Assembly (NCBI GenBank): GCA_034231615.1
Contig: CM067315.1
Span: 33,966,156 to 34,030,155 of the forward strand
Reading direction: 5' to 3'
Origin: Meghimatium bilineatum
Lineage: Eukaryota > Mollusca > Gastropoda > Stylommatophora > Philomycidae
DNA: 64,000 nucleotides
Made by a program: the position numbers and the translations under genes
The notes under the pieces: generated by a model
What the model saw: the letters and a program-made list of their open reading frames with translations, nothing else
Databases searched by the model: none
Told to the model about the DNA's origin: nothing
Shown here: positions 1 to 64,000 of the stretch, one piece after another
Position numbering within the stretch: position 1 is the first letter of the stretch
Layout of the letters: each line of letters opens with the position of its first letter

Positions 1-345
1 GATGTTTTTTCTTTTCTACGTGTCCGCTTCTGTCTTGCAGTTTCTTGTCTGAATTCTTCCGCCGCTAGTGCTCCCGTTCTAATGCTGTAACGCCATGCTG
101 TTCTATCCTGCGCGAGGCTCTCCCAAGCGCCTACGTCAATATTAAGATGTTTCAAGGATGACTTGAGCGTGTCTTTGAAGCTCTTTTTCTGTCCACCCGC
201 TTTTCGAAATCCTGCCTTGAGATCTCCATAATATATTTGTTTTGGCAAACGCGAGTTCTCCATACGCACAAGATGGCCTGCTCAGCGTGCTTGCACCTTC
301 ATAAGTATTGTGTGGATGCTTATTGAAGTTGATTTTTCCAAGACC
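1..345 (-). pseudogene. C-terminal remnant of a LINE (non-LTR retrotransposon)
   Basis: Read on the minus strand, 261 down to 1 is open from a Met and runs off the window. It carries the typical LINE C-terminal pattern GHLVRMENSRLPKQIYYG, followed by KKSFKDTLKSSLK and ESLAQDRTAWR. This is the conserved tail after the reverse transcriptase, seen in many invertebrate LINEs. Just upstream in the same frame a TGA stands where family members have Trp (the RW before GH), so the copy is broken there. Upstream sequence to about 345 is still similar in flavour but no longer in one frame. The reverse transcriptase itself is not in the window. Confidence 0.75.
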
Positions 346-1016
346 TCGTAGTCTGGTATTTAATTAGTAAAGATAAGTAAATAAATGGGTTGAGAAATGA
401 CTAGCGCTGAAGTTGGTTTACAGTGTGGAAGAGTTGCGCTAATCGTCAACCACACTCTCTCTCCTGAGTTTTATCTTTGTCCAGTGGCAAGACAAAGTCG
501 AGACAACTGGGAGAAAATCAGGTGCAGTGGATGGCCAGAGCGTACTATGTGTCTAACTGTGCCCTATGCTGTCCACACAGCTCTGCTGTTAGCGCCTATG
601 TACCCGTTGAGTTACTAGACAATAGAATACTAGACGACTACTACACATATAGACTAAACGTTAGAATACTAGACAGACAAATTCACATATAGACTACAGA
701 TAAGATTGCTAGACAGACAACTAGAAATATAGACTAGTCATTAAGTATAGAAACATACGTATATATAGGAATATATATATATACTAGACATTAAAATTCT
801 ACACAGAAAAGTATACATTTAGATTAGACATACTGCTGAACAAATACACACATAAACTAGATATCAGAATACTAGATAGATTACAGATACAGAATAGACG
901 GTAAAATACTAGGGCGAGTCGTAGAGGTACCACAATGGATGCATCGACACACGAAATCATTGAGCGATTTCTATCTTCAACGATGCGAACCGGTGAGGAA
1001 AAATCTTGCCTTGTAT
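346..1016. other. Gene-free A+T-rich stretch with degenerate short repeats
   Basis: No coding potential is recognised. From about 610 to 910 the motif actagac recurs irregularly together with caaatatagac, related in wording to the cleaner array at 2205-2420. The last 9 bases (gccttgtat, 1008-1016) are the left target-site duplication of the LINE that follows. Confidence 0.5.
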
Positions 1017-2132
1017 TCTTCTTCTTCTTCTTCTTTCGTTCAATTTAAACATGTCTATATCTGTAATTCTGTCTCCTTAATAAAACTCAATGTGTAGTTC
1101 ATAGTGGCCAATAGAGCTTTGATTCCAGTGTTGTTTCCTCTGGCCAATATGTATGCCTCAGCATTTCATGCTCAGAACACTCTTGAAGTATATGTTTGGC
1201 ACTCTGTGCTGCCTGTTCACATGTACACATGGCCGTGTTGCCAATCTTGAACTTTGTATACATGTGACTGCGGAGTCGGTTGTGTCCTGTTCTGAGACGT
1301 AGAATTATAACTTGCTCTGATCTGTTCATAATGTGATAGTCATCTTGTGTTGGCGTTTGTGGCTTTCTTATTGACTTGATCATCTGTTTTTTCTGATGGT
1401 AAGTGATTGGTATATCTGGTTGGTCTTCGGCAGCACCTTCCTTAGCCAGTTGGTCTGCTTTTTCATTTCCTGGTATTCCACAGTGAGAGGGTATCCACTG
1501 CATGGTTACCCTATACTGGTAAGACAATTCGCTAAGTAGTTTTTTCAAGTCTGTTAGTTTTCCAGACTGGAGAGCTTGAAGCACTGACCTTGCATCTGTC
1601 AGGAATACCACAGGCTGTGGGCCAGAGTTGGAGTTCAACAGTTTTTTAGTTGCCACGCTAATTGCCTGGATTTCTGCATCATAATTATTGCAGAATTTTC
1701 CCGTCGGTGTTCTGATTGTATCTCTAGGCTTGTGTGGATATTCTATATATACACCTGCACCTCCATTCCTCACAACATTCTGTGCTGACCCATTTGTGTA
1801 CACTCTGACCCATATATCTTGTAGATATTCCTCATCCAGGAAACTGAGGGTGACTGTCATTCGCTGCACACTGTTCTGTTCGTCCTCGCTTAGTATTCTT
1901 TTTACATGGGTCTGAATGTATATTGTCATTCCATGGCTTTCACTCCACGGGGTTTGTTCTGGTACAGACCTTAAGGGGCTGTCAACTTCAGGTAGGTCTG
2001 TAAGTTGTCTACGGAGTCGTTTAGCTTGATGGATAAAGCTGCTCCTTTTCAGTCGCCCCATTGCTAGATTTTGGAATCTTTCCTTCATTGGATGACTTGG
2101 CATACACTGGAACTTTTCTGCTTGAATTAGTA
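1017..2132 (-). mobile_element. 5'-truncated APE-RT-RNase H LINE copy, with target-site duplication
   Basis: This minus-strand copy is near-identical by eye to the 3' quarter of the long element at 37127-41171. Its 3' end is a (GAA)n tract, seen here as (TTC)n from 1017. Similarity stops abruptly at 2132. The 9-base string gccttgtat is present at both edges (1008-1016 and 2133-2141), as expected for target-site duplication on insertion by target-primed reverse transcription. 5' truncation is usual for LINE copies. Clean duplications and an intact reading frame point to recent insertion. Confidence 0.9.
1099..2103 (-). pseudogene. LINE RNase H and C-terminal region, 334 codons open
   Basis: The frame covers the region just before RNase H, the whole RNase H domain, and most of the C-terminal cysteine/histidine region. 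RNase H acidic residues have recognisable contexts: YNAEI-type YDAEIQA, TDARSV, and PSHCGIPGNEKADQLAKEG near the end of the domain. At the first motif the usual TDGS reads TNGS here, so the first catalytic Asp of RNase H is Asn. The tail CTCEQAAQSAKHILQECSEHE is the Cys/His cluster common to this type of LINE. The extreme C terminus differs from the long copy because of a small deletion near 1105-1120. RNase H in LINEs removes RNA from the cDNA hybrid. With no endonuclease or polymerase, this copy cannot move by itself. Confidence 0.8.
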
Positions 2133-2204
2133 GCCTTGTATATTTTTTGATGTTGTCAGTTCATGATATTATTTGTCCTCTTCTGTTTCGTCCACTACAA
2201 GTTT

Positions 2205-2420
2205 AGACTAGACTGGACATAAAACGACTAGACAGACAAATGCATATATAGACTAGACTAGACATTATAAACAGACAATTACAAATATAGACTAGACTAG
2301 ACATTATAAACAGACAATTACAAATATAGACTAGACTAGACATTATAAACAGACAATTACAAATATAGACTAGACTAGATATTAGAATACTAGACAGACA
2401 ACTACAAATATAGACTAGAT
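2205..2420. repeat. Tandem array, unit about 39 bp, about 4-5 copies
   Basis: The unit contains gactagactagacattata, then aacagacaattacaaata. Copies are nearly identical in the middle and degrade at the edges. The short open frame on the minus strand (YICNCLFIMSSLV repeated) is only a by-product of the repeat. Confidence 0.85.
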
Positions 2421-3765
2421 GTAATGAGAAGAATACCACTCATACATAGTGATAGCATACAAACACATATTAAGCAAGATTTATATAGAGCCGTGGCTGT
2501 ACAGATGGTACACAAACACATACACAGTCATGAGACTGCCCAACATGCAGGCGGGACATACCGTCTTCTCTACATATAAATATTCTTTGAAAAAACATAT
2601 GCCTATTCCCTATATGTTTCGAAAAGCTGTTTAGACACAAAGGGAGATGATGATGATGAAATATTCATTATAGTTGTGAGCTCTTAACAGCACATAGCCT
2701 TTCTAACAAAAGCATAGGCAGTCATAACTAAAAGTATAACTATCACTCATCTGAGTGACCGATGCAACACTCAAAGGCCAAAGATTTGCTGTCTCAACGA
2801 CATGATTGTGTTAAGGGGGCCTATGGGTGCATGCTGAGTCCCCGAAGGGAGATATTCTAGTGTGACAGTTTCCAGGACAATCACCTCATGTCAGGAATGA
2901 AACATATTTATCTGGACCAACTAGTTCATCATATTTCTGTCAGATCTGTTGACCCATCTACAGTGATAGATCACCGAACATTCTCTACCACTTAGGAATA
3001 TGCCACAAAACGACAAAGGTGCAATGTTCACTTGCCTTTATTTCTCCGTCATCAAATGTTGCTATAGAAGAATTCTGAGAATGTCTTCATTTCCCAGAAG
3101 ACAATAGGAAGAAATCAAAAAGTAAGACGTGCAGTGACATGGATTTTTCATTGCTGACACGTTATCAGTCCATCCCCCATTATGCCTTAGTCGCCTCCGA
3201 CGACATACTGAAAAAGAGGCACTGGCCCTAATCTTTGAACACCGAACTAGAAGTCCAGGAGCCGATTGTTACACTGGCGACAAAGAGAGACAGAAATGTC
3301 TGCTTTGGGGACAAGTACCCACATTTCAATATTGATAACCCCAATAGAAGTTACCATTAAAATTCTTGCTTTTTTTGGCACAAATGTATGTGGCACAAAC
3401 CATGGCGCATAGAAAGAACGAGACTTGGCTGCGTAATGACTTCCAATTCTTATCTTGTGTAAGAACGAGAAATGCAGCTGTTTTAAAGCGGAAACTGGCG
3501 GGAACGTAAAGAGTTTCACTAACACAATCTAAATTGATTATCTCCATCATATCCAATGTCTGTTGTAACATGCAATATTAACTAGTGTGCTATGTGGAAA
3601 GTCAGTAGATAACAGCATTCACTAAAGAATTAGCTTCCAATAATCATACAATTTCCAGTAAACAAATTTCACTAAACATACAAATTCCACTAAACATATT
3701 TTAACTAAACTAAACATTATCTTTATTTCCACTAAACGTAACATTTTTAAACAAACACCTAACGC
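2421..3765. other. No gene recognised
   Basis: About 1.3 kb of mixed-composition sequence. Short open frames on the minus strand at 3247-3571 show no recognisable domain. I see no tandem array or terminal inverted repeats here. Confidence 0.4.
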
Positions 3766-4290
3766 TAAACATACAACTATCACTAAACATACAACTCTCA
3801 TTAAACATACAACTCTCATTAAACATACAACTATCACTAAACATACAACTACCACTAAACATACAACTACAACTAAACATACAACTATCACTAAACATAC
3901 AACTATCACTAAACATACAACTATCACTAAACATACAACTATCACTAAACATACAACTATCACTAAACATACAACTACCACTAAACATACAACTACAACT
4001 AAACATACAACTATCACTAAACATACAACTACAACTAAACATACAACTATCACTAAACATACAACTACAACTAAACATACAACTATCACTAAACATACAA
4101 CTATCACTAAACATACAACTACCACTAAACATACAACTACAACTAAACATACAACTATCACTAAACATACAACTATCACTAAACATACAACTACCACTAA
4201 ACATACAACTACAACTAAACATACAACTATCACTAAACATACAACTACAACTAAACATACAACTACAACTAAACATACAACTACTACTAA
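3766..4290. repeat. 18-bp minisatellite, about 29 copies
   Basis: The unit is aacatacaactatcacta, with variants tatcac, taccac and tacaac in the middle. Because 18 is a multiple of three, two minus-strand frames stay open for about 190-200 codons (VCLVIV and MFSDSC repeats). These are not genes: they have no non-repeat coding context. Left-edge copies carry ctctcatta variants, suggesting decay from that side. Confidence 0.95.
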
Positions 4291-4439
4291 AACCTACATC
4301 ATACCATGTTCACTCGCTCATTTGTTACAGTAGCCTGAAACACATTTTACTTTCCATGTATGACGTAAGAACTAACTAGTGAGTTGTTTTTTTTTTTTTT
4401 TTGGTTAAGTTGGCTGTTTAATCTCATGTAGAGTCAAAT

Positions 4440-4600
4440 TGACTCAGAAGCGATTCCAAAGTCGGATGTGTCAGGCCGAACGTTGCAAATATCGCAGCTA
4501 TGCTATACACATGACACAACGCATTCCGTTCTCCGAACTACACCGTACTAATCTACAGGATTATGAGAACGAATGCAGAAAAGGAAAGAATTAGTTGTAG
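4440..4600 (+). repeat. Copy of dispersed repeat family A (about 150 bp)
   Basis: It contains gtcggatgtgtcaggccgaa, then acacaacgcattccgttctc, then a degenerate form of the bounding segment near gagaacgaatgcag. The same ordered landmarks recur at about ten other places in the window (see 46340-46620, 52655-52810, 54605-54765). No coding capacity and no clear terminal inverted repeats are visible, so the class is unknown. A SINE or MITE is possible. Confidence 0.7.
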
Positions 4601-5031
4601 AAAAATATTTCTGTTTGATGTTGTCTCTTATTTACTTTTCTGCCTTGAACCCATCTCATCCAATATTTAAGAGTCCTCTAAGACGTGTAATAAACAGATT
4701 ATTTATAAATTTGAAAGTAAACATTTGATGCACACCGACCCGTATGTAATCCTGAACACAAGTTCTGTCAACAGGCGACGTCTTTGCTTCCAGATTCAGG
4801 GAAGGAACATATGCAAGCACTTGTTAGTTCTTGAGACACTCAGGACCTGTCTCGAACAAGAGATGCTATACCTAGTGGAAGCTTCAGAGTTGAACAGAGA
4901 AATGTCTGCAAGATTTAGTACCAGGTTGTTCAAGAATTTCTGAGAGATAAATTATCTTTTCATTTCTTTGTTTGTTAGCATTACAATTTATGTTTCGACG
5001 TGCTCTTCATTTTCTCCCCGGACAATTGAGT

Positions 5032-5033
<2 letters not shown>

Positions 5034-5069
<36 letters not shown>
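5034..5069. repeat. (TC)n microsatellite
   Basis: About 18 perfect TC dinucleotides in a broader pyrimidine-rich stretch reaching 5150. Confidence 0.95.
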
Positions 5070-5071
<2 letters not shown>

Positions 5072-5154
5072 GCCCTCACTCTGTCTGTCTTTATCAGTCT
5101 GTCCATCTGTCTTTCCGTCTTTCTCTCTGTCTATATATATATGTTCTCTCTCTA

Positions 5155-5213
<59 letters not shown>
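5155..5213. repeat. (CA)n microsatellite
   Basis: About 29 perfect CA dinucleotides. The CA and TC tracts together create spurious open frames on both strands. Confidence 0.97.
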
Positions 5214-5215
<2 letters not shown>

Positions 5216-5264
5216 AACACACTGTCCCTGTCTCTTTCATTCCCTAGTGTACCATGGACATCTA

Positions 5265-5720
5265 GATATACCGTGTGACGTATTCTCTTCATAACGTTGT
5301 CTTCCCAATGATCTCACTGAACCCTTCTCTGTCTTGGGCCATGCGGCTTGCATTTTCCAACGACGTATTCATGTTAACTTTAATATCGTCAGCCAATCGT
5401 CTTCTTAGTCTGCCTTTCGTCCTCCTCCCATGTGCTCTGCCTTCCATTATTTGTCTTGCTAAACAGTTGTGCCTCTTTATATGACTAAACAGGCGTAGTT
5501 TTCTTGTTGTTATTGTGTTTACTAACCAACACTCTGGAATGCGTTTATAATATCTGAGTTTCTCCTTTATTCCCTTTCATGATATTCTAAGTATCTTTCT
5601 CTGGCATTTCATCTCAAACACGTTATCTTCTTTGCCGCAGTTTTACATTGTGTCCATGTTTCACAGCCATATCTGTGGCCTCCAGATGTTTTCTTGCAAT
5701 ATTGTCAATTAAGAGACAAT
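5265..5720 (-). pseudogene. LINE C-terminal remnant
   Basis: The minus-strand translation shows HIKRHNCLARQIMEGRAHG, then DDIKVNMNTSLENASRMAQD, then a phrase like DREGFSEIIGKT. This is the LINE tail pattern of GH-x-x-R, a basic R/G/K stretch and a DR-x-E/G-F/W segment. Further upstream (5560-5700) a piece resembling FEMKCQRKILRIS is in another frame, so the copy is frameshifted and old. A close relative is at 16566-16815 on the same strand. Confidence 0.7.
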
Positions 5721-8044
5721 ACTGCTAGAAAAATATACGAAAATAGTACTTAGCGGAATACAGGTAATGAAAACTTCAGTTAACGACGGCTAACACACTA
5801 TCATACAACATTGCATCCAACAGTGCGTCCGACAGAGACAGTGTGTTAGTCGTTGTTCCGTAAGACCTGTATTCCACATAAGAAACATCAGTGGAAGACG
5901 AATTCTATGGACCTCTGTACGAGTTAGAAAACACAGTCAAGAATACAGAATAGATAAAACTTGAGACATAAATAAGCAAGTTCCAGGCGAATGAAAGAAG
6001 GAAAACACATTCTAATGTGTATCTGCATTACTGTCACATTCCGATTGCCTGCATATTATGTGTGCAACCTTCTGTCTTACATTTATAAAACATCCAAATA
6101 TCACCCATTCTATCTGTCAACTGTTACTTTGATGACAGTTAAATCACCTAGGCAGGTATAATCATCATTTAACGCGAATCATTCCCTGCATGGAGCTTAA
6201 CGTAGGGCATAAATAGCCCACTATCAAACAGTGTGACAGGCAATAGTTGACCTGCCTCAGGCAGGATGGATCGCTTTTTTTTTAAATAGTAAGAAACCGT
6301 CAATCTTAAGTTTATAGTTCAGTTACGGAAATAAGAATAGAAGGTCTAGGTTCAGCACAAATGATAGAGGAATGTCGACCATACACTCAAACAAGGGAGC
6401 GTGTGCACTCATAAAAAAAGCACTTGATCCGCAGACAAGACACACAGAAGCGCACGTTTGTTTGTATTCTTTGATCCCGGGAATAATAAGTAACAGACAG
6501 GACCAACCATAAATGATGTCAACATTTTGTGCCATTTCCTACCCCTCCACCTGCTTTGTCAACTGCTGTAAAATATTTAGGTACCCCACCCCCTCCTTAT
6601 GTCACAAAATGTAAACTCCATACCCAAATCCATAAAAGAAATAAACAATAAAAACTTCGAAAAATACGTTGTTTTTTCACATTTTGTAGACAATTGTTCA
6701 AATCTAAAAATATTAATTGGTCAATAAAGACGTCATTTAAGGTCCAAAATATTAAAAAACTGAAATTTGAAATTAAATGACAAGAGTTTGAAAACAGAAA
6801 CTGAAATGGTTCGGTCACTAAAAGAATTAACCCTTTTTGGCCAGCAGATTGAGCATACAACATGAAAATGGAAAGAGCAAGATGCAGAGAATGACCACGT
6901 ACTTACGTATAACACAAGCTTGATAAGTTACAATCAACGATCAGGTTATAGGGAATTGGTACATTAGGTACCACAACAGTAGTCGGAGTGGCCTAAGGTA
7001 GTGACGAAGGTCACGATCTGTATGACAAGCTTCCATGTCCGTCATAGGACTTAGACAAGACTCGCAAATATAAGACCTTGTTTGTTTGTTTGTTTGTTAA
7101 CTGGTGGGTTTGCCTCACATGACAGAGGCACGCCTCTTTCAACATATGAATAAATTCCAGCTTGGTTATATCAGCACGTATGGGAGCCAGTGATCCTTGT
7201 GGCGTGAATGACTGGTTGTCGCTAGGATTGTGGTGTCCAGCAGGGTAGCAGCTGTGACTTCTAGCTGTAATCCAGAAAGGACTATATTGTGACGTAGTAT
7301 TGGTCCTGTGAGTATGTATGTTACAGTCTGGTTGGGGTAGTCCTTAAACAAGTTTTTGGTATAGTGTGCCTTGAGGCGTTCGTCAGGGTATCATCTTAGT
7401 GTTTTCTTCTATTTGGTGTCTTCTAAGGGAAGGTTCCTTGTGGTTATTGTTCGGCACCTTTCTGTTTATTCTTCGGCAGCAGCTCCCTAGTCAACCCAAC
7501 CTTTTTTAGGTACTGGATTAATCCGGGAAGTAAAAACTGCGAGAGAGAGGAGGTGGCTACCTTTCTCACCTAGTAGAGCCACTGAAATGTGAGATTTCTA
7601 ACATTTTACACCCTTACGTCATTAATACATGCAATGGGTTAACTTTATTTTATGTTCAATCATGACAGAACATATATTTGGTAAATAGTTATATATACCC
7701 ATCTAGTTGTACTCTAAATGAGTCATAGCATAACAGGGGGAATATTAGATACGTTAAGTATCCTCTTCGCCGACCGGACATATCCGTAGGTGTTTAAATC
7801 TCCGCCTCGGTAAATCTCTCAGTGTATAACGGCTGATGGTTCCAGTTGTAAGTTGATTCACTTCTCTTTTTTAAATCTTTGTTAGGTGTGTATGTGCCAA
7901 ACCTATCTTCACTATAGATGTATGTGTAAATATGCATTCTTATGTTGGCCTGTATATCTACAATCTGAACTATAGGTGATATGCGTTGGGTATTTTGAAC
8001 TAAATATAAGACCGACTGATCCAAGACTTCTTAATAATGCACTT
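5721..8044. other. No gene recognised; includes (TTTG)n at about 7078-7098
   Basis: A long stretch with only short, unrecognisable open frames. 7085-7500 has a more balanced composition and a 61-codon minus-strand frame (7166-7351) with no family I can name. It could be an old transposon piece. Nothing supports a host exon. Confidence 0.4.
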
Positions 8045-8112
8045 GCTTATTTCCGTGGTTTTCATTGGTCACTATGATTGTACTTCGCGTGACAGCCAAT
8101 GGAAATAATGGA
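8045..8112. repeat. Hairpin MITE-like element (family H)
   Basis: The left arm ttccgtggttttcattggtc and the right arm gacagccaatggaaataatg are imperfect inverted complements around a short loop. Arms with the same wording (ttttcattggt-x-actat) occur at 42453-42508, 60391-60489 and 60968-61060, so this is a dispersed family rather than a chance hairpin. Confidence 0.6.
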
Positions 8113-8324
8113 AATATTTGTAATCCGCTTCTCCTTTGACATTTTCTTTTCATTGTTCTTGTATTTCGCCAACCATTAACACCACTGGAGATTCCTCGGC
8201 AGAGATCAGAAAGAGATTAGCAATGGCCCTACCAAAAAACATCACAGATGAAACATCTACGACAAGTGGCAAATAGAGCAACCAAATTACAACTATTACG
8301 AAGTTATATTTTTCTAGAAGCAAC

Positions 8325-8458
8325 ACTTAGTTGGAGGCAGACTGCGATGGGCACAAGATATCGAATACCTTCTGAGCATGACACTGGAAACACCTGGGCA
8401 GCTTGCACAGAACCAAGACGATTACAGTATGTCAGTGAGAACAACGTGCTAGAAATTA
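8325..8458 (+). pseudogene. LINE C-terminal fragment
   Basis: One + frame reads LRWAQDIEYLLSMTLETPGQ, then LAQNQDDYSMSVRTT and a stop. This is the RW-x-x-D-I...LAQ(D)R(D) tail shared by several LINE fragments in this window. Only about 40 codons are recognisable. Confidence 0.6.
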
Positions 8459-8669
8459 CGACACATATATACGAGTAGATCTTGCATTTACAAAGTTCAA
8501 TGCCAGGTTTCATTGCGTATGTAAGCAAATATTTGTTGTTGCTAAAATGTTTTACTTTCACTTTAATACAATTAAACAACTTTCCCAATCTAACAGACAC
8601 TTCGCACTGGTGCAAATAATAATAGTTGGGGCCAGGTTTCATATATAGTTCAAATAAAATAAATATAAT

Positions 8670-8766
8670 TGTAACATCTAGTCTTATTGTATACCAAAAT
8701 TGTAACATCTAGTCTTATTGTATACCAAAATTGTAACATCTAGTCTTATTGAATACTAAAATCTCT
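8670..8766. repeat. 31-bp tandem repeat, 3 copies
   Basis: The unit contains ttgtaacatctagtcttatt followed by gtataccaaaa. The third copy is slightly diverged. Confidence 0.85.
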
Positions 8767-9004
8767 TAAAATGTGTTAGGACGTTGTCATCTTGATGACA
8801 AAGTGAACGTCTTAACCACGGACTTTACTTTCGCTGTAATTTACATAAGAAGTAGCAAGTATCCTCATTGTTTTCGTGCGCCGATTGATATATTTGTTGA
8901 TTGTGTCACGTTTTACAGAAGATTCATCAGAATACCAGATTCGTTTGTGGAAACGTTGTGTCACGTGTTATCATTATCATCCAACTAACCAATAAACCTT
9001 CATG

Positions 9005-9200
9005 GTTGTAGGGTATGGAAACACGGACACAATAATTTCGCCACTCCTCTCTCGTATCAGTTCTATATTTGAATGTGGAGAATCATAACCCTGTCCAGTT
9101 TTTAATATTATCAATCCATACTTTTACCCCCATCTTCTTCTTCTACCCTCAACTGTTCCCTGAAAGATATTTTTGGAAAGAGAATCGTATCTCATCATGA
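9005..9200 (-). pseudogene. LINE C-terminal fragment
   Basis: On the minus strand, words resembling GTVEGRRRR and LIILKTGQGY occur. They match the order of GTIEVGRR and VDNIKDWTGL in the sister copy at 51290-51500. The two stretches align over about 190 bases with several small gaps. Old and broken. Confidence 0.55.
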
Positions 9201-9459
9201 TGGCAAACCACACAGGTTTACGATGCTTCACAAGTGTCATGAGATATTCTTGTTTGCCTGCAAAAGTATTTATTTTGCTTCTCCCGTATATATTGTCTCT
9301 ATGTTCTGTATAATCGAAACGTTTATATTAATCTGATACTTTCAACAGAAAACTCATCCGAAAATACCGTTGACGAAAACAGATCACCAATAAAGCCTTT
9401 CTGAGAGAAAGTAAAATACATATGGCTAAACAACACGGCTCTGTCTAGAAAATTACAAT

Positions 9460-9645
9460 AATTTGGTAATATCAAAAGATACAACAGCATATGATGGAAA
9501 AGACCATGATGGAGGGGTTGGTGCCGATGCAGCGAAAAAGAGGTAGGTCACGAAGAAGATAGAAGTAAGATATAAAAAACCAACTGAACAGGACACTCAC
9601 AGAAGCAGGAAGATTTGTTCACGATCGGCAGGAGTTTCAAAAGCA
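9460..9645 (+). pseudogene. LINE C-terminal fragment leading into a minisatellite
   Basis: The + strand gives MEKTMMEGLVPMQRKRGRSR, then LTEAGRFVHDRQEFQKHM. This is the LINE tail (EK-x-x-x-x-G, a basic R/G run, EAGR-x-x-x-DR). The frame has at least one stop in the middle. The final codons continue directly into the tandem array at 9646-9790. Confidence 0.7.
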
Positions 9646-9790
9646 TATGATGGCCACTACATCATGTCACAAGAGGACCACTACATCATGTCACAAGAGG
9701 ACCACTACATCATATCACAAGAGGACCACTACATCATGTCACAAGAGGACCACTACATCATGTCATAAGATGGCTTCTACATCATGTCCA
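9646..9790 (+). repeat. 24-bp minisatellite, 5 copies, inside a LINE tail
   Basis: The unit includes ccactacatcatgtcacaag and agga. It reads TTTSCHKR per unit in the LINE frame. The flanking degenerate copy (atggcttctacatcatgtcc, about 9770) and the related LINE tail at 17115-17150 (gatttctacatcctgtcgag) show that the unit descends from ordinary LINE sequence. Confidence 0.85.
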
Positions 9791-12119
9791 AGATATGCTA
9801 TGACAACAACTTCTTTTTCTGCGTTGTCTTTCTGATAACCAATACGAAAGTTCTTGTGATTTCCGCCTGGGAACTTGAAGTACATTTTGCCTCTATTTTA
9901 CAACATAGTTGTTTTATGTGCACTTCAGAAGGCACAGCATATGCGTTTTTGTCATGCATTCAGTTTGTGTGAACTTCCCTAGGCTGTGACAGCCTTCTTA
10001 TATGTAACCAGACGGCAAATGTGCGTCGACTCTAAACAGTTACGGCTTCTCGCCCACTGTGACCTTGAGCTTTTCAGGCCAAAACATGTTTCTTGGTGAC
10101 AGTCTCCTAGGAGGCATTAACCGCGGGCTTAGACTTGGGCCGAATACGTCTATCTCGCACGAGGTGTTCCGCGACCAGTGAACACTTCTCGCGTAACTAG
10201 AGCATTGTGTGTGTGCTCATAGGGTACTGAACCTTTCTTCTACGCAAACATGATTCCGGTATAGGAAAACCTCGACAGTAGAGTTGGACCTGAGTTCGTT
10301 CGTCCTCTGAGCCTATGTCATTCACCGACATCGTCAACCTCTCGTCCACGACTGATTTTCTACCCTTAGTTAGAAGCGATGGGGGCTAAAAGCAGTTCTC
10401 AAGCTGAACACACATTTAGTTCAGATTTCCTAGTAACGTTTTCCCTTTTCTGTTTGCACGTGGCGCTGCCCTCTGAGCTGTGCTGTCCTCTCATTGTACT
10501 TAATATGTTATCATTGTGGATACTAAAGCACTCATGACATGCACCCATTGGCCACTCTTCTAATGTTCCTATCAGATTCTTTTGCGCGACTGTCTGTCGA
10601 CAGTGCCGCTGTATGTGTTGGCGCAGATGTGTCTGAGATGTTGTCTGTTTTTAACAGTCAATTCTCATTCAATCAGCTACCTCCACATTCACGGGCACGA
10701 TCCTCAAAAGTGTTGGCCACAAGCACAGAACAAGTTATTTCTGCTAACGGTGTACACCACGAGAAGGTACTTTTTGATCTTGGTGATCTGCTAACCATGG
10801 GACCGCACGAGAGCGATGCGGTACCTTTTGCACCCCGAAGATAGCTCTATCCCTCCTTAATCTTTCTCCCATTAATTAAGTAAGTATATCACCGCCCCCG
10901 ACTGTTTTTATGACGTAGTAGCAAGTCATTTTGTATGTATAGATGTCTGTGCATCAATACATGAAAAATCTGAGCTGATTTTTTTTGCCTATGTGACCTC
11001 GTTGCAAACGATTGTTTACCGCTTCAAGTTTGCTTCAAGCGTGAGCCCACAGAATCGGGTATGGAAACCCCGTTGTGGATAAGAGAAAGGTCGGAGTTCA
11101 CATCCGATGTACTCAGGGAAGTCAGCGACATTTCTTTTTGTTTTTACCACACTTGAGATTGGCCTTTGGCGGTCCAGAAATCTGGGCAGTTATGAGCCGA
11201 ATGAAGAGTTAGAGAAAGACTGAAAGAGGTGTACTTTCAGAAAGGAATGTGTTTGACTGAACATTTGTATTGGTGCGCGTCCACCACATCACGCACACAC
11301 ATAAATAATAAATACACGCAGGTATAATAAATATATAAATATCACAAGTAATAATAAACATGCGGTTGTATTAGCGTTGTTTACGTCACTCGCACATTAA
11401 ATAGCACACCCGGTTGCGTGTTCACTCGTTCTTCGTGGTTTGAAATAAAATTGACAACCTTGTTTCACCCAATCACAAGGAAGTAGGGTACCAGTGCATA
11501 TGCTTTGGAAAAGTTGAGAAATGTCGCCATCGATACTAAGCAAGTGATGTAGGTGACGATAGTCGGGCTGTTTCTGCTCGACTACTGACTAAGCAGTGAT
11601 GACTAAGCAGTTGACCACTTATGAGAAACCACATATTCTATCACGCTGGTTCATAAACTCAGCTTATACTTACATTTCTCTTTGTCTTTGGTAGCATATC
11701 CTATGCAGGACTTGGCTATCGATCCAACACGTTTTTGGTTGTAGTGATTTTCTAGGCAATATAAATACCGTACGTTCAGTAGTTTGCCAGTGCTTTCTGG
11801 GCGGTACGAATACACCATTGCCTGTGGCGGGATCGAATTCGGTACCTTGGTCGTCACAGACGGGATATTGTACCACTCCGTCAGAGAGCCGGACTACGTA
11901 CATTTATACACAGTAAACACACTCAAGCATGTACGTGTACACTACAGATGTTGTGTATCCTTGTACATATGTTGTGCATACTTGTGCATATGCTGTTCGT
12001 CCATCACAAATAAAGATAACCATTTGTTGTGTTTCCTGGTCTGTCCTTTCGGTTAGCACAATTGGAAAAGATGTATTTCCAATTAATTACATGTCGGAAT
12101 GATGGTTTCATAATTAAAG
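9791..12119. other. No gene recognised; somewhat higher G+C at about 10000-10860
   Basis: Open frames of 60-100 codons (for example 10539-10844) have no recognisable domain. The 10000-10860 part is less repetitive and richer in CpG than its surroundings. It could be an older transposon or a regulatory stretch. A tRNA B-box-like ggagttcacatcc is at about 11090. Nothing firm is seen. Confidence 0.35.
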
Positions 12120-12800
12120 GAGGCAGGGTGTACATACATGGGGGTAGAATCGAGTTCATATATAATTTTGGGTAGATGACGAGATATAAATGAGGGTAGA
12201 ATAGAGAAATAAATGTTTGTAGATGAGAGTTTAGATAAACATGTGGGTAGATGAGAGTTCAGATATAAATGTTGGTATGTACGAGATAAACCATAATGTG
12301 GGTAGCTGATATACAAATGTGGATAGGTGAGATATAAATGTTGGCAGAATAGAGGAGATATAAATGTGGGTACATGAGAGTTGAGATATAAATGTGGGTA
12401 CATGAGAGTTGAGATATAAGTGTGGGTAGATAAGAGTGAGTTATAAATGTGGGTAGATGAGAAATGAGCCATAATGTGGGTAGATGCGACATTATGGGTT
12501 ATTTCTCAATGTAGCTAAATGAGAGTTGAGTTTTAAATGTGAGTAGAATAGATATATATGTGATTATACTCGAATTGATATATAAATGTGGGTGGATGAG
12601 AGTTGATATATAAATGTGGGTGGATGAGAGTTGATATATAAATGTGGGTGGATGAGACAGTAGTTAGTAGATGAGAGATGAGCCATAATTTGGGTAGATG
12701 AGATATAGGCCCCTAAATGTGGGTATAGGAAACATGAGCTATGATGTCAGTATATGAGAGTTGAGATATAAATGTGGATGAGATGAGATATTATGGGAGG
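12120..12800. repeat. Degenerate tandem region (atataaatgtgggtagatga-like)
   Basis: Units of about 22-30 bp built around ataaatgtgggtagatgaga recur with many indels. The wording is related to the cleaner array at 13000-13622, so the two are likely parts of one old minisatellite field. Confidence 0.8.
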
Positions 12801-12949
12801 CAGACACGCCACAAACACCACAGAACCCCAACCGTCTCGATATAACCAACATGGACATCAGTCCTAGGTTGAAAGAGGCGGGCCTCAACCAAATGAGGCG
12901 AAACTCCTACTTAACAAACAACACACAAACAGATATGGTGGGAAAATGA

Positions 12950-13622
12950 GATGTAAATGTAGGTAGATGAGAGATGAATTATACATGGTGGTAGCTGAGT
13001 GATGTGATATACATGTGGGTAGATGATATATACATGTGGGTAAATCATATATAAATGTGAATAGATGATATATAAATGTGAATAGATTATATATACATGT
13101 GGGTAGATGATATATACATGTTGGTAGATAATATATACATGTTGGTAGATAATATATACATGTGGGTAGATGATATATACATGTTGGTAGATAATATATA
13201 CATGTGGGTAGATGATATATATATGTTGGTAGATAATATATATATGTTGGTAGATAATATATACATGTGGGTAGATGATATATACATGTGGGTAGATAAT
13301 ATATACATGTTGGTAGATAATATATACATGTGGGTAGATGATATATACATGTGGGTAGATGATATATACATGTTGGTAGATAATATATACATGTGGGTAG
13401 ATGATATATATATGTTGGTAGATAATATATACATGTGGGTAGATGATATATACATGTGGGTAGATAATATATACATGTGGGTAGATGATATATACATGTG
13501 GGTAGATGATATATACATGTTGGTAGATGATACATACATGTGGGTAGATGATATATACATGTGGGTAGATGATATATACATGTGGGTAGATGATATATAC
13601 ATGTGGATATATGATACATAAA
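12950..13622. repeat. 21-bp minisatellite, about 28 regular copies
   Basis: The unit is tacatgtgggtagatgatat plus one base, with gttgg/gtggg and gatgat/gataat variants. The length is a multiple of three, so long open frames appear on both strands (up to 256 codons minus, 174 codons plus). They are repeat artefacts. Confidence 0.95.
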
Positions 13623-13639
13623 TATGACTAGATATGAGA

Positions 13640-14840
13640 GATATGACTTGACCATAGGAAGTACTTATTTTGTTTAAAAATTCGTATTAATAAACAAATG
13701 AAGACTGACAGAATGGTTGATTTACTGTTCGAACAATATTCAACAAGGATGGAAATATTCTATAACTTTCTAAAGTAAAGATAATGAACCTTCTTTATTT
13801 ACTATTCAAATAGTAGACGGTTTCGGCGCCTGTTTTTGTTTTCAAAGACTGGAGTTGCGTCAGAAATGACAACTAGAAGTCATTAAAGCCATTATAGTCT
13901 CCTGGACAATAAAATGTACCAAATATTGAAAGTGTCCAGTGCGGGTCCTTCGCCTCGAGTGTTGTTTTAGTACGCGCAACTGGCACGATACGCAACATGA
14001 CAGGTGATGAGAGAAAAATATTTATATCCTCGCAAAATACGGCAGTGAATAGGATATTTTGCAAGACACTGTCCGGCGGTCGGGAAGAATAGTCAATGAG
14101 CAAGGGATCAGTCACATCTTTTTCTACCAGTGAAAGGTAAATGCTATTACCGTCCATTGTTCGATTCTGCCCAAAGGCAATGGCAGCTCATTTAGTCATT
14201 ATAGCTTTGCGGGGTCTTTAATTGAGGTTCGGAACTGGCGTTCATCCAACCGTCTGGCCAACGAATGGTCATTGTGTGATAATTGCATAGGGACTGCGGT
14301 GGTAAGAAAGAAATGGACAATATATCACCTGGATGACAGTCAATATTCAGGTGTCATCGCTTGAAAAATAGATCAATATTTATTATTATTTTTTTTTTCA
14401 GGGACGTCAATTCATCTGCTCATTGTACAAGTGTGCGCACGAGTGTTTTTAAGACTATTCAAAACTGTCTGAGTGTTTGTATTCGAATGTATGGGTGTGT
14501 ACATACGTTCGTTTAATACGTATCATACTGTAAGTGTGCGAAGTCCGTCTCTGTCATTCTCAAACTGCTGTCGACCAGTAGGATGTAGTCCAGAGAGAGA
14601 AATGCATGTCTTGTGTCATGGTTTACAATTTAAGCTTGATATCCGCGTCGTATGAACTACCACATCTGACTTCCACATGATATGTTGACTAATTATTGTT
14701 AACTAATTAATAGATAGTCGACCACACTCCTATATCAGTTACCTTAGTTATCTCTTACTGTATACATGGCTGATCACAGTGTTACTGTTTTTTGTGTGCT
14801 CTCTTTACAATATTTGCCTCTGACAATCAAAGAATCTAGT
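13640..14840. other. No gene recognised
   Basis: Contains a 94-codon minus-strand frame (13873-14157) with mixed amino-acid composition but no recognisable domain, splice context or homologue I can name. The remainder is A+T-rich. Confidence 0.35.
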
Positions 14841-14847
14841 TCAATTT

Positions 14848-15082
14848 TAATACCACCACATCGATCTCTCTTATACCACCACATAGATATCTTTTATACC
14901 ACCACATCGATCTCTCTTATACCACCACATAGATATCTTTTATACCACCACATCGATCTCTCTTATACATAACATCGATATCTCTTATACCACCACATCG
15001 ATATCTCTTATACCACCACATCGATCTCTCTTATACATAACATCGATATCTCTTATACCACCACATCGAACTCTCTTATACA
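14848..15082. repeat. Tandem array of about 24 bp, about 9 copies
   Basis: The unit contains ttataccaccacatcgatct with ct-rich ends. agatat and cgatat variants alternate, and two copies carry ataacatcgat instead of ccaccacatcgat. Confidence 0.9.
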
Positions 15083-15274
15083 GGTGGCAGTATGTCTCAA
15101 GCATGTGTCGTTGAGGTTAACACAGTAAATCTTAGGAGGAGATCGTAGTGTCTAGATTACCAGATATGCAACCTCCATTATTTTTTTTTATTGTTGTAAA
15201 GCTGTGATATAACCAAATCGGACTAACGTCTGCGGTTGAAAGTGCGTACCTCACCATAAAAGATATATTTTACT

Positions 15275-15955
15275 CAGCGAGAGTAAATGAAACATATACA
15301 GTCAGAGTAAATGAAACATATACAGTCAGAGTAAATGAATCATATAAGTCAGAGTAAATGAAACATATACAGTCAGAGTAAATGAATCATATAAGTCAGA
15401 GTAAATGAAACATATACAGTCAGAGTAAATGAAACATATACAGTCAGAGTAAATGAATCATATAAGTCAGAGTAAATGAAACATATACAGTCAGAGTAAA
15501 TGAATCATATAAGTCAGAGTAAATGAAACATATAAGTCAGAGTAAATGAATCATATAAGTCAGAGTAAATGAAACATATACAGTCAGAGTAAATGAAACA
15601 TATACAGTCAGAGTAAATGAAACATATACAGTCAGAGTAAATGAAACATATACAGTCAGAGTAAATGAATCATATAAGTCAGAGTAAATGAAACATATAA
15701 GTCAGAGTAAATGAATCATATAAGTCAGAGTAAATGAAACATATACAGTCAGAGTAAATGAATCATATAAGTCAGAGTAAATGAAACATATAAGTCAGAG
15801 TAAATGAATCATATAAGTCAGAGTAAATGAAACATATACAGTCAGAGTAAATGAATCATATACAGTCAGAGTAAATGAAACATATACAGTCAGAGTAAAT
15901 GAATCATATAAGTCAGAGTAAACGAATCATATACAGTCATAGTAAATGAATCAAA
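15275..15955. repeat. 21/23-bp minisatellite, about 30 copies
   Basis: The unit contains gtcagagtaaatgaaacata. Two length forms alternate, ending tatac and tata. The mixed 21/23 register prevents long open frames. There are no unique spacers, so it is not CRISPR-like. Confidence 0.95.
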
Positions 15956-16419
15956 CACTTTAAAAGTATTGAGGTTTTATTAATAACGAAAACCATGCAG
16001 CAAACTGGCGGACCTGGTTCAAATGCCGTTTGTTGCATGGTTTTTCTTTAATTACCCACACAAGTTTACCTCGTCGCCATACAGTTCTCCTTCGGGTGGA
16101 TGTGGTGGGTCACATCTCTGCTCTACTTTCTTCATGAAGACGGCAGTCGTGGAGTACATGCTCTACCGTATGTTTATTATTGTGAGTTATTGTCCAAATA
16201 TATACACTTATAAAATGTGTGGCAAGAAACAAACATACAAACAAATTTACGATATAAACATAACATATTTACATATAACACTCACCATATTAAATTATAT
16301 TCAAGAAATATATGTGTGTGCGTGCATGCGTGTGTGTGTGTGTGTAAGAAATATGGAGGTTGCCCATTGCATCATAGAACGGATACATATGAAAAACATA
16401 TGATTAGGCTGTAGAAAAG

Positions 16420-17180
16420 ACGTTCGTAGAAAAGAACAAAAGCATTCCTGCAAGTTTGCATACTCCCAATAGCACTATATGGTTATGAATCTTGAACAAT
16501 CATCAGCAAAGTGAGAAACAAATATGCAATATTTGACATTAAATTAAATAGAATAATCCTCACAATATTGTCATGTGACGTATTCCTTCCAGAACGTTGT
16601 CTTCGCAATGAACTCTCTGAACCTTTCTCTGTCTTGGGCGATGTGGCTTGCATTTTCTAGTGATGTATTCATGTTATCTTTAATGTCGTCAGTTCATCGT
16701 CTTCTTGGTCTGCGCTTTCTCCTCTACCCAGATACTCTTCCCTCAATTATTTGTCTTTCTAAACAGTTGTGATTTTTTCCTTCCGTGATATTCTAAGTAT
16801 CTTTCTATAGCATTTCATCTCGTGAGGAAATTTCCTCAAAATGCCGTGGACCAAATAAGACCATTAATCGGAAATCTGAGAGAATTGAAAGTAAAAGAAA
16901 ACTGACTAACAACAAGATTCTCTCTAGAACATTTCAATAATTTGGCCATATTAAACGACACGACAGTCTAGAAAAGACCATAATAGGGAAAATGATGCCA
17001 GGGAAATGAGAAAGACGTGTGGAAAGAGAAGATGGACACAAGATATCGAAGACCATCTACCATATTGCTCACAGAAGCAGGAAGATTGGCTCCATATTGG
17101 CAGGGTTTTAAAGGCTGCGATGATTTCTACATCCTGTCGAGGATATACTACCTCACGACGAGGTTAGAAAACTACTATTT
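16420..17180 (+). pseudogene. LINE C-terminal region interrupted by an inverted LINE piece
   Basis: The first + part (16440-16560) reads like AFLQVCILPIALYGYES and FDIKLNRIILTI, the region after the RT in many LINEs. From 16566 to about 16815 the sequence is instead a minus-strand LINE tail (QDREGF-type), close to 5265-5480. The + strand tail resumes at about 16850 with FGHIKRHDSLEKTIIG and ends near the phrase CRG/CRGY-like at 17150. This is either an insertion of one LINE tail into another or a twin-priming-type inversion. Confidence 0.6.
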
Positions 17181-17934
17181 GGCGATCTTCGTAGCGTAGA
17201 GGTCACTGTTTGCTATTTAACCTGGGGTCTCTAGTTCTCATCCCTTTTTCATTGCGAACCATCATTGAGCTAAGTCCGGTTTTAATTTTTTTTATTTGCA
17301 GTAAATATTATCTGTTTCCACTGTTTATATGCTCTCTTCTCTCCATGCTTACTTAGCACTATCTTCCCCTCACACCTTCTTCTTCTATATCATGTTGTCA
17401 TCTGTGCTTCCTCCGTCTTGCACTCGCTACTGCATTTCTTCCCTCGTTCTTTCTTATCGCTACCACGTTACCGCTATGTAAGATTTGTTGGCTGTCGTCT
17501 TATTTGTCATTATGAAGGAGTTTTAGCATAAACGTCGTCTGTAACTATGTCTCGTTATGATGTTGTTTTATCGACTTGTTCTGGTAGCTTGAATTTTAAT
17601 ATTTGCCATGTGTGACCACAGCCACCTATTTCCTATTTATAGTTGTTACTCGACACTGGAACTTTTATCCGTATAGATGAAGCTGTTCGCTCTATCCTCT
17701 AGAAATCGCGAAGTCTAAGCGGTTCGCGTTGTATTGTTTATAAAATGGATTGTTTCAGAGATGTCCGGAGATTCTCACTTGACTTATCACATGTTTGAAG
17801 TGGTACTCTCGGCAGAGGCGTGCCGTTTCGTTCAGGGTGGTGGTATATATGTGGTAACCCGAGTACAATGAAGTCAATACTCTACGTCACGTGAGCCAAT
17901 TTTTACCTAATTGAGACACATGGTTAAGTTATGA
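17181..17934. other. No gene recognised
   Basis: A possible tRNA-headed SINE fragment at about 17190-17260 has weak A- and B-box-like words (gtagcgtagaggtcactg, ggtctctagttctcatcc). The phrase atatatgtggtaacccgagt at about 17845 recurs at about 51245, so another small dispersed repeat is present. Confidence 0.4.
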
Positions 17935-18220
17935 GATTTGGGCAATATCATTTTATCTGATAATAACAGATGATTATGACAATGGAGCAATTGTATTTTA
18001 CCTGGTTGTGACAGATGGTTATGACGCTGGATCAATATTATTTTACCTGGTTGTGACAGATGGTTATGACACTGGAGCAATTGTATTTTACCTGGTTGTG
18101 ACAGATGGTTATGAAACTGGGGCAATATAATTTTACTTGGTTGAGACAGATGGTTATAACACCTGGACAGTGCCATTTTTACCTGATTGAGACAGATGGT
18201 TATGAGACTTGGGCAATATA
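17935..18220. repeat. Tandem array of about 42 bp, about 6-7 copies
   Basis: The unit contains ttttacctggttgtgacaga then tggttatgacactggagcaa. Outer copies are the most diverged. The 89-codon minus-strand frame over it (CHNHLSQPGKI repeats) is an artefact. Confidence 0.9.
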
Positions 18221-18454
18221 ATTTGCAATTTGCAAAGAAATGTCGTCATGAACAGAGATAAAATCAAAGGTAGATGTCTACAAGGTCATAAACATAAAAG
18301 ATTTGACAAAAAATTTCAAGGAGTACAGTAAAATATATTTTGGACATACACACATAAAGATAGTTTTTTAAGGATATACATAGATTACAAAACGATCTCT
18401 CATACGTGGCAACGAGCAAATATTATGATAGGATATTTGTTTCGCAGAAGACTG

Positions 18455-18605
18455 ATGTGTAGGACAGTTGGCACAAATAAAATTGGGACACAACGTATTT
18501 CCATTTTGTGGAATACAGCCTGTTGGAAATCGAGTAGGACTATTGTCGTGCTACGAAGAATTACAGTAGGAGTTTAAGAATGAACGCTGAAGGAGATGAC
18601 TTTAA
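18455..18605 (+). repeat. Copy of dispersed repeat family A
   Basis: Ordered landmarks: gacacaacgtatttccattt, cagcctgttggaaatcgagt, aggactattgtcgtgctac, ggagtttaagaatgaacgct. These match the copies at 52655-52810 and 54605-54765. Confidence 0.75.
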
Positions 18606-19098
18606 TGTAGTAGTTGATGGAGATTATTTGTAGCATATCCCGTCAAGTTTGTAACGATCAAACAAGCATATTTTTACTAGATATTTTTTAGTTACTCGTC
18701 AATGTAGGGCTGCTTCATTTCTCCTTTTTTTCTGAAGATATTGCGTCTTATTTTATGGAAGAACACTAATGTATCTTTATTTTGTGTAGCGATTTTAGAT
18801 GTATCTTAGTTTATTTCAAAGCTTTTAGTGCTGTCTTTATGGATTCATGCAGAATTTCCAAGATGACCAAAACACAAACACTTATCTTCTTGACGACTTA
18901 AGAACGTATGCTCTTCTGCAATTCACCAAAGAGTAGAATCTTTGGCAGGTGATGATCTAGTAAGTGTACCATATGCCGTGTTCAATAAGTATGTGCCTGC
19001 ATCAGAATAGTGCCAATGCCAGGAATACCAGATCTGTCAAAGACAGTGATATCCGGAATCTTGCCTTGTCATCTGATGTCCATTATTTTCTGATAAAG
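18606..19098. other. No gene recognised
   Basis: A+T-rich sequence without recognisable domains, arrays or inverted ends. Confidence 0.35.
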
Positions 19099-19960
19099 TC
19101 CCCATCGAGGCCAGTTCCTTGTCGTGGAGATGGGGGCTTAGTCCAGCCACCAGAGGATGGAAACTAAGACTGGCCAGGCTCTTCTAACAGCCTACGGAAG
19201 GTCGGGTGGCCACCAGACACACCACCATGCTACATTATAAAAGATGATATGAATGTATAGTGAGGTTTTTTTCAAATGAAAACCCCACCAGCAGTGTAGC
19301 TTTACAGTTATATGTTTTTATATGTCGTAATGTCCCGTTGTCAATCATTCTCCTGAAGTACAGGGCCGTCCAACTGTGGCATTGTCAAGATCTCATTGGT
19401 TTGAACTGACACCCATAAACCAACTGAAGAAAGGAGAAACCTGAGGTGAAACCATCCAGGACATGAAGATCCTACATTTCCTTCCAAATATGGCAGACGT
19501 GGCACACATCGTGTGTGCCAGTAGACTATAGGTGACGGGGAATGGAGCGTGATGAAGCACGCATCATATCTACTACCAATAGATGGAAGTCTGACAAGAG
19601 TCACGTCAAAGCAGCATCATGCCAGTTGGAATATGGTGTTTATAGTCCCAGACCATACTTTGTTGGATCAGCCCTCTGTGTTTGAAAACACGCCCCAGAA
19701 ACAAAACCCTAGCATGAAAGTGTCTAAACAGAAAATATCATATGAGCTCGGATGTCTCCGATGAAAGATACGCGCAAGGTAGTTTGCTTCCCGGCTGCAT
19801 TGAGCGAAAAATAAATCACGATGGGTACACTAAACATACTGAAACGGAACATATATGGACTCAGAAATAAGACTTCAGAACTGAGTAAAGCACTACACAA
19901 ACAGATACCCACATCGAACTACTGCAGGAAACTCTACTAGCAAAGAAAAAAAAACAACCA
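19099..19960 (+). pseudogene. Diverged 5' region and start of the endonuclease of a LINE
   Basis: 19099-19200 matches the 5' untranslated end of the long LINE at 41171: shared words include ccatcgag-ccagt, ggcttagt-cagcca-cag and ggaaactaagactgg. Near 19820-19940 a + frame reads ILKRNIYGLRNKTSELSKAL, the start of an AP-endonuclease domain (normally LQWN-x-NGL). The usual Trp-Asn is Arg-Asn here. The body between shows no recognisable domain. This is an old relative of the long element, or of another LINE that shares its 5' end. Confidence 0.6.
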
Positions 19961-20129
19961 CTCAATACCAAGCTACTCCAAACAAAAATATTAATGTCAG
20001 AAGTGCAGAGGCATTGCAATACGATCAATGCCTTATCTACAAAGAGGAACAGCAGTTTAAAATTATATTATTGCACTCACGACAACATGCACCAAGTAAA
20101 GCATGAAAATAAATACTAAGAAAAAAATA

Positions 20130-20800
20130 GAAATAATGAAAATCAGCAAGTCACCAAATCCAGTGAACATAAAAATAAACAAAGTTAAATTAAACAAAAC
20201 TATGAATTTAAATACATAGGAAGTAAATTCACAGACAACGGAAAGTTAGTTACACAGAGAGTTCGAGACAAGATTCCAGAAAACTAACATCGTGACATAC
20301 CAGCTATCACAATTACTGCTCAGCCCAAATATCAAGATAGAAGCCAAGAGACACATAACAAACAGTATTTTATGCCAACACTCTGCTATCAATGCCGGAC
20401 ATGGGCGTTGACAGCAGCCCAGCAGTGAAAACTTACAACATGTGCGATAAAATGCATGAGAAAAGCCCCAAGAGTGACTAAACTAGACAAACTGAGAATG
20501 ATGTAATCAGAAGAATCGGTATAAGACCATGCTCCGAATACATCGAGAAATGGAATAAGATCATGCTCCGAATACATCGAGAAACAACAAATAAAATGGT
20601 TTGGACACATTGTGAGAATGAACCATAACAGGTACCAAAATAACATCACATACGAAGATACAAGGTCAGGGGAAGACCTAGAACAAGATGGATAGATAAC
20701 ATCAGAACAATACTGAACAAATACGGATTCATGGCTACCAAGGCGACACATCTGGCCTTGGATAGACAACTAAAGCTCCCAGTTACCACTCATACGTTAA
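20130..20800 (+). pseudogene. LINE post-RT and C-terminal remnant
   Basis: Frames show FKYIGSKFTDNG (the YLGS...DG motif after the RT), then later WFGHIVRMNHNRYQ, then GRPRTRWIDNIRTILNKYGF. This is the classic order of an RTE/CR1-like LINE tail. Several frameshifts separate the pieces. A duplicated segment near 20520-20580 (gaccatgctccgaatacatc / gatcatgctccgaatacatc) adds a local tandem duplication. Confidence 0.7.
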
Positions 20801-20929
20801 CAGCCAGTGTGAATATTGTTACCACCATCCACCTGGGGATAGACAATATATATTTTTCCCCAATGCATATGTTGTAACAAAAATTAAAAAATAAATAGAT
20901 GCAACAACAACATTATTGCAACATTACTG

Positions 20930-22060
20930 GACAACAAATTTCAAACTGTGCTGAAATTGTATTTTACGGAATTAATATTTCAACTTTGGCATGAAGAACC
21001 TCGCAGATTTTAACAATAAAAGTTTGGACTTTTATTCCTTGTGACTGAAGCCTCTGTTTCAATAAGTGTATGGTCTTCTCTGGCTTCTCAGAGAAGGACA
21101 TCTACGCTACATGAATCCGATTGGCAATTGGATCTGTTGCTGTGGGTGGCTGTCCAATCTTCGCGAAGTGCAACTGTCGGAAATTGGCTGGAAAAGTCTC
21201 GGTGGCGGAGTTCTCTGTCGAGTGAATCCCATAAGTGTTCTATGTGGTTCACGTCTGATAGCATGGCTGGCCACGGAATGGTCTGTATATTGTTGTCAGC
21301 GAGGAACTGGGTCGTGAGCTGTGACACATGAGATCGAGCGTTATCCCGCTGAAAAATAAACCTTCGCGCAGCCAAAATTGGAAGTACGCGATGACGAGCA
21401 ACTTCAACGACGTATCGTTCGGTATTTAGGCGTCCTTCAATTTACACCAGGTCACTTCTTCCTATGAAGATTATCCCCCCCCCCCCGATATCAGTACACC
21501 TCCACCGCCATGTGGAGAAGCCTCATCGACGCTGTTCTGGGCGTAGCGTTTAGGGACTCTGCGGTAAACTTTTCTCCATCTATTGTGTCGCTGGATCACA
21601 AACAGTGATTCATCACTAAAAACCCGTCTCCAGTTATTCCCAACTGTCTGTTGACTATGCTAGTTCGCCCAGTGCTGTCGGCTCTGGCGATGCCGATCTG
21701 TATGAACAGAACTTCTGTAGGATATTCTAGCCCAAAGATTAACGCCACGCAGCCGGTTTCCGACAGTCTGATCTGAAATTCGACGAGCTGCTGGTATTGA
21801 GTGGACTGTGGAGGACGCAGATTCAAATCGATGTCTGAGGTGACGTAGAAGTATGAATGGATCTTCAGCAGAACCTGTGACTCTGGGTCTGTCACTGTGC
21901 CAGTTTTTTGTTTTTGTTTTAAAATCCTCTCCAATGGCGACTAGTGGTGCTTCTATCCACGTTAAATTGTTTGGCGACTACACTTTGTTATTGTCCAGTC
22001 TGTATGATTTCTGTAGTGAGATACTTTCACATTAAATGAATTTGTTAGAGGACCGTCAAT
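20930..22060 (-). pseudogene. Tc1/mariner-type DNA transposon relic (transposase fragments)
   Basis: The minus strand carries transposase pieces in order. At 21935-21890 comes RILKQKQKTGTVTD, the helix-turn-helix linker with the GTVTD word. The central part around 21600-21720 reads VNRQLGITGDG and a DES-like site in other frames. At 21375-21090 comes FQRDNARSHVSQLTTQFL, then PWPAML-SDVNHIEHLWD, the conserved DNARPH and SPD-x-x-PIEH-x-W segments of Tc1 transposases. Tc1 enzymes cut and paste at TA sites using a DDE/DDD triad; the second Asp lies in the DNARSH motif. Several frameshifts make it inactive, and a poly-C run lies at 21474-21486. I could not define terminal inverted repeats. Confidence 0.85.
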
Positions 22061-22329
22061 AGTTTATAGACATTCAATAGTATGGCGAGAGAGTTTTGTG
22101 CTCAGTAAGTTTCCCGGAATTCTCATGAACCTGTCACGATTTACTGACAAATATGATGTTTTAACCTTGACTTCCTTCATGACCTCACGAATCATGAGGT
22201 GAGTACAATTCAGGTAACCACGAGAAGTCAATGACCAGGTGGACACAGTTGATAGGTTGAATGATGTCAAATCAGGGAATATCTTTTATAAAAGTAACTC
22301 CAAAAAAGTTGCGTTTCTTTTTTGAACAA

Positions 22330-22660
22330 TACAACTAGATAATGTATATCTGTCTACTATTCTTGTCACTTGCGCCATTAAGCGTTGTCGGCTGATGGGG
22401 GAGTTCAAGTTGTCTTTGACCATTTGGGTTGTCTTGGTCAGCCCGTGTCTTTGAGGATTTTTTGATTGTCTCCACCCATCTTATTCTTGGTTTTCCTTGT
22501 TCCTTGTAGTCCTATCTTCTGCTGTCGTAAGCGCGAAGGAATGGTCGTGTTGGTTTCATTCTTAGGATATGGTCACACCACCTGGTTTGCTATTTCTCGA
22601 TGTAGTCGTGACGCGAGGCTGTCTATTTCTTTCCTGACATCTTTATTTCTAGAAAACATA
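22330..22660 (-). pseudogene. LINE C-terminal fragment
   Basis: The minus-strand words SLRMKPTRPFLRLRQQKIGL and KTKNKMGGDNQKILKDT match the pattern of a LINE tail (H/S-x-x-RM...G-x-R-x-x-K...). Short and broken. Confidence 0.5.
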
Positions 22661-23334
22661 TATACTGTAAACTCACTTCCAGCAACTTCTATTTACAAAT
22701 ACGCTTGCCGCTAGGTCCTACATCTCGTAGCATATGTTATGTTTGTTTCTAGAGAAGAAGCGGGAAATATGTGTGGTGGTGTGACCGTATTAAGCTATTT
22801 TCTGTGATGTGATAATATTTTAAAATTTCCTTTTGGTACTTTGGAGCTCCAAACCTTCTTTTCTAAGCACTATGCAGAACCGTGCCTTTGTCTTTAGTTT
22901 AAAGAAAAGGGGTTGTGGGGGGCTATTTAAAGAAAATTTAATTTGTTCAGTTTTGTTCACAGTTCCTTATTTTCATTTGATTTTTGATGACCTTTTTGGG
23001 GGAAATCCTCGTTAAAAGTGGTGGAGGAAGAAGGATGTTTACCCGTCTGATTTTCTACAGGAAGCTGGGGATTACGATTCAAACCCCCTCTCTATCTACG
23101 GGCGTTGCTATATTATTAGCCTATTAAGTACTTTTAGATTATCATGGCGAGCCAAAATAAATGTCTTAGCTGTCAAGAATTAGCCATCGGGCTGTTTTAA
23201 TTTCACTACTGATACCCTGAAATAATGGAGAGATACAATTAGTGTAAAATTTTGTAAAAGGAAGGGTTCCATCAGAATTGTATTTCGTATGTGCTTAGCG
23301 ATGCGCAAGAGTCATTTTTACTCATAACCTCTGG

Positions 23335-23770
23335 TCCCCCGGAGACGGATGTGTCAGGCCTTTTACACAAATAAAACGGCGACAAAACGCTTTTCCATTC
23401 TCTGTAACTTATTCTGCTGGAAGCAGGGGGTCTAAGAATTTTTGTTGTTATAAACTCAAGAAAAAGTTGTGTATGGTCTTATGAGCCTTGACAAGCTTGA
23501 TCTGATGTAAGCTTGTATCAGGTGGAAATAAGGTGGTGTGAGCAGGGTAGGACTTCTCATGACTAAACATGCCGATCCACGATTGATTTGCCTTAGAATA
23601 TATGTATTGAACAAAATCACAAAGCCGATGACGTATGTGTTGGACCATTATCGCAAATACAACAGAAATCCAACGCATTTCCATTTTCGGGACTACATCC
23701 TGTTGGAAATCTGGTAGGACTATTGATGGTCCTCCATAATTATCACATCTCTCCATAATTACATGTAATA
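23335..23770 (+). repeat. Two copies of dispersed repeat family A
   Basis: The first copy (23340-23430) has gacggatgtgtcaggcctt, ggcgacaaaacgcttttcca and ctgctggaa. The second (23615-23770) has gacgtatgtgttggaccatt, ccaacgcatttccattttcg and tcctgttggaaatctggtag. The 120-codon minus-strand frame at 23448-23810 is only the reverse of this repeat. Confidence 0.7.
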
Positions 23771-25365
23771 ATTCTCCCATCAATTCATTCCATAAAATGA
23801 CTATATGCATATCAGTGTGTTTGTATACGTGTGTGTTTTACTGTCATATTCCTGACCAGGTGACAGTAATAAATAACACAGGTAAACAAAGGAGCAAGCT
23901 GGCTGGAGTGTGTGTCGGTTGTTTATGAAAGACGTGAAGGTCAAGTGACTTCAAAATGTGAACGTTTTTTTTTTTCTTTTAAATTACTGGAAGTAATTTT
24001 GTTGTATGAGCGGTTTTTTTTATGTAATGAGCGTAGATTGTCAGACAGGTATCGGTAAATAACTTTGTCACTCGTCATATTTCCTTAATAAGGCAACGGT
24101 CGAGATGTAATGGCTTCAATTAAACACCAATTCTTCCCCGTCAGTGTTGTGTGGGTGGGTGTTCCTTTAGCTGGAAGATGATTGGCTCAAACCGTGACCG
24201 GGGGGCAGAGACTCGATCGAAAAAAGTGGGCTGGCTTGACGTCACACATTTTCAGGCATGACCTAGCCTTGAGCGTGTTATCCAATAATATCGCGTGTAG
24301 CATCTCATTCTGGCCACGGCTCATCGACCAAGGCGATCTATAATTGGTTGGAACGATATAGAGCCTCTGTCGTTTATTTCATCATCCCCCTCCTTCTTCT
24401 TTGTAGAATTGCGAAAAAAAAGTAGTAGAGATAGTTCACTCCTCCCTCCCCAGTTTCACGTTGTTATTCATGTTCGAAGTGAGAGTGATGGCGTCGTGAA
24501 AGCCGATTGTAAGGATCACATCGGCAAGTTTAGCAAGTATTTAACTATTTCTCTACCACTACTGCGTACTATACATCAAATTTTACGATAAAATTAACAA
24601 TATACATTCTTTAGTAAGGAAATTCTTGATGTGATTAATCAACATTAAGTTTAGTTTAATTAAATCATTGTGTTAACACCGACAACATCCTGCAAGAACC
24701 ATCGCAATATTCACACCAGCATCTCTCGTTTAGAAATCTGCAAGAATCATGTTTGTTCTTGATATTGGAAGTGTTTCATGCGCATAAGTGGATCTATCTT
24801 GTGTTTATATATCATTTTCTACACGAATCAGCATATTGTGGCACGTTACACACTTGAATCCATAGAAAGTGTAGGCTTGCATTCACAGGTAGACATCATA
24901 ATCAACGAGGATCGGTAAATACAACCTGTGTTTTAAATTAATATACACGAGAACTGTGTGCTCTAGATAATTATAATGTAGACCTATCTTTTAAATACTA
25001 TTGTTGTCCGTTGTTAGTAATGGGTTGTCAACTGAATTTGTTATCAAACATTTCAACTTTAATTTATAGTCGATCTAATAAATGTAGATTTATTTACTTT
25101 GGTTTAAGAGGAAAATAAAGGAATAAGTCGTTATTTAGTGTGTTTGCAATGTATAGATAAACCAGGCCCCGCCTATGTGATATGATAACAATATCGGATA
25201 ATTGATATGTTAATTCATAAAAAAAGAGACAAAAATATTAGACAATATAGCACATTTGATTTATTTTAACTACACTTTTGTTGAAAACATTTTAGGGCCT
25301 AGGCCTAATTAAAAATTAGGCCTAGGTCTACCTACAAATATTGATATTCTTACTCCTAATTATCT
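23771..25365. other. No gene; less repetitive stretch with a palindromic CRE at 24237-24244
   Basis: 24070-24600 is free of obvious repeats. It holds a perfect TGACGTCA at 24237-24244 and an attggttgg inverted CCAAT-like word at about 24345. These short motifs are suggestive only. 24600-25365 is A+T-rich with nothing recognised. Confidence 0.35.
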
Positions 25366-25367
25366 AC

Positions 25368-25875
25368 CAAGATGATATTCTCACTTTATTTCTACCAAGA
25401 TGATATTCTCACTTTATTTCTACCAAGATGATATTCTCACTTGCTACATTTTCTGAGATGCCATTTCGATTTTTTGTTTAGCCTACTAAAATGATATTCT
25501 CAATTTATTTCATGACAGGGGGTCTAAGAATCTTTTCTTGTTTTTTTTCAGGGGGTCTTTTTCTTGTTTTTTTTTCTACCACGATGATATTCTTGTTTTT
25601 TTTTCTACCAAGATGATATTCTCACTTGGTATAGTCTTCTATGATATTCTCACTTGTTATACTCTACCAAGATGATATTCTCACTTGTTATACTCTACCA
25701 AGATGATATTCTCACTTGTTATACTCTACCAAGAAGATATTCTCACTTGTTATATTCTACCAAGATGATATTCTCACTTGTTATACTCTACCAAGATGGT
25801 ATTCTCATTTGTTATACGCTATTGAGATTATATTCTCATTTGTTATACTCTATTGAGATTATATTCTCAACCTGT
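25368..25875. repeat. Tandem array of about 29-30 bp, about 12 copies
   Basis: The unit contains ctaccaagatgatattctca and cttgttatact. It is broken by a less regular section at 25450-25620 with poly-T. Right-edge copies diverge (attgagattatattctc). Confidence 0.9.
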
Positions 25876-26149
25876 TATTATCAAATATGATGATCTAAAA
25901 AAGTAAATATGTTTTAGTCCCGAAGAAACAGTAAATTAACAGACATACATCAATAAATATAGCTAGGCCAGCATGTTAGCTCTGTCAATAGACGTTAGGT
26001 GCCAAGTTTTAATGGAGAAAATACTGTAGACCTACTCTTATGTCCAACAAAAAACACCAGACATAATGAATTTCTAAACAGTGCTGATAATGTAGGACAA
26101 TATTGATTTGATTGTTTCTAACTGTCATGGACATTAATTCAATAGAATA

Positions 26150-26290
26150 GCTTCCACTTATTATAGACAATAATTGTTTCCACCTGTTATAGACAATAGT
26201 TAAATAGTGTCCACCTATTATGGACAATAGGCTAAATATTGTCCACCTATTATAGACAATAGTTATATAGTGACCGCCTATTATGGAAAA
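26150..26290. repeat. Tandem array of about 33 bp, about 4 copies
   Basis: The unit contains cacctattatagacaatagt and aaatagtgtc. Copies are moderately diverged. Confidence 0.75.
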
Positions 26291-26332
26291 TAATGAGTAA
26301 TTACATAGGTAAAGTCTAGGTGCTTGATAAAC

Positions 26333-26551
26333 AAGCTCGTAGATAAGGGGGGGGGGTGGGAGATTTAAACTCTCCTCCTCTTCTTAGCTGATCAGAACAT
26401 GACATTTAGAACTAGCAATGAAGCCAAAAGTAGCTAAGCCATCTCCCACGCCTAATCTACATTTTTTCGCAATAAGTTCAAATTGTATTTCCTATAAAGA
26501 AAGAGGTTAATGCAAATGAAAATAAGTGAATGGCCGAATCTACGGCCCTGG
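26333..26551 (+). mobile_element. MITE family T copy
   Basis: The ends are inverted: left gctcgtagataagg, right gaatctacggccctgg. The interior carries gaacatgacatttagaacta, also found in the copy at 30242-30450. No coding capacity, so movement would need a transposase from elsewhere. A G-run follows the left end. Confidence 0.8.
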
Positions 26552-26559
26552 TTATAGAA

Positions 26560-27000
26560 TAATCAACGTTCAAGGATATAATGGAATTGCCGACACCCTC
26601 TGTCTTACGGAGAAGCAAAAACAATAATCCAGATTACATACGCAGCAAAGTGGAAGAAACAAATGGAAGTGGAAGACAAACATGATGCAATACATCACCT
26701 CCAAAGATATCAACAGACCACAATATTTTGCCTTAGAACAGGACACTGCAGACTGTTAGTGTTGGGTCACCCTTACCGATTGAGGATCTCATACACAGAT
26801 GAATGTCCATGTGGATCTGGAACACATACTTCAGGGCTGCCCGTCATACAAAGAACAGAGCCAGAGGATACAGACTTGAGTCAAAAGCTATGGAGCAGCC
26901 GTTCTGATCTGGAGAACACAGTGTATCCTACCGACAGGCCTGCCAATATAACATGACCACAGATGCTGAACGCAGAAGAAATGGGATTGCCGTGACAGAA
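26560..27000 (+). pseudogene. Relic of an RNase H-type LINE C terminus
   Basis: Pieces in different + frames read FCLRTGHCRLLVLGHPYRLR and then DECPCGSGTHT, matching the RTGHN-RL...C-x-CG pattern of the tail in the long element at 37127-41171. A LW/L-x-K-LW phrase follows (SQKLWSS). Diverged beyond the young family. Confidence 0.65.
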
Positions 27001-27639
27001 GGTTAGACATAGCCCAATATGCCTAATACACAGTAATAAGTAACAAATGTGTGTAATAAGTATTGATTGAAATCGAACATGTATGGGTTGCTGATCCAGC
27101 GGTCCGTAGGCTCATGCTCTTTGACCCATAACACGTATGGAAGAATATAAAGCTATTACACACAAGGGACCTACTCATTGACAATTTGTCTCAGAGAAGT
27201 AATGAACATCAGATAGTGTGTTTACAATTTTGGATACTAGCATTGACACTGTTCTGATGCGGCCATTGCTTCGTTGATCATGTTATACTCGGTGAGATAA
27301 TGCAGAAAGGGTCATGTTCTCGAGCTGGCTAAAAGAAGCGTTAGAGGGACCTCACTGAAAGAATATGGCATAAATCAAGATGTACAAAACAGCAAAAGTA
27401 TTGAGTCAACGTCTATACGCCTGTCAATCCATGGATAAGCAATTAAACTGAGCTACATCAATCAAGAAAGACACTGCATCTTGTGACAAAATGAGAAATG
27501 CAGCAATTCAACAGCGGAGACTAGCTAAAAAAACACGAACAGATGAAACACAATCTACAGTGATCATACTTTGCGTTGCTTGTTCGAGGACTTTAGGTCC
27601 AGCTTATCAGCCATTTAAAAACGTATACACTCAAACTCT

Positions 27640-27800
27640 AGGAATGGGGTTTTTTCGGTCAGATGGTAAATAAAAAAGTCACCCTCTATATGACGTGGAA
27701 ACAGCAAGAACATGAGGCATATCACATAGCTATAAAAACCCTCCCTCCCGGGAAACATACAATATTTGACAGTTGACAAACTCATAGCCAAAGGGGCATA
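27640..27800 (+). repeat. SINE-body copy related to 57775-57960
   Basis: Shared ordered words with 57840-57950: gacgtggaaacagcaagaac / gatgtggcgacagcaagagc, cacatagctataaaa-ccctccc, gggaaa-atacaatatttgacagttga. The tRNA-like head is not recognisable in this copy. Confidence 0.6.
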
Positions 27801-28109
27801 TATGTAATTGAATTTCCTAAGTTGGATGTACCAAATGGTTATTATCACTTGTGATGGACGAGCGAAAACAAACTAACACAATATGTAAGGCATATTATCA
27901 AAAGGTCCAAAGATATAGAATGGAACTCAATTCACCCAAGCAGAAACATTAACTATGCTATTCATAATCTTAGAAGAAAATAAGAATAATTTTTAGTTTG
28001 AGAACAGACTTAAATAACACACAAATAGATTTGAAATTGGTGATACCAAAATGTGCCCCCGTGGATAATTTGCAGAAAAGTGACAAATATATTTTACAGA
28101 AATATCCTC

Positions 28110-28250
28110 TTGATTCTTGATTAGAAACTGGTTTCACAGCACGCGGGACATTCCCATAAATGCTCCAGCAGCCATCCAAGTGTATGTAGACTCAAGAGTC
28201 CCGGTCAGGTGTTGATTGTCTGATCTTCGGAACTTTCCAAAAAATCACAA
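28110..28250 (-). repeat. Dispersed repeat, inverted partner of 63090-63232
   Basis: The reverse complement of 63090-63232 aligns along about 140 bases. Shared words include cttgattcttgattagaaac, tttcacagcacgcgggaca, agactcaagagtcccggtca and ggtgttgattgtctgatctt. No coding capacity. The family is unknown. Confidence 0.75.
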
Positions 28251-28439
28251 GACAAGAAGAAAACTATGGCCAGCTGTGACGACAAGCTCGGGGTTGGTGT
28301 TTACGTTATACATATTTGATGACTTCCATATCAGAGTCCGACTCCGAGTGGACGACGAAGAAGACTTTTTTTTGACAATGGCAACCCATTAAACGCATTT
28401 TACCGTTGACTATGAGTTTGTCATAGCATATAGCCTTAA

Positions 28440-28604
28440 TTGTATAACTAAGTTTTTTTTACTACGAACATGTGCGTTTCCTGTGGCGACATATGGATGT
28501 GAAGCATGGGCACTAAATGAAACAGTGGGCAAGAGAATAACATCATTTGAATTAAATTGCTATAGAAAAGTTCTGAGAATACCGTGCACAGCAACGAAAA
28601 CAAA
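28440..28604 (+). pseudogene. LINE post-RT fragment, outer element of a nest
   Basis: A + frame reads RTCAFPVATYGCEAWALNET, then ITSFELNCYRKVLRIP, then TATKTNQEML. This is the conserved LP/FPVATYG(C/S)E-W...R-x-LRI stretch after the RT of RTE/CR1-like LINEs. Its continuation is interrupted by a minisatellite and a second LINE, and resumes after 29940. Confidence 0.75.
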
Positions 28605-28843
28605 CCAGGAGATGTTAGGAACAATTAACTAAGGCTAATTTCTAAACACTATAACAAACCAGGAGATGTTAGGAACAATTAACTAAGGCTAGTTTCTAAA
28701 CACTATAACAAACCAGGAGATGTTAGGAACAATTAACTAAGGCTAGTTTCTAAACACTATAACAAACCAGGAGATGTTAGGAACAATTAACTAAGGCTAA
28801 TTTCTAAACACTATAACAAACCAGGAGATGTTAGGAACAATTA
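28605..28843 (+). repeat. 54-bp minisatellite born from LINE sequence, about 4.5 copies
   Basis: The unit contains aacaaaccaggagatgttag, gaacaattaactaaggcta and tttctaaacactat. The first copy continues directly from the TNQEMLGTI codons of the outer LINE. Two further copies lie beyond the inserted LINE at 29850-29940. Confidence 0.9.
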
Positions 28844-29849
28844 TTTATCCATCAAGCTAAACGACTCCGTAGACAACTTACAGACCTACCTGAAGTTGAC
28901 AGCCCCTTAAGGCCTGTACCAGAACAAACCCCGTGGAGTGAAAGACATGGAATGCCAATATACATTCAGACCCATGTGAAAGGAATACTAAGCGAGGACG
29001 AACAGAACCGTGTGCAGCGAAGGACAGTCACCCTCAGTTTCTTGGATGAGGAATATCCACAAGATATATGGGTCAGAGTATACACAGATGGGTCAGCACA
29101 GAATGCCGTAAGGAATGGAGGTGCAGGTGTATATATAGAATATCCACACAAGCCTAGAGATACAATCAGAACACCAACAGGAAAATTCTGCAATAATTAT
29201 GATGCAGAAATCCAGGCAATTAGTGTGACAGCTAAAAAAAACTGCTGAACTCCAACTCTCACCTACAGCCTGTGGTATTCCTGACAGATGCGAGGTCAGT
29301 GCTTCAAGCTCTCCAGTCTGGAAAACTAACAGACTTGAAAAAACTACTTAGCGAATTGTCTTACCAGTATAGGATAACCATGCAGTGGATACCCTCTCAC
29401 TGTGGAATACCAGGAAATGAAAAAGCAGACCAACTGGCTAAGGAAGGTGCTGCCGACGACCAACCAGATATGCCAATCACCTACCATCAGAGACAACAGA
29501 TGATCAAGTCAATAAGAAAGCCACGAACACCAACACAAGATGACTATCATATTATAAACAGACCAGAACAAGTTATAATTCTACGTCTCAGAACAGGACA
29601 CAACCGACTCCGCATGTATACAAAGTTCAAGATTGGCAACACGGCCATGTGGACAGGTAGCACAGAGTGCCAAACATATACTTCAAGAGTGTTCTGGGCA
29701 TGAAACGCTGAGGCAGACATATTGGCCAGAGGAAACAACACTGGAATCAAAGCTCTATGGGCCACTATGAACTACAAAAGACAGTGAGTTTTATTAAGGA
29801 TACAGAATTACAGATATAGACATGTTTCAAGTGAACGAAAGAAGAAGAA
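28844..29849 (+). mobile_element. 5'-truncated APE-RT-RNase H LINE copy in a minisatellite
   Basis: The sequence from tttatccatcaagc to the (GAA)n tail matches the 3' quarter of the element at 37127-41171 in the opposite orientation. ggaacaatta occurs at both edges (28834-28843 and 29850-29859). The repeat provides these words anyway, so the duplication is likely but not proven. RNase H motifs are present: YTDGSAQNAV, YDAEIQAI, TDARSV, and GIPGNEKADQLAKEG. A frameshift near 29240 (a longer A run) splits the frame, and a short deletion lies in the C-terminal Cys/His region near 29612 and 29657. Confidence 0.88.
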
Positions 29850-30150
29850 GGAACAATTAACTACGGCTAGTTTCTAAACATTATAACAAACCAGATGTTA
29901 GGAACAATTAACTAATGCTAGTTTCTAAACACTATAACACACTGACCACTGAAAAAGCTTATTTTTTTTCGGTCACATTAAGAGACTTGACAGTATGGAG
30001 AAAGTGTTACTGGAGGGGATGATAGAAGGTAGCGTGGGCAAATTCGCACAGGATTCCGTTGTACAAGAATGCCAGCACATGTCACTAAAAGAGGCAGGAT
30101 AACTTCCTCAAGACCGCGGAGAATTCAAGAGATGCATAGGGAAGACTACG
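29850..30150 (+). pseudogene. Minisatellite remainder and resumed LINE C terminus
   Basis: About 1.7 copies of the 54-bp unit precede FFGHIKRLDSMEKVLLEGM at about 29960-30020, then MSLKEAG and RGEFKRC. This is the tail of the same outer LINE that starts at 28440. Confidence 0.7.
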
Positions 30151-30241
30151 TTCTGGAAATAATGTCTCATATAATGATAGATTCAATACAGCCCACAAAT
30201 TATGTGTTGATCTTCACGTCCAGATTTGAAAATGTTAACCA

Positions 30242-30450
30242 ACCAGGCCCGTAGATAAGGAAGGGGCTTGGGGATGTTTAAACCCCTCCGTTAGCAAATC
30301 TGAACATGACATTTAGTTCTAGGAACTTAACCAAAAGGACAATAAAATCTCCTCCCATAACAATTTTTCACAAAAAGGTATTCCAAATTAGGCAAGAACC
30401 CCCCCCCCCTTTTTAAACAAAAATAAACATGTAATCATATCTACGCCCTG
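30242..30450 (+). mobile_element. MITE family T copy
   Basis: The left end ccaggcccgtagataagg and the right end atatctacgccctg are inverted. The interior has gaacatgacatttagttcta and taaccaaaag. A poly-C run lies near the right end. Confidence 0.8.
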
Positions 30451-30466
30451 CTACCAACAATTTACA

Positions 30467-32796
30467 TCTAGATACAAAAGGGAAATAACTAAAAAAGACC
30501 CTGATTTTAGAAGCACCTAAAGCTGATACTAGGATACATTAAAATTATACTCAAAGTTACTCACGTTCTACGATAATTATCAATAAAATGGGATATAAAT
30601 AACCGAATTGACTACTATTGTACTGACATTACCTATGTCATTTAAATAATTGGTCAAAATATATTTCAGGTAAAGCAATATCAACATCACGAACGCTGAT
30701 AAAACACCGGTTGTAGTTTCTGAAAAAATGTCCCGAGCGAGGATGTTTTAGTGATATTAAAATGTGAATGTTATTATTACTAATGTGAAGGAGTGACATG
30801 ACATAGCCAGTGATATGACACAGAAAGAGTAAGCGGGAAAGTAAACGGGTGTGTGTGTTTGTAGATATATATTTTTCAAATAAGGGATTTTAAGATGGCA
30901 GGTTGTGTATAGAAATTATAGTATAGTTAATTTCTGCATAAGAATAGGTGTGTGCGTGTAATGTTTTCAAGGCGTGCTCACGTGCGTGACGTAGGGTGAT
31001 TCGCAATATTGAACATGACTGAACCGCGATACATGAACAGTGAACATACTTTAGCACACCTGAGACATTGGGGAATAGATAGGTACATCAAAGACAATAG
31101 TTTAACACCTGCATGATCTTAGTTATAACAAACACATTTACTCTAGCAGGTGTTTAATAATTACAACAGAACACCACACACTATGGATTTTCGGCATACA
31201 AGCTGGTATATACAACATCATCACATGCCAAGGATTTACACAGACGAGCTGGTAAATATAACATACACTTAGGATTTACACAGACAAACTAGTAAATATA
31301 AAACACATCTAGGATGTACACAGACAAACTAGTAAATATAAAACACATCTAGGATGTACACAGACGAACTGGTAAATATAAAACACACCTAGGATGTACA
31401 CAAAGAACATCGTATACACAGTAGAATACATGCCGATACCATAATACGCTCAGCAGCACACATCACATGCAGTTCCAACGCATTCATCAAACACACCAGG
31501 AAACATCACACGAAATACATCGAAAGTGCACGCGTAAGGCACAATTACACAACAGACGGACGCTAACTGAAGATCACTATTGTGTTCATCACAAACAGTT
31601 CATCAACACCTGAATCTTCTACACAACAAATATACATCAAAACATGTATATCACAGCCAAAGACGGATAACCTTTATAGGTTGACAGGCCGAATGAGCAC
31701 TTTGGGTGCGAAATTGTGCCAGAAAATTTAGATTAACAAATGTATTCCCTCTGAAGTAGCAAGTAATATTAACTGTGGTCAGTGGGACAATGCACATAAT
31801 ACATGTAAACCAGCCAATGACTGGTTTACAGCGAAAAGAAAGAAAGAAAACCAGCGTTTAAGAAACGTAACAAAAAAACAACCCACACAGCACAGGTACA
31901 TATTAGTAATTACACTACACACAGCACAGGTACATATTAGTAGTTACACTACACACAACACAGGGAAACAAGCACAGGTACATTCAACAAGACAACACAG
32001 GAATAACTATTTAAATATAACACATGGAAAATATTTAGTTGGTCTATATCAAGAACGAGAAAAATAAATCCAGAAATGATCCAAAATAGACTATTTACAG
32101 AATAATAGATAATTAAAATAGATACAAACGCAGAAGGAAAAAATATACACAGCAGGGTCGAAGATATATCTTTATAAGGCCACATGCACCTATTTTCGTG
32201 CATTAATTTTCAAGAAATTTTTGTAAACGTTCATTGGAAAATTGTTGATTAGCACACATCAGTACTACAAGCCATGTTCTGATTTCATAACAGGGGATGG
32301 GGTTAAAACTTCCACCCCCCCCCCCATTTACGGGATTACTACGTAGAAATTATATGTGAATTTTTGTGAATGCAACAACTGTATATTAACTAATTTAATG
32401 CAACAACTACATATTAATCAATTTGTAAACTTATTTTGCATATATTTATTTAGCGTTGCATGGTAATGTTATATAACAACTGAGCCTAACATCAAGTTTT
32501 TAAAAAAAAAGTAGCTAGAACATTGCTCATTACCACATCAGACTTGAACTCATCAATACGTTCATATCTTTTGGTTGCGACTCCAGACCACTTGTACCTG
32601 CAGACAATGAAGTTGGTTTATTTGATTGTACATTATCACCACTGACTCACGATTCCTGGGTATATGACTGACTCATCTATGGACATATAACTACTGGTTC
32701 ATCCCTGGACATATCACTCACTATTGACTCGTGATTTCCAGTTTTGATGCCGTATACAATGATTTGGCTTTCGTAATGTCCCTCGTTCTATCCCAG
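30467..32796. other. No gene recognised; tandem array at about 31225-31400
   Basis: 31225-31400 holds about 4-5 copies of a unit of about 40 bp containing aggatgtacacagacaaact and agtaaatata. A 2-copy repeat (cacagcacaggtacatatta) lies at 31888-31950. The remainder is A+T-rich with no recognised coding. Exon 1 or promoter elements of TFAP2 may lie here or further upstream, but I see none with confidence. Confidence 0.45.
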
Positions 32797-33135
32797 GGAA
32801 ACGTGACAGTTGCACCACAACCCAAATTCTACATCGACAACAGCAATCATCGTCACATCTTTGGCGGCAACTCTATCAATATCCACAATGACAACAACGT
32901 AGAGGATTGTGTTGACAGTAAGAACATCTCGTTAATATCTGTTCTGCAACAACAGAAGCTTAACAATCACAAGCACGGATTATGTGGAAGTCTACAGCAG
33001 CGGCACAACAAAGTGGATAGTTCAAGTACCAGCGACAGCAACATCACTGACAGCAGCAATATCTACATTAATTCTGACATCTACCGCCATCAACAGAGCA
33101 TGCCTTCAGCTTTTGGGTCGTATGACATAACCGAG
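32797..33135 (+). CDS. TFAP2: Likely upstream exon of TFAP2 (N-terminal region)
   Basis: An open stretch of 113 codons lies between an acceptor with a pyrimidine tract (ctcgttctatcccag, ending 32796) and a donor GAG|GTGAAG after 33135. Both ends are phase 0, so it would splice in frame to 45519. The peptide is rich in Asn, Ser, His and Gln (ISLISVLQQQKLNNHKH), as in transcription-factor N termini. It ends SYDITE, which, joined to DRRPDL, resembles the YEDCE|DRHDG and YEDIYE|DRHDG junctions of vertebrate AP-2 proteins. An alternative is a first exon starting at the in-frame ATG at 32776. The sequence itself does not align with a family domain, so this is inferred from phase, composition and position. 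Confidence 0.55.
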
Positions 33136-33234
33136 GTGAAGATTTTGTGTGTTTTCGTCATGTAGTGTCCGTAACATTTTATAACTCACTCCCTCTCTCT
33201 TTATCTATTTTTCTCATTCTCTCTTTCTCTTTCA

Positions 33235-33450
33235 GTGCGTCGTTTCATCGTTTACAGCTTGACTGCGATATCTGCTAATTTCGACTTTATATATCCGACA
33301 TCAGCATTTCTTCTGGATCACTTTGATCCTATATGTTACCGCCAACTTCACCCCAAATCTCAGTCGCCTCTTTCGACATGCATAGAAGTAAAGAGTATTG
33401 CTAATTTTTTTGCTCCCCTTTTGGACCCGACATCACACGGGTAATATGTA
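33235..33450 (-). repeat. Dispersed repeat, inverted relative of 46349-46570
   Basis: The + strand words cgatatctgc, catccgacatcagc-like and ggatcactttgatcctata correspond to the reverse complement of 46440-46560. The open frames over both (VAISAPFG..., TAISANFD...) are therefore repeat artefacts. It extends family A upstream of its gtcggatgt landmark. Confidence 0.65.
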
Positions 33451-33594
33451 TGATGATAAAGTGAACCTCTTAGTTGCGAGAAGGTAGCTTAGCAGACCAT
33501 AGAGGAAACCAGATATGACATGTAGTGACAATAATGTTGTCACAGATGACAAGTTGTCAGCCTATTCCCCAACCTCCTTGAGCAGCCTCCTACA

Positions 33595-33735
33595 TGTCAG
33601 AGGAGAGTGGTAGTCTAGCTGCTAGTTAGATTGTATACTATGCAGGGTTACAGCGTGTGAGGTTCGAAACCAAGTCCGCACAAAAAGAAATATCTAGGTC
33701 GTGATTTCTCGTCTGGCATGACCGCTCCTCCAGTC
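33595..33735 (+). repeat. tRNA-headed SINE-like copy
   Basis: A word tagctgctagttagattg stands in the A-box position and gaggttcgaaacc in the B-box position (RNA polymerase III internal promoter), about 45 bases apart. A non-tRNA body (gtgatttctcgtctggcatg) follows. The acceptor stem does not pair, so it is not a functional tRNA. Confidence 0.5.
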
Positions 33736-33834
33736 GACCCAGTTGAAAATGGGTACTTCACGCATAGTTAGGGAAGGTAAACACATCAAGGAAGGGAATC
33801 GGCCACCCCACCTAATAGTTGCCGTGGCTTAGAA

Positions 33835-34800
33835 CATGATGAGTTATCTTCAACCCCGACGACAGGTTGCTTGAGTGGGGACCTACCTTTGCCTTTACGC
33901 CATTATTGTCAATTGCCACTATGTTTAAACTTTGCGTCGCAATGTAGGTAAAATAATGGGAAATGGAAAATGTAGGTAAAATTATGGGAAATGGCAAATG
34001 CGTCATTTTAGAAGGATGATTCCTGATGAAACACCAGGTCTTATATTTGTCGATGGTTACGGTATATTTCATCACTGGTTGGTTGGTCTTGCCACAACGT
34101 CTTCCTGACCCGTCCGTGTGTTGGTGGGGCCCAAAAGGGAAGCAAAGAATAGCTACACTGTTACGTAACACGGTTATTGTAGGATGGGACTAATGACATA
34201 TCTCTTCAGCATCCATATCATGGGATCTCTTCAGCATCCATATCATGGGATCTCTTCAGCATCCATATCATGGGATCTCTTCAGCATCCATATCACTTAG
34301 TGGGTCAAAGTCGCTGAAAATGCATGATGTCGGATGTGTCAGACCGAAAGGCGCAGATACCATATGAGCTAACCATATTATAATTGTGCTTGAACCATTC
34401 TCTGAATCATGCTCTAAAAAACCATACTTTAAATGCCATAATCATGCTCTAATCATACTTTAACTGTACTCTAGCTGTGCTTTAACCTTACCCTAACTGT
34501 GCTTTAACCATTCGCTGAATCATGCTCTAAAAAACCATACTTTAAATGCCATAACCATACTTTAACTGTACTCTAACTGTGCTTTAACCATTCTCTGAAC
34601 CATGCTCTATGAACCATACTATAACTGCTGTAACCATACTTCAAATGTGCTCTAACCATACTTTAACTGTGCTCTAACAATACTCAATCTGCACTCTTAA
34701 CTGTGATCTCTCTAACCATAATCTTAGTACATGAAAAGTTATCTTCAGCCCCGACGGCAGGTTGCTGCCACGGGACATACCTTACCTTTTTTTAAACCTT
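33835..34800. repeat. Repeat pair flanking two tandem fields
   Basis: A segment of about 60 bases (gttatcttcaaccccgacga, caggttgct-x-gggacctacc) at 33840-33900 recurs in direct orientation at 34737-34795. Between them are four copies of a 25-bp unit (catatcatgggatctcttca) at 34195-34300, a family A start (gtcggatgtgtcagaccgaa, 34330), and degenerate ctctaaccatactttaactg repeats at 34385-34715. The paired ends could bound one composite element, or be two copies of a small repeat. Confidence 0.6.
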
Positions 34801-35808
34801 ACTCTGTGCTGTAATCCTGAATTTTCTATCGCTTATATTTGTATGTATTTTTTTGGGTATGGAATTGGTTTTTCCATAGAATTTTCATACCAAGAAGTGA
34901 TGGGCTTTCTTTTGTACTGGATGCAATCCTTTGTATTGGATGCTGCACACAGGTTCAACGCGCATTTGGGCAGTTGAATTTATGGGAATGTTGCATTAAA
35001 ACTGTACAATACATTAACTATACAATGTGTCCGGCAGAATAGCCAGCAATAACAAATGTCAATATTTCTTATACTATTAATAGCACACTAATTCGATTCT
35101 GATTTTCTGTTAGGCAAAGCGACAAGATTTAGTAGATCTCAACATGAGAACATTTAGTGGCCAGAAAAATGTCAAGAAGGTATTCTAAATCTCTGCATAT
35201 GTTTAGAAGCTTCTGCTGTGTGACAGATGCACATGTCTCAATTATTAGCTGCCGACGATTATCCAGTCTCTTTACCAGCAGTTTTCTAGACAAATGTTTT
35301 TATATATCCCCATGGAAAGAAATCTGGACAATCCATTTGTCTGGAAATTGTTGAAGATGATTATTTCTTACTTCATTGGCATTTTGTGGATGTGCTTCCA
35401 TCTTGATGGAATATGAATCCTTCTGGTATCCTAGGAACTGGAAATTATGCAACAAGTTTAGGCATGTTGCCTCTCTGACTGGCCTAGGCGATGAAGAATG
35501 TCCCGATCATAGAGTGTGATATTAAAGCACACCACACTTAAGTTTAGGCCTGTAAGTTGTATTTTATTGTCTTCACTGCTCCTAAAGATGTAATGGCTTC
35601 TATGCGATGTAGTCGATAGCCCTTTAACAAAATCTACTGTCGGAAGAGGGGTTGGGGGGGGGGGGGGAATCAAGTCTAACAAGCTGTTATCGTAAAAAAA
35701 CCGGTGTAACAGAAACAGACAACACTAAACATCCACAATTACCCAATCTATTTCTAGGGACCAGATACATCCTTATGATCAGATATTGCAATATTAAAAA
35801 CATATATA
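34801..35808. other. No gene recognised
   Basis: Short open frames only. A poly-G run lies at 35656-35667. No domain or array is seen. Confidence 0.35.
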
Positions 35809-36055
35809 CAGGACCGTAGATATGATTACATTAAGGAGGGCATTTTACCTATTTAAAAAAAGCTAATTCCTCCGTTTTTGTGTGTAAATTACACTATTTG
35901 ACGGGATATTAGAAGACCTTTTTGTGAAAAATAGCTTTTGGTGGGGTTTTTACTGACTTTTTGGTTAAGGTCTTAATACTAAAAGTAATGTTCAGGTTTT
36001 TCTAAGGAGGAAAAGCTTTAACATCCCCACACCCTCCCATTTTCTACGGGCCTGT
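35809..36055 (-). mobile_element. MITE family T copy, inverted
   Basis: The left end acaggaccgtagat and the right end tctacgggcctgtg are inverted complements. The interior has the reverse complement of the family core (ttggttaaggtcttaatact, agtaatgttcagg). This is the best preserved pair of ends in the window. Confidence 0.85.
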
Positions 36056-37055
36056 GTGTATGGAGAATTCGATCTAGACATTATTGAAATTAGTGAATAT
36101 AGATGGGCAAGTGTAGACAATAAATATCTTTAAACTGAACAACAGCACTGGAGAAAAAATTAAAGTCATGTGAAATAAATTGTCTTATACTCTTTAATAT
36201 ATATTGGGGAAACATTCAAGTCAAAAAAGCTAGTTAGAGAAGACACCAAATAACATGTTTCTAAAACAATAAAAAGAAAAATATGACCTTATATCGAACA
36301 TGTACTTTGAATGAATAAAAACAGACTGCCACACACAAGTATTAAAATTGATACAAAATGGCAAAACAAAAGAAAACCAAGAGAGACTCTTCGCAGAACG
36401 AGCATCAAATAGGTTATGACTATGGGTCTCAACAACATACAAGAATTACATACAGTAGTTTTAGTTTCAGACCCATGCACCGTATTTGGCGCTGAAGGAA
36501 CATATGTATATATAAATCAATTATATCTCGTACAATCTCGCGAACATCATTCTATAAACATCTGCTTGTATAGTTAGTTAACAATACTCTTCAGGTTGTG
36601 ACCTGTAACATTTTCTAGTTGCTTGTCTGCTCCCTTCAAAAAGGAAGTCTATTTTTCTCCATTGTATCTGTTCCTGTGAAAATATGAGAGACCGAATTAA
36701 TTGAATTGGTACCCTCATGTACAGAAATAGGTCAAGACTCTTAACACATGTGTTATTCGTGTATGATAGAAGCTATGTCCTGGTGATGTGAACACCTGTA
36801 CGCTGGGAGACAGTACAGGTGCAAACGAAGTTCAACAATGATTTTGTCAATTGTTGTTGTCGCTAACGTTCATGTTGTCGATATTATGAATCTCCAGTTG
36901 GTGATTTCATCGTAACTTTAGATTGTCTGCCTCATATACGGCGCTTAGAAGTACAGTTTCGTATATATTTATTGTGTTTCCATGCAATGAACTTTGACCA
37001 TCATAAACTGCCACTAATGAATTTGTTTCGCAACAGAGTGGATTCTACGTATGTG
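36056..37055. other. No gene recognised
   Basis: A+T-rich. Short minus-strand frames at 36230-36480 show no domain. Confidence 0.35.
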
Positions 37056-37126
37056 TATAAAAACGAAGCTCAACTTTTCTAGGTATTCTATATAAAAAAG
37101 AAGCTCAACTTTCTAGGTATTCTATA
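37056..37126. repeat. Left part of a 36-bp tandem repeat split by a LINE
   Basis: Two units built of gtattctatataaaaa-aga, agctcaactttctag. The same unit continues at 41172-41252 on the other side of the LINE. Confidence 0.9.
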
Positions 37127-37159
37127 TTCTTCTTCTTCTTTCGTTCACTTGAAACATGT

Positions 37160-37495
37160 CTATATCTGTAATTCTGTATCCTTAATAAAACTCACTGTCT
37201 TTTGTAGTTCATACAGTGTCCCATAGAGTTTTGATTCCAGTGTTGTTTCCTCTGGCCAATATGTCTGCCTCAGCGTTTCATGCTCAGAACACTCTTGAAG
37301 TATATGTTTGGCACTCTGTGCTGCCTGTCCACATGTACACATGGCCGTGTTGCCAATCTTGAACTTTGTATACATGTGACTGCGGAGTCGGTTGTGTCCT
37401 GTTCTGAGACGTAGAATTATAACTTGTTCTGATCTGTTCATATTGTGATAGTCATCTTGTGTTGGTGTTTGTGGCTTTCTTATTGACTTTATCAT
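37160..37495 (-). pseudogene. LINE ORF part 3: C-terminal Cys/His region
   Basis: 111 codons ending in a normal stop just before the (GAA)n tail. Contains LRLRTGHNRLRSH, then CTCGQAAQSAKHILQECSEHE (a C-x-C...H...C cluster) and WPEETTLESKLYGTL. The same tail is found in copies at 1099-2103, 29500-29820, 49726-50060 and 57998-58325, and is typical of RNase H-bearing LINEs. Confidence 0.88.
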
Positions 37496-38763
37496 CTGTT
37501 TTTTCTGATGGTAGGTGATTGGTATATCTGGTTGGTCTTCGGCAGCACCTTCTTAGCCAGTTGGTCTGCTTTTTCATTTCCTGGTATTCCACAGTGAGAG
37601 GGTATCCACTGCATGGTTACCCTATACTGGTAAGACAATTCGCTAAGTAGTTTTTTTAAGTCTGTTAGTTTTCCAGACTGGAGAGCTTGAAGCACTGACC
37701 TTGCATCTGTCAGGAATACCACAGGCTGTAGGTCAGAGTTGGAGTTCAGCAGTTTTTTAGCTGCCACACTAATTGCCTGGATTTCTGCATCATAATTATT
37801 GCAGAATTTTCCTGTCGGTGTTCTGATTGTATCTCTAGGCTTGTGTGGATATTCTATATATACACCTGCACCTTCATTCCTCACAGCATTCTGTGCTGAC
37901 CCATCTGTGTACACTCTGACCCATATATCTTGTGGATATTCCTCATCCAGGAAACTGAGGGTGACTGTCATTCGCTGCACACTGTTCTGTTCGTCCTCGC
38001 TTAGTATTCCTTTCACATGGGTCTGAATGTATATTGGCATTCCATGGCTTTCACTCCACGGGGTTTGCTCTGGTACAGACCTTAAGGGGCTGCCAACTTC
38101 AGGTAGGTCTGTAAGTTGTCTACGGAGTCGTTTAGCTTGATGGATAAAGCTGCTCCTTTTCAGTCGTCCCATTGCTAGATTTTGGAATCTTTCCTTCATT
38201 GGATGACTTGGCATACACTGAAACTTTTCTGCTTGAATTAGTACTTTTGTGTCTCTGCGTTCGCCAAGTGTTTGCATTCTTCCCATTTTCTGCATCTCTG
38301 CTATGGGTGTTGATTTCATTGCTCCCAACATTATTCTAAGTGCCTGGTTTTGCACTTTATCTAGATCTTGTAATGTGGTGTTTGATGCAGGACACCACGC
38401 AGCTGAACCATATTCCAGGTGTGGTCTTATGCCTTGCTGGTAAACTTTACTGAGTATATTCCCACTGGCTCCCCATGTGGTTCCACTTAGTTTTCTCAGG
38501 ATAGCTAACTTCCTCCTGGCTTTTGTTGTTGCTTTGTTTATGTGCTGCTTCCATGTCAGTTTATCATCAAAAGTAACTCCGAGGTATGTGGGTTGTTTGT
38601 CTTCTTTCAAGAGCTCTCCATCTATTTTGATATGACCGGCTTTTTGTTTTGGTGAGAGGGTAAAAAGTGTAGTGCTGCACTTATCTGTGTTAATGCTGAC
38701 GCACCATCTATTAGCCCATAAGGTTAGGGCATCGATAGCTCTTTGTATTTGTTTAGTGGCCAC
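37492..38763 (-). pseudogene. LINE ORF part 2: RT thumb and RNase H
   Basis: 423 open codons continue the protein after the first frame break. Residues 1-150 hold the region after the RT (CVSINTDKCST, PTYLGVTFDD, IRPHLEYGSAAWCP). RNase H lies at about 283-404, with the catalytic set in place: Asp in YTDGSA (about 287), Glu in YDAEIQA (about 327), Asp in LTDARSV (about 353), Asp in GNEKADQLA (about 400). Unlike the copy at 1099-2103, the first Asp is present. One base is missing in the Lys-Glu-Gly codons near 37550 compared with both other copies, which ends the frame early. Confidence 0.9.
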
Positions 38764-38776
38764 TGTCGCATGTTCT

Positions 38777-41002
38777 TCAGATCACCAGGTCGTCAGCATA
38801 CATTGCCACTTTGATCCCGTGTGGTAGTTCAGCAACTAGGTCATTGATGTAAACCAAGAAAAGTGTGGGCGACAGGACTCCTCCCTGGGGGACTCCATGA
38901 CGCAGTAGAACTTTCTTGCTCTTGCGACCATCTAATTGTACCCTGGCTCTTCTATTATGCAGGTATGCTTTTACCCATTTGTACATTCTTGAGCTAACCC
39001 TGCAATTTCGCAATTTCTTTAGGAGCCCTTCTTTCCAGACCTTATCAAATGCTTTTCTGAGGTCTATCCATGCTGCTAGTACCAGTTTCTTTTCTTGGAA
39101 GGCATCCTCAATCTCTTGGGAGAGGTAGGTTGCCTGATCTTCAGTAGAGTAGCACTGTCTGAAACCTGCTTGCTGTGATACCAGAAGGTTTTCACTTTCA
39201 AGGTACCACTGCATCCTAAGATTGATAATGCGTTCCATTGTTTTGCATAGACAGCTTGTGAGGCTGATGGGCCTGTAGTTGGAGACTGTGTTGCCATCTT
39301 TTCCTGATTTGAGGAGTGGTATCATTATTGCTTCTCTCCACGCCTGTGGTACATTACCCGTGGACCAGCTTGTGTTAAAGATCTGCAGTAGCTTTGCTCT
39401 TGCTGCATTTCCCAGGTTTCTAATCATTTCATTGGACACTCCATCAGCTCCAGGGGACTTTTTCATTTTCAATTTGGATATTGCATGCTCCAGTTCTCTC
39501 ATTGTGATTGGTGCCTCCATGACTTCAGGTATAGGTTCACCTTGTCCAATGTTTTGCTGGTTCTCTCGAACCTCCTGTTGTTTGTCTGGGCTGACTTTGA
39601 CGTTATTGTCTTCTGCAAAGGAATCTGCAAAGTAATCAGCTGCATGTTTACCTGTTAAAATGTTTCTATCTTTATAAAGTGTGATCCTGGTATTTCTCCC
39701 TGTACCTTCATCATTTAGTTGTTTTACAAGTTTCCATAATTTCCTAGTATCACTTTCTAGGTTCAGCGACTCTGTTTTTTCTTTCCAGCTGCTCCGTCTG
39801 GCTTGTAACTTGGCTCTTTGAAATTTAGCCTTTGTTTGCTGATATTTGTTGTGATGTTCTTGGCTAGGTCTGTTTTCAGCCTGCTGTCTAGATGTTTCCA
39901 TCTCATTTTGCAGCTTTTCCACTTCATCATTCCAGTAGGGTTTGTAGTTTTTGCGTGCTCCCCTGTGTATGGTTTTACTAGCAGCATGTAGTATACATCT
40001 ATTAAATTCACTCACTGCTCTATTGATGTCTTTGTCCAAGTTCATGTCCTTAGCTAGAACACTGGTTAAATGCTGGTACATTTTCCAGTCTGCCCTTTTA
40101 TAGTTCCACCTAGTGAGCGTGCTGCTGTCCGTGGTAAATTCATTGTGGATTTCCAGAAATACTGGTCTGTGGTCACTACCTCCAAGCTGCTTTCCAACAA
40201 CACGTGTGATGTTCCATTCCAAGCCTGGTGAGTGGAATGCTAGGTCTGGTGTAGAGGTGGTGTGCCATGCTCTCGAGTAGAAGGTTGGCGAGTCTGCTGG
40301 CTGGTTAATAAGGATGAGATTATTTTCATCCTGCCAGCTCTCAAGTTCCTCACCTCTCTTGTCGATATGATCGTAGCCCCAGCTCTGAGAGTGGCTGTTG
40401 AAGTCACCACACACCATAAGTCTCTCTTTGTCTGGAATTGTGTCTAGTGCCAATGGTTTATCATTTGGGCAGTAGTAGTTCAGGAGATGGAATTCTGCAC
40501 TGTCTGTTTTTAGGTGGAGCATCTGGTATTCTGCCCCTTCCATATATACTTCAAGCTGACATGCGCTGATATTGTTTTTAACAAGTGTCAGAATTCCACC
40601 CTTTCGCCTGTCCTTTCGGTCAGATCGGTAGCACTGGTAGCCTCTGATTTTGAAGGCTATGTCGCTGCTGAGGTGTGTTTCTTGGATACAGCATATGTTA
40701 ACTTGTTCTTCACTGAGGACATTTTCAAGTTCCAATTTTTTGCTGTATCCATCTCTTTTACTGTTGACACCCTCAGCATTCCAGTGCATTATTTTTATTG
40801 GTCGTTTGTTTGTTTGGCCAGTAGCTCTATTCCCTTGCCTCCTGGCTCCTCGGGGCAATTGAGAAGGACTTCCAGTAACTGAGGTTGGGCCCTTTCGAGG
40901 TACAGGGCCCGGCACCGTCCCTGCCTGAACGTCCGCCACAGGGCAGGCACCATAACTATTTATAGATGTAGACATGTTTCCATTGTGTTTTGTGCGTGGC
41001 AT
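38777..41002 (-). pseudogene. LINE ORF part 1: AP endonuclease and reverse transcriptase
   Basis: 741 codons from ATG at 41002. The AP endonuclease spans about residues 68-285, with HWNAEG (73-78), CIQETHL (105-111), GDFNSHSQSWGY (199-210) and GSDHRPVFLEI (275-285). This enzyme nicks target DNA. The reverse transcriptase spans about 500-741, with YRPISLTS, AWIDLRKAFDKVW (first catalytic Asp), HGVPQGGVLSPTLF and AMYADDLVI (catalytic Asp pair) at the very end. A small deletion just after YADDLVI (near 38775) puts the rest in another frame. Residues 1-67 are Pro/Gly/Arg-rich and have no recognised domain. The start is the first ATG in frame downstream of the 5' UTR. Confidence 0.92.
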
Positions 41003-41171
41003 CCTGATTATCTGTGCGCCTTTTGGCTGGATACCTCCGTCTTCAGCACTCTGCTTACTAGGGCAGGACTATGGTCCTGCTCGAGTGGGACTGCCCGACC
41101 AGTCTTAGTTTCCAGCCCCTGATGGCTGAACTAAGCCCCATCACCTCTGCACGGTGCTGGTCTCGATGGAG

Positions 41172-41252
41172 GGTATTCTATATAAAAACGAAGTTCAACT
41201 TTCTAGGTATTCTATATAAAAACGAAGTTCAACTTTCTAGGTATTCTATGGT
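41172..41252. repeat. Right part of the 36-bp tandem repeat split by a LINE
   Basis: Two units of gtattctatataaaaacga, agttcaactttctag, identical to each other. They differ slightly from the left part (aagctc versus aagttc). Confidence 0.9.
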
Positions 41253-41562
41253 TTGGACTTAAACTTTAGAAGATCTGGAATTCGCTGATGATCTGATTCT
41301 CCTTAGCTCAAAACATACAAGCTTATGAAAAAAATAGTCTTGAGTATTTCTCAAAACAAATTGGCCTATCAACTCTTCTAAAACATAAATAATGGATCCC
41401 CTCCCCTTCCCCCCCCCCCCCAATGTAACTGATGTCATTCATACTTAGTGAATAGGTGCCAGAGAAAGTTAACAAGTTCAGCTATTTAGAGAATTTATTA
41501 CAAGATGAAAATATCAGCCAGCATAAATCCCGCAGCAAGTGCATTTAACAAGCTTTCAAATA
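41253..41562 (+). pseudogene. LINE reverse transcriptase fragment (ADD motif)
   Basis: A + frame reads LEDLEFADDLILLSSKHTS, the catalytic FADD box. It is followed by a stretch resembling KTNWPINSSKT and by a VNKFSYLEN-like YLG region. Next comes PAASAFNKLSN (RINKA-x-x-AF-x-x-L in relatives). Internal stops and a poly-C run (41409-41422) break it. Belongs to an RTE/CR1-like LINE different from the neighbour at 37127-41171. Confidence 0.7.
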
Positions 41563-41725
41563 CACGACCCGCACAAAACAAACATACAGAACGACCCGCA
41601 CAAAACAAACATACGGAACGACCCGCACAAAACAAACATACAGAACGACCCGCACAAAACAAACATACAGAACGACCAAAACAAACATACAGAACGACCC
41701 GCACATAACAAACATACAGAACTTA
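41563..41725 (+). repeat. 27-bp minisatellite, about 6 copies, in LINE sequence
   Basis: The unit is acccgcacaaaacaaacata plus cagaacg. One copy lacks 9 bases. Since 27 is a multiple of three, all frames stay open (RPAQNKHTE). The left flank is the LINE phrase SAFNKLSN. Confidence 0.9.
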
Positions 41726-42750
41726 GTCTGTTCAAATTCGTGAATACTACTTGTATTGACATATGTAAGATGACATATACGAGAGATGGAAATCAACACA
41801 AGCAACAGACACTAAATTAATCACCTTTGAAAACAAAGTCTTTGAAAACAAAGTCTTTGAAAACAAGTCTTTGAAAAATATTGAACATAAAATTGACATG
41901 TTTTAAAACAAGCGATTCACTGAGAGAAAATAAACCAAAGAATTTGTGTCAAGTTTTGTAATACGAAAGTGTTGGAATTACATCTGCCATGAACTTAGAA
42001 TGTATGAAAACAAGACTTCCTAAATAATCTTCATGTGGAAGGTAGATGACAACATAACAGTAGGTCGCTCAAGAGAAACTCTACGTAGAACAATCAACAG
42101 AGAAAGTTTAATATTTGTCATGCGCAATACACAAGAGCTACATTAGTTTGCAACAATGCGCTCAACATGGACAGAAATGACTACTGCCCTATGTGTGTCA
42201 TAATTCACACACACACAGAGCTAATTAACTAACGTATCTTTTGAAGATTCACGAAGAGCCCAAGGGGCAGAAGAATGACCAATAGGCCCCTATATTCGAG
42301 TTTTCCCCATATATACTCAGTATTAGTCAACCCACCAGGCATGTATCTCTCAGGCATGTATCACCAGGAAGTAACTGCAGCTCGTTGTCATCCACAGATA
42401 TAAGACTCGTTGGCTAATTGAAAAACAACCGTCTAAATAGGCTTATAGAGACTTTTCAATGATTTTCATTGGCTGTCGAAACTATGTATAAGCATAGTGA
42501 CCAATGTGGTTCCATTTGGTGTTTCTACGTTCCTATCCTGACAAAGACATCATTGTCGAAATGTTGATACCGTGTATTCTTCAACGTAAAACTGCTATTG
42601 AATGATTTTTTTAAAATAATTACGTACCATATTTTTTTTCTCAATTTATGTTCTGTATTCCAATCGCCATGAATATACCCCAATTGTCCTCAACTTGCAA
42701 GTTGTGGTCTTCTACATCAACATATTGTTGGTGCGGTTGTGTAACACTTT
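41726..42750. other. No gene; short 15-bp repeat, hairpin MITE and hammerhead-like motif
   Basis: 41826-41878 has about 4 copies of tttgaaaacaaagtc. 42453-42508 is a family H hairpin (gattttcattggctgtcg...catagtgaccaatg). 42538-42566 is a hammerhead-like core, described separately. The rest is unrecognised. Confidence 0.5.
42538..42566 (+). ncRNA. Degenerate hammerhead-ribozyme-like core
   Basis: CTGACAAAGACATCATTGTC followed by GAAATG resembles the CUGANGA-stem II-GAAA core. The second conserved box has A instead of G (CTGACAA), so activity is not expected. One of five related motifs in the window. Confidence 0.35.
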
Positions 42751-42957
42751 CAGGAGCCTAGATAAATGGGAGAGTGGTTTACCAACAGATTTGTGCGTCG
42801 TCTTCAACATGAATATTTTGCTGATCTTTTTGTGAAAATCGCTACGGAGGGTGGGGCTTTTGGTAACCCTTTGGCCAAGTTTCTAGTACTAATAGTCATA
42901 TTTTGATTTGCTAACAAGGTGTGGGTTCAACATCCCTTCTTCTATCTAAGGTCCTGA
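42751..42957 (-). mobile_element. MITE family T copy, inverted
   Basis: The left end caggagcctagat and the right end atctaaggtcctg are inverted with mismatches. The interior has ttggccaagtttctagtact and atcgctacggagggtggggc, as in the 35809-36055 copy. Confidence 0.75.
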
Positions 42958-43079
42958 ACACTTGGTATGCCCATCACCATTACATGAAATCTACAAATTT
43001 AATGAATTCATGTCATCTCAATGTTGAAACTATGGTAAAAGTTGATTTTTCTTTTTGGTTTTCCCCAAATTCCGGTCGG

Positions 43080-43255
43080 ATTTCTCTTGTGACAGGACAA
43101 AGGTCCTACTAGATTTCTAGTTACATCTCTCCTGCAGCAGGACATTGGTTCTATTATATATTTAGCTGGATCTCTCTTGTAGCAGGACAATGGTCCTATT
43201 ATATTTTTAGCTGGATCTCTCCTGTAGCAGGACAATTATCCTACTATGTTTCCAG
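43080..43255. repeat. Tandem array of about 44 bp, about 4 copies
   Basis: The unit contains tctcttgtagcaggacaatg and gtcctattatatttttagc. Confidence 0.85.
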
Positions 43256-43370
43256 CACAATGTAATCCAGAGGATGCGGATTATTTGAGTCGCCGTCTCT
43301 GTGTTGCTCTTATGGTCCAACACATCTGACTAATGTAGTGTGTTATCTTCAGATGAGCATAGGAATCATA

Positions 43371-45069
<1,699 letters not shown>

Positions 45070-45265
45070 CGAGCTTCAAATGTATATGCATTTCTGTCTT
45101 ATGGAAGAGAATCATGGACAGTAAATAATGTGGGGAAACAAGAGGCCACATAGATGTAGTTCTTCAGAAGATTCATGGGAATCCAATGGACAGCTCGAAA
45201 AAAACAAACGAGGAGCTACTGAAAGATGGATATCAAGAGTTTATCAAAATTAGCAGTCCGCGTTT
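45070..45265 (+). pseudogene. LINE post-RT fragment
   Basis: The + frame reads AFLSYGRESWTVNNV, then words like QKIHGNPMDSSKKTNEELL. It matches the SVLLYGSETWTL...R-x-L-x-IPW-x-x-x-x-TNEE-L pattern of LINEs. It lies only about 250 bp upstream of TFAP2 exon 2. Confidence 0.65.
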
Positions 45266-45289
45266 ACCTTATTACATACGCTACACTTA

Positions 45290-45435
45290 CTTTATTTACT
45301 TTAGCGCATACTTCACACGCACTTTAGCGCATACTTCACACTTACTTTAGCGCATACTTCACACTTACTTTAGCGCAAACTTCACACTTACTTTAGCGCA
45401 AAATAGTTACCTTAGCGCAAAAGTTACACGCACGT
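45290..45435. repeat. Tandem array of about 23 bp, about 6 copies
   Basis: The unit contains tttagcgcatacttcacact. Right copies are degenerate. The array ends about 85 bp before the exon 2 acceptor. Confidence 0.85.
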
Positions 45436-45518
45436 GAGTTTACCTTTCCACACACTTCACACTAACCTGACTTGTCATACATGTAAATCTGATCTGATTT
45501 ACTACCTTATTTTCTCAG

Positions 45519-45980
45519 GATCGACGTCCAGATCTCGTGGGTTCTCATGGCGGGTTTGGCCACTTGGTCAGCTCTAGCTCCGGGTCGTTCTCCGCTGCTC
45601 CCAGACTCAGTCACACTCCTGCAGGTGCCGCGGACTTCCAACCACCGTACTTCCCTCCTCCATATCAACCACAGCAACCAATGGACTTTCACCACCACCA
45701 GGTGGACCCTTACAGTCATGTAAACCCTTTCCAGCAGACGGGCCAGCACTATAATCAACTTCATCCAGCAGATAGAAGCATGCTGGCCCGCAGGGATGAT
45801 GCCCTCAACATGCACCCGGGCCTAAGCGGTTATGATACACGTCGGGCAGATTACATGGCAGGTCTAAGGCGTTCTGATGTTCTTCATCATGGACCCCATC
45901 ATGGACTTGGGTTGGATCAAGACCCATCTTTACTTAGTCTTCACGCAAATCCACTTGGAGGCCTGGACGACGCAAACCAG
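45519..45980 (+). CDS. TFAP2: TFAP2 transactivation-domain exon
   Basis: 462 bp (154 codons), phase 0 at both ends, between acceptor accttattttctcag and donor CAG|GTACGT. AP-2 proteins bind GCCNNNGGC-type sites and regulate ectoderm, neural and nephridial or crest-type genes. The peptide starts DRRPDLVGSHGG and contains the family hallmark ADFQPPYFPPPYQPQQP with its PPxY-type core. Then follow VDPYSHVNPF, PGLSGYDTRRADYM and LHHGPHHGLGLDQDPSLLSLH. All align in order with the vertebrate AP-2 N-terminal exon (PYSHVND, LSGLDPRRDY, LLHGPHAL). Its codon use is clearly less A+T-rich than the surroundings. Initiation is not in this exon. Confidence 0.96.
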
Positions 45981-45984
45981 GTAC

Positions 45985-46215
45985 GTTCTAAAAGTTGTGT
46001 TTATCCAGGTTAGTCTGCGTGCCTTACTGTTGTGTTTTACCAGGATGTTCCACACTTTTTACTGTCGTGTTTAACCAGGTTAGTCTACGTGTCTTACTGT
46101 GATGTTTAACCAGGATCTACACTTCTTTTAACTAAGATTTTTCACATTTCTTACTGTTGTGTTTAACCAAGTTATTTCACATTTCTTACTGTTCTCTTTA
46201 AATAATTCCACATTT
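45985..46215. repeat. Degenerate tandem repeat directly after TFAP2 exon 2
   Basis: About 5 copies of a unit of about 40-50 bp containing tgtttaaccaggttagtcta and cgtgtcttactg. It includes repeated caggttagt words that resemble splice donors (46006-46014, 46076-46084). Confidence 0.7.
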
Positions 46216-46339
46216 TCCTGTTTTCTTCTGGCGCAAAAGGATACAAGTACTATATTTCTCGTAGGTATTAGGGATTCACATTAATATAACTCTTACAGAG
46301 ATTTGATCCGTAGCCGTGGATGCGTTGCCGTCGCTTGAA

Positions 46340-46620
46340 TGGGGAGCATCAAATAGCAGTACTTAACTTTCTGTGTATGCCGTACACGGCGACTAAGGAA
46401 GGACGGAGGACGTTCATTATTTGATCTTTTAGAGAGTAATTGGCTGTCGTGTACCGTATATGATCAAAGTGACCTAGAAGCCACGTTGAAGTCGGATGTT
46501 CCTGGCCGAAAGGCGCAGATATCGCAACAAAGTTGTAAACCATGACGCCTTTTCCGTTCTTCGGTCTACGTCCTGCTAATCTGCAGGAGTTTGAGAAACA
46601 ACGCAGGACAAAAACAGTGA
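46340..46620 (+). repeat. Long copy of dispersed repeat family A
   Basis: The region upstream of gtcggatgttcctggccgaa (46490) contains gccgtacacggcgactaagg and atgatcaaagtgacctagaa, shared in reverse with 33235-33450. Downstream comes ttttccgttcttcggtctac, gtcctgctaatctgcagga. The 153-codon minus frame here is an artefact. Confidence 0.7.
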
Positions 46621-47085
46621 TCCAGCGGTGTGGTGATGTACACATCACAGAGATCAAATTGTTTTGGGTAAAACGACCGGACTTTTGATCTATATAGACA
46701 CTCCTAGTGTCTGTACACACATGGCAATGTTGGATGATGTTTGACGCTGTTCTACCTGTCTCTGACCAAGAGATGAACATCTCAATCTCTCTATGGATCA
46801 TGTTGGACACCCATCTAAATGTCTCCGACCAAGAGATGAGTATCTGAATCTCTCCCTATGGTTATTCTGCAAATCTTGGAACATGAGCAACAATTTTCAA
46901 GTAACTGGAAACACATAATACAAACACAAATTATGTGTTCATGTAGAAAAACTTCATTAGCCTGTTTTAAGCTTTGCCTGTTGTTCAGTTTTGCGCAGTG
47001 AGCACACATAATCGATCTACACATAATCGATCTTGTGGTTATCAGTTATGTAAGTACGTAACGGTGATCATATAAGCTATTTTAC
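46621..47085. other. No gene recognised
   Basis: Intron 2 sequence. A short imperfect duplication (tctctgaccaagagatgaac / tctccgaccaagagatgagt) lies at 46760 and 46825. Confidence 0.4.
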
Positions 47086-47285
47086 ATAAGCTTTATGTAA
47101 GCTTAAGCTATCTTTATGTAAGCTTCAGTTATCTCTATGTAAGCCTGAACTATCTTTATGTAAGCCTGAACTATCTTTATGAAAGCCTGAACTATCTTTA
47201 TGAAAGCCTGAACTATCTTTATGTACGCTTCAGCTATTATTACGCAAGTCTGAGCTATCTTTATGTAAGCTTGAGCTAATGCTTG
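47086..47285. repeat. 21-bp tandem array, about 9 copies
   Basis: The unit is taagcctgaactatctttat plus g, with agctt-agct variants at the edges. Confidence 0.88.
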
Positions 47286-47494
47286 TCCTGAGCAAATACT
47301 TTTCCCTAGAGAAAGAAGTGTTTGAAAAAAAAGTCATTCGTGCGTTTTTCTAGTATAATGTCCCGTGTTTGATGACACTTTTGATGTTTTAGTGAAAACA
47401 TCTCAGATGTCTTAGGTTGAACATCAATTCTTCCTCCTTAGCCAGACGATCTGCGTTGCCAGGTATAACCAGGTTACTTTTCATTTGGCTACGC

Positions 47495-47705
47495 TCTTAT
47501 TACTATAACTCAAGTTATGATTTATCTATTACTATAAATCAAGTTCTGATTTATCTATTACTATAACTCATGTTCTGATTTATCTATTACTATAAATCAA
47601 GTTCTGATTTATCTATTACTATAAATCATGTTCTGATTTATCTATTACTATAACTCATGTTCTGATTTATCTATTACTATAACTCATGTTCTGATTTATC
47701 TACTA
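47495..47705. repeat. 29-bp tandem array, about 7 copies
   Basis: The unit contains tctattactataactcatgt and tctgattta, with aatcaag variants. A weaker repeat of tttttaaatcgtgactgaaa follows at 47955-48050. Confidence 0.88.
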
Positions 47706-48104
47706 GGGAGGTGGTCGACGAGAATGTAGAATATGGTTTTAATAATAATGTTCCTTTAACCACGTTGATGCCATTTTATTTCTGTGTGTGTGTTATTTAT
47801 GTTTACAAGTAGGCATAATTGATCCTTGTAGTAGTTACGAGACATGATGGCACGTACTAGTGTTTTTCGGAAATTTACATACCTGTCCAGTGTATGTTGT
47901 TTTCTGTGTGTCGATCGACAAGTTCATAATCATAGTAGCTTGAGAATATACACGTTGTAAATCGTGACATAAATACCTTTTTAAATCGTGACTGAAATAA
48001 CATCTTTTTTAATCGAGACTGAAATAACACTTTTTTAAATCGTGACTGAAATCACACCGTTTTTTTTATTAAAAAAAAAGAAGAAATATTTGATTGTGGA
48101 AAAA

Positions 48105-48180
48105 GTGTTGACATAAGCTGCGAGGCTAAAAGGTACCAGATGAACAGGTCTGGTTCAAATCTCGTCCACTGCCTTCTGAT
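48105..48180 (+). repeat. tRNA-headed SINE-like fragment
   Basis: gctgcgaggctaaaaggtac could serve as an A-box region, and ggttcaaatctcgtcc as a B-box. The stems do not pair as a tRNA. Confidence 0.4.
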
Positions 48181-48379
48181 TTTATTGTAATTACTCCTCG
48201 ATACTTCATAATTGTACTGTTTGTGTAAGCCAGCGCTATATTTATGTAAGGGTCTTTGATGCATACCATATAGCTAATGTGAGTAAGAGGAGAATGAGTT
48301 CGACACACCCAACACTGAAAACAAAATGCTAGCTTCACACCTGCTCGACAGCCTCACGTCAAAGGATCGATGGGGTTAA

Positions 48380-49130
48380 GACAAGGACAATCCCTCCCCA
48401 ACACCCTAACATTTGGTTAGCGCATTCAGCGGCAGATTCCGTCTATCCTCACAGTAAACACGGCTCTAAGTATTTCAGCGAAGTCTTTTGTCAAAGCTGT
48501 TTGACGCTAGGAACTTGCACAAAAATTCCTAGTAAATTGTTCGCACCCGCCTCAATGGGCGAAGATTATTGGGGGATTTCCTGTATCAGCCCGCTGTAAG
48601 TGTACACATTTGGGCTTTTGCCGTATAGACAAGGCCCTGTTTCTTTCCGCCCATCGACAGTGCGCGGCGTCTCCACTGCGTTGTTTAATTCACAAAAGAG
48701 AGAGATAATGATATTATCGTCTGTTATAAAAACATCGACGGCGATGTAAAGCGGAGAGTAAGCCTTCACACACAAAAAAAACTACCCAGTTGAATAGACA
48801 GAAAAATGAATCCTTGAATTTGTCACGTGACACAAATTTTAATAAAGTTCGCAGCTTGGCGTCAATTGGAAAACGATGTTTGGAATTTAACCGGCGAGTT
48901 CTAAGCCTGGAAAATTGACAAACTTAGACGAGGTTTATCAGCGACGTAAGTGAACAGACAAAAAGGCACATTATAAAACTGGTTGTGTAGCCAGCCCGTG
49001 TTTGATAAAACGCTGATTTGGGAATATACATCTCGTTCCGCCTTGTTCATTATTTGCTAGCGTCTGGTATCAATTAGATATTTGACGCTAACAAATTTGT
49101 TGAACCCAGTCAAGCGAACTCGAAAGGCTC
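48380..49130. promoter_or_regulatory. Low-repeat, CpG-containing block in TFAP2 intron 2 (candidate conserved element)
   Basis: Unlike its neighbours this block of about 750 bp has no tandem array, no LINE words and no family repeat. Its composition is balanced (for example gacagtgcgcggcgtctcca, cggcggcg-poor but CpG-rich at 48640-48680). The place, inside a developmental regulator's intron, fits an enhancer. There is no direct evidence of function. The 69-codon minus frame (48566-48775) has no domain. Confidence 0.3.
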
Positions 49131-49317
49131 ATTTGATATTTGAAGAAAAAAAATTGTTGGTGCTAGCATGAATATGCTGTACTTATAAACTGTCAAATGT
49201 ATAACGATGTGCTATATAGCACCAAATTATAGTCGAGTAGCGTACTAAATATAACACTATATATTTATGCTTCGGTAATGTGCTATGTAACATGTTTACT
49301 TACTGCATATTGTTATG

Positions 49318-49725
49318 TTATGTTTCTCCAGGGCCATAGGCGGCGCATAGGGCAGAAACCATAGCCTTCCATTTCTGTCTTTGTGTTGCCAGGTCTTTCA
49401 ATTGTTGCGTGTTGTTTAGGTTCATTGACATGCCTTCTCTATTAATGGTTCTTCGTGGAGTTTCTTTAGGTCTCTTCTTCTTACCCCAGGTGGCACCCAA
49501 TATAGTGACTGCTGGGGAATTCTTAGGCTGTTCATTCTGAGAACATGGCCGATGTAAGTCCAACGCCTTTGTCTAATGAAGGAAGATATATAGGTTTGTT
49601 TGCTTTCCTCTCTTATAGTAGCGTTAGATTTAAAGTCACTCCACTTAACATTCAGAATGGTACGTGGGCATTTGTTTTCAAAGGAGTCTAGTCTCTTTGT
49701 ATATTGTTTAAGAGTAAATGTTACC
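49318..49725 (-). pseudogene. LINE C-terminal remnant (RRW-type tail)
   Basis: The minus strand reads RLDSFENKCPRTILNVKWSD, then IRQRRWTYIGHVLRMNSLRI, then YWVPPGVRRRD and, after a frame change, LATQRQKWKAMVSALCAAYG. This is the standard RRW-x-x-GHVLRM...W-x-PPG-x-R-R...W tail of CR1/RTE-like LINEs. It directly abuts the 3' end of the RNase H LINE copy at 49726. Confidence 0.8.
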
Positions 49726-50395
49726 AATGTTCTTCTTCTTTCTTTCCTCCTACTTATATCTAAATTATTGTCTTCTGTACACTTGACTGTGTTCTGTATA
49801 AACTTGACTGTTCTGTAACTCGCACAGAAGTCCGTATACTTTTTTCCCAGTGTTGTTTCTTTGGGCCAGTGTATTTGTCTCAGCAATTTATATTCTTGGC
49901 ATTCCTGAAGAATATGTTCTGCTGTCTGAGGTGCTTTTCCACATGTAGACAAAGCCATGTAGCCAATCTTTTTACATGTATAACTGCAGAGTCCGTTGTG
50001 TCCTGTTCTGAGGCGCAGAATGACAACTTGTTGTGGTCTGTTCATTATTTGATGTGCTGGGAGTTGGCGTTGAAATTGCTGGTGTGATCATTAAAATCAT
50101 GTTTCATCTGATGGTACGTTATTGGCACTGATGGGACGTTATTGGCACTTATGGTACGTTATTGGCACTGATGGTACGTTATTGGCACTGATGGTACGTT
50201 ATTGGCACTGATGGTACGTTATTGGCACTGAAGTACGTTATTGGCACTGATGGGACGTTATTGGCACTGATGGTACGTTATTGGCACTGATGGTACGTTA
50301 TTGGCACTGATGGTACGTTATTGGCACATCTGGTTGATCTTCATCAACCCACTCCTTAGCCAAACAATCTGGCGTTCTCGATTACATGTATAACC
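49726..50395 (-). pseudogene. RNase H-LINE C terminus with internal minisatellite
   Basis: The minus strand reads, from 50390, CLAKEWVDEDQPD (RNase H end), then the 20-bp array, then from 50045 MNRPQQVVILRLRTGHNGL, STCGKAPQTAEHILQECQEY and HWPKETTLGKKY. It ends at a GAA-rich tail (49730-49745). Amino-acid matches to the long element are clear but much weaker than those of the young copies, so it is an older subfamily. Confidence 0.8.
50109..50332 (-). repeat. 20-bp minisatellite born from RNase H-LINE codons, about 11 copies
   Basis: The unit is gtgccaataacgtaccatca on the minus strand, encoding V-P-I-T-Y-H-Q in its first frame. The long LINE has single codons for IPITYHQ at the same place (DQPDIPITYHQKKQ). 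One unit has a 1-base deletion. Because 20 is not a multiple of three, expansion destroyed the frame. Confidence 0.92.
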
Positions 50396-50433
50396 AATGA
50401 TATAAACATACTAAAAGCAGGACAACGGCGGAT

Positions 50434-50462
50434 GACGTTTCAACTAAAATGCCTTCATTAGG
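50434..50462 (-). ncRNA. Hammerhead-ribozyme-like core, best match of five
   Basis: The minus strand reads CTAATGAAGGCATTTTAGTT and then GAAACGTC. Apart from the A in the first box (CTAATGA for CTGATGA) the core is complete, with a possible stem II of AGGC...GTT type. Penelope-like elements and retrozymes carry such hammerheads. Confidence 0.45.
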
Positions 50463-51289
50463 ACGGGAGACAATAGACAAATAAATATTATAATTAACAT
50501 AAGATATACATTTGGTGTGATGATGGAAAGATGAAAGTGTGGTAAGAAACATATCGTAGGAAAGAAGGATGAAAGCTTGAAGAGTTCAGCAAGATAAGAG
50601 GAGACAGACATAGCATGACGAGCTGACAAGGGAATGATGATGATGAGTTTGATTTAGTAATTGAGGATCGAATAGTAGGGACGGAATGGTAGGGATTTAT
50701 CAAAAAGCCCAGGTATCGATATTCAACATTCCAAACATAAGCAAAATAGCTACATAAAAGTAAGGAGGTGATGATGAACGGATACGAAGACTCCATACAT
50801 ACATACATAAGAAAAGTGCAATAGGTGATCTATTATTTATAAAAATAAATAGGAAGAAACCGTTTCCGGAACCAATGAAATGGAAAAATAAAATGGACAC
50901 GGTAAATGGTATGGGCAGGAGACGTCTAACTGGTTAGCGAGAACGGATTTCTCACTGGGTCTTTCCTCAGTTTTAATGGTGTTTTTTTTTGTTAAAACCA
51001 TTGGTAAATCTTGATTTGTAGTGGTTTTTTTTTTACCTTGGTGGGTATCTCTTGCGTATTCGTTATGCAGTTAGCTTCAGACTCAAGAGGTTATGTGTTC
51101 AAATCCCACTCGCAATGTCACGTTTTGTTTACCCGGGGTTTTTTTTTCGGAGATTACAATTATCGCTTGAAGTTAGGGATTCATGTGCTATTAGTGGTAC
51201 TCTAGGTAATTGGTGTTCTGCTATGTTGAGAGGGCCGTTGCACATATATGGTAACCCGAGTCATCAATATTAAACGCACTACCCTTCAC
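50463..51289. other. No gene; SINE-like tRNA head at about 51060-51115
   Basis: The motif agttagcttcagactcaaga precedes a B-box-like gtgttcaaatcccac. Open frames at 50494-50900 have no recognisable domain. The word atatatggtaacccgagt at 51244 recurs from 17845. Confidence 0.4.
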
Positions 51290-51500
51290 GGTCGTATGAG
51301 TGTCACTGGAAACATTAGCACAAAAATTTCTCCAGGTCTCCCTGTTCTCAAATCTTTATATAAGTGTGGATAATCCTGTTCAATCAGTCCTGTCCAGTCT
51401 TTAATATTATCAACACATACCTTCATCTTAACTATTCTTCTTCCAACCTCAATTGTTCCCGTAAGATAATTCTGGAAAGGGAATCGTGTACACATATGGG
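51290..51500 (-). pseudogene. LINE C-terminal fragment
   Basis: The minus frame reads GTIEVGRRIVKMKVCVDNIK then DWTGLIEQDYPHLYKDL. This is the G-x-R...DNIKDWTGL LINE tail, sister to 9005-9200. Confidence 0.65.
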
Positions 51501-51894
51501 GGTAATGATGTTCAGTGAAGTCAATCATCTAACGCTTTTTCAAACTTTTTCTGAAATACTTCCTCTAATATTAAATGAAAATGCATTTGAGAGATTATCC
51601 GCACTCTTTCCTACACACCGACACTAGCGCGAGCACACACACCTATTATGTAGATGGGTAACTTAACATACAAAGAGAAACTACGTTACCTAGGAAGAAC
51701 AAAGGATCTGACGATGTGTATTGGGCTGGTGACTTGTTAAGTTCTGACAGTCTGTGTCAGCCATGTATGATGGATGGCCTAGGAAGGCAGTCAAGATGTA
51801 AAGCTTGCTATGTTGTAGCTTTAGGTAGGACGAATTTAGTTTTATTTTTGATGGTATACTTCTGATATCTGGCTATATGTCTACAAAATGTTCA

Positions 51895-52625
51895 GTGATG
51901 GTGCAGATATATTTTTAGAGAGATCTGTAAGAAACCTTCACTGTGAGATGGTACTTTGAGAGAGATCTGTGAGAAACGTTCACTGTGAGATGGTATTTTT
52001 AGAGAGATCTGTGAGGAACCTTCACTGTGAGATGGTAATTTGAGAGAGATCTGTGAGAAAAGTTCACTGTGAGATGGTATTTTTAGAGAGATCTGTGAGA
52101 AACCTTCACTGTGAGATGGTAATTTTAGAGAGATCTGTAAGAAACCTTCACTGTGAGATGGTAATTTGAGAGAGATCTGTGAGAAACGTTCACTGTGAGA
52201 TGGTATTTTTAGAGAGATCTGTAAGAAACCTTCACTGTGAGATGGTATTTTTAGAGAGATCTGTAAGAAACCTTCACTGTGAGATGGTAATTTGAGAGAG
52301 ATCTGTGAGAAACGTTCACTGTGAGATGGTAATTTTAGGATCTTTGAGAAACGTTCACTGTGAGATGGTAATTTTAGGATCTTTGAGAAACGTTCACTGT
52401 GAGATGGTAATTTTAGGATCTTTGAGAAACGTTCACTGTGAGATGGTATTTTTAGAGAGATCTTCAAGAAACGTTCACTGTGAGATGGTAATTTTAGGAT
52501 ATTTGAGAAACGTTCACTGTGAGATGGTATTTTTAGAGAGATCTTCAAGAAACGTTCACTGTGAGATGGTATATTTAGAGAGATCAGTAAGAAAAATTCA
52601 CCGTATTGTGGTATTTTTAGGGAGA
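51895..52625. repeat. 42-bp minisatellite, about 17 copies
   Basis: The unit contains gagagatctgtgagaaacgt, tcactgtgagatggtaattt. Units of 36 bp (aggatctttgagaaacgttc type) occur in the middle. Length in multiples of three leaves a 273-codon minus frame (SEGFLQISLKIPSH repeats), which I judge non-coding. Confidence 0.95.
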
Positions 52626-52654
52626 TCTGTAAGATTTTTTCAACGTCAGATGGT

Positions 52655-52815
52655 ATTTTCCCCACTGAAAACCGATGTATCGGATCATTTGATGCAGAAA
52701 TTTTGCGAGACAACGCATTTCCATTCTCTGGACTGCATCCTGTAGGAACTCATGAACTATTGTCCTGCTAAAAGAGGATCTAGTGGGAGTTTGAGAATGA
52801 AAGCTGAAGAAGAAG
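52655..52815 (+). repeat. Copy of dispersed repeat family A
   Basis: Full run of landmarks: gacaacgcatttccattctc, tggactgcatcctgtaggaa, ctattgtcctgctaaaagag, gggagtttgagaatgaaagc. Fused without a gap to the 42-bp array. Confidence 0.78.
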
Positions 52816-52865
52816 GTAATTTTTAGGGAAATATATGAGCTTGTGTGTGGGGAGGGGAGATGTTA

Positions 52866-53139
52866 GATCCCGTAGATAAGGGATGAGTTGGTATATTAAG
52901 GCCCCCCCCCTACCCTTTGGAAACCAAAACATGAATTTTGTACTAAGAATTCAGCCGAAGGACGGGCAATTACCCCCAGCCCCCCCCCCTCGGCATTAAC
53001 TATTTTATATTTAAAAAAACATCAAATTTCGCATGAGGGATTGCACAGGACGATTAGCGAATGACTTGGTATTAGTAAAGTCCTAAGGACAACCCCCCCC
53101 CCGCCCTTTACTGAATCTTACGTATCCTATGGCCCTGGA
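52866..53139 (+). mobile_element. MITE family T copy
   Basis: Left gatcccgtagataagg; right ctatggccctgg, with the core aacatgaattttgtactaag. Expanded C runs occur at 52902, 52981 and 53093. Confidence 0.7.
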
Positions 53140-53189
53140 TAGATGGTATTTTTTAAGGATATACTGAGAAATATTGATTGTAAGATGTA

Positions 53190-53430
53190 CTGTTACAGAA
53201 ATCAATGGGAAATATGGATTGTAAGATTGTTGTTAGGGAGTTCGATGAGAAATATGGATTGTAAGATTGTTGTTAGGGAGTTCGATGAGAAATATGGATT
53301 GTAAGATTGTTGTTTGGGAGTTCGATGAGAAATATGGATTGTAAGATTGTTGTAATGAAGATTTTTGAGAAATATGGATTATAAGATTGTGTTACAGAGA
53401 TCAATGAGATGTATGGGTTGTAAAATGGCG
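53190..53430. repeat. 40-bp tandem array, about 5 copies
   Basis: The unit contains aatatggattgtaagattgt and tgttagggagttcgatgag. Confidence 0.9.
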
Positions 53431-53671
53431 TTGTTAGGGAGACCAGTGTGAACTATTAAAAATATTAATCTTAAGCATTCAATCATAGAACAAATCTCCT
53501 TAGTAACAGTTTACGACATGCATGTGATCTCACAGAGCTGCCGTCCTTTCCTCTCCAATTTTGGGATGAATTTCAATGAAGTTCTACAGAACTTTTCCTG
53601 TGTTTGACCAAATAAATGTATACTTTCTTTAAATTTAAACTTATTTTCAGTTTTTTTAGATTGTTTTGATT

Positions 53672-53700
53672 TTGACAAAGGCATAGTGGTCGAAACGTTG
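53672..53700 (+). ncRNA. Hammerhead-ribozyme-like core
   Basis: TTGACAAAGGCATAGTGGTC then GAAACGTTG. The GAAAC box and possible stem II are seen; the first box is degenerate. Confidence 0.35.
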
Positions 53701-54604
53701 ACTTATTTTTGTGGGTGTATTTGTCTCCTGTAAAACTATATTGTAAACAGTTTAGAAAATATATTTCTGATTTTCACTATAACATCTTAATTCGCATTCA
53801 TAACTCTGGCAGAGCACGAGTATGACGTCATTGGGCACATCTTGTTCCTGCGTGTCACAGTAGCGGTGGCCATTTACAGAAATGAAGCGGTCCTTATTTG
53901 AACGTGTATGCGTTACTTCGTGGTTCCACCGAACACTCATTTGCCTCCCTTTGTTTGATGGATCTCAACCTGCCAGGCTGTGGCGGAAACATCGGCCAAC
54001 CAAATCATCAGACACACATTTTTCCCCGTTTTTTTTCTCCATATTATTGGGTCACTCTCTGCTCTTGTATTCTGTCTGCTTTCTTCCATCTTTGTGCAGA
54101 CTTCATCTGTTACTTGTTTGCATGAGCGCTAATATTTAATGTATGCATGTTCTGTGATCGCTCGACCAAACACATCTCGTGAGTGCGCACCAAGTTCATT
54201 AAACTGGTGGGGCAGTTGAAGTTGTTATAATCTGTTTAAAAAATACATGCCCCAAATTGTATTTAAAGACCTAAAAAGTTCTTCGCTGCATGAAGTTCAT
54301 TTTTTGCATGTGGACTTATAGTGAAAAATACGTTATAGGTGACAGTATAGTGGTATGATGTCATGAAGTCCCAGAAAGATCTATTTCATAGTAATTGCCG
54401 TATGGTATGCTAAGAAATATTGTGTGCGTGTGTGCAGTACATATTTTACAGACTACATAATATGTGTTGTTCTTACAGTTTATAAGCGTAGCTCTAATTC
54501 TTTAGTATTGGGTCGGGTTCTTAATAATTGATGTTGATGATTATTTAAAAAAAAAAATTCCACACGAACCACGTCAAAGCTAACATTGTTTATGACTTTT
54601 ACAT
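53701..54604. other. No gene recognised
   Basis: Intron 2 sequence with short unrecognised frames and a poly-A run at about 54546. Confidence 0.35.
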
Positions 54605-54765
54605 GTAAGTGCCACCGAAAGTCAAATGTGTCGGGCCATTGTCGTAAATAAAACGACGACACAACGTATTTCCGTTCTCCATATTACATCATGCTGGAAA
54701 TCTTGTATTGTCGTGCTACAAGACAGATCCAGCGTGAGTTTGAAAACGAACAACATGGATGTGTC
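54605..54765 (+). repeat. Copy of dispersed repeat family A
   Basis: Landmarks gtcaaatgtgtcgggccatt, acgacgacacaacgtatttc, catcatgctggaaatcttgt, tattgtcgtgctacaagaca, gtgagtttgaaaacgaac, all in the family order. Confidence 0.78.
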
Positions 54766-54817
54766 CCCGATACAGTTATGAGGTACTGTAAAATGACCTC
54801 ATCATTGTTCGCTTGAA

Positions 54818-55053
54818 CCCAGGATCGTAAATATGTCTTTGGCAGTTTATTAGGAAGGGGGGGGGGGGGTGTGTTCCTAGAAAGGTGCATTTTAATTAGA
54901 CGTTCTGTTACCTTTTTAAATGAAAATTATGACGGGTAGGGGGTGATTAACTAGATTTTGTGGCTTGCTTGCTAGTACTAAATGCCATTCTCTGCCTTCC
55001 TACGGGTAAAGGGGGAGTTGAAACACACCCTTCCTTATCATCCACGGGCTTGC
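54818..55053 (-). mobile_element. MITE family T copy, inverted
   Basis: Left cccaggatcgtaaat; right atccacgggcttg, with the core gcttgctagtactaaatgcc. A G run of 11 lies near the left end. Confidence 0.7.
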
Positions 55054-55344
55054 TTGAACGCAAAATAAAACCCGATCTTCAACTTGTGCCGTCTTTGGCC
55101 CTAGAGGAATAACTAACGATAGCAAGCATAGTTTTTGTGGCTGCATGGGTGAATTGAATTCTATTCCATGGTTAATATAGTTCTTCAAGATGTACTTCAT
55201 TTTCTGAAATTGTATTGGATCTTCTATGGGACATTATCTAGGACATGATAATCTGATATCTGTTGTTGATATCATCATTCAGATGTACATTTTCAGCGAA
55301 GTGCATTAGTTTTCAATAAATTATGCTTTTTCAAATCTTTAGAT

Positions 55345-55905
55345 GGTCCCTTTCTCTTTAGAAAGATCTTATAGTAGACACATTCTCTTTTAAAAAAAAG
55401 ATCCTATAGTAGACACCTATTTAGAAAGATCCTATAGTAGACACCTTCTATTTAGTAAGATCTTATAGTAGACACCTTCTATTTAGTAAGATCCTATAGT
55501 AGAAACCTTCTATTTAGAAAGATCCTATAGTAGACACCTTCTCTTTAGTAAAATCCTATAGTAGACACCTTCTCTTTAGTAAGATCCTATAATAGATACC
55601 TTCTCTTTAGTAAGATCTTATAGTAGATGCCTTCTCTTTAGTAAGATCCTATAGTAGACACCTTCTCTTTAGTAAGATCCTATAGTAGACACCTTCTCTT
55701 CAGTAAGATCCTATAGTAGACACCTTCTCTTTAGTAAAATCCTATAGTAGACACCTTCTCTTTAGTAAGATCCTATAATAGATACCTTCTCTTTAGTAAG
55801 ATCTTATAGTAGATGCCTTCTCTTTAGTAAGATCTTATAGTAGATACCTTCTCTTTAGTAAGTGGGTCCCCTTTAGTGGGTCCCCTTTTCTTTAGTAAAA
55901 TTATA
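55345..55905. repeat. Tandem array of about 29-30 bp, about 18 copies
   Basis: The unit contains tctttagtaagatcctatag and tagacacct. Part of the order of variants (aatagata, tagatgcc) repeats at 55565-55640 and 55745-55820, so a multi-unit block was duplicated as a whole. Confidence 0.93.
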
Positions 55906-57774
55906 TAGTGGACTCTCTTCTCTTTAGTACGATCCTACGGTGGACCGCTTTAAAAAAAAGTAAAATCCTATTGTGACTCCCTTCTCTTTAGTACGATCCT
56001 GAAGCGGGTCCCCTCTATTTACTGAGATCCTATATACGGAGATGTTATAATTAGTAGTAAAAACACATACTCGAACATTCACACACATGCTACCACGCTA
56101 TAGTAGGTATTACATTATGGGATATTCACACACACACACACACATGCTACCACGCTCGCATTTTATACATTCACCCTCATACACACAATTTTTAAGACTT
56201 TATGTTCCTACGACAAAAAGTAGTGATTTGCGCCGGCGGAGTCACGTGTCGTCGACCTTCGACACTAGCCTGACCACGCCTCCCTCGCAAAAAGAATAGG
56301 ATAAAAGAGTAACCCTACTCCTACCCCACTGTTAGAGAACGTCGCTTATTAGGGAATGAGCCCGGTTCTAGCCTTCACGGCTGTTGAAATCTAACTAAAA
56401 GTGAACGTGACGGTTACTGAATCCCTCTTCAATCGGGAGGGAGATATGCCATCGTTAAACATATCTCTCTTGACACGAACTCCCGCTGTGGAAAAGGGAA
56501 GAGAATTAGGTCCCCCGGTGTGGAAAGATTTGAACTGGCCGGTGAGACCGTGTTTCCTCGCCTCCTGAGCACTACGATCATCTCAAGTTGGTCCCCGACA
56601 GCGTCGTCAGCGGAGCATAACCGCCTTTCTCGCTGATTCTACCAGAATATTCCTACTTGCTCACACCATGCTACAGTTTGTGGGAGGGTATGTAATTGTC
56701 TGCCCGTCTTTGATACCTGACCTGTTGTACCAATTAGCGACAGTTCTCTTCCCCGCTGACTGCTGGGGTTTATCTAGTGATGATAAGCTTGGTCGAGGAT
56801 TGTTTGTCTCATGGGGATGAAAATTGAAAAGTGAAACTGTCGGAAGGCGGCCCTTATAAAGTATACTTCTATTTAGCAGTGGCAAGGAAATGAATAGGCG
56901 TGCCCCATTGCTATCTGAGATTGGCATACAGTCGATCCTAATAAATGGATAATAACTTTCCCGAAACGAGCCGAAGCGTACGGATTCCAACTGTGACAAA
57001 TTATTTACTCTAATTCCAGGTGGCTGCCTAGATAACGTTGTAACTCAGTGACCATGCAGGTTTGGGACTGGCTTTACTCGGGGTATGGGACTGGCTTTAC
57101 TCGGTAGTTGACTTGTCATTAGCGCGTTTAGGGAGACCGACTCCTTTTGACGGCAGGCGCTTTGACAGTTATGGAAGGAAAACAATCGTATATAATGATG
57201 ATTTCTGTGGTGAGACAGGCGCCTAACAAAGTCCCAGACGAAGGGCAGTTTTCAGTGGGGGAGGGAGCCGGATATGGGAGAATACCATTTCTTCGTTTGA
57301 AGTGCCCAGTTCCCATGTTTAGATGCGCAATCAATATAAGGTAATACTACTAGCAAAACTGTATGAAACTAGTACTCACGTCGAGAAACACACTATCACT
57401 GTCTGCTGTTCACGTGAAATAATAAACACAGGATATAATACAAATAACAATACACAGGACATTATCGACGTTCCGAACCAAAAAGCCTTTATGAAGATAC
57501 GCACATAACATCAAAAGATGACGAGTAGAAATGGTCGCACCACGGAACAGTAAAACTGCATTACCTGTTTCCCACGTAATTATATGTTTAGATGTAGTCG
57601 GATTAACTGTTTACACTGACTGGCAACCATTGAAATGTGAGGCAAAACTATCATTGAAAGAAGTTTGAACGTTTTTATTGGACCGAAACGAGGAAAAAGT
57701 ACTTGTTATTTTCTATTTTGTTATTTCTCATTGAAATTACTTTTGCTATTTATTACTTATATTAGTAATCAGTG
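55906..57774. other. No gene recognised; G+C-richer block 56200-57320
   Basis: 56495-56640 reads on the minus strand like a tRNA-headed repeat (gtagtgctcaggagg as A-box region, ccagttcaaatctttcc as B-box). Open frames (56661-56999, 57128-57344) have no recognised domain. A short duplication (gggactggctttactcgg) is at 57064 and 57088. Confidence 0.4.
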
Positions 57775-57960
57775 TGGCGGATGGTCAAAAGGTTAGAGCG
57801 TTGGTCTCACTAGTGAGGTCTAGAGTTCGCTCCCGGTAAGGACTGGTTTTTTTGTGGATGTGGCGACAGCAAGAGCATGCGATCACACAGCTACAAAATC
57901 CCTCCCTGTAACTCCTTAACGGGAAAAATACAGTATTCGACAGTTGATTACTAATCAGTG
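57775..57960 (+). repeat. tRNA-headed SINE
   Basis: The head reads gtggcggatggtcaaaaggt-tagagcg (A-box region) and tctagagttcgctcccgg (B-box). The body gacagcaagagcatgcgatc, cacacagctac, ccctccctg is shared with 27640-27800. The acceptor stem does not pair, so it is a SINE rather than a tRNA gene. Confidence 0.65.
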
Positions 57961-57997
57961 ACAGGTATACATTAGCATAGGTGTTGTCGCTTATCTG

Positions 57998-58325
57998 TGT
58001 ATATGCTAAATAGGATGGGTGATAAGATACAGCCATACATTACCATCCTACGCTTCAAAACAGGACACCACCGACACCGCAGCCATGAGTATGCAAAGTC
58101 CAAGATTAGCAATACGGCCATGTGGAAAGACACCTCAGAAGCGTATATTCTTCAGGAATGCAGGAAATATGAAATTTTAAGACAAATACACTGGCACATA
58201 GAAACAATAGTGCGAAAAAACACCTCACGGATCTCTACACACAAGTTACACAACACAGTCACTTTTGTAAAAGAGACAACTTCAAATATAAGCACATTAG
58301 ACGAATGTTAGGGGAAGAAGAAGAA
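57998..58325 (+). pseudogene. RNase H-LINE C-terminal fragment
   Basis: The + frame reads ITILRFKTGHHRHRSHEYAK, SKISNTAMWK, YILQECRKYEILRQIHW, VTFVKETTSNI, then a stop and gaagaagaaga. The Cys pair of the tail (C-x-C) is lost (MWKDTSE). Older copy of the family at 37127-41171. Confidence 0.78.
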
Positions 58326-58404
58326 ATATATTCATGTGTGAGTACTTCACATGTGATATATTATTGTATAGTATACATAGTCTCGGTGTCTAGCTCTTTA
58401 GCGC

Positions 58405-58650
58405 AACCACTCCCGTCATCCCACCACGTCAACCTCACCTTTAGCCCAACCACTCCTGCCATTCCACCACGCCAACTTCACCTTTAGCCCAACCACTCCT
58501 GTCATCCCACCACGTCAACCTCACCTTTAGCCCAACCACTCCTGTCATCCCACCACGTCAACTTCACCTTTAGCCCAACCACTCCTGTCATCCCACCACG
58601 TCAACCTCACCTTTGTCCCAACCACTCCTGTCATCCCACCACGTTAGCCT
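58405..58650. repeat. 42-bp tandem array, about 6 copies
   Basis: The unit contains cccaaccactcctgtcatcc and caccacgtcaacctcacctt. It starts about 80 bp after the LINE fragment. Confidence 0.92.
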
Positions 58651-58679
58651 AACGGTTATCATTAGATCTATTAAACCCA

Positions 58680-59340
58680 ATATAATATTTAATAAATGGC
58701 TAAATCCATATCATTTGATCTCAGCCATCAATCTGCCATCCAATAACTGGCTACATCATTATCCATATTTCTCATCCAACAACCTAGCATCCAAACGAAT
58801 GGCTATATTCATATCCAGTTTTCTCATCCAACAATCTGTCACTCAACAACATGCCACAATAAACTGGCTACATACATATTCTTTTTCCTCATCCAACTGG
58901 CTACATCCATATCCGTTATTTCTAATCCAACTGGCTGCATCCATATCCTTTATTCCAAATCCAACTGGCTACATCCATATCCTTTTTTCACCCAACAATC
59001 TGTCATCCATCAGCCTGGCATCGGGCAATCTGACATTCAATAAAGTGGTTACATCTAACAACCTGACATCCAACAGAGTTTCTACATCTAACAACTACAC
59101 ATTCAACAAGGTGGTTACATCTAACAACCTGACATCCAGCAAAGTGATTACATCTAACAACCTGACATCCATCATCTTTCATCAAACATCTCCATACAAC
59201 ATCCCATCCAGAAAAATCTAATCCAACTCACATCCAAAAATACGTCTTCAACATCTCATCCAACAACTAACTTCATCCAAGTTATTACACCTTCCAACAT
59301 CCCATCCAACATCTATATACAACCATTCTATTGCTTCTCA
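58680..59340. repeat. Degenerate (catccaac)-type repeat field before TFAP2 exon 3
   Basis: Irregular units such as aactggctacatccatatcc and aacctgacatccaacaaagt recur. The 202-codon + frame over it is low-complexity (SNNLTS repeats) and not supported as coding. The field runs to within about 10-60 bp of the exon 3 acceptor. Confidence 0.75.
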
Positions 59341-59348
59341 TCTAATAG

Positions 59349-59406
59349 CCTCAACTGGATGACTCAAGTTCATATCTAACTGGTGACCATAGCTCCATCA
59401 GAAAAG
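59349..59406 (+). CDS. TFAP2: TFAP2 58-bp exon (phase 0 in, phase 1 out)
   Basis: A small exon that is too short for usual ORF lists. The acceptor follows a pyrimidine-rich tract (ttgcttctcatctaatag, ending 59348) and the donor is AAAAG|GTAAGC at 59407. It encodes PQLDDSSSYLTGDHSSIRK plus the first base of a Gly codon. The end DHSSIRK-G matches the vertebrate AP-2 exon 3 end DQTVIKK-G, including the split Gly codon. Its start phase (0) fits exon 2, and its end phase (1) fits exon 4 at 63717 (which begins GT, giving GGT). No stop lies in the joined frame. I judge it correct on phase, splice sites and the DxxxIxKG match together. Confidence 0.82.
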
Positions 59407-59429
59407 GTAAGCATTCTTAATGTTGTAGT

Positions 59430-59705
59430 TATCGAGTTATAATACATACAAAACCAGCAACTACAGACCAATGGTTTGGTCATCTGGAAAGAATGCTGTG
59501 TGATTCATTAGTTTATAAAGCATATACTAAGAGAGCAGAAGCAGAAAGAAAAGCCAAGGGTAGACCTAGAGTACGCTGGATCGACAACATCAAAGAGACA
59601 TTACACGAACACCAAATAACATTATCTGAAGCTGCCAGAAAAGCGAGAACAAGAACATTGTATCTCCCTCGACACACGTAAAGGGTAAAAGAGGAAGGAA
59701 AGAAG
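59430..59705 (+). pseudogene. LINE C-terminal fragment just inside intron 3
   Basis: The + frame reads QWFGHLERMLCDSLVYKAYT, then AKGRPRVRWIDNIKETL and EAARKARTRT. Typical WFGH...GRPR-x-RW-x-DNI LINE tail. It starts about 25-45 bp after the exon 3 donor. Confidence 0.78.
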
Positions 59706-60054
59706 AAGTTGTATCACGCATTTAATTTGTGTTATATTATCTGTGATGGTAGCTGTCATCCAATATTTAAGATACAATGGCGTATGTCTTGTGGCAACTG
59801 TAGTCGTGGCTCTAACTTGTGATAACTCGTCTGTGGTTGTGGACTTAAATAAGTTATGATGTCGCTGTAGATGACAGTTGTCGCCCTGTCTTTAAATTGT
59901 AATATCGTTTTGTCAGTGGTAGTTGTGACCATAACTTTTTAATAGGACGCATAATAGTTCTGATCGCGAACCAACACGACGTCACTTCTCTTGGCTGATA
60001 CGACTTCTCCCGTCCTTTTCATTGATTTTCGACATAAAGTTGTCAATGATCAGC

Positions 60055-60325
60055 CGAGTCCACCCATATATGTGACACGGTGTATGATATAAGCCGCGTC
60101 CACCCATATAAGTGACATGGTGTATGGTATCAGCCTCGTCCACCCATATAAATGACATGGTGTATGGTATCTGCCGCGTCCACCCATATAAATGACATGG
60201 TGTATGGTATCAGCCTCGTCCACCCATATAAATGACATGGTGTATGGTATCTGCCGCGTCCACCCATATAAATGACATGGTGTATGGTATCAGCCGTGTC
60301 CACCCATATAAGTGACATGGTGTAC
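60055..60325. repeat. Tandem array of about 40 bp, about 7 copies
   Basis: The unit contains cgtccacccatataaatgac and atggtgtatggtatc-agcc. Agccgcg and agcctcg forms alternate, so a two-unit block of about 80 bp was amplified. Confidence 0.92.
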
Positions 60326-60390
60326 TGGTTCAGCCATGGCACTTTACAGTTCTTATAAGACCTACGCACAGAATTAATTAGGACCCCATT

Positions 60391-60489
60391 TGTCACGGTT
60401 TTTATTGATCACTATTTATAAACTTCGCCTTGGCAATATTTGGCATGAGACTTCATGTATATAAATAGTGACCAACCAAAACACGGCAA
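60391..60489. repeat. Hairpin MITE-like element (family H)
   Basis: The left arm cacggtttttattgatcact-atttata and the right arm tataaatagtgaccaaccaa-aacacgg are inverted complements with a few mismatches. The loop is about 40 bases. Confidence 0.7.
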
Positions 60490-60967
60490 TAATAAAATGA
60501 ACATAACAAGTGATGCCCTAATTATGTTCGACTTTGCACTGCCGAGAGTCTCGGATTGTCCTTTTTCTTGATAACGACTTCATATGTATATACTGTATAT
60601 TCCAGCCAATGAGAAGAACGGATAAATCAAACTTCAGCAAACTTTTGTAACCTGTCCCCAGAACTAAATCTGTAAAAGCGCTTGTATAATTCGTGGGCAA
60701 TCATCAATTCCTTAATACAGATCGATCATGACCGATGGATACAAATCTAAGGCAGATCATGCAAACGATGGATTACAGAAATAAAAGAGTCAACGAAAAC
60801 AAACGTAAATGAAGCATACAAAAAAGTCGTCTCCAGAAAACTCTACTACCTCTAACGCTGCAAGGGACAATGGGATTTTTTAAAAAAGAAGAAAAAAGTC
60901 ATGACCTGACTCCGGTATAGACCTCTGAACATAACTTAGACACGCCTTCACTGATGATGTTTTTCGA

Positions 60968-61060
60968 TTATTGTCGTGATTTTCGTTGGTTAATATTTAT
61001 ATATTTGGAGTCACATGTCAAAAACTACAAAGGCCAACAAATGAAAAGCACGGACATAAT
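60968..61060. repeat. Hairpin MITE-like element (family H)
   Basis: Left attgtcgtgattttcgttgg; right ccaacaaatgaaaagcacgg, ending in acataat. The inverted arms are imperfect. Confidence 0.6.
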
Positions 61061-61795
61061 AAAAAAATCAGCCTTTTAGGTCATGTTTACTTTCTGTTAC
61101 GAGGTTCTATAGTAGTCGATGCTCACAGATCCGTATTTTAAGAGGTTCTATAGTATTGTCGATGGTCTCAGATCGGTCACAGCAAATCTGCTCATTGGCC
61201 TGAATAACATGCTTGACATTTTTGCGACTTCCAGATAATTTATATCCCAGAAGCTGTTTTAACACTTTCCAACGTTTATAGGACAAACTAGTATCCCTTC
61301 TGTTCATTGAGATTTCTAGTCTGTCTTTTCTTGTTTGCACAACTTGCTAATGGTATCGTCACGGCGGAAGCAGTAATTGCATCACTACATGCATTTGCAG
61401 TTTCAAATCAGGTTTGCTGAAATCGAATTTGGCTGGCGAGATCTTGAAAGAAAAATCAGGCATACGAGAGTCTCGGTCAGGCTCTCATTAGACATTAGCT
61501 ATCAGACGACGCGTGTCTTTGCCAGAATGCACTGTTTGGTTTGCATAGCAACGATCTCGTTGCAATGTTTACATTTCTTGGACGATTGGCGATGGCCAGT
61601 ACTATAGGTTACTATGACAACCGACTGCTTACAATATTTACGTTACCATGGCAGCTATTTATTACTAACGAAAAATGTGTGTAGATTAGACAACCGTAGG
61701 TAGAAAAGCAATGGACGCAGGCTAACTCTACAAGGATGACAGGTAAACAGACACACACTAGTTATTGTAGATAAATTAATATTGATTGCCTTCCT
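61061..61795. other. No gene recognised
   Basis: Intron 3. A short duplication (gaggttctatagta) lies at 61101 and 61142. Short frames have no domain. Confidence 0.35.
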
Positions 61796-62205
61796 TTGTC
61801 TGACTAAAATACAGGTAGGCAAATGCAGGTAAAATAGTACAAGTATAAACTGCCTGGTACATACAGGTAGCAAACAACAGAGTGGCACATACTGATTAAT
61901 ATAGGTAGGCATACACACATGCAGGTACACTAATACAGGCAGACAATTACAGACTTAACAGGTAAGCTAGTACAGACAAGTAAATGTAGGCAGACAAAAA
62001 CAGAAAGACTAGCACAGGCAGATTTTTCATCAAATACCGTCTCCGCAACAAAGGTTAGCTGCAACGAACCTCTAGACAAATTAAGAGATGTAGGCAGATA
62101 CAAACAGGCTAATACAGGTAATAACATACAGACTAGAACAGACAGGCTAATACTGGTAGGTAAATATAGGCAGACAAGTACAGGTAGGCGAATACAGACA
62201 GGTTA
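61796..62205. repeat. Degenerate acaggtaggc / cagacaa repeat field
   Basis: Words such as aatacaggcagacaa and tacaggtaggca recur at irregular spacing; likely a decayed minisatellite. Confidence 0.6.
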
Positions 62206-62589
62206 GCGCTGACTGTTTTTGTCGCCTTTCTTTTGTCCACCATGATAGCGGGTGTCCCTTTTTACTTTAACCAAAGATGCGTATTTTCAGCAGGCGGTGA
62301 TCCAGCATACGTACCATATGAACTACCCAACCAATCGTCTGTTTGTCATAGTCACGGCTGAACTACCCAACCAATCGTCTGTTGGTCAGAGTCATGGCTG
62401 GTTTCAAAATTGTAAACCTGTATGCACACTAAAAATGTTTATCTGTTGGAATGGCTGGTTTCTGATCTTGTAGGTCAGTGATTAAAAAAAAACCACAGCA
62501 CGATGGGCCACACTATAGCACCCAAGCTATAAGCCACACGAACAATATGTTCTCGGACTAATGACGCTAACCTTTAGAGCCAGAACACA

Positions 62590-62715
62590 AGCTCAGAAGG
62601 GAAGTGGCGCATTTCCATTATCTAAAAACTACAACCTGCTGGTAATCTAGTAGGACATTTGTCATGGTAGAAGAGAAAGCCAGCGGGAGTTTGGGAATGA
62701 ACGCTGAAAAAAGGA
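62590..62715 (+). repeat. Copy of dispersed repeat family A
   Basis: Landmarks gtggcgcatttccattatct, acctgctggtaatctagtag, gggagtttgggaatgaacgc. The upstream gtcggatg end is lost. Confidence 0.7.
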
Positions 62716-63089
62716 CGAATATTATGTTTGTTCTCTTTCTAGTATGATTATAATATAACTTTAATGTGCGACTGTGACCATGCCAATAGCGACAAAGACG
62801 GCGGCAAACGTTTACGTAAGTTTGACCGTAGTAATATTTAAATTAGTGAGAATCACACAGTACAAAGAACAGGTTGCTGTTGACCTACTAATGCGACTTA
62901 TTGGCATGCACTGCGGCGATAGACGGAACAATGCTGAGAAGAGATAAAGCAGACTTAATCAGTGCAGTCATAAATACATTTCAATATGAAGGTGATGTTA
63001 CTGCGGTTGACAACGTACACATACAGAGAATGTCAGAAATATGAGTATCTAGAGGGGAGTGAAGGAAAAGTAATTGTTTTGAAGTTCCC

Positions 63090-63232
63090 GAAGATCACAC
63101 AATTAACACCTGACCGGGACTCTGAGTCTACATAAACTAGAATGGCCGCTGGAACGGAGGTCGGGGCACTTATGGGAGTGCCCCGCGTGCTGTGAAACTA
63201 GTTTCTAATCAAGAATCAAGAAAAAAACTACT
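63090..63232 (+). repeat. Dispersed repeat, inverted partner of 28110-28250
   Basis: Contains cacctgaccgggactctgag, catttatgggagtgcc-type and cgtgctgtgaaactagtttc, then taatcaagaatcaag, in the reverse of the order at 28110-28250. Confidence 0.75.
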
Positions 63233-63289
63233 AGCTGTATGGTTAGAAACGTACGTAGTTCAATCGAATTGGTAAAAGCACAGACCGCA

Positions 63290-63420
63290 TTACAGTGGAA
63301 TCCCTCTATAACGAATTTCCAAATTATCTTTATTACGTATGCTGTACATAGCGAATATCTGTTATTACATACATATCCAATTAGTCCGAACTAAGTTGCT
63401 ATAATAGGATTTGACTAATT
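63290..63420. repeat. Possible pogo/Tigger-type terminal sequence
   Basis: tacagtggaatccctctata-acga resembles the CAGT-GAACCTC-TATAACGA ends of pogo-family elements and is preceded by TA. A matching inverted end is not clear. Confidence 0.35.
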
Positions 63421-63474
63421 ATCTTTGCCGACACAGGATGTTTCATACCATTGGTTCAAATAAAATGACTATAA

Positions 63475-63575
63475 AAGGCATACCAGTTCTGTGGACAACA
63501 TCCTGCTGGAAATCTAGTACAACAATTTAGCTACAATATACATCAGACGGGAGTTTGAGAGCGGACGCTAAATAA
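63475..63575 (+). repeat. Partial copy of dispersed repeat family A
   Basis: Landmarks gtggacaacatcctgctgga, aatctagta, acgggagtttgagagcggac. Lies 140 bp before TFAP2 exon 4. Confidence 0.65.
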
Positions 63576-63602
63576 CTAATTTCTTTAATTTGATTGTTAT
63601 AA

Positions 63603-63631
63603 CACGACGAAGACTTACTGGTCGAAACGTC
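63603..63631 (+). ncRNA. Hammerhead-ribozyme-like core
   Basis: CGACGAAGACTTACTGGTCG then AAACGTC. The GACGAAG and GAAACGTC boxes are kept and the leading CU is ac here. A stem II of GAC/GTC is possible. Confidence 0.4.
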
Positions 63632-63655
63632 TTGTTAATTTTTCTCGTGTCTTGA

Positions 63656-63952
<297 letters not shown>

Positions 63953-64000
63953 TAAGATATAAAAGCAGAATCGCCCTATTACGTGATATTTTTGGTTATT

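Follow-up and report, generated by a model that had tools for sequence, protein, structure and literature searches.

A short exon 3 in a molluscan TFAP2 gene and its counterpart in a second gene copy

We asked whether a 58-bp segment lying between tandem repeats and the tail of a LINE is a genuine exon of a TFAP2 (AP-2) gene or an accident of its surroundings. The segment is located in a stretch of 64,000 bp (C18:33966156-34030155; hereafter the window) of a 1.61-Gb slug genome in 32 contigs. Evidence for conservation was drawn from two genes of this one genome, the TFAP2 gene on C18 and a second one on C19. On the basis of the sequence comparisons below, we assign a probability of about 0.96 to the reading that positions 59349-59406 form exon 3 of a molluscan TFAP2 gene and that this exon is conserved and normally included; the exon is very probably genuine because the second gene copy keeps it at the same place. 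Coordinates are collected in Table 1.

Table 1 Features of the C18 TFAP2 locus and the corresponding C19 exon (window positions unless a contig is named; a slash marks an exon border).
Feature	Position	Strand	Description
TFAP2 exon 2, transactivation region (DRRPDLVGSHG...GLDDANQ)	45519..45980	+	462 bp; donor CAG/gtacgt; phase 0 end; protein 76% identical to C19
Tandem repeat arrays	58396..59171	.	43-, 52-, 34-, 33- and 66-bp units with gaps between; upstream of exon 3
Intron 2 acceptor AG	59347..59348	+	tctaatAG/; C19 exon 3 likewise begins tAG/CC
TFAP2 exon 3 (putative)	59349..59406	+	58 bp; PQLDDSSSYLTGDHSSIRK plus first base of Gly codon; homologous 61-bp C19 exon; frame carried from exon 2 to exon 4
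Intron 3 donor gtaagc	59407..59412	+	AAAAG/gtaagc; 6/6 bases same as C19
LINE-tail peptide, recognizable part	59466..59678	+	WFGHLERM..GRPRVRWIDNIKE..; diverged relatives at other sites of the window and at further loci of the genome
TFAP2 exon 4, start of DNA-binding region	63717..63921	+	205 bp; 61/67 residues identical to C19 (91%)
C19 exon 3 (putative)	C19:66447193-66447253	minus	61 bp; tag/CCACAGATCGATGATGGAAGTTCGTATCTGCACTTGGAACATCACTCCATTATTAGAAAAG/gtaagc; PQIDDGSSYLHLEHHSIIRK-G; phases 0 and 1

The candidate exon and its gene

With its borders, the candidate exon reads tag/CCTCAA...AGAAAAG/gtaagc, entered in phase 0 and left in phase 1. Its codons, CCT CAA CTG GAT GAC TCA AGT TCA TAT CTA ACT GGT GAC CAT followed by AGC TCC ATC AGA AAA G, translate to PQLDDSSSYLTGDHSSIRK-G, and exon 4 opens with GT ATC CGT at 63717, completing the split codon G/GT for Gly. 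The segment lies on the same strand as, and between, the transactivation exon and the exon encoding VFCSVPGR. Coordinates, length, acceptor, donor and phases 0/1, as given in the initial annotation, were all reproduced from the sequence. By the exon coordinates, introns 2 and 3 measure 13,368 and 4,310 bp. Exons 2 and 4 are separated by 17,736 bp, in which the word AAGGTAAG has a single occurrence, at the exon 3 donor, and the 111 bp around exon 3 matched only themselves in a genome-wide search that skipped simple repeats.

The frame containing exon 4 matched Pfam model PF03299 (E 6.4e-21). Joining exons 2-4 of the window to exons 5-7, found at loci farther downstream, produced a single open frame of 435 aa with a stop at its end, which matched TF_AP-2 (PF03299) with E 1.9e-73 and 247 bits (cut-off 23.4). 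Among solved structures, the joined protein matched AP-2 alpha (8j0k; E 1.7e-101) and AP-2 beta (E 1.1e-100), with exon 3 falling outside those structures. Across the genome, the AP-2 Pfam model gave eight matches (13 candidates scored), four each on C18 and C19, consistent with two genes that each encode the domain in four exons. The exon-2 protein had two genomic matches at E ≤ 0.01 (three candidates scored), one in each gene. TFAP2A comprises seven exons in the available text of PMC3219183, compared with which exons 2 to 7 were located in the C18 gene. Exon 1 was not recognized in the window or in the 42.6 kb upstream of C19 exon 2 using three plus-strand motifs and an open reading frame comparison (best 40 matches). 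MLWKS at 11500 was rejected as an exon 1 start, as a stop follows immediately. Scanning the window with Rfam at the gathering threshold and for tRNAs gave no matches, and a literature search on molluscan AP-2 or AP-2 exon structure returned nothing usable on molluscs.

The molluscan origin proposed in the initial annotation is supported by 50 genome matches to the mollusc haemocyanin domain (PF14830), located on C15 and C22. The occurrence of AP-2 on two contigs, and of haemocyanin likewise on two, would agree with the genome duplication in land snails and slugs described in the excerpted text of PMC12328838; according to an excerpt of PMC12506671, 31 chromosomes occur in this group. COX1 had a single genome match, located in a mitochondrial-like fragment that is embedded in a large contig (L018, C2:121989805-121990428). 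Upstream of the COX1 piece, this fragment contains what we take, by eye, to be ND2-like and ND4-like sequence.

The counterpart in the second TFAP2 gene

With the peptides of exons 2, 3 and 4, we searched by tblastn a 79.3-kb region of C19 surrounding the second TFAP2 gene. The best match of the 19-aa exon-3 peptide (E 3.6e-4; next match 0.11) lies on the coding strand between C19 exons 2 and 4, which are 35.9 kb apart. This C19 exon resembles the C18 exon in position, phases, acceptor (tag/CC), donor (gtaagc) and 13 of 19 residues, but is longer by one codon (SIIRK versus SS-IRK). The initial annotation had regarded a different exon-3 peptide at another place in this intron in related species as evidence against its reading; the C19 paralogue was found to carry a homologous peptide with corresponding position, phases and donor. 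A DNA-level blastn comparison of the C18 and C19 regions lacks the exon pair among its 30 best matches, while it does list repeats and a common stretch at 48387-48887. The homology of exon 3 is, therefore, founded on protein, phase and splice sites.

The common stretch itself (window 48387-48887 versus L013:574-1089 on C19) is 66% identical over 526 aligned columns and has the same order and strand in both introns. In the window and the retrieved loci of the genome, it matched, apart from itself, just this C19 counterpart at E ≤ 1e-3, and it is either an old repeat or a conserved noncoding element.

Between the C18 and C19 genes, pS amounted to 0.79 in exon 2, 0.83 in exon 4 and 0.66 in exon 3, and dN to 0.13, 0.04 and 0.30, respectively; the exon 3 rates, which also include pN 0.25 and dS ~1.6, are rough because only 19 codons enter them. 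Judged by these values, the two paralogues are old, with synonymous sites of exons 2 and 4 near saturation, and unselected sequence would, therefore, be expected to be scrambled. Exon 3 has retained its shared residues (13/19) despite diverged synonymous sites and flanks, identity dropping at the splice sites to 14/50 in the ungapped upstream flank and 17/50 downstream, including the 6/6 bases of the donor. Its 19 mismatches are distributed over codon positions 1, 2 and 3 as 5, 4 and 10. Exon 3 is the fastest-changing of the three exons compared; this dN value and the one codon fewer in C18 count against tight constraint.

The retained residues also bear on a reading in which the segment is a pseudo-exon, that is, a random open AG..GT segment near repeats that looks like the linker by accident. 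We collected all open AG..GT segments of 40-100 bp that lead from phase 0 to phase 1 between exons 2 and 4, without using the candidate, and obtained 368 for C18 and 1,256 for C19. An open segment alone means little because 368 of them exist in C18, and the absence of the exon pair from the 30 best DNA matches of both regions likewise speaks for coincidence. Against it stands the result of scoring 239,678 segment pairs, after pairs differing by more than six residues in length had been dropped: the exon pair scored 55 (mean -19.4, s.d. 8.7) and ranked fourth. The three higher-scoring pairs are mutually overlapping (49850-50004) and repeat-like, the opposite strand there containing an open reading frame that resembles, by eye, the C-terminus of LINE open reading frames in the window, with no Pfam match. 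Among the best 25 pairs, a gtaag donor on both sides is found only in the exon pair and in the tenth-ranked pair, a variant that differs from it in starting later on the C19 side. Considering also that the C19 exon agrees in place, strand, phase and donor, and that residues were retained while synonymous sites and flanks diverged, we regard a chance origin as very improbable.

Reading frame and possible skipping

As a genuine exon 3, the segment would be spliced between the transactivation exon and the exon opening the DNA-binding region, would supply 19 linker residues and one base, leading from phase 0 to phase 1, and would thereby set the frame for the entire DNA-binding and dimerization domain. 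It is presumably transcribed and included in the mRNA, and the linker is probably flexible.

When exon 2 is joined straight to exon 4 through the usual sites, a stop follows after 12 codons in C18 and 11 codons in C19. An alternative that is still live is that exon 3 is optional in C18, a skipping isoform staying in frame through other sites. We tested donors past exon 2 and acceptors ahead of exon 4 within the open frames; without exon 3, the frame remained open to the end of exon 4 in 10 of 18 donor-acceptor combinations in C18, three of them with a donor matching the consensus at 8/9 positions. These routes include donor 46009 (CAG/gttagt, 8/9 consensus) joined to exon 4 and the usual exon-2 donor joined to an acceptor at 63671 (catccag/). 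By contrast, none of the three C19 combinations kept the frame, and the alternative C18 routes are therefore unconserved; furthermore, as judged by eye, a series of near-repeats containing similar ccagg(t/a)t words begins at donor 46009. We consider an optional exon 3 in C18 unlikely, and give equally little credence to the view that the duplicates diverged in splicing such that exon 3 became skippable in the C18 gene but not in the C19 gene. If this had happened, skipping in C18 would yield an AP-2 protein whose transactivation and DNA-binding regions are connected by a different linker. From the sequence, the C19 gene seems to require a middle exon; the C18 gene would require one only if the unconserved alternative sites are unused. 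The near-repeats with ccagg(t/a)t words, among which donor 46009 lies, were seen by eye directly 3′ of exon 2 at 45981-46200.

A normally included exon 3 has parallels in vertebrates, where the exon-3 peptide ends DQTVIKK, and the initial annotation had likened the slug end DHSSIRK-G to DQTVIKK-G. Printed zebrafish exon junctions agree with this likeness for the last residues. In the passages of PMC2940735 that give its oligos, the reverse complements read CAAGAAAG/GTGAGA for tfap2e and GTAATCAAAAAAG/GTAAGC for tfap2a (the latter labeled e2i2). Both imply a phase-1 K-K-G junction in which the first base of the Gly codon follows two basic residues, and slug exon 3 also ends with basic residues and the G of a Gly codon. 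Over the last residues of the zebrafish peptide, to which this comparison is confined, VIKKG is matched by SIRKG in C18 and IIRKG in C19; SIIRK of C19 is closer to zebrafish VIKK than is SSIRK of C18. According to the same passages, the zebrafish exon likewise lies between exon 2, which ends CAG/gt in tfap2e, and the exon preceding the DNA-binding domain, and deleting tfap2e exon 3 causes a frameshift with loss of the DNA-binding domain. Skipping, thus, shifts the frame in zebrafish tfap2e as it does by the usual sites in C18 and C19. In the excerpted text of PMC11777392, the tfap2e transcript skipping exon 3 is 50 bp shorter, which gives an exon of ~50 bp as compared with 58 bp in C18 and 61 bp in C19.

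Annotation is prone to overlook microexons, which are short internal exons, as stated in excerpts of PMC8831610, PMC7821500 and PMC12409088, where limits of at most 15, 30 and 51 nt, respectively, are applied. At 58 nt, exon 3 exceeds the widest of these limits and was not classified as a microexon.

Repeat surroundings and consequences for annotation

Words of the type catcc/catct continue past the tandem arrays to 59310, with one further word at 59339. On the other side, the LINE-tail frame is open from 59421, and its recognizable peptide begins ~60 bp downstream of exon 3. The setting is roughly that described in the initial annotation (repeats within ~10 bp and a LINE remnant at 25-45 bp), the recognizable LINE tail lying slightly farther away. 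This proximity raises the question of whether exon 3 was recently made from the adjoining repeat field by tandem-repeat exonization. Although the exon adjoins the arrays and has short words in common with them (for example, caactgg and ttcatatc), the longest exact word common to the arrays and the exon with its splice sites is 8 bp, on which ground we rejected a repeat origin. In addition, the C19 exon is homologous despite differing flanks, and exon 3, therefore, predates the split of the two genes. Recent exonization is accordingly given hardly any weight.

Exon 3 is an ordinary, standard part of a known TFAP2 gene, and its interest lies mainly in annotation. It is plausible that automatic annotation would overlook it. 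This 58-bp exon would decide in which frame a developmental transcription factor is read, and a gene model without it would either lose the DNA-binding domain or contain an invented join. For annotating exons of this kind when RNA is not at hand, the gene pair serves as an internal control, since the duplicate can be consulted.

Repeats also border exon 4 of the C19 gene: its acceptor is at the margin of a tandem array with 8.7 copies of a 43-bp unit (L010:353-724, corresponding to C19:66436353-66436724). The array contains seven copies of CAG/GTATACGACC, comprising the acceptor and the first exon bases, and the frame after exon 3 is open only from the last of them. Elsewhere in the window, the minus strand carries a LINE at 37495-41068 with endonuclease, reverse transcriptase (E 6.8e-32) and RNase H in two adjoining open reading frames, and an additional RNase H piece at 1102-2160.
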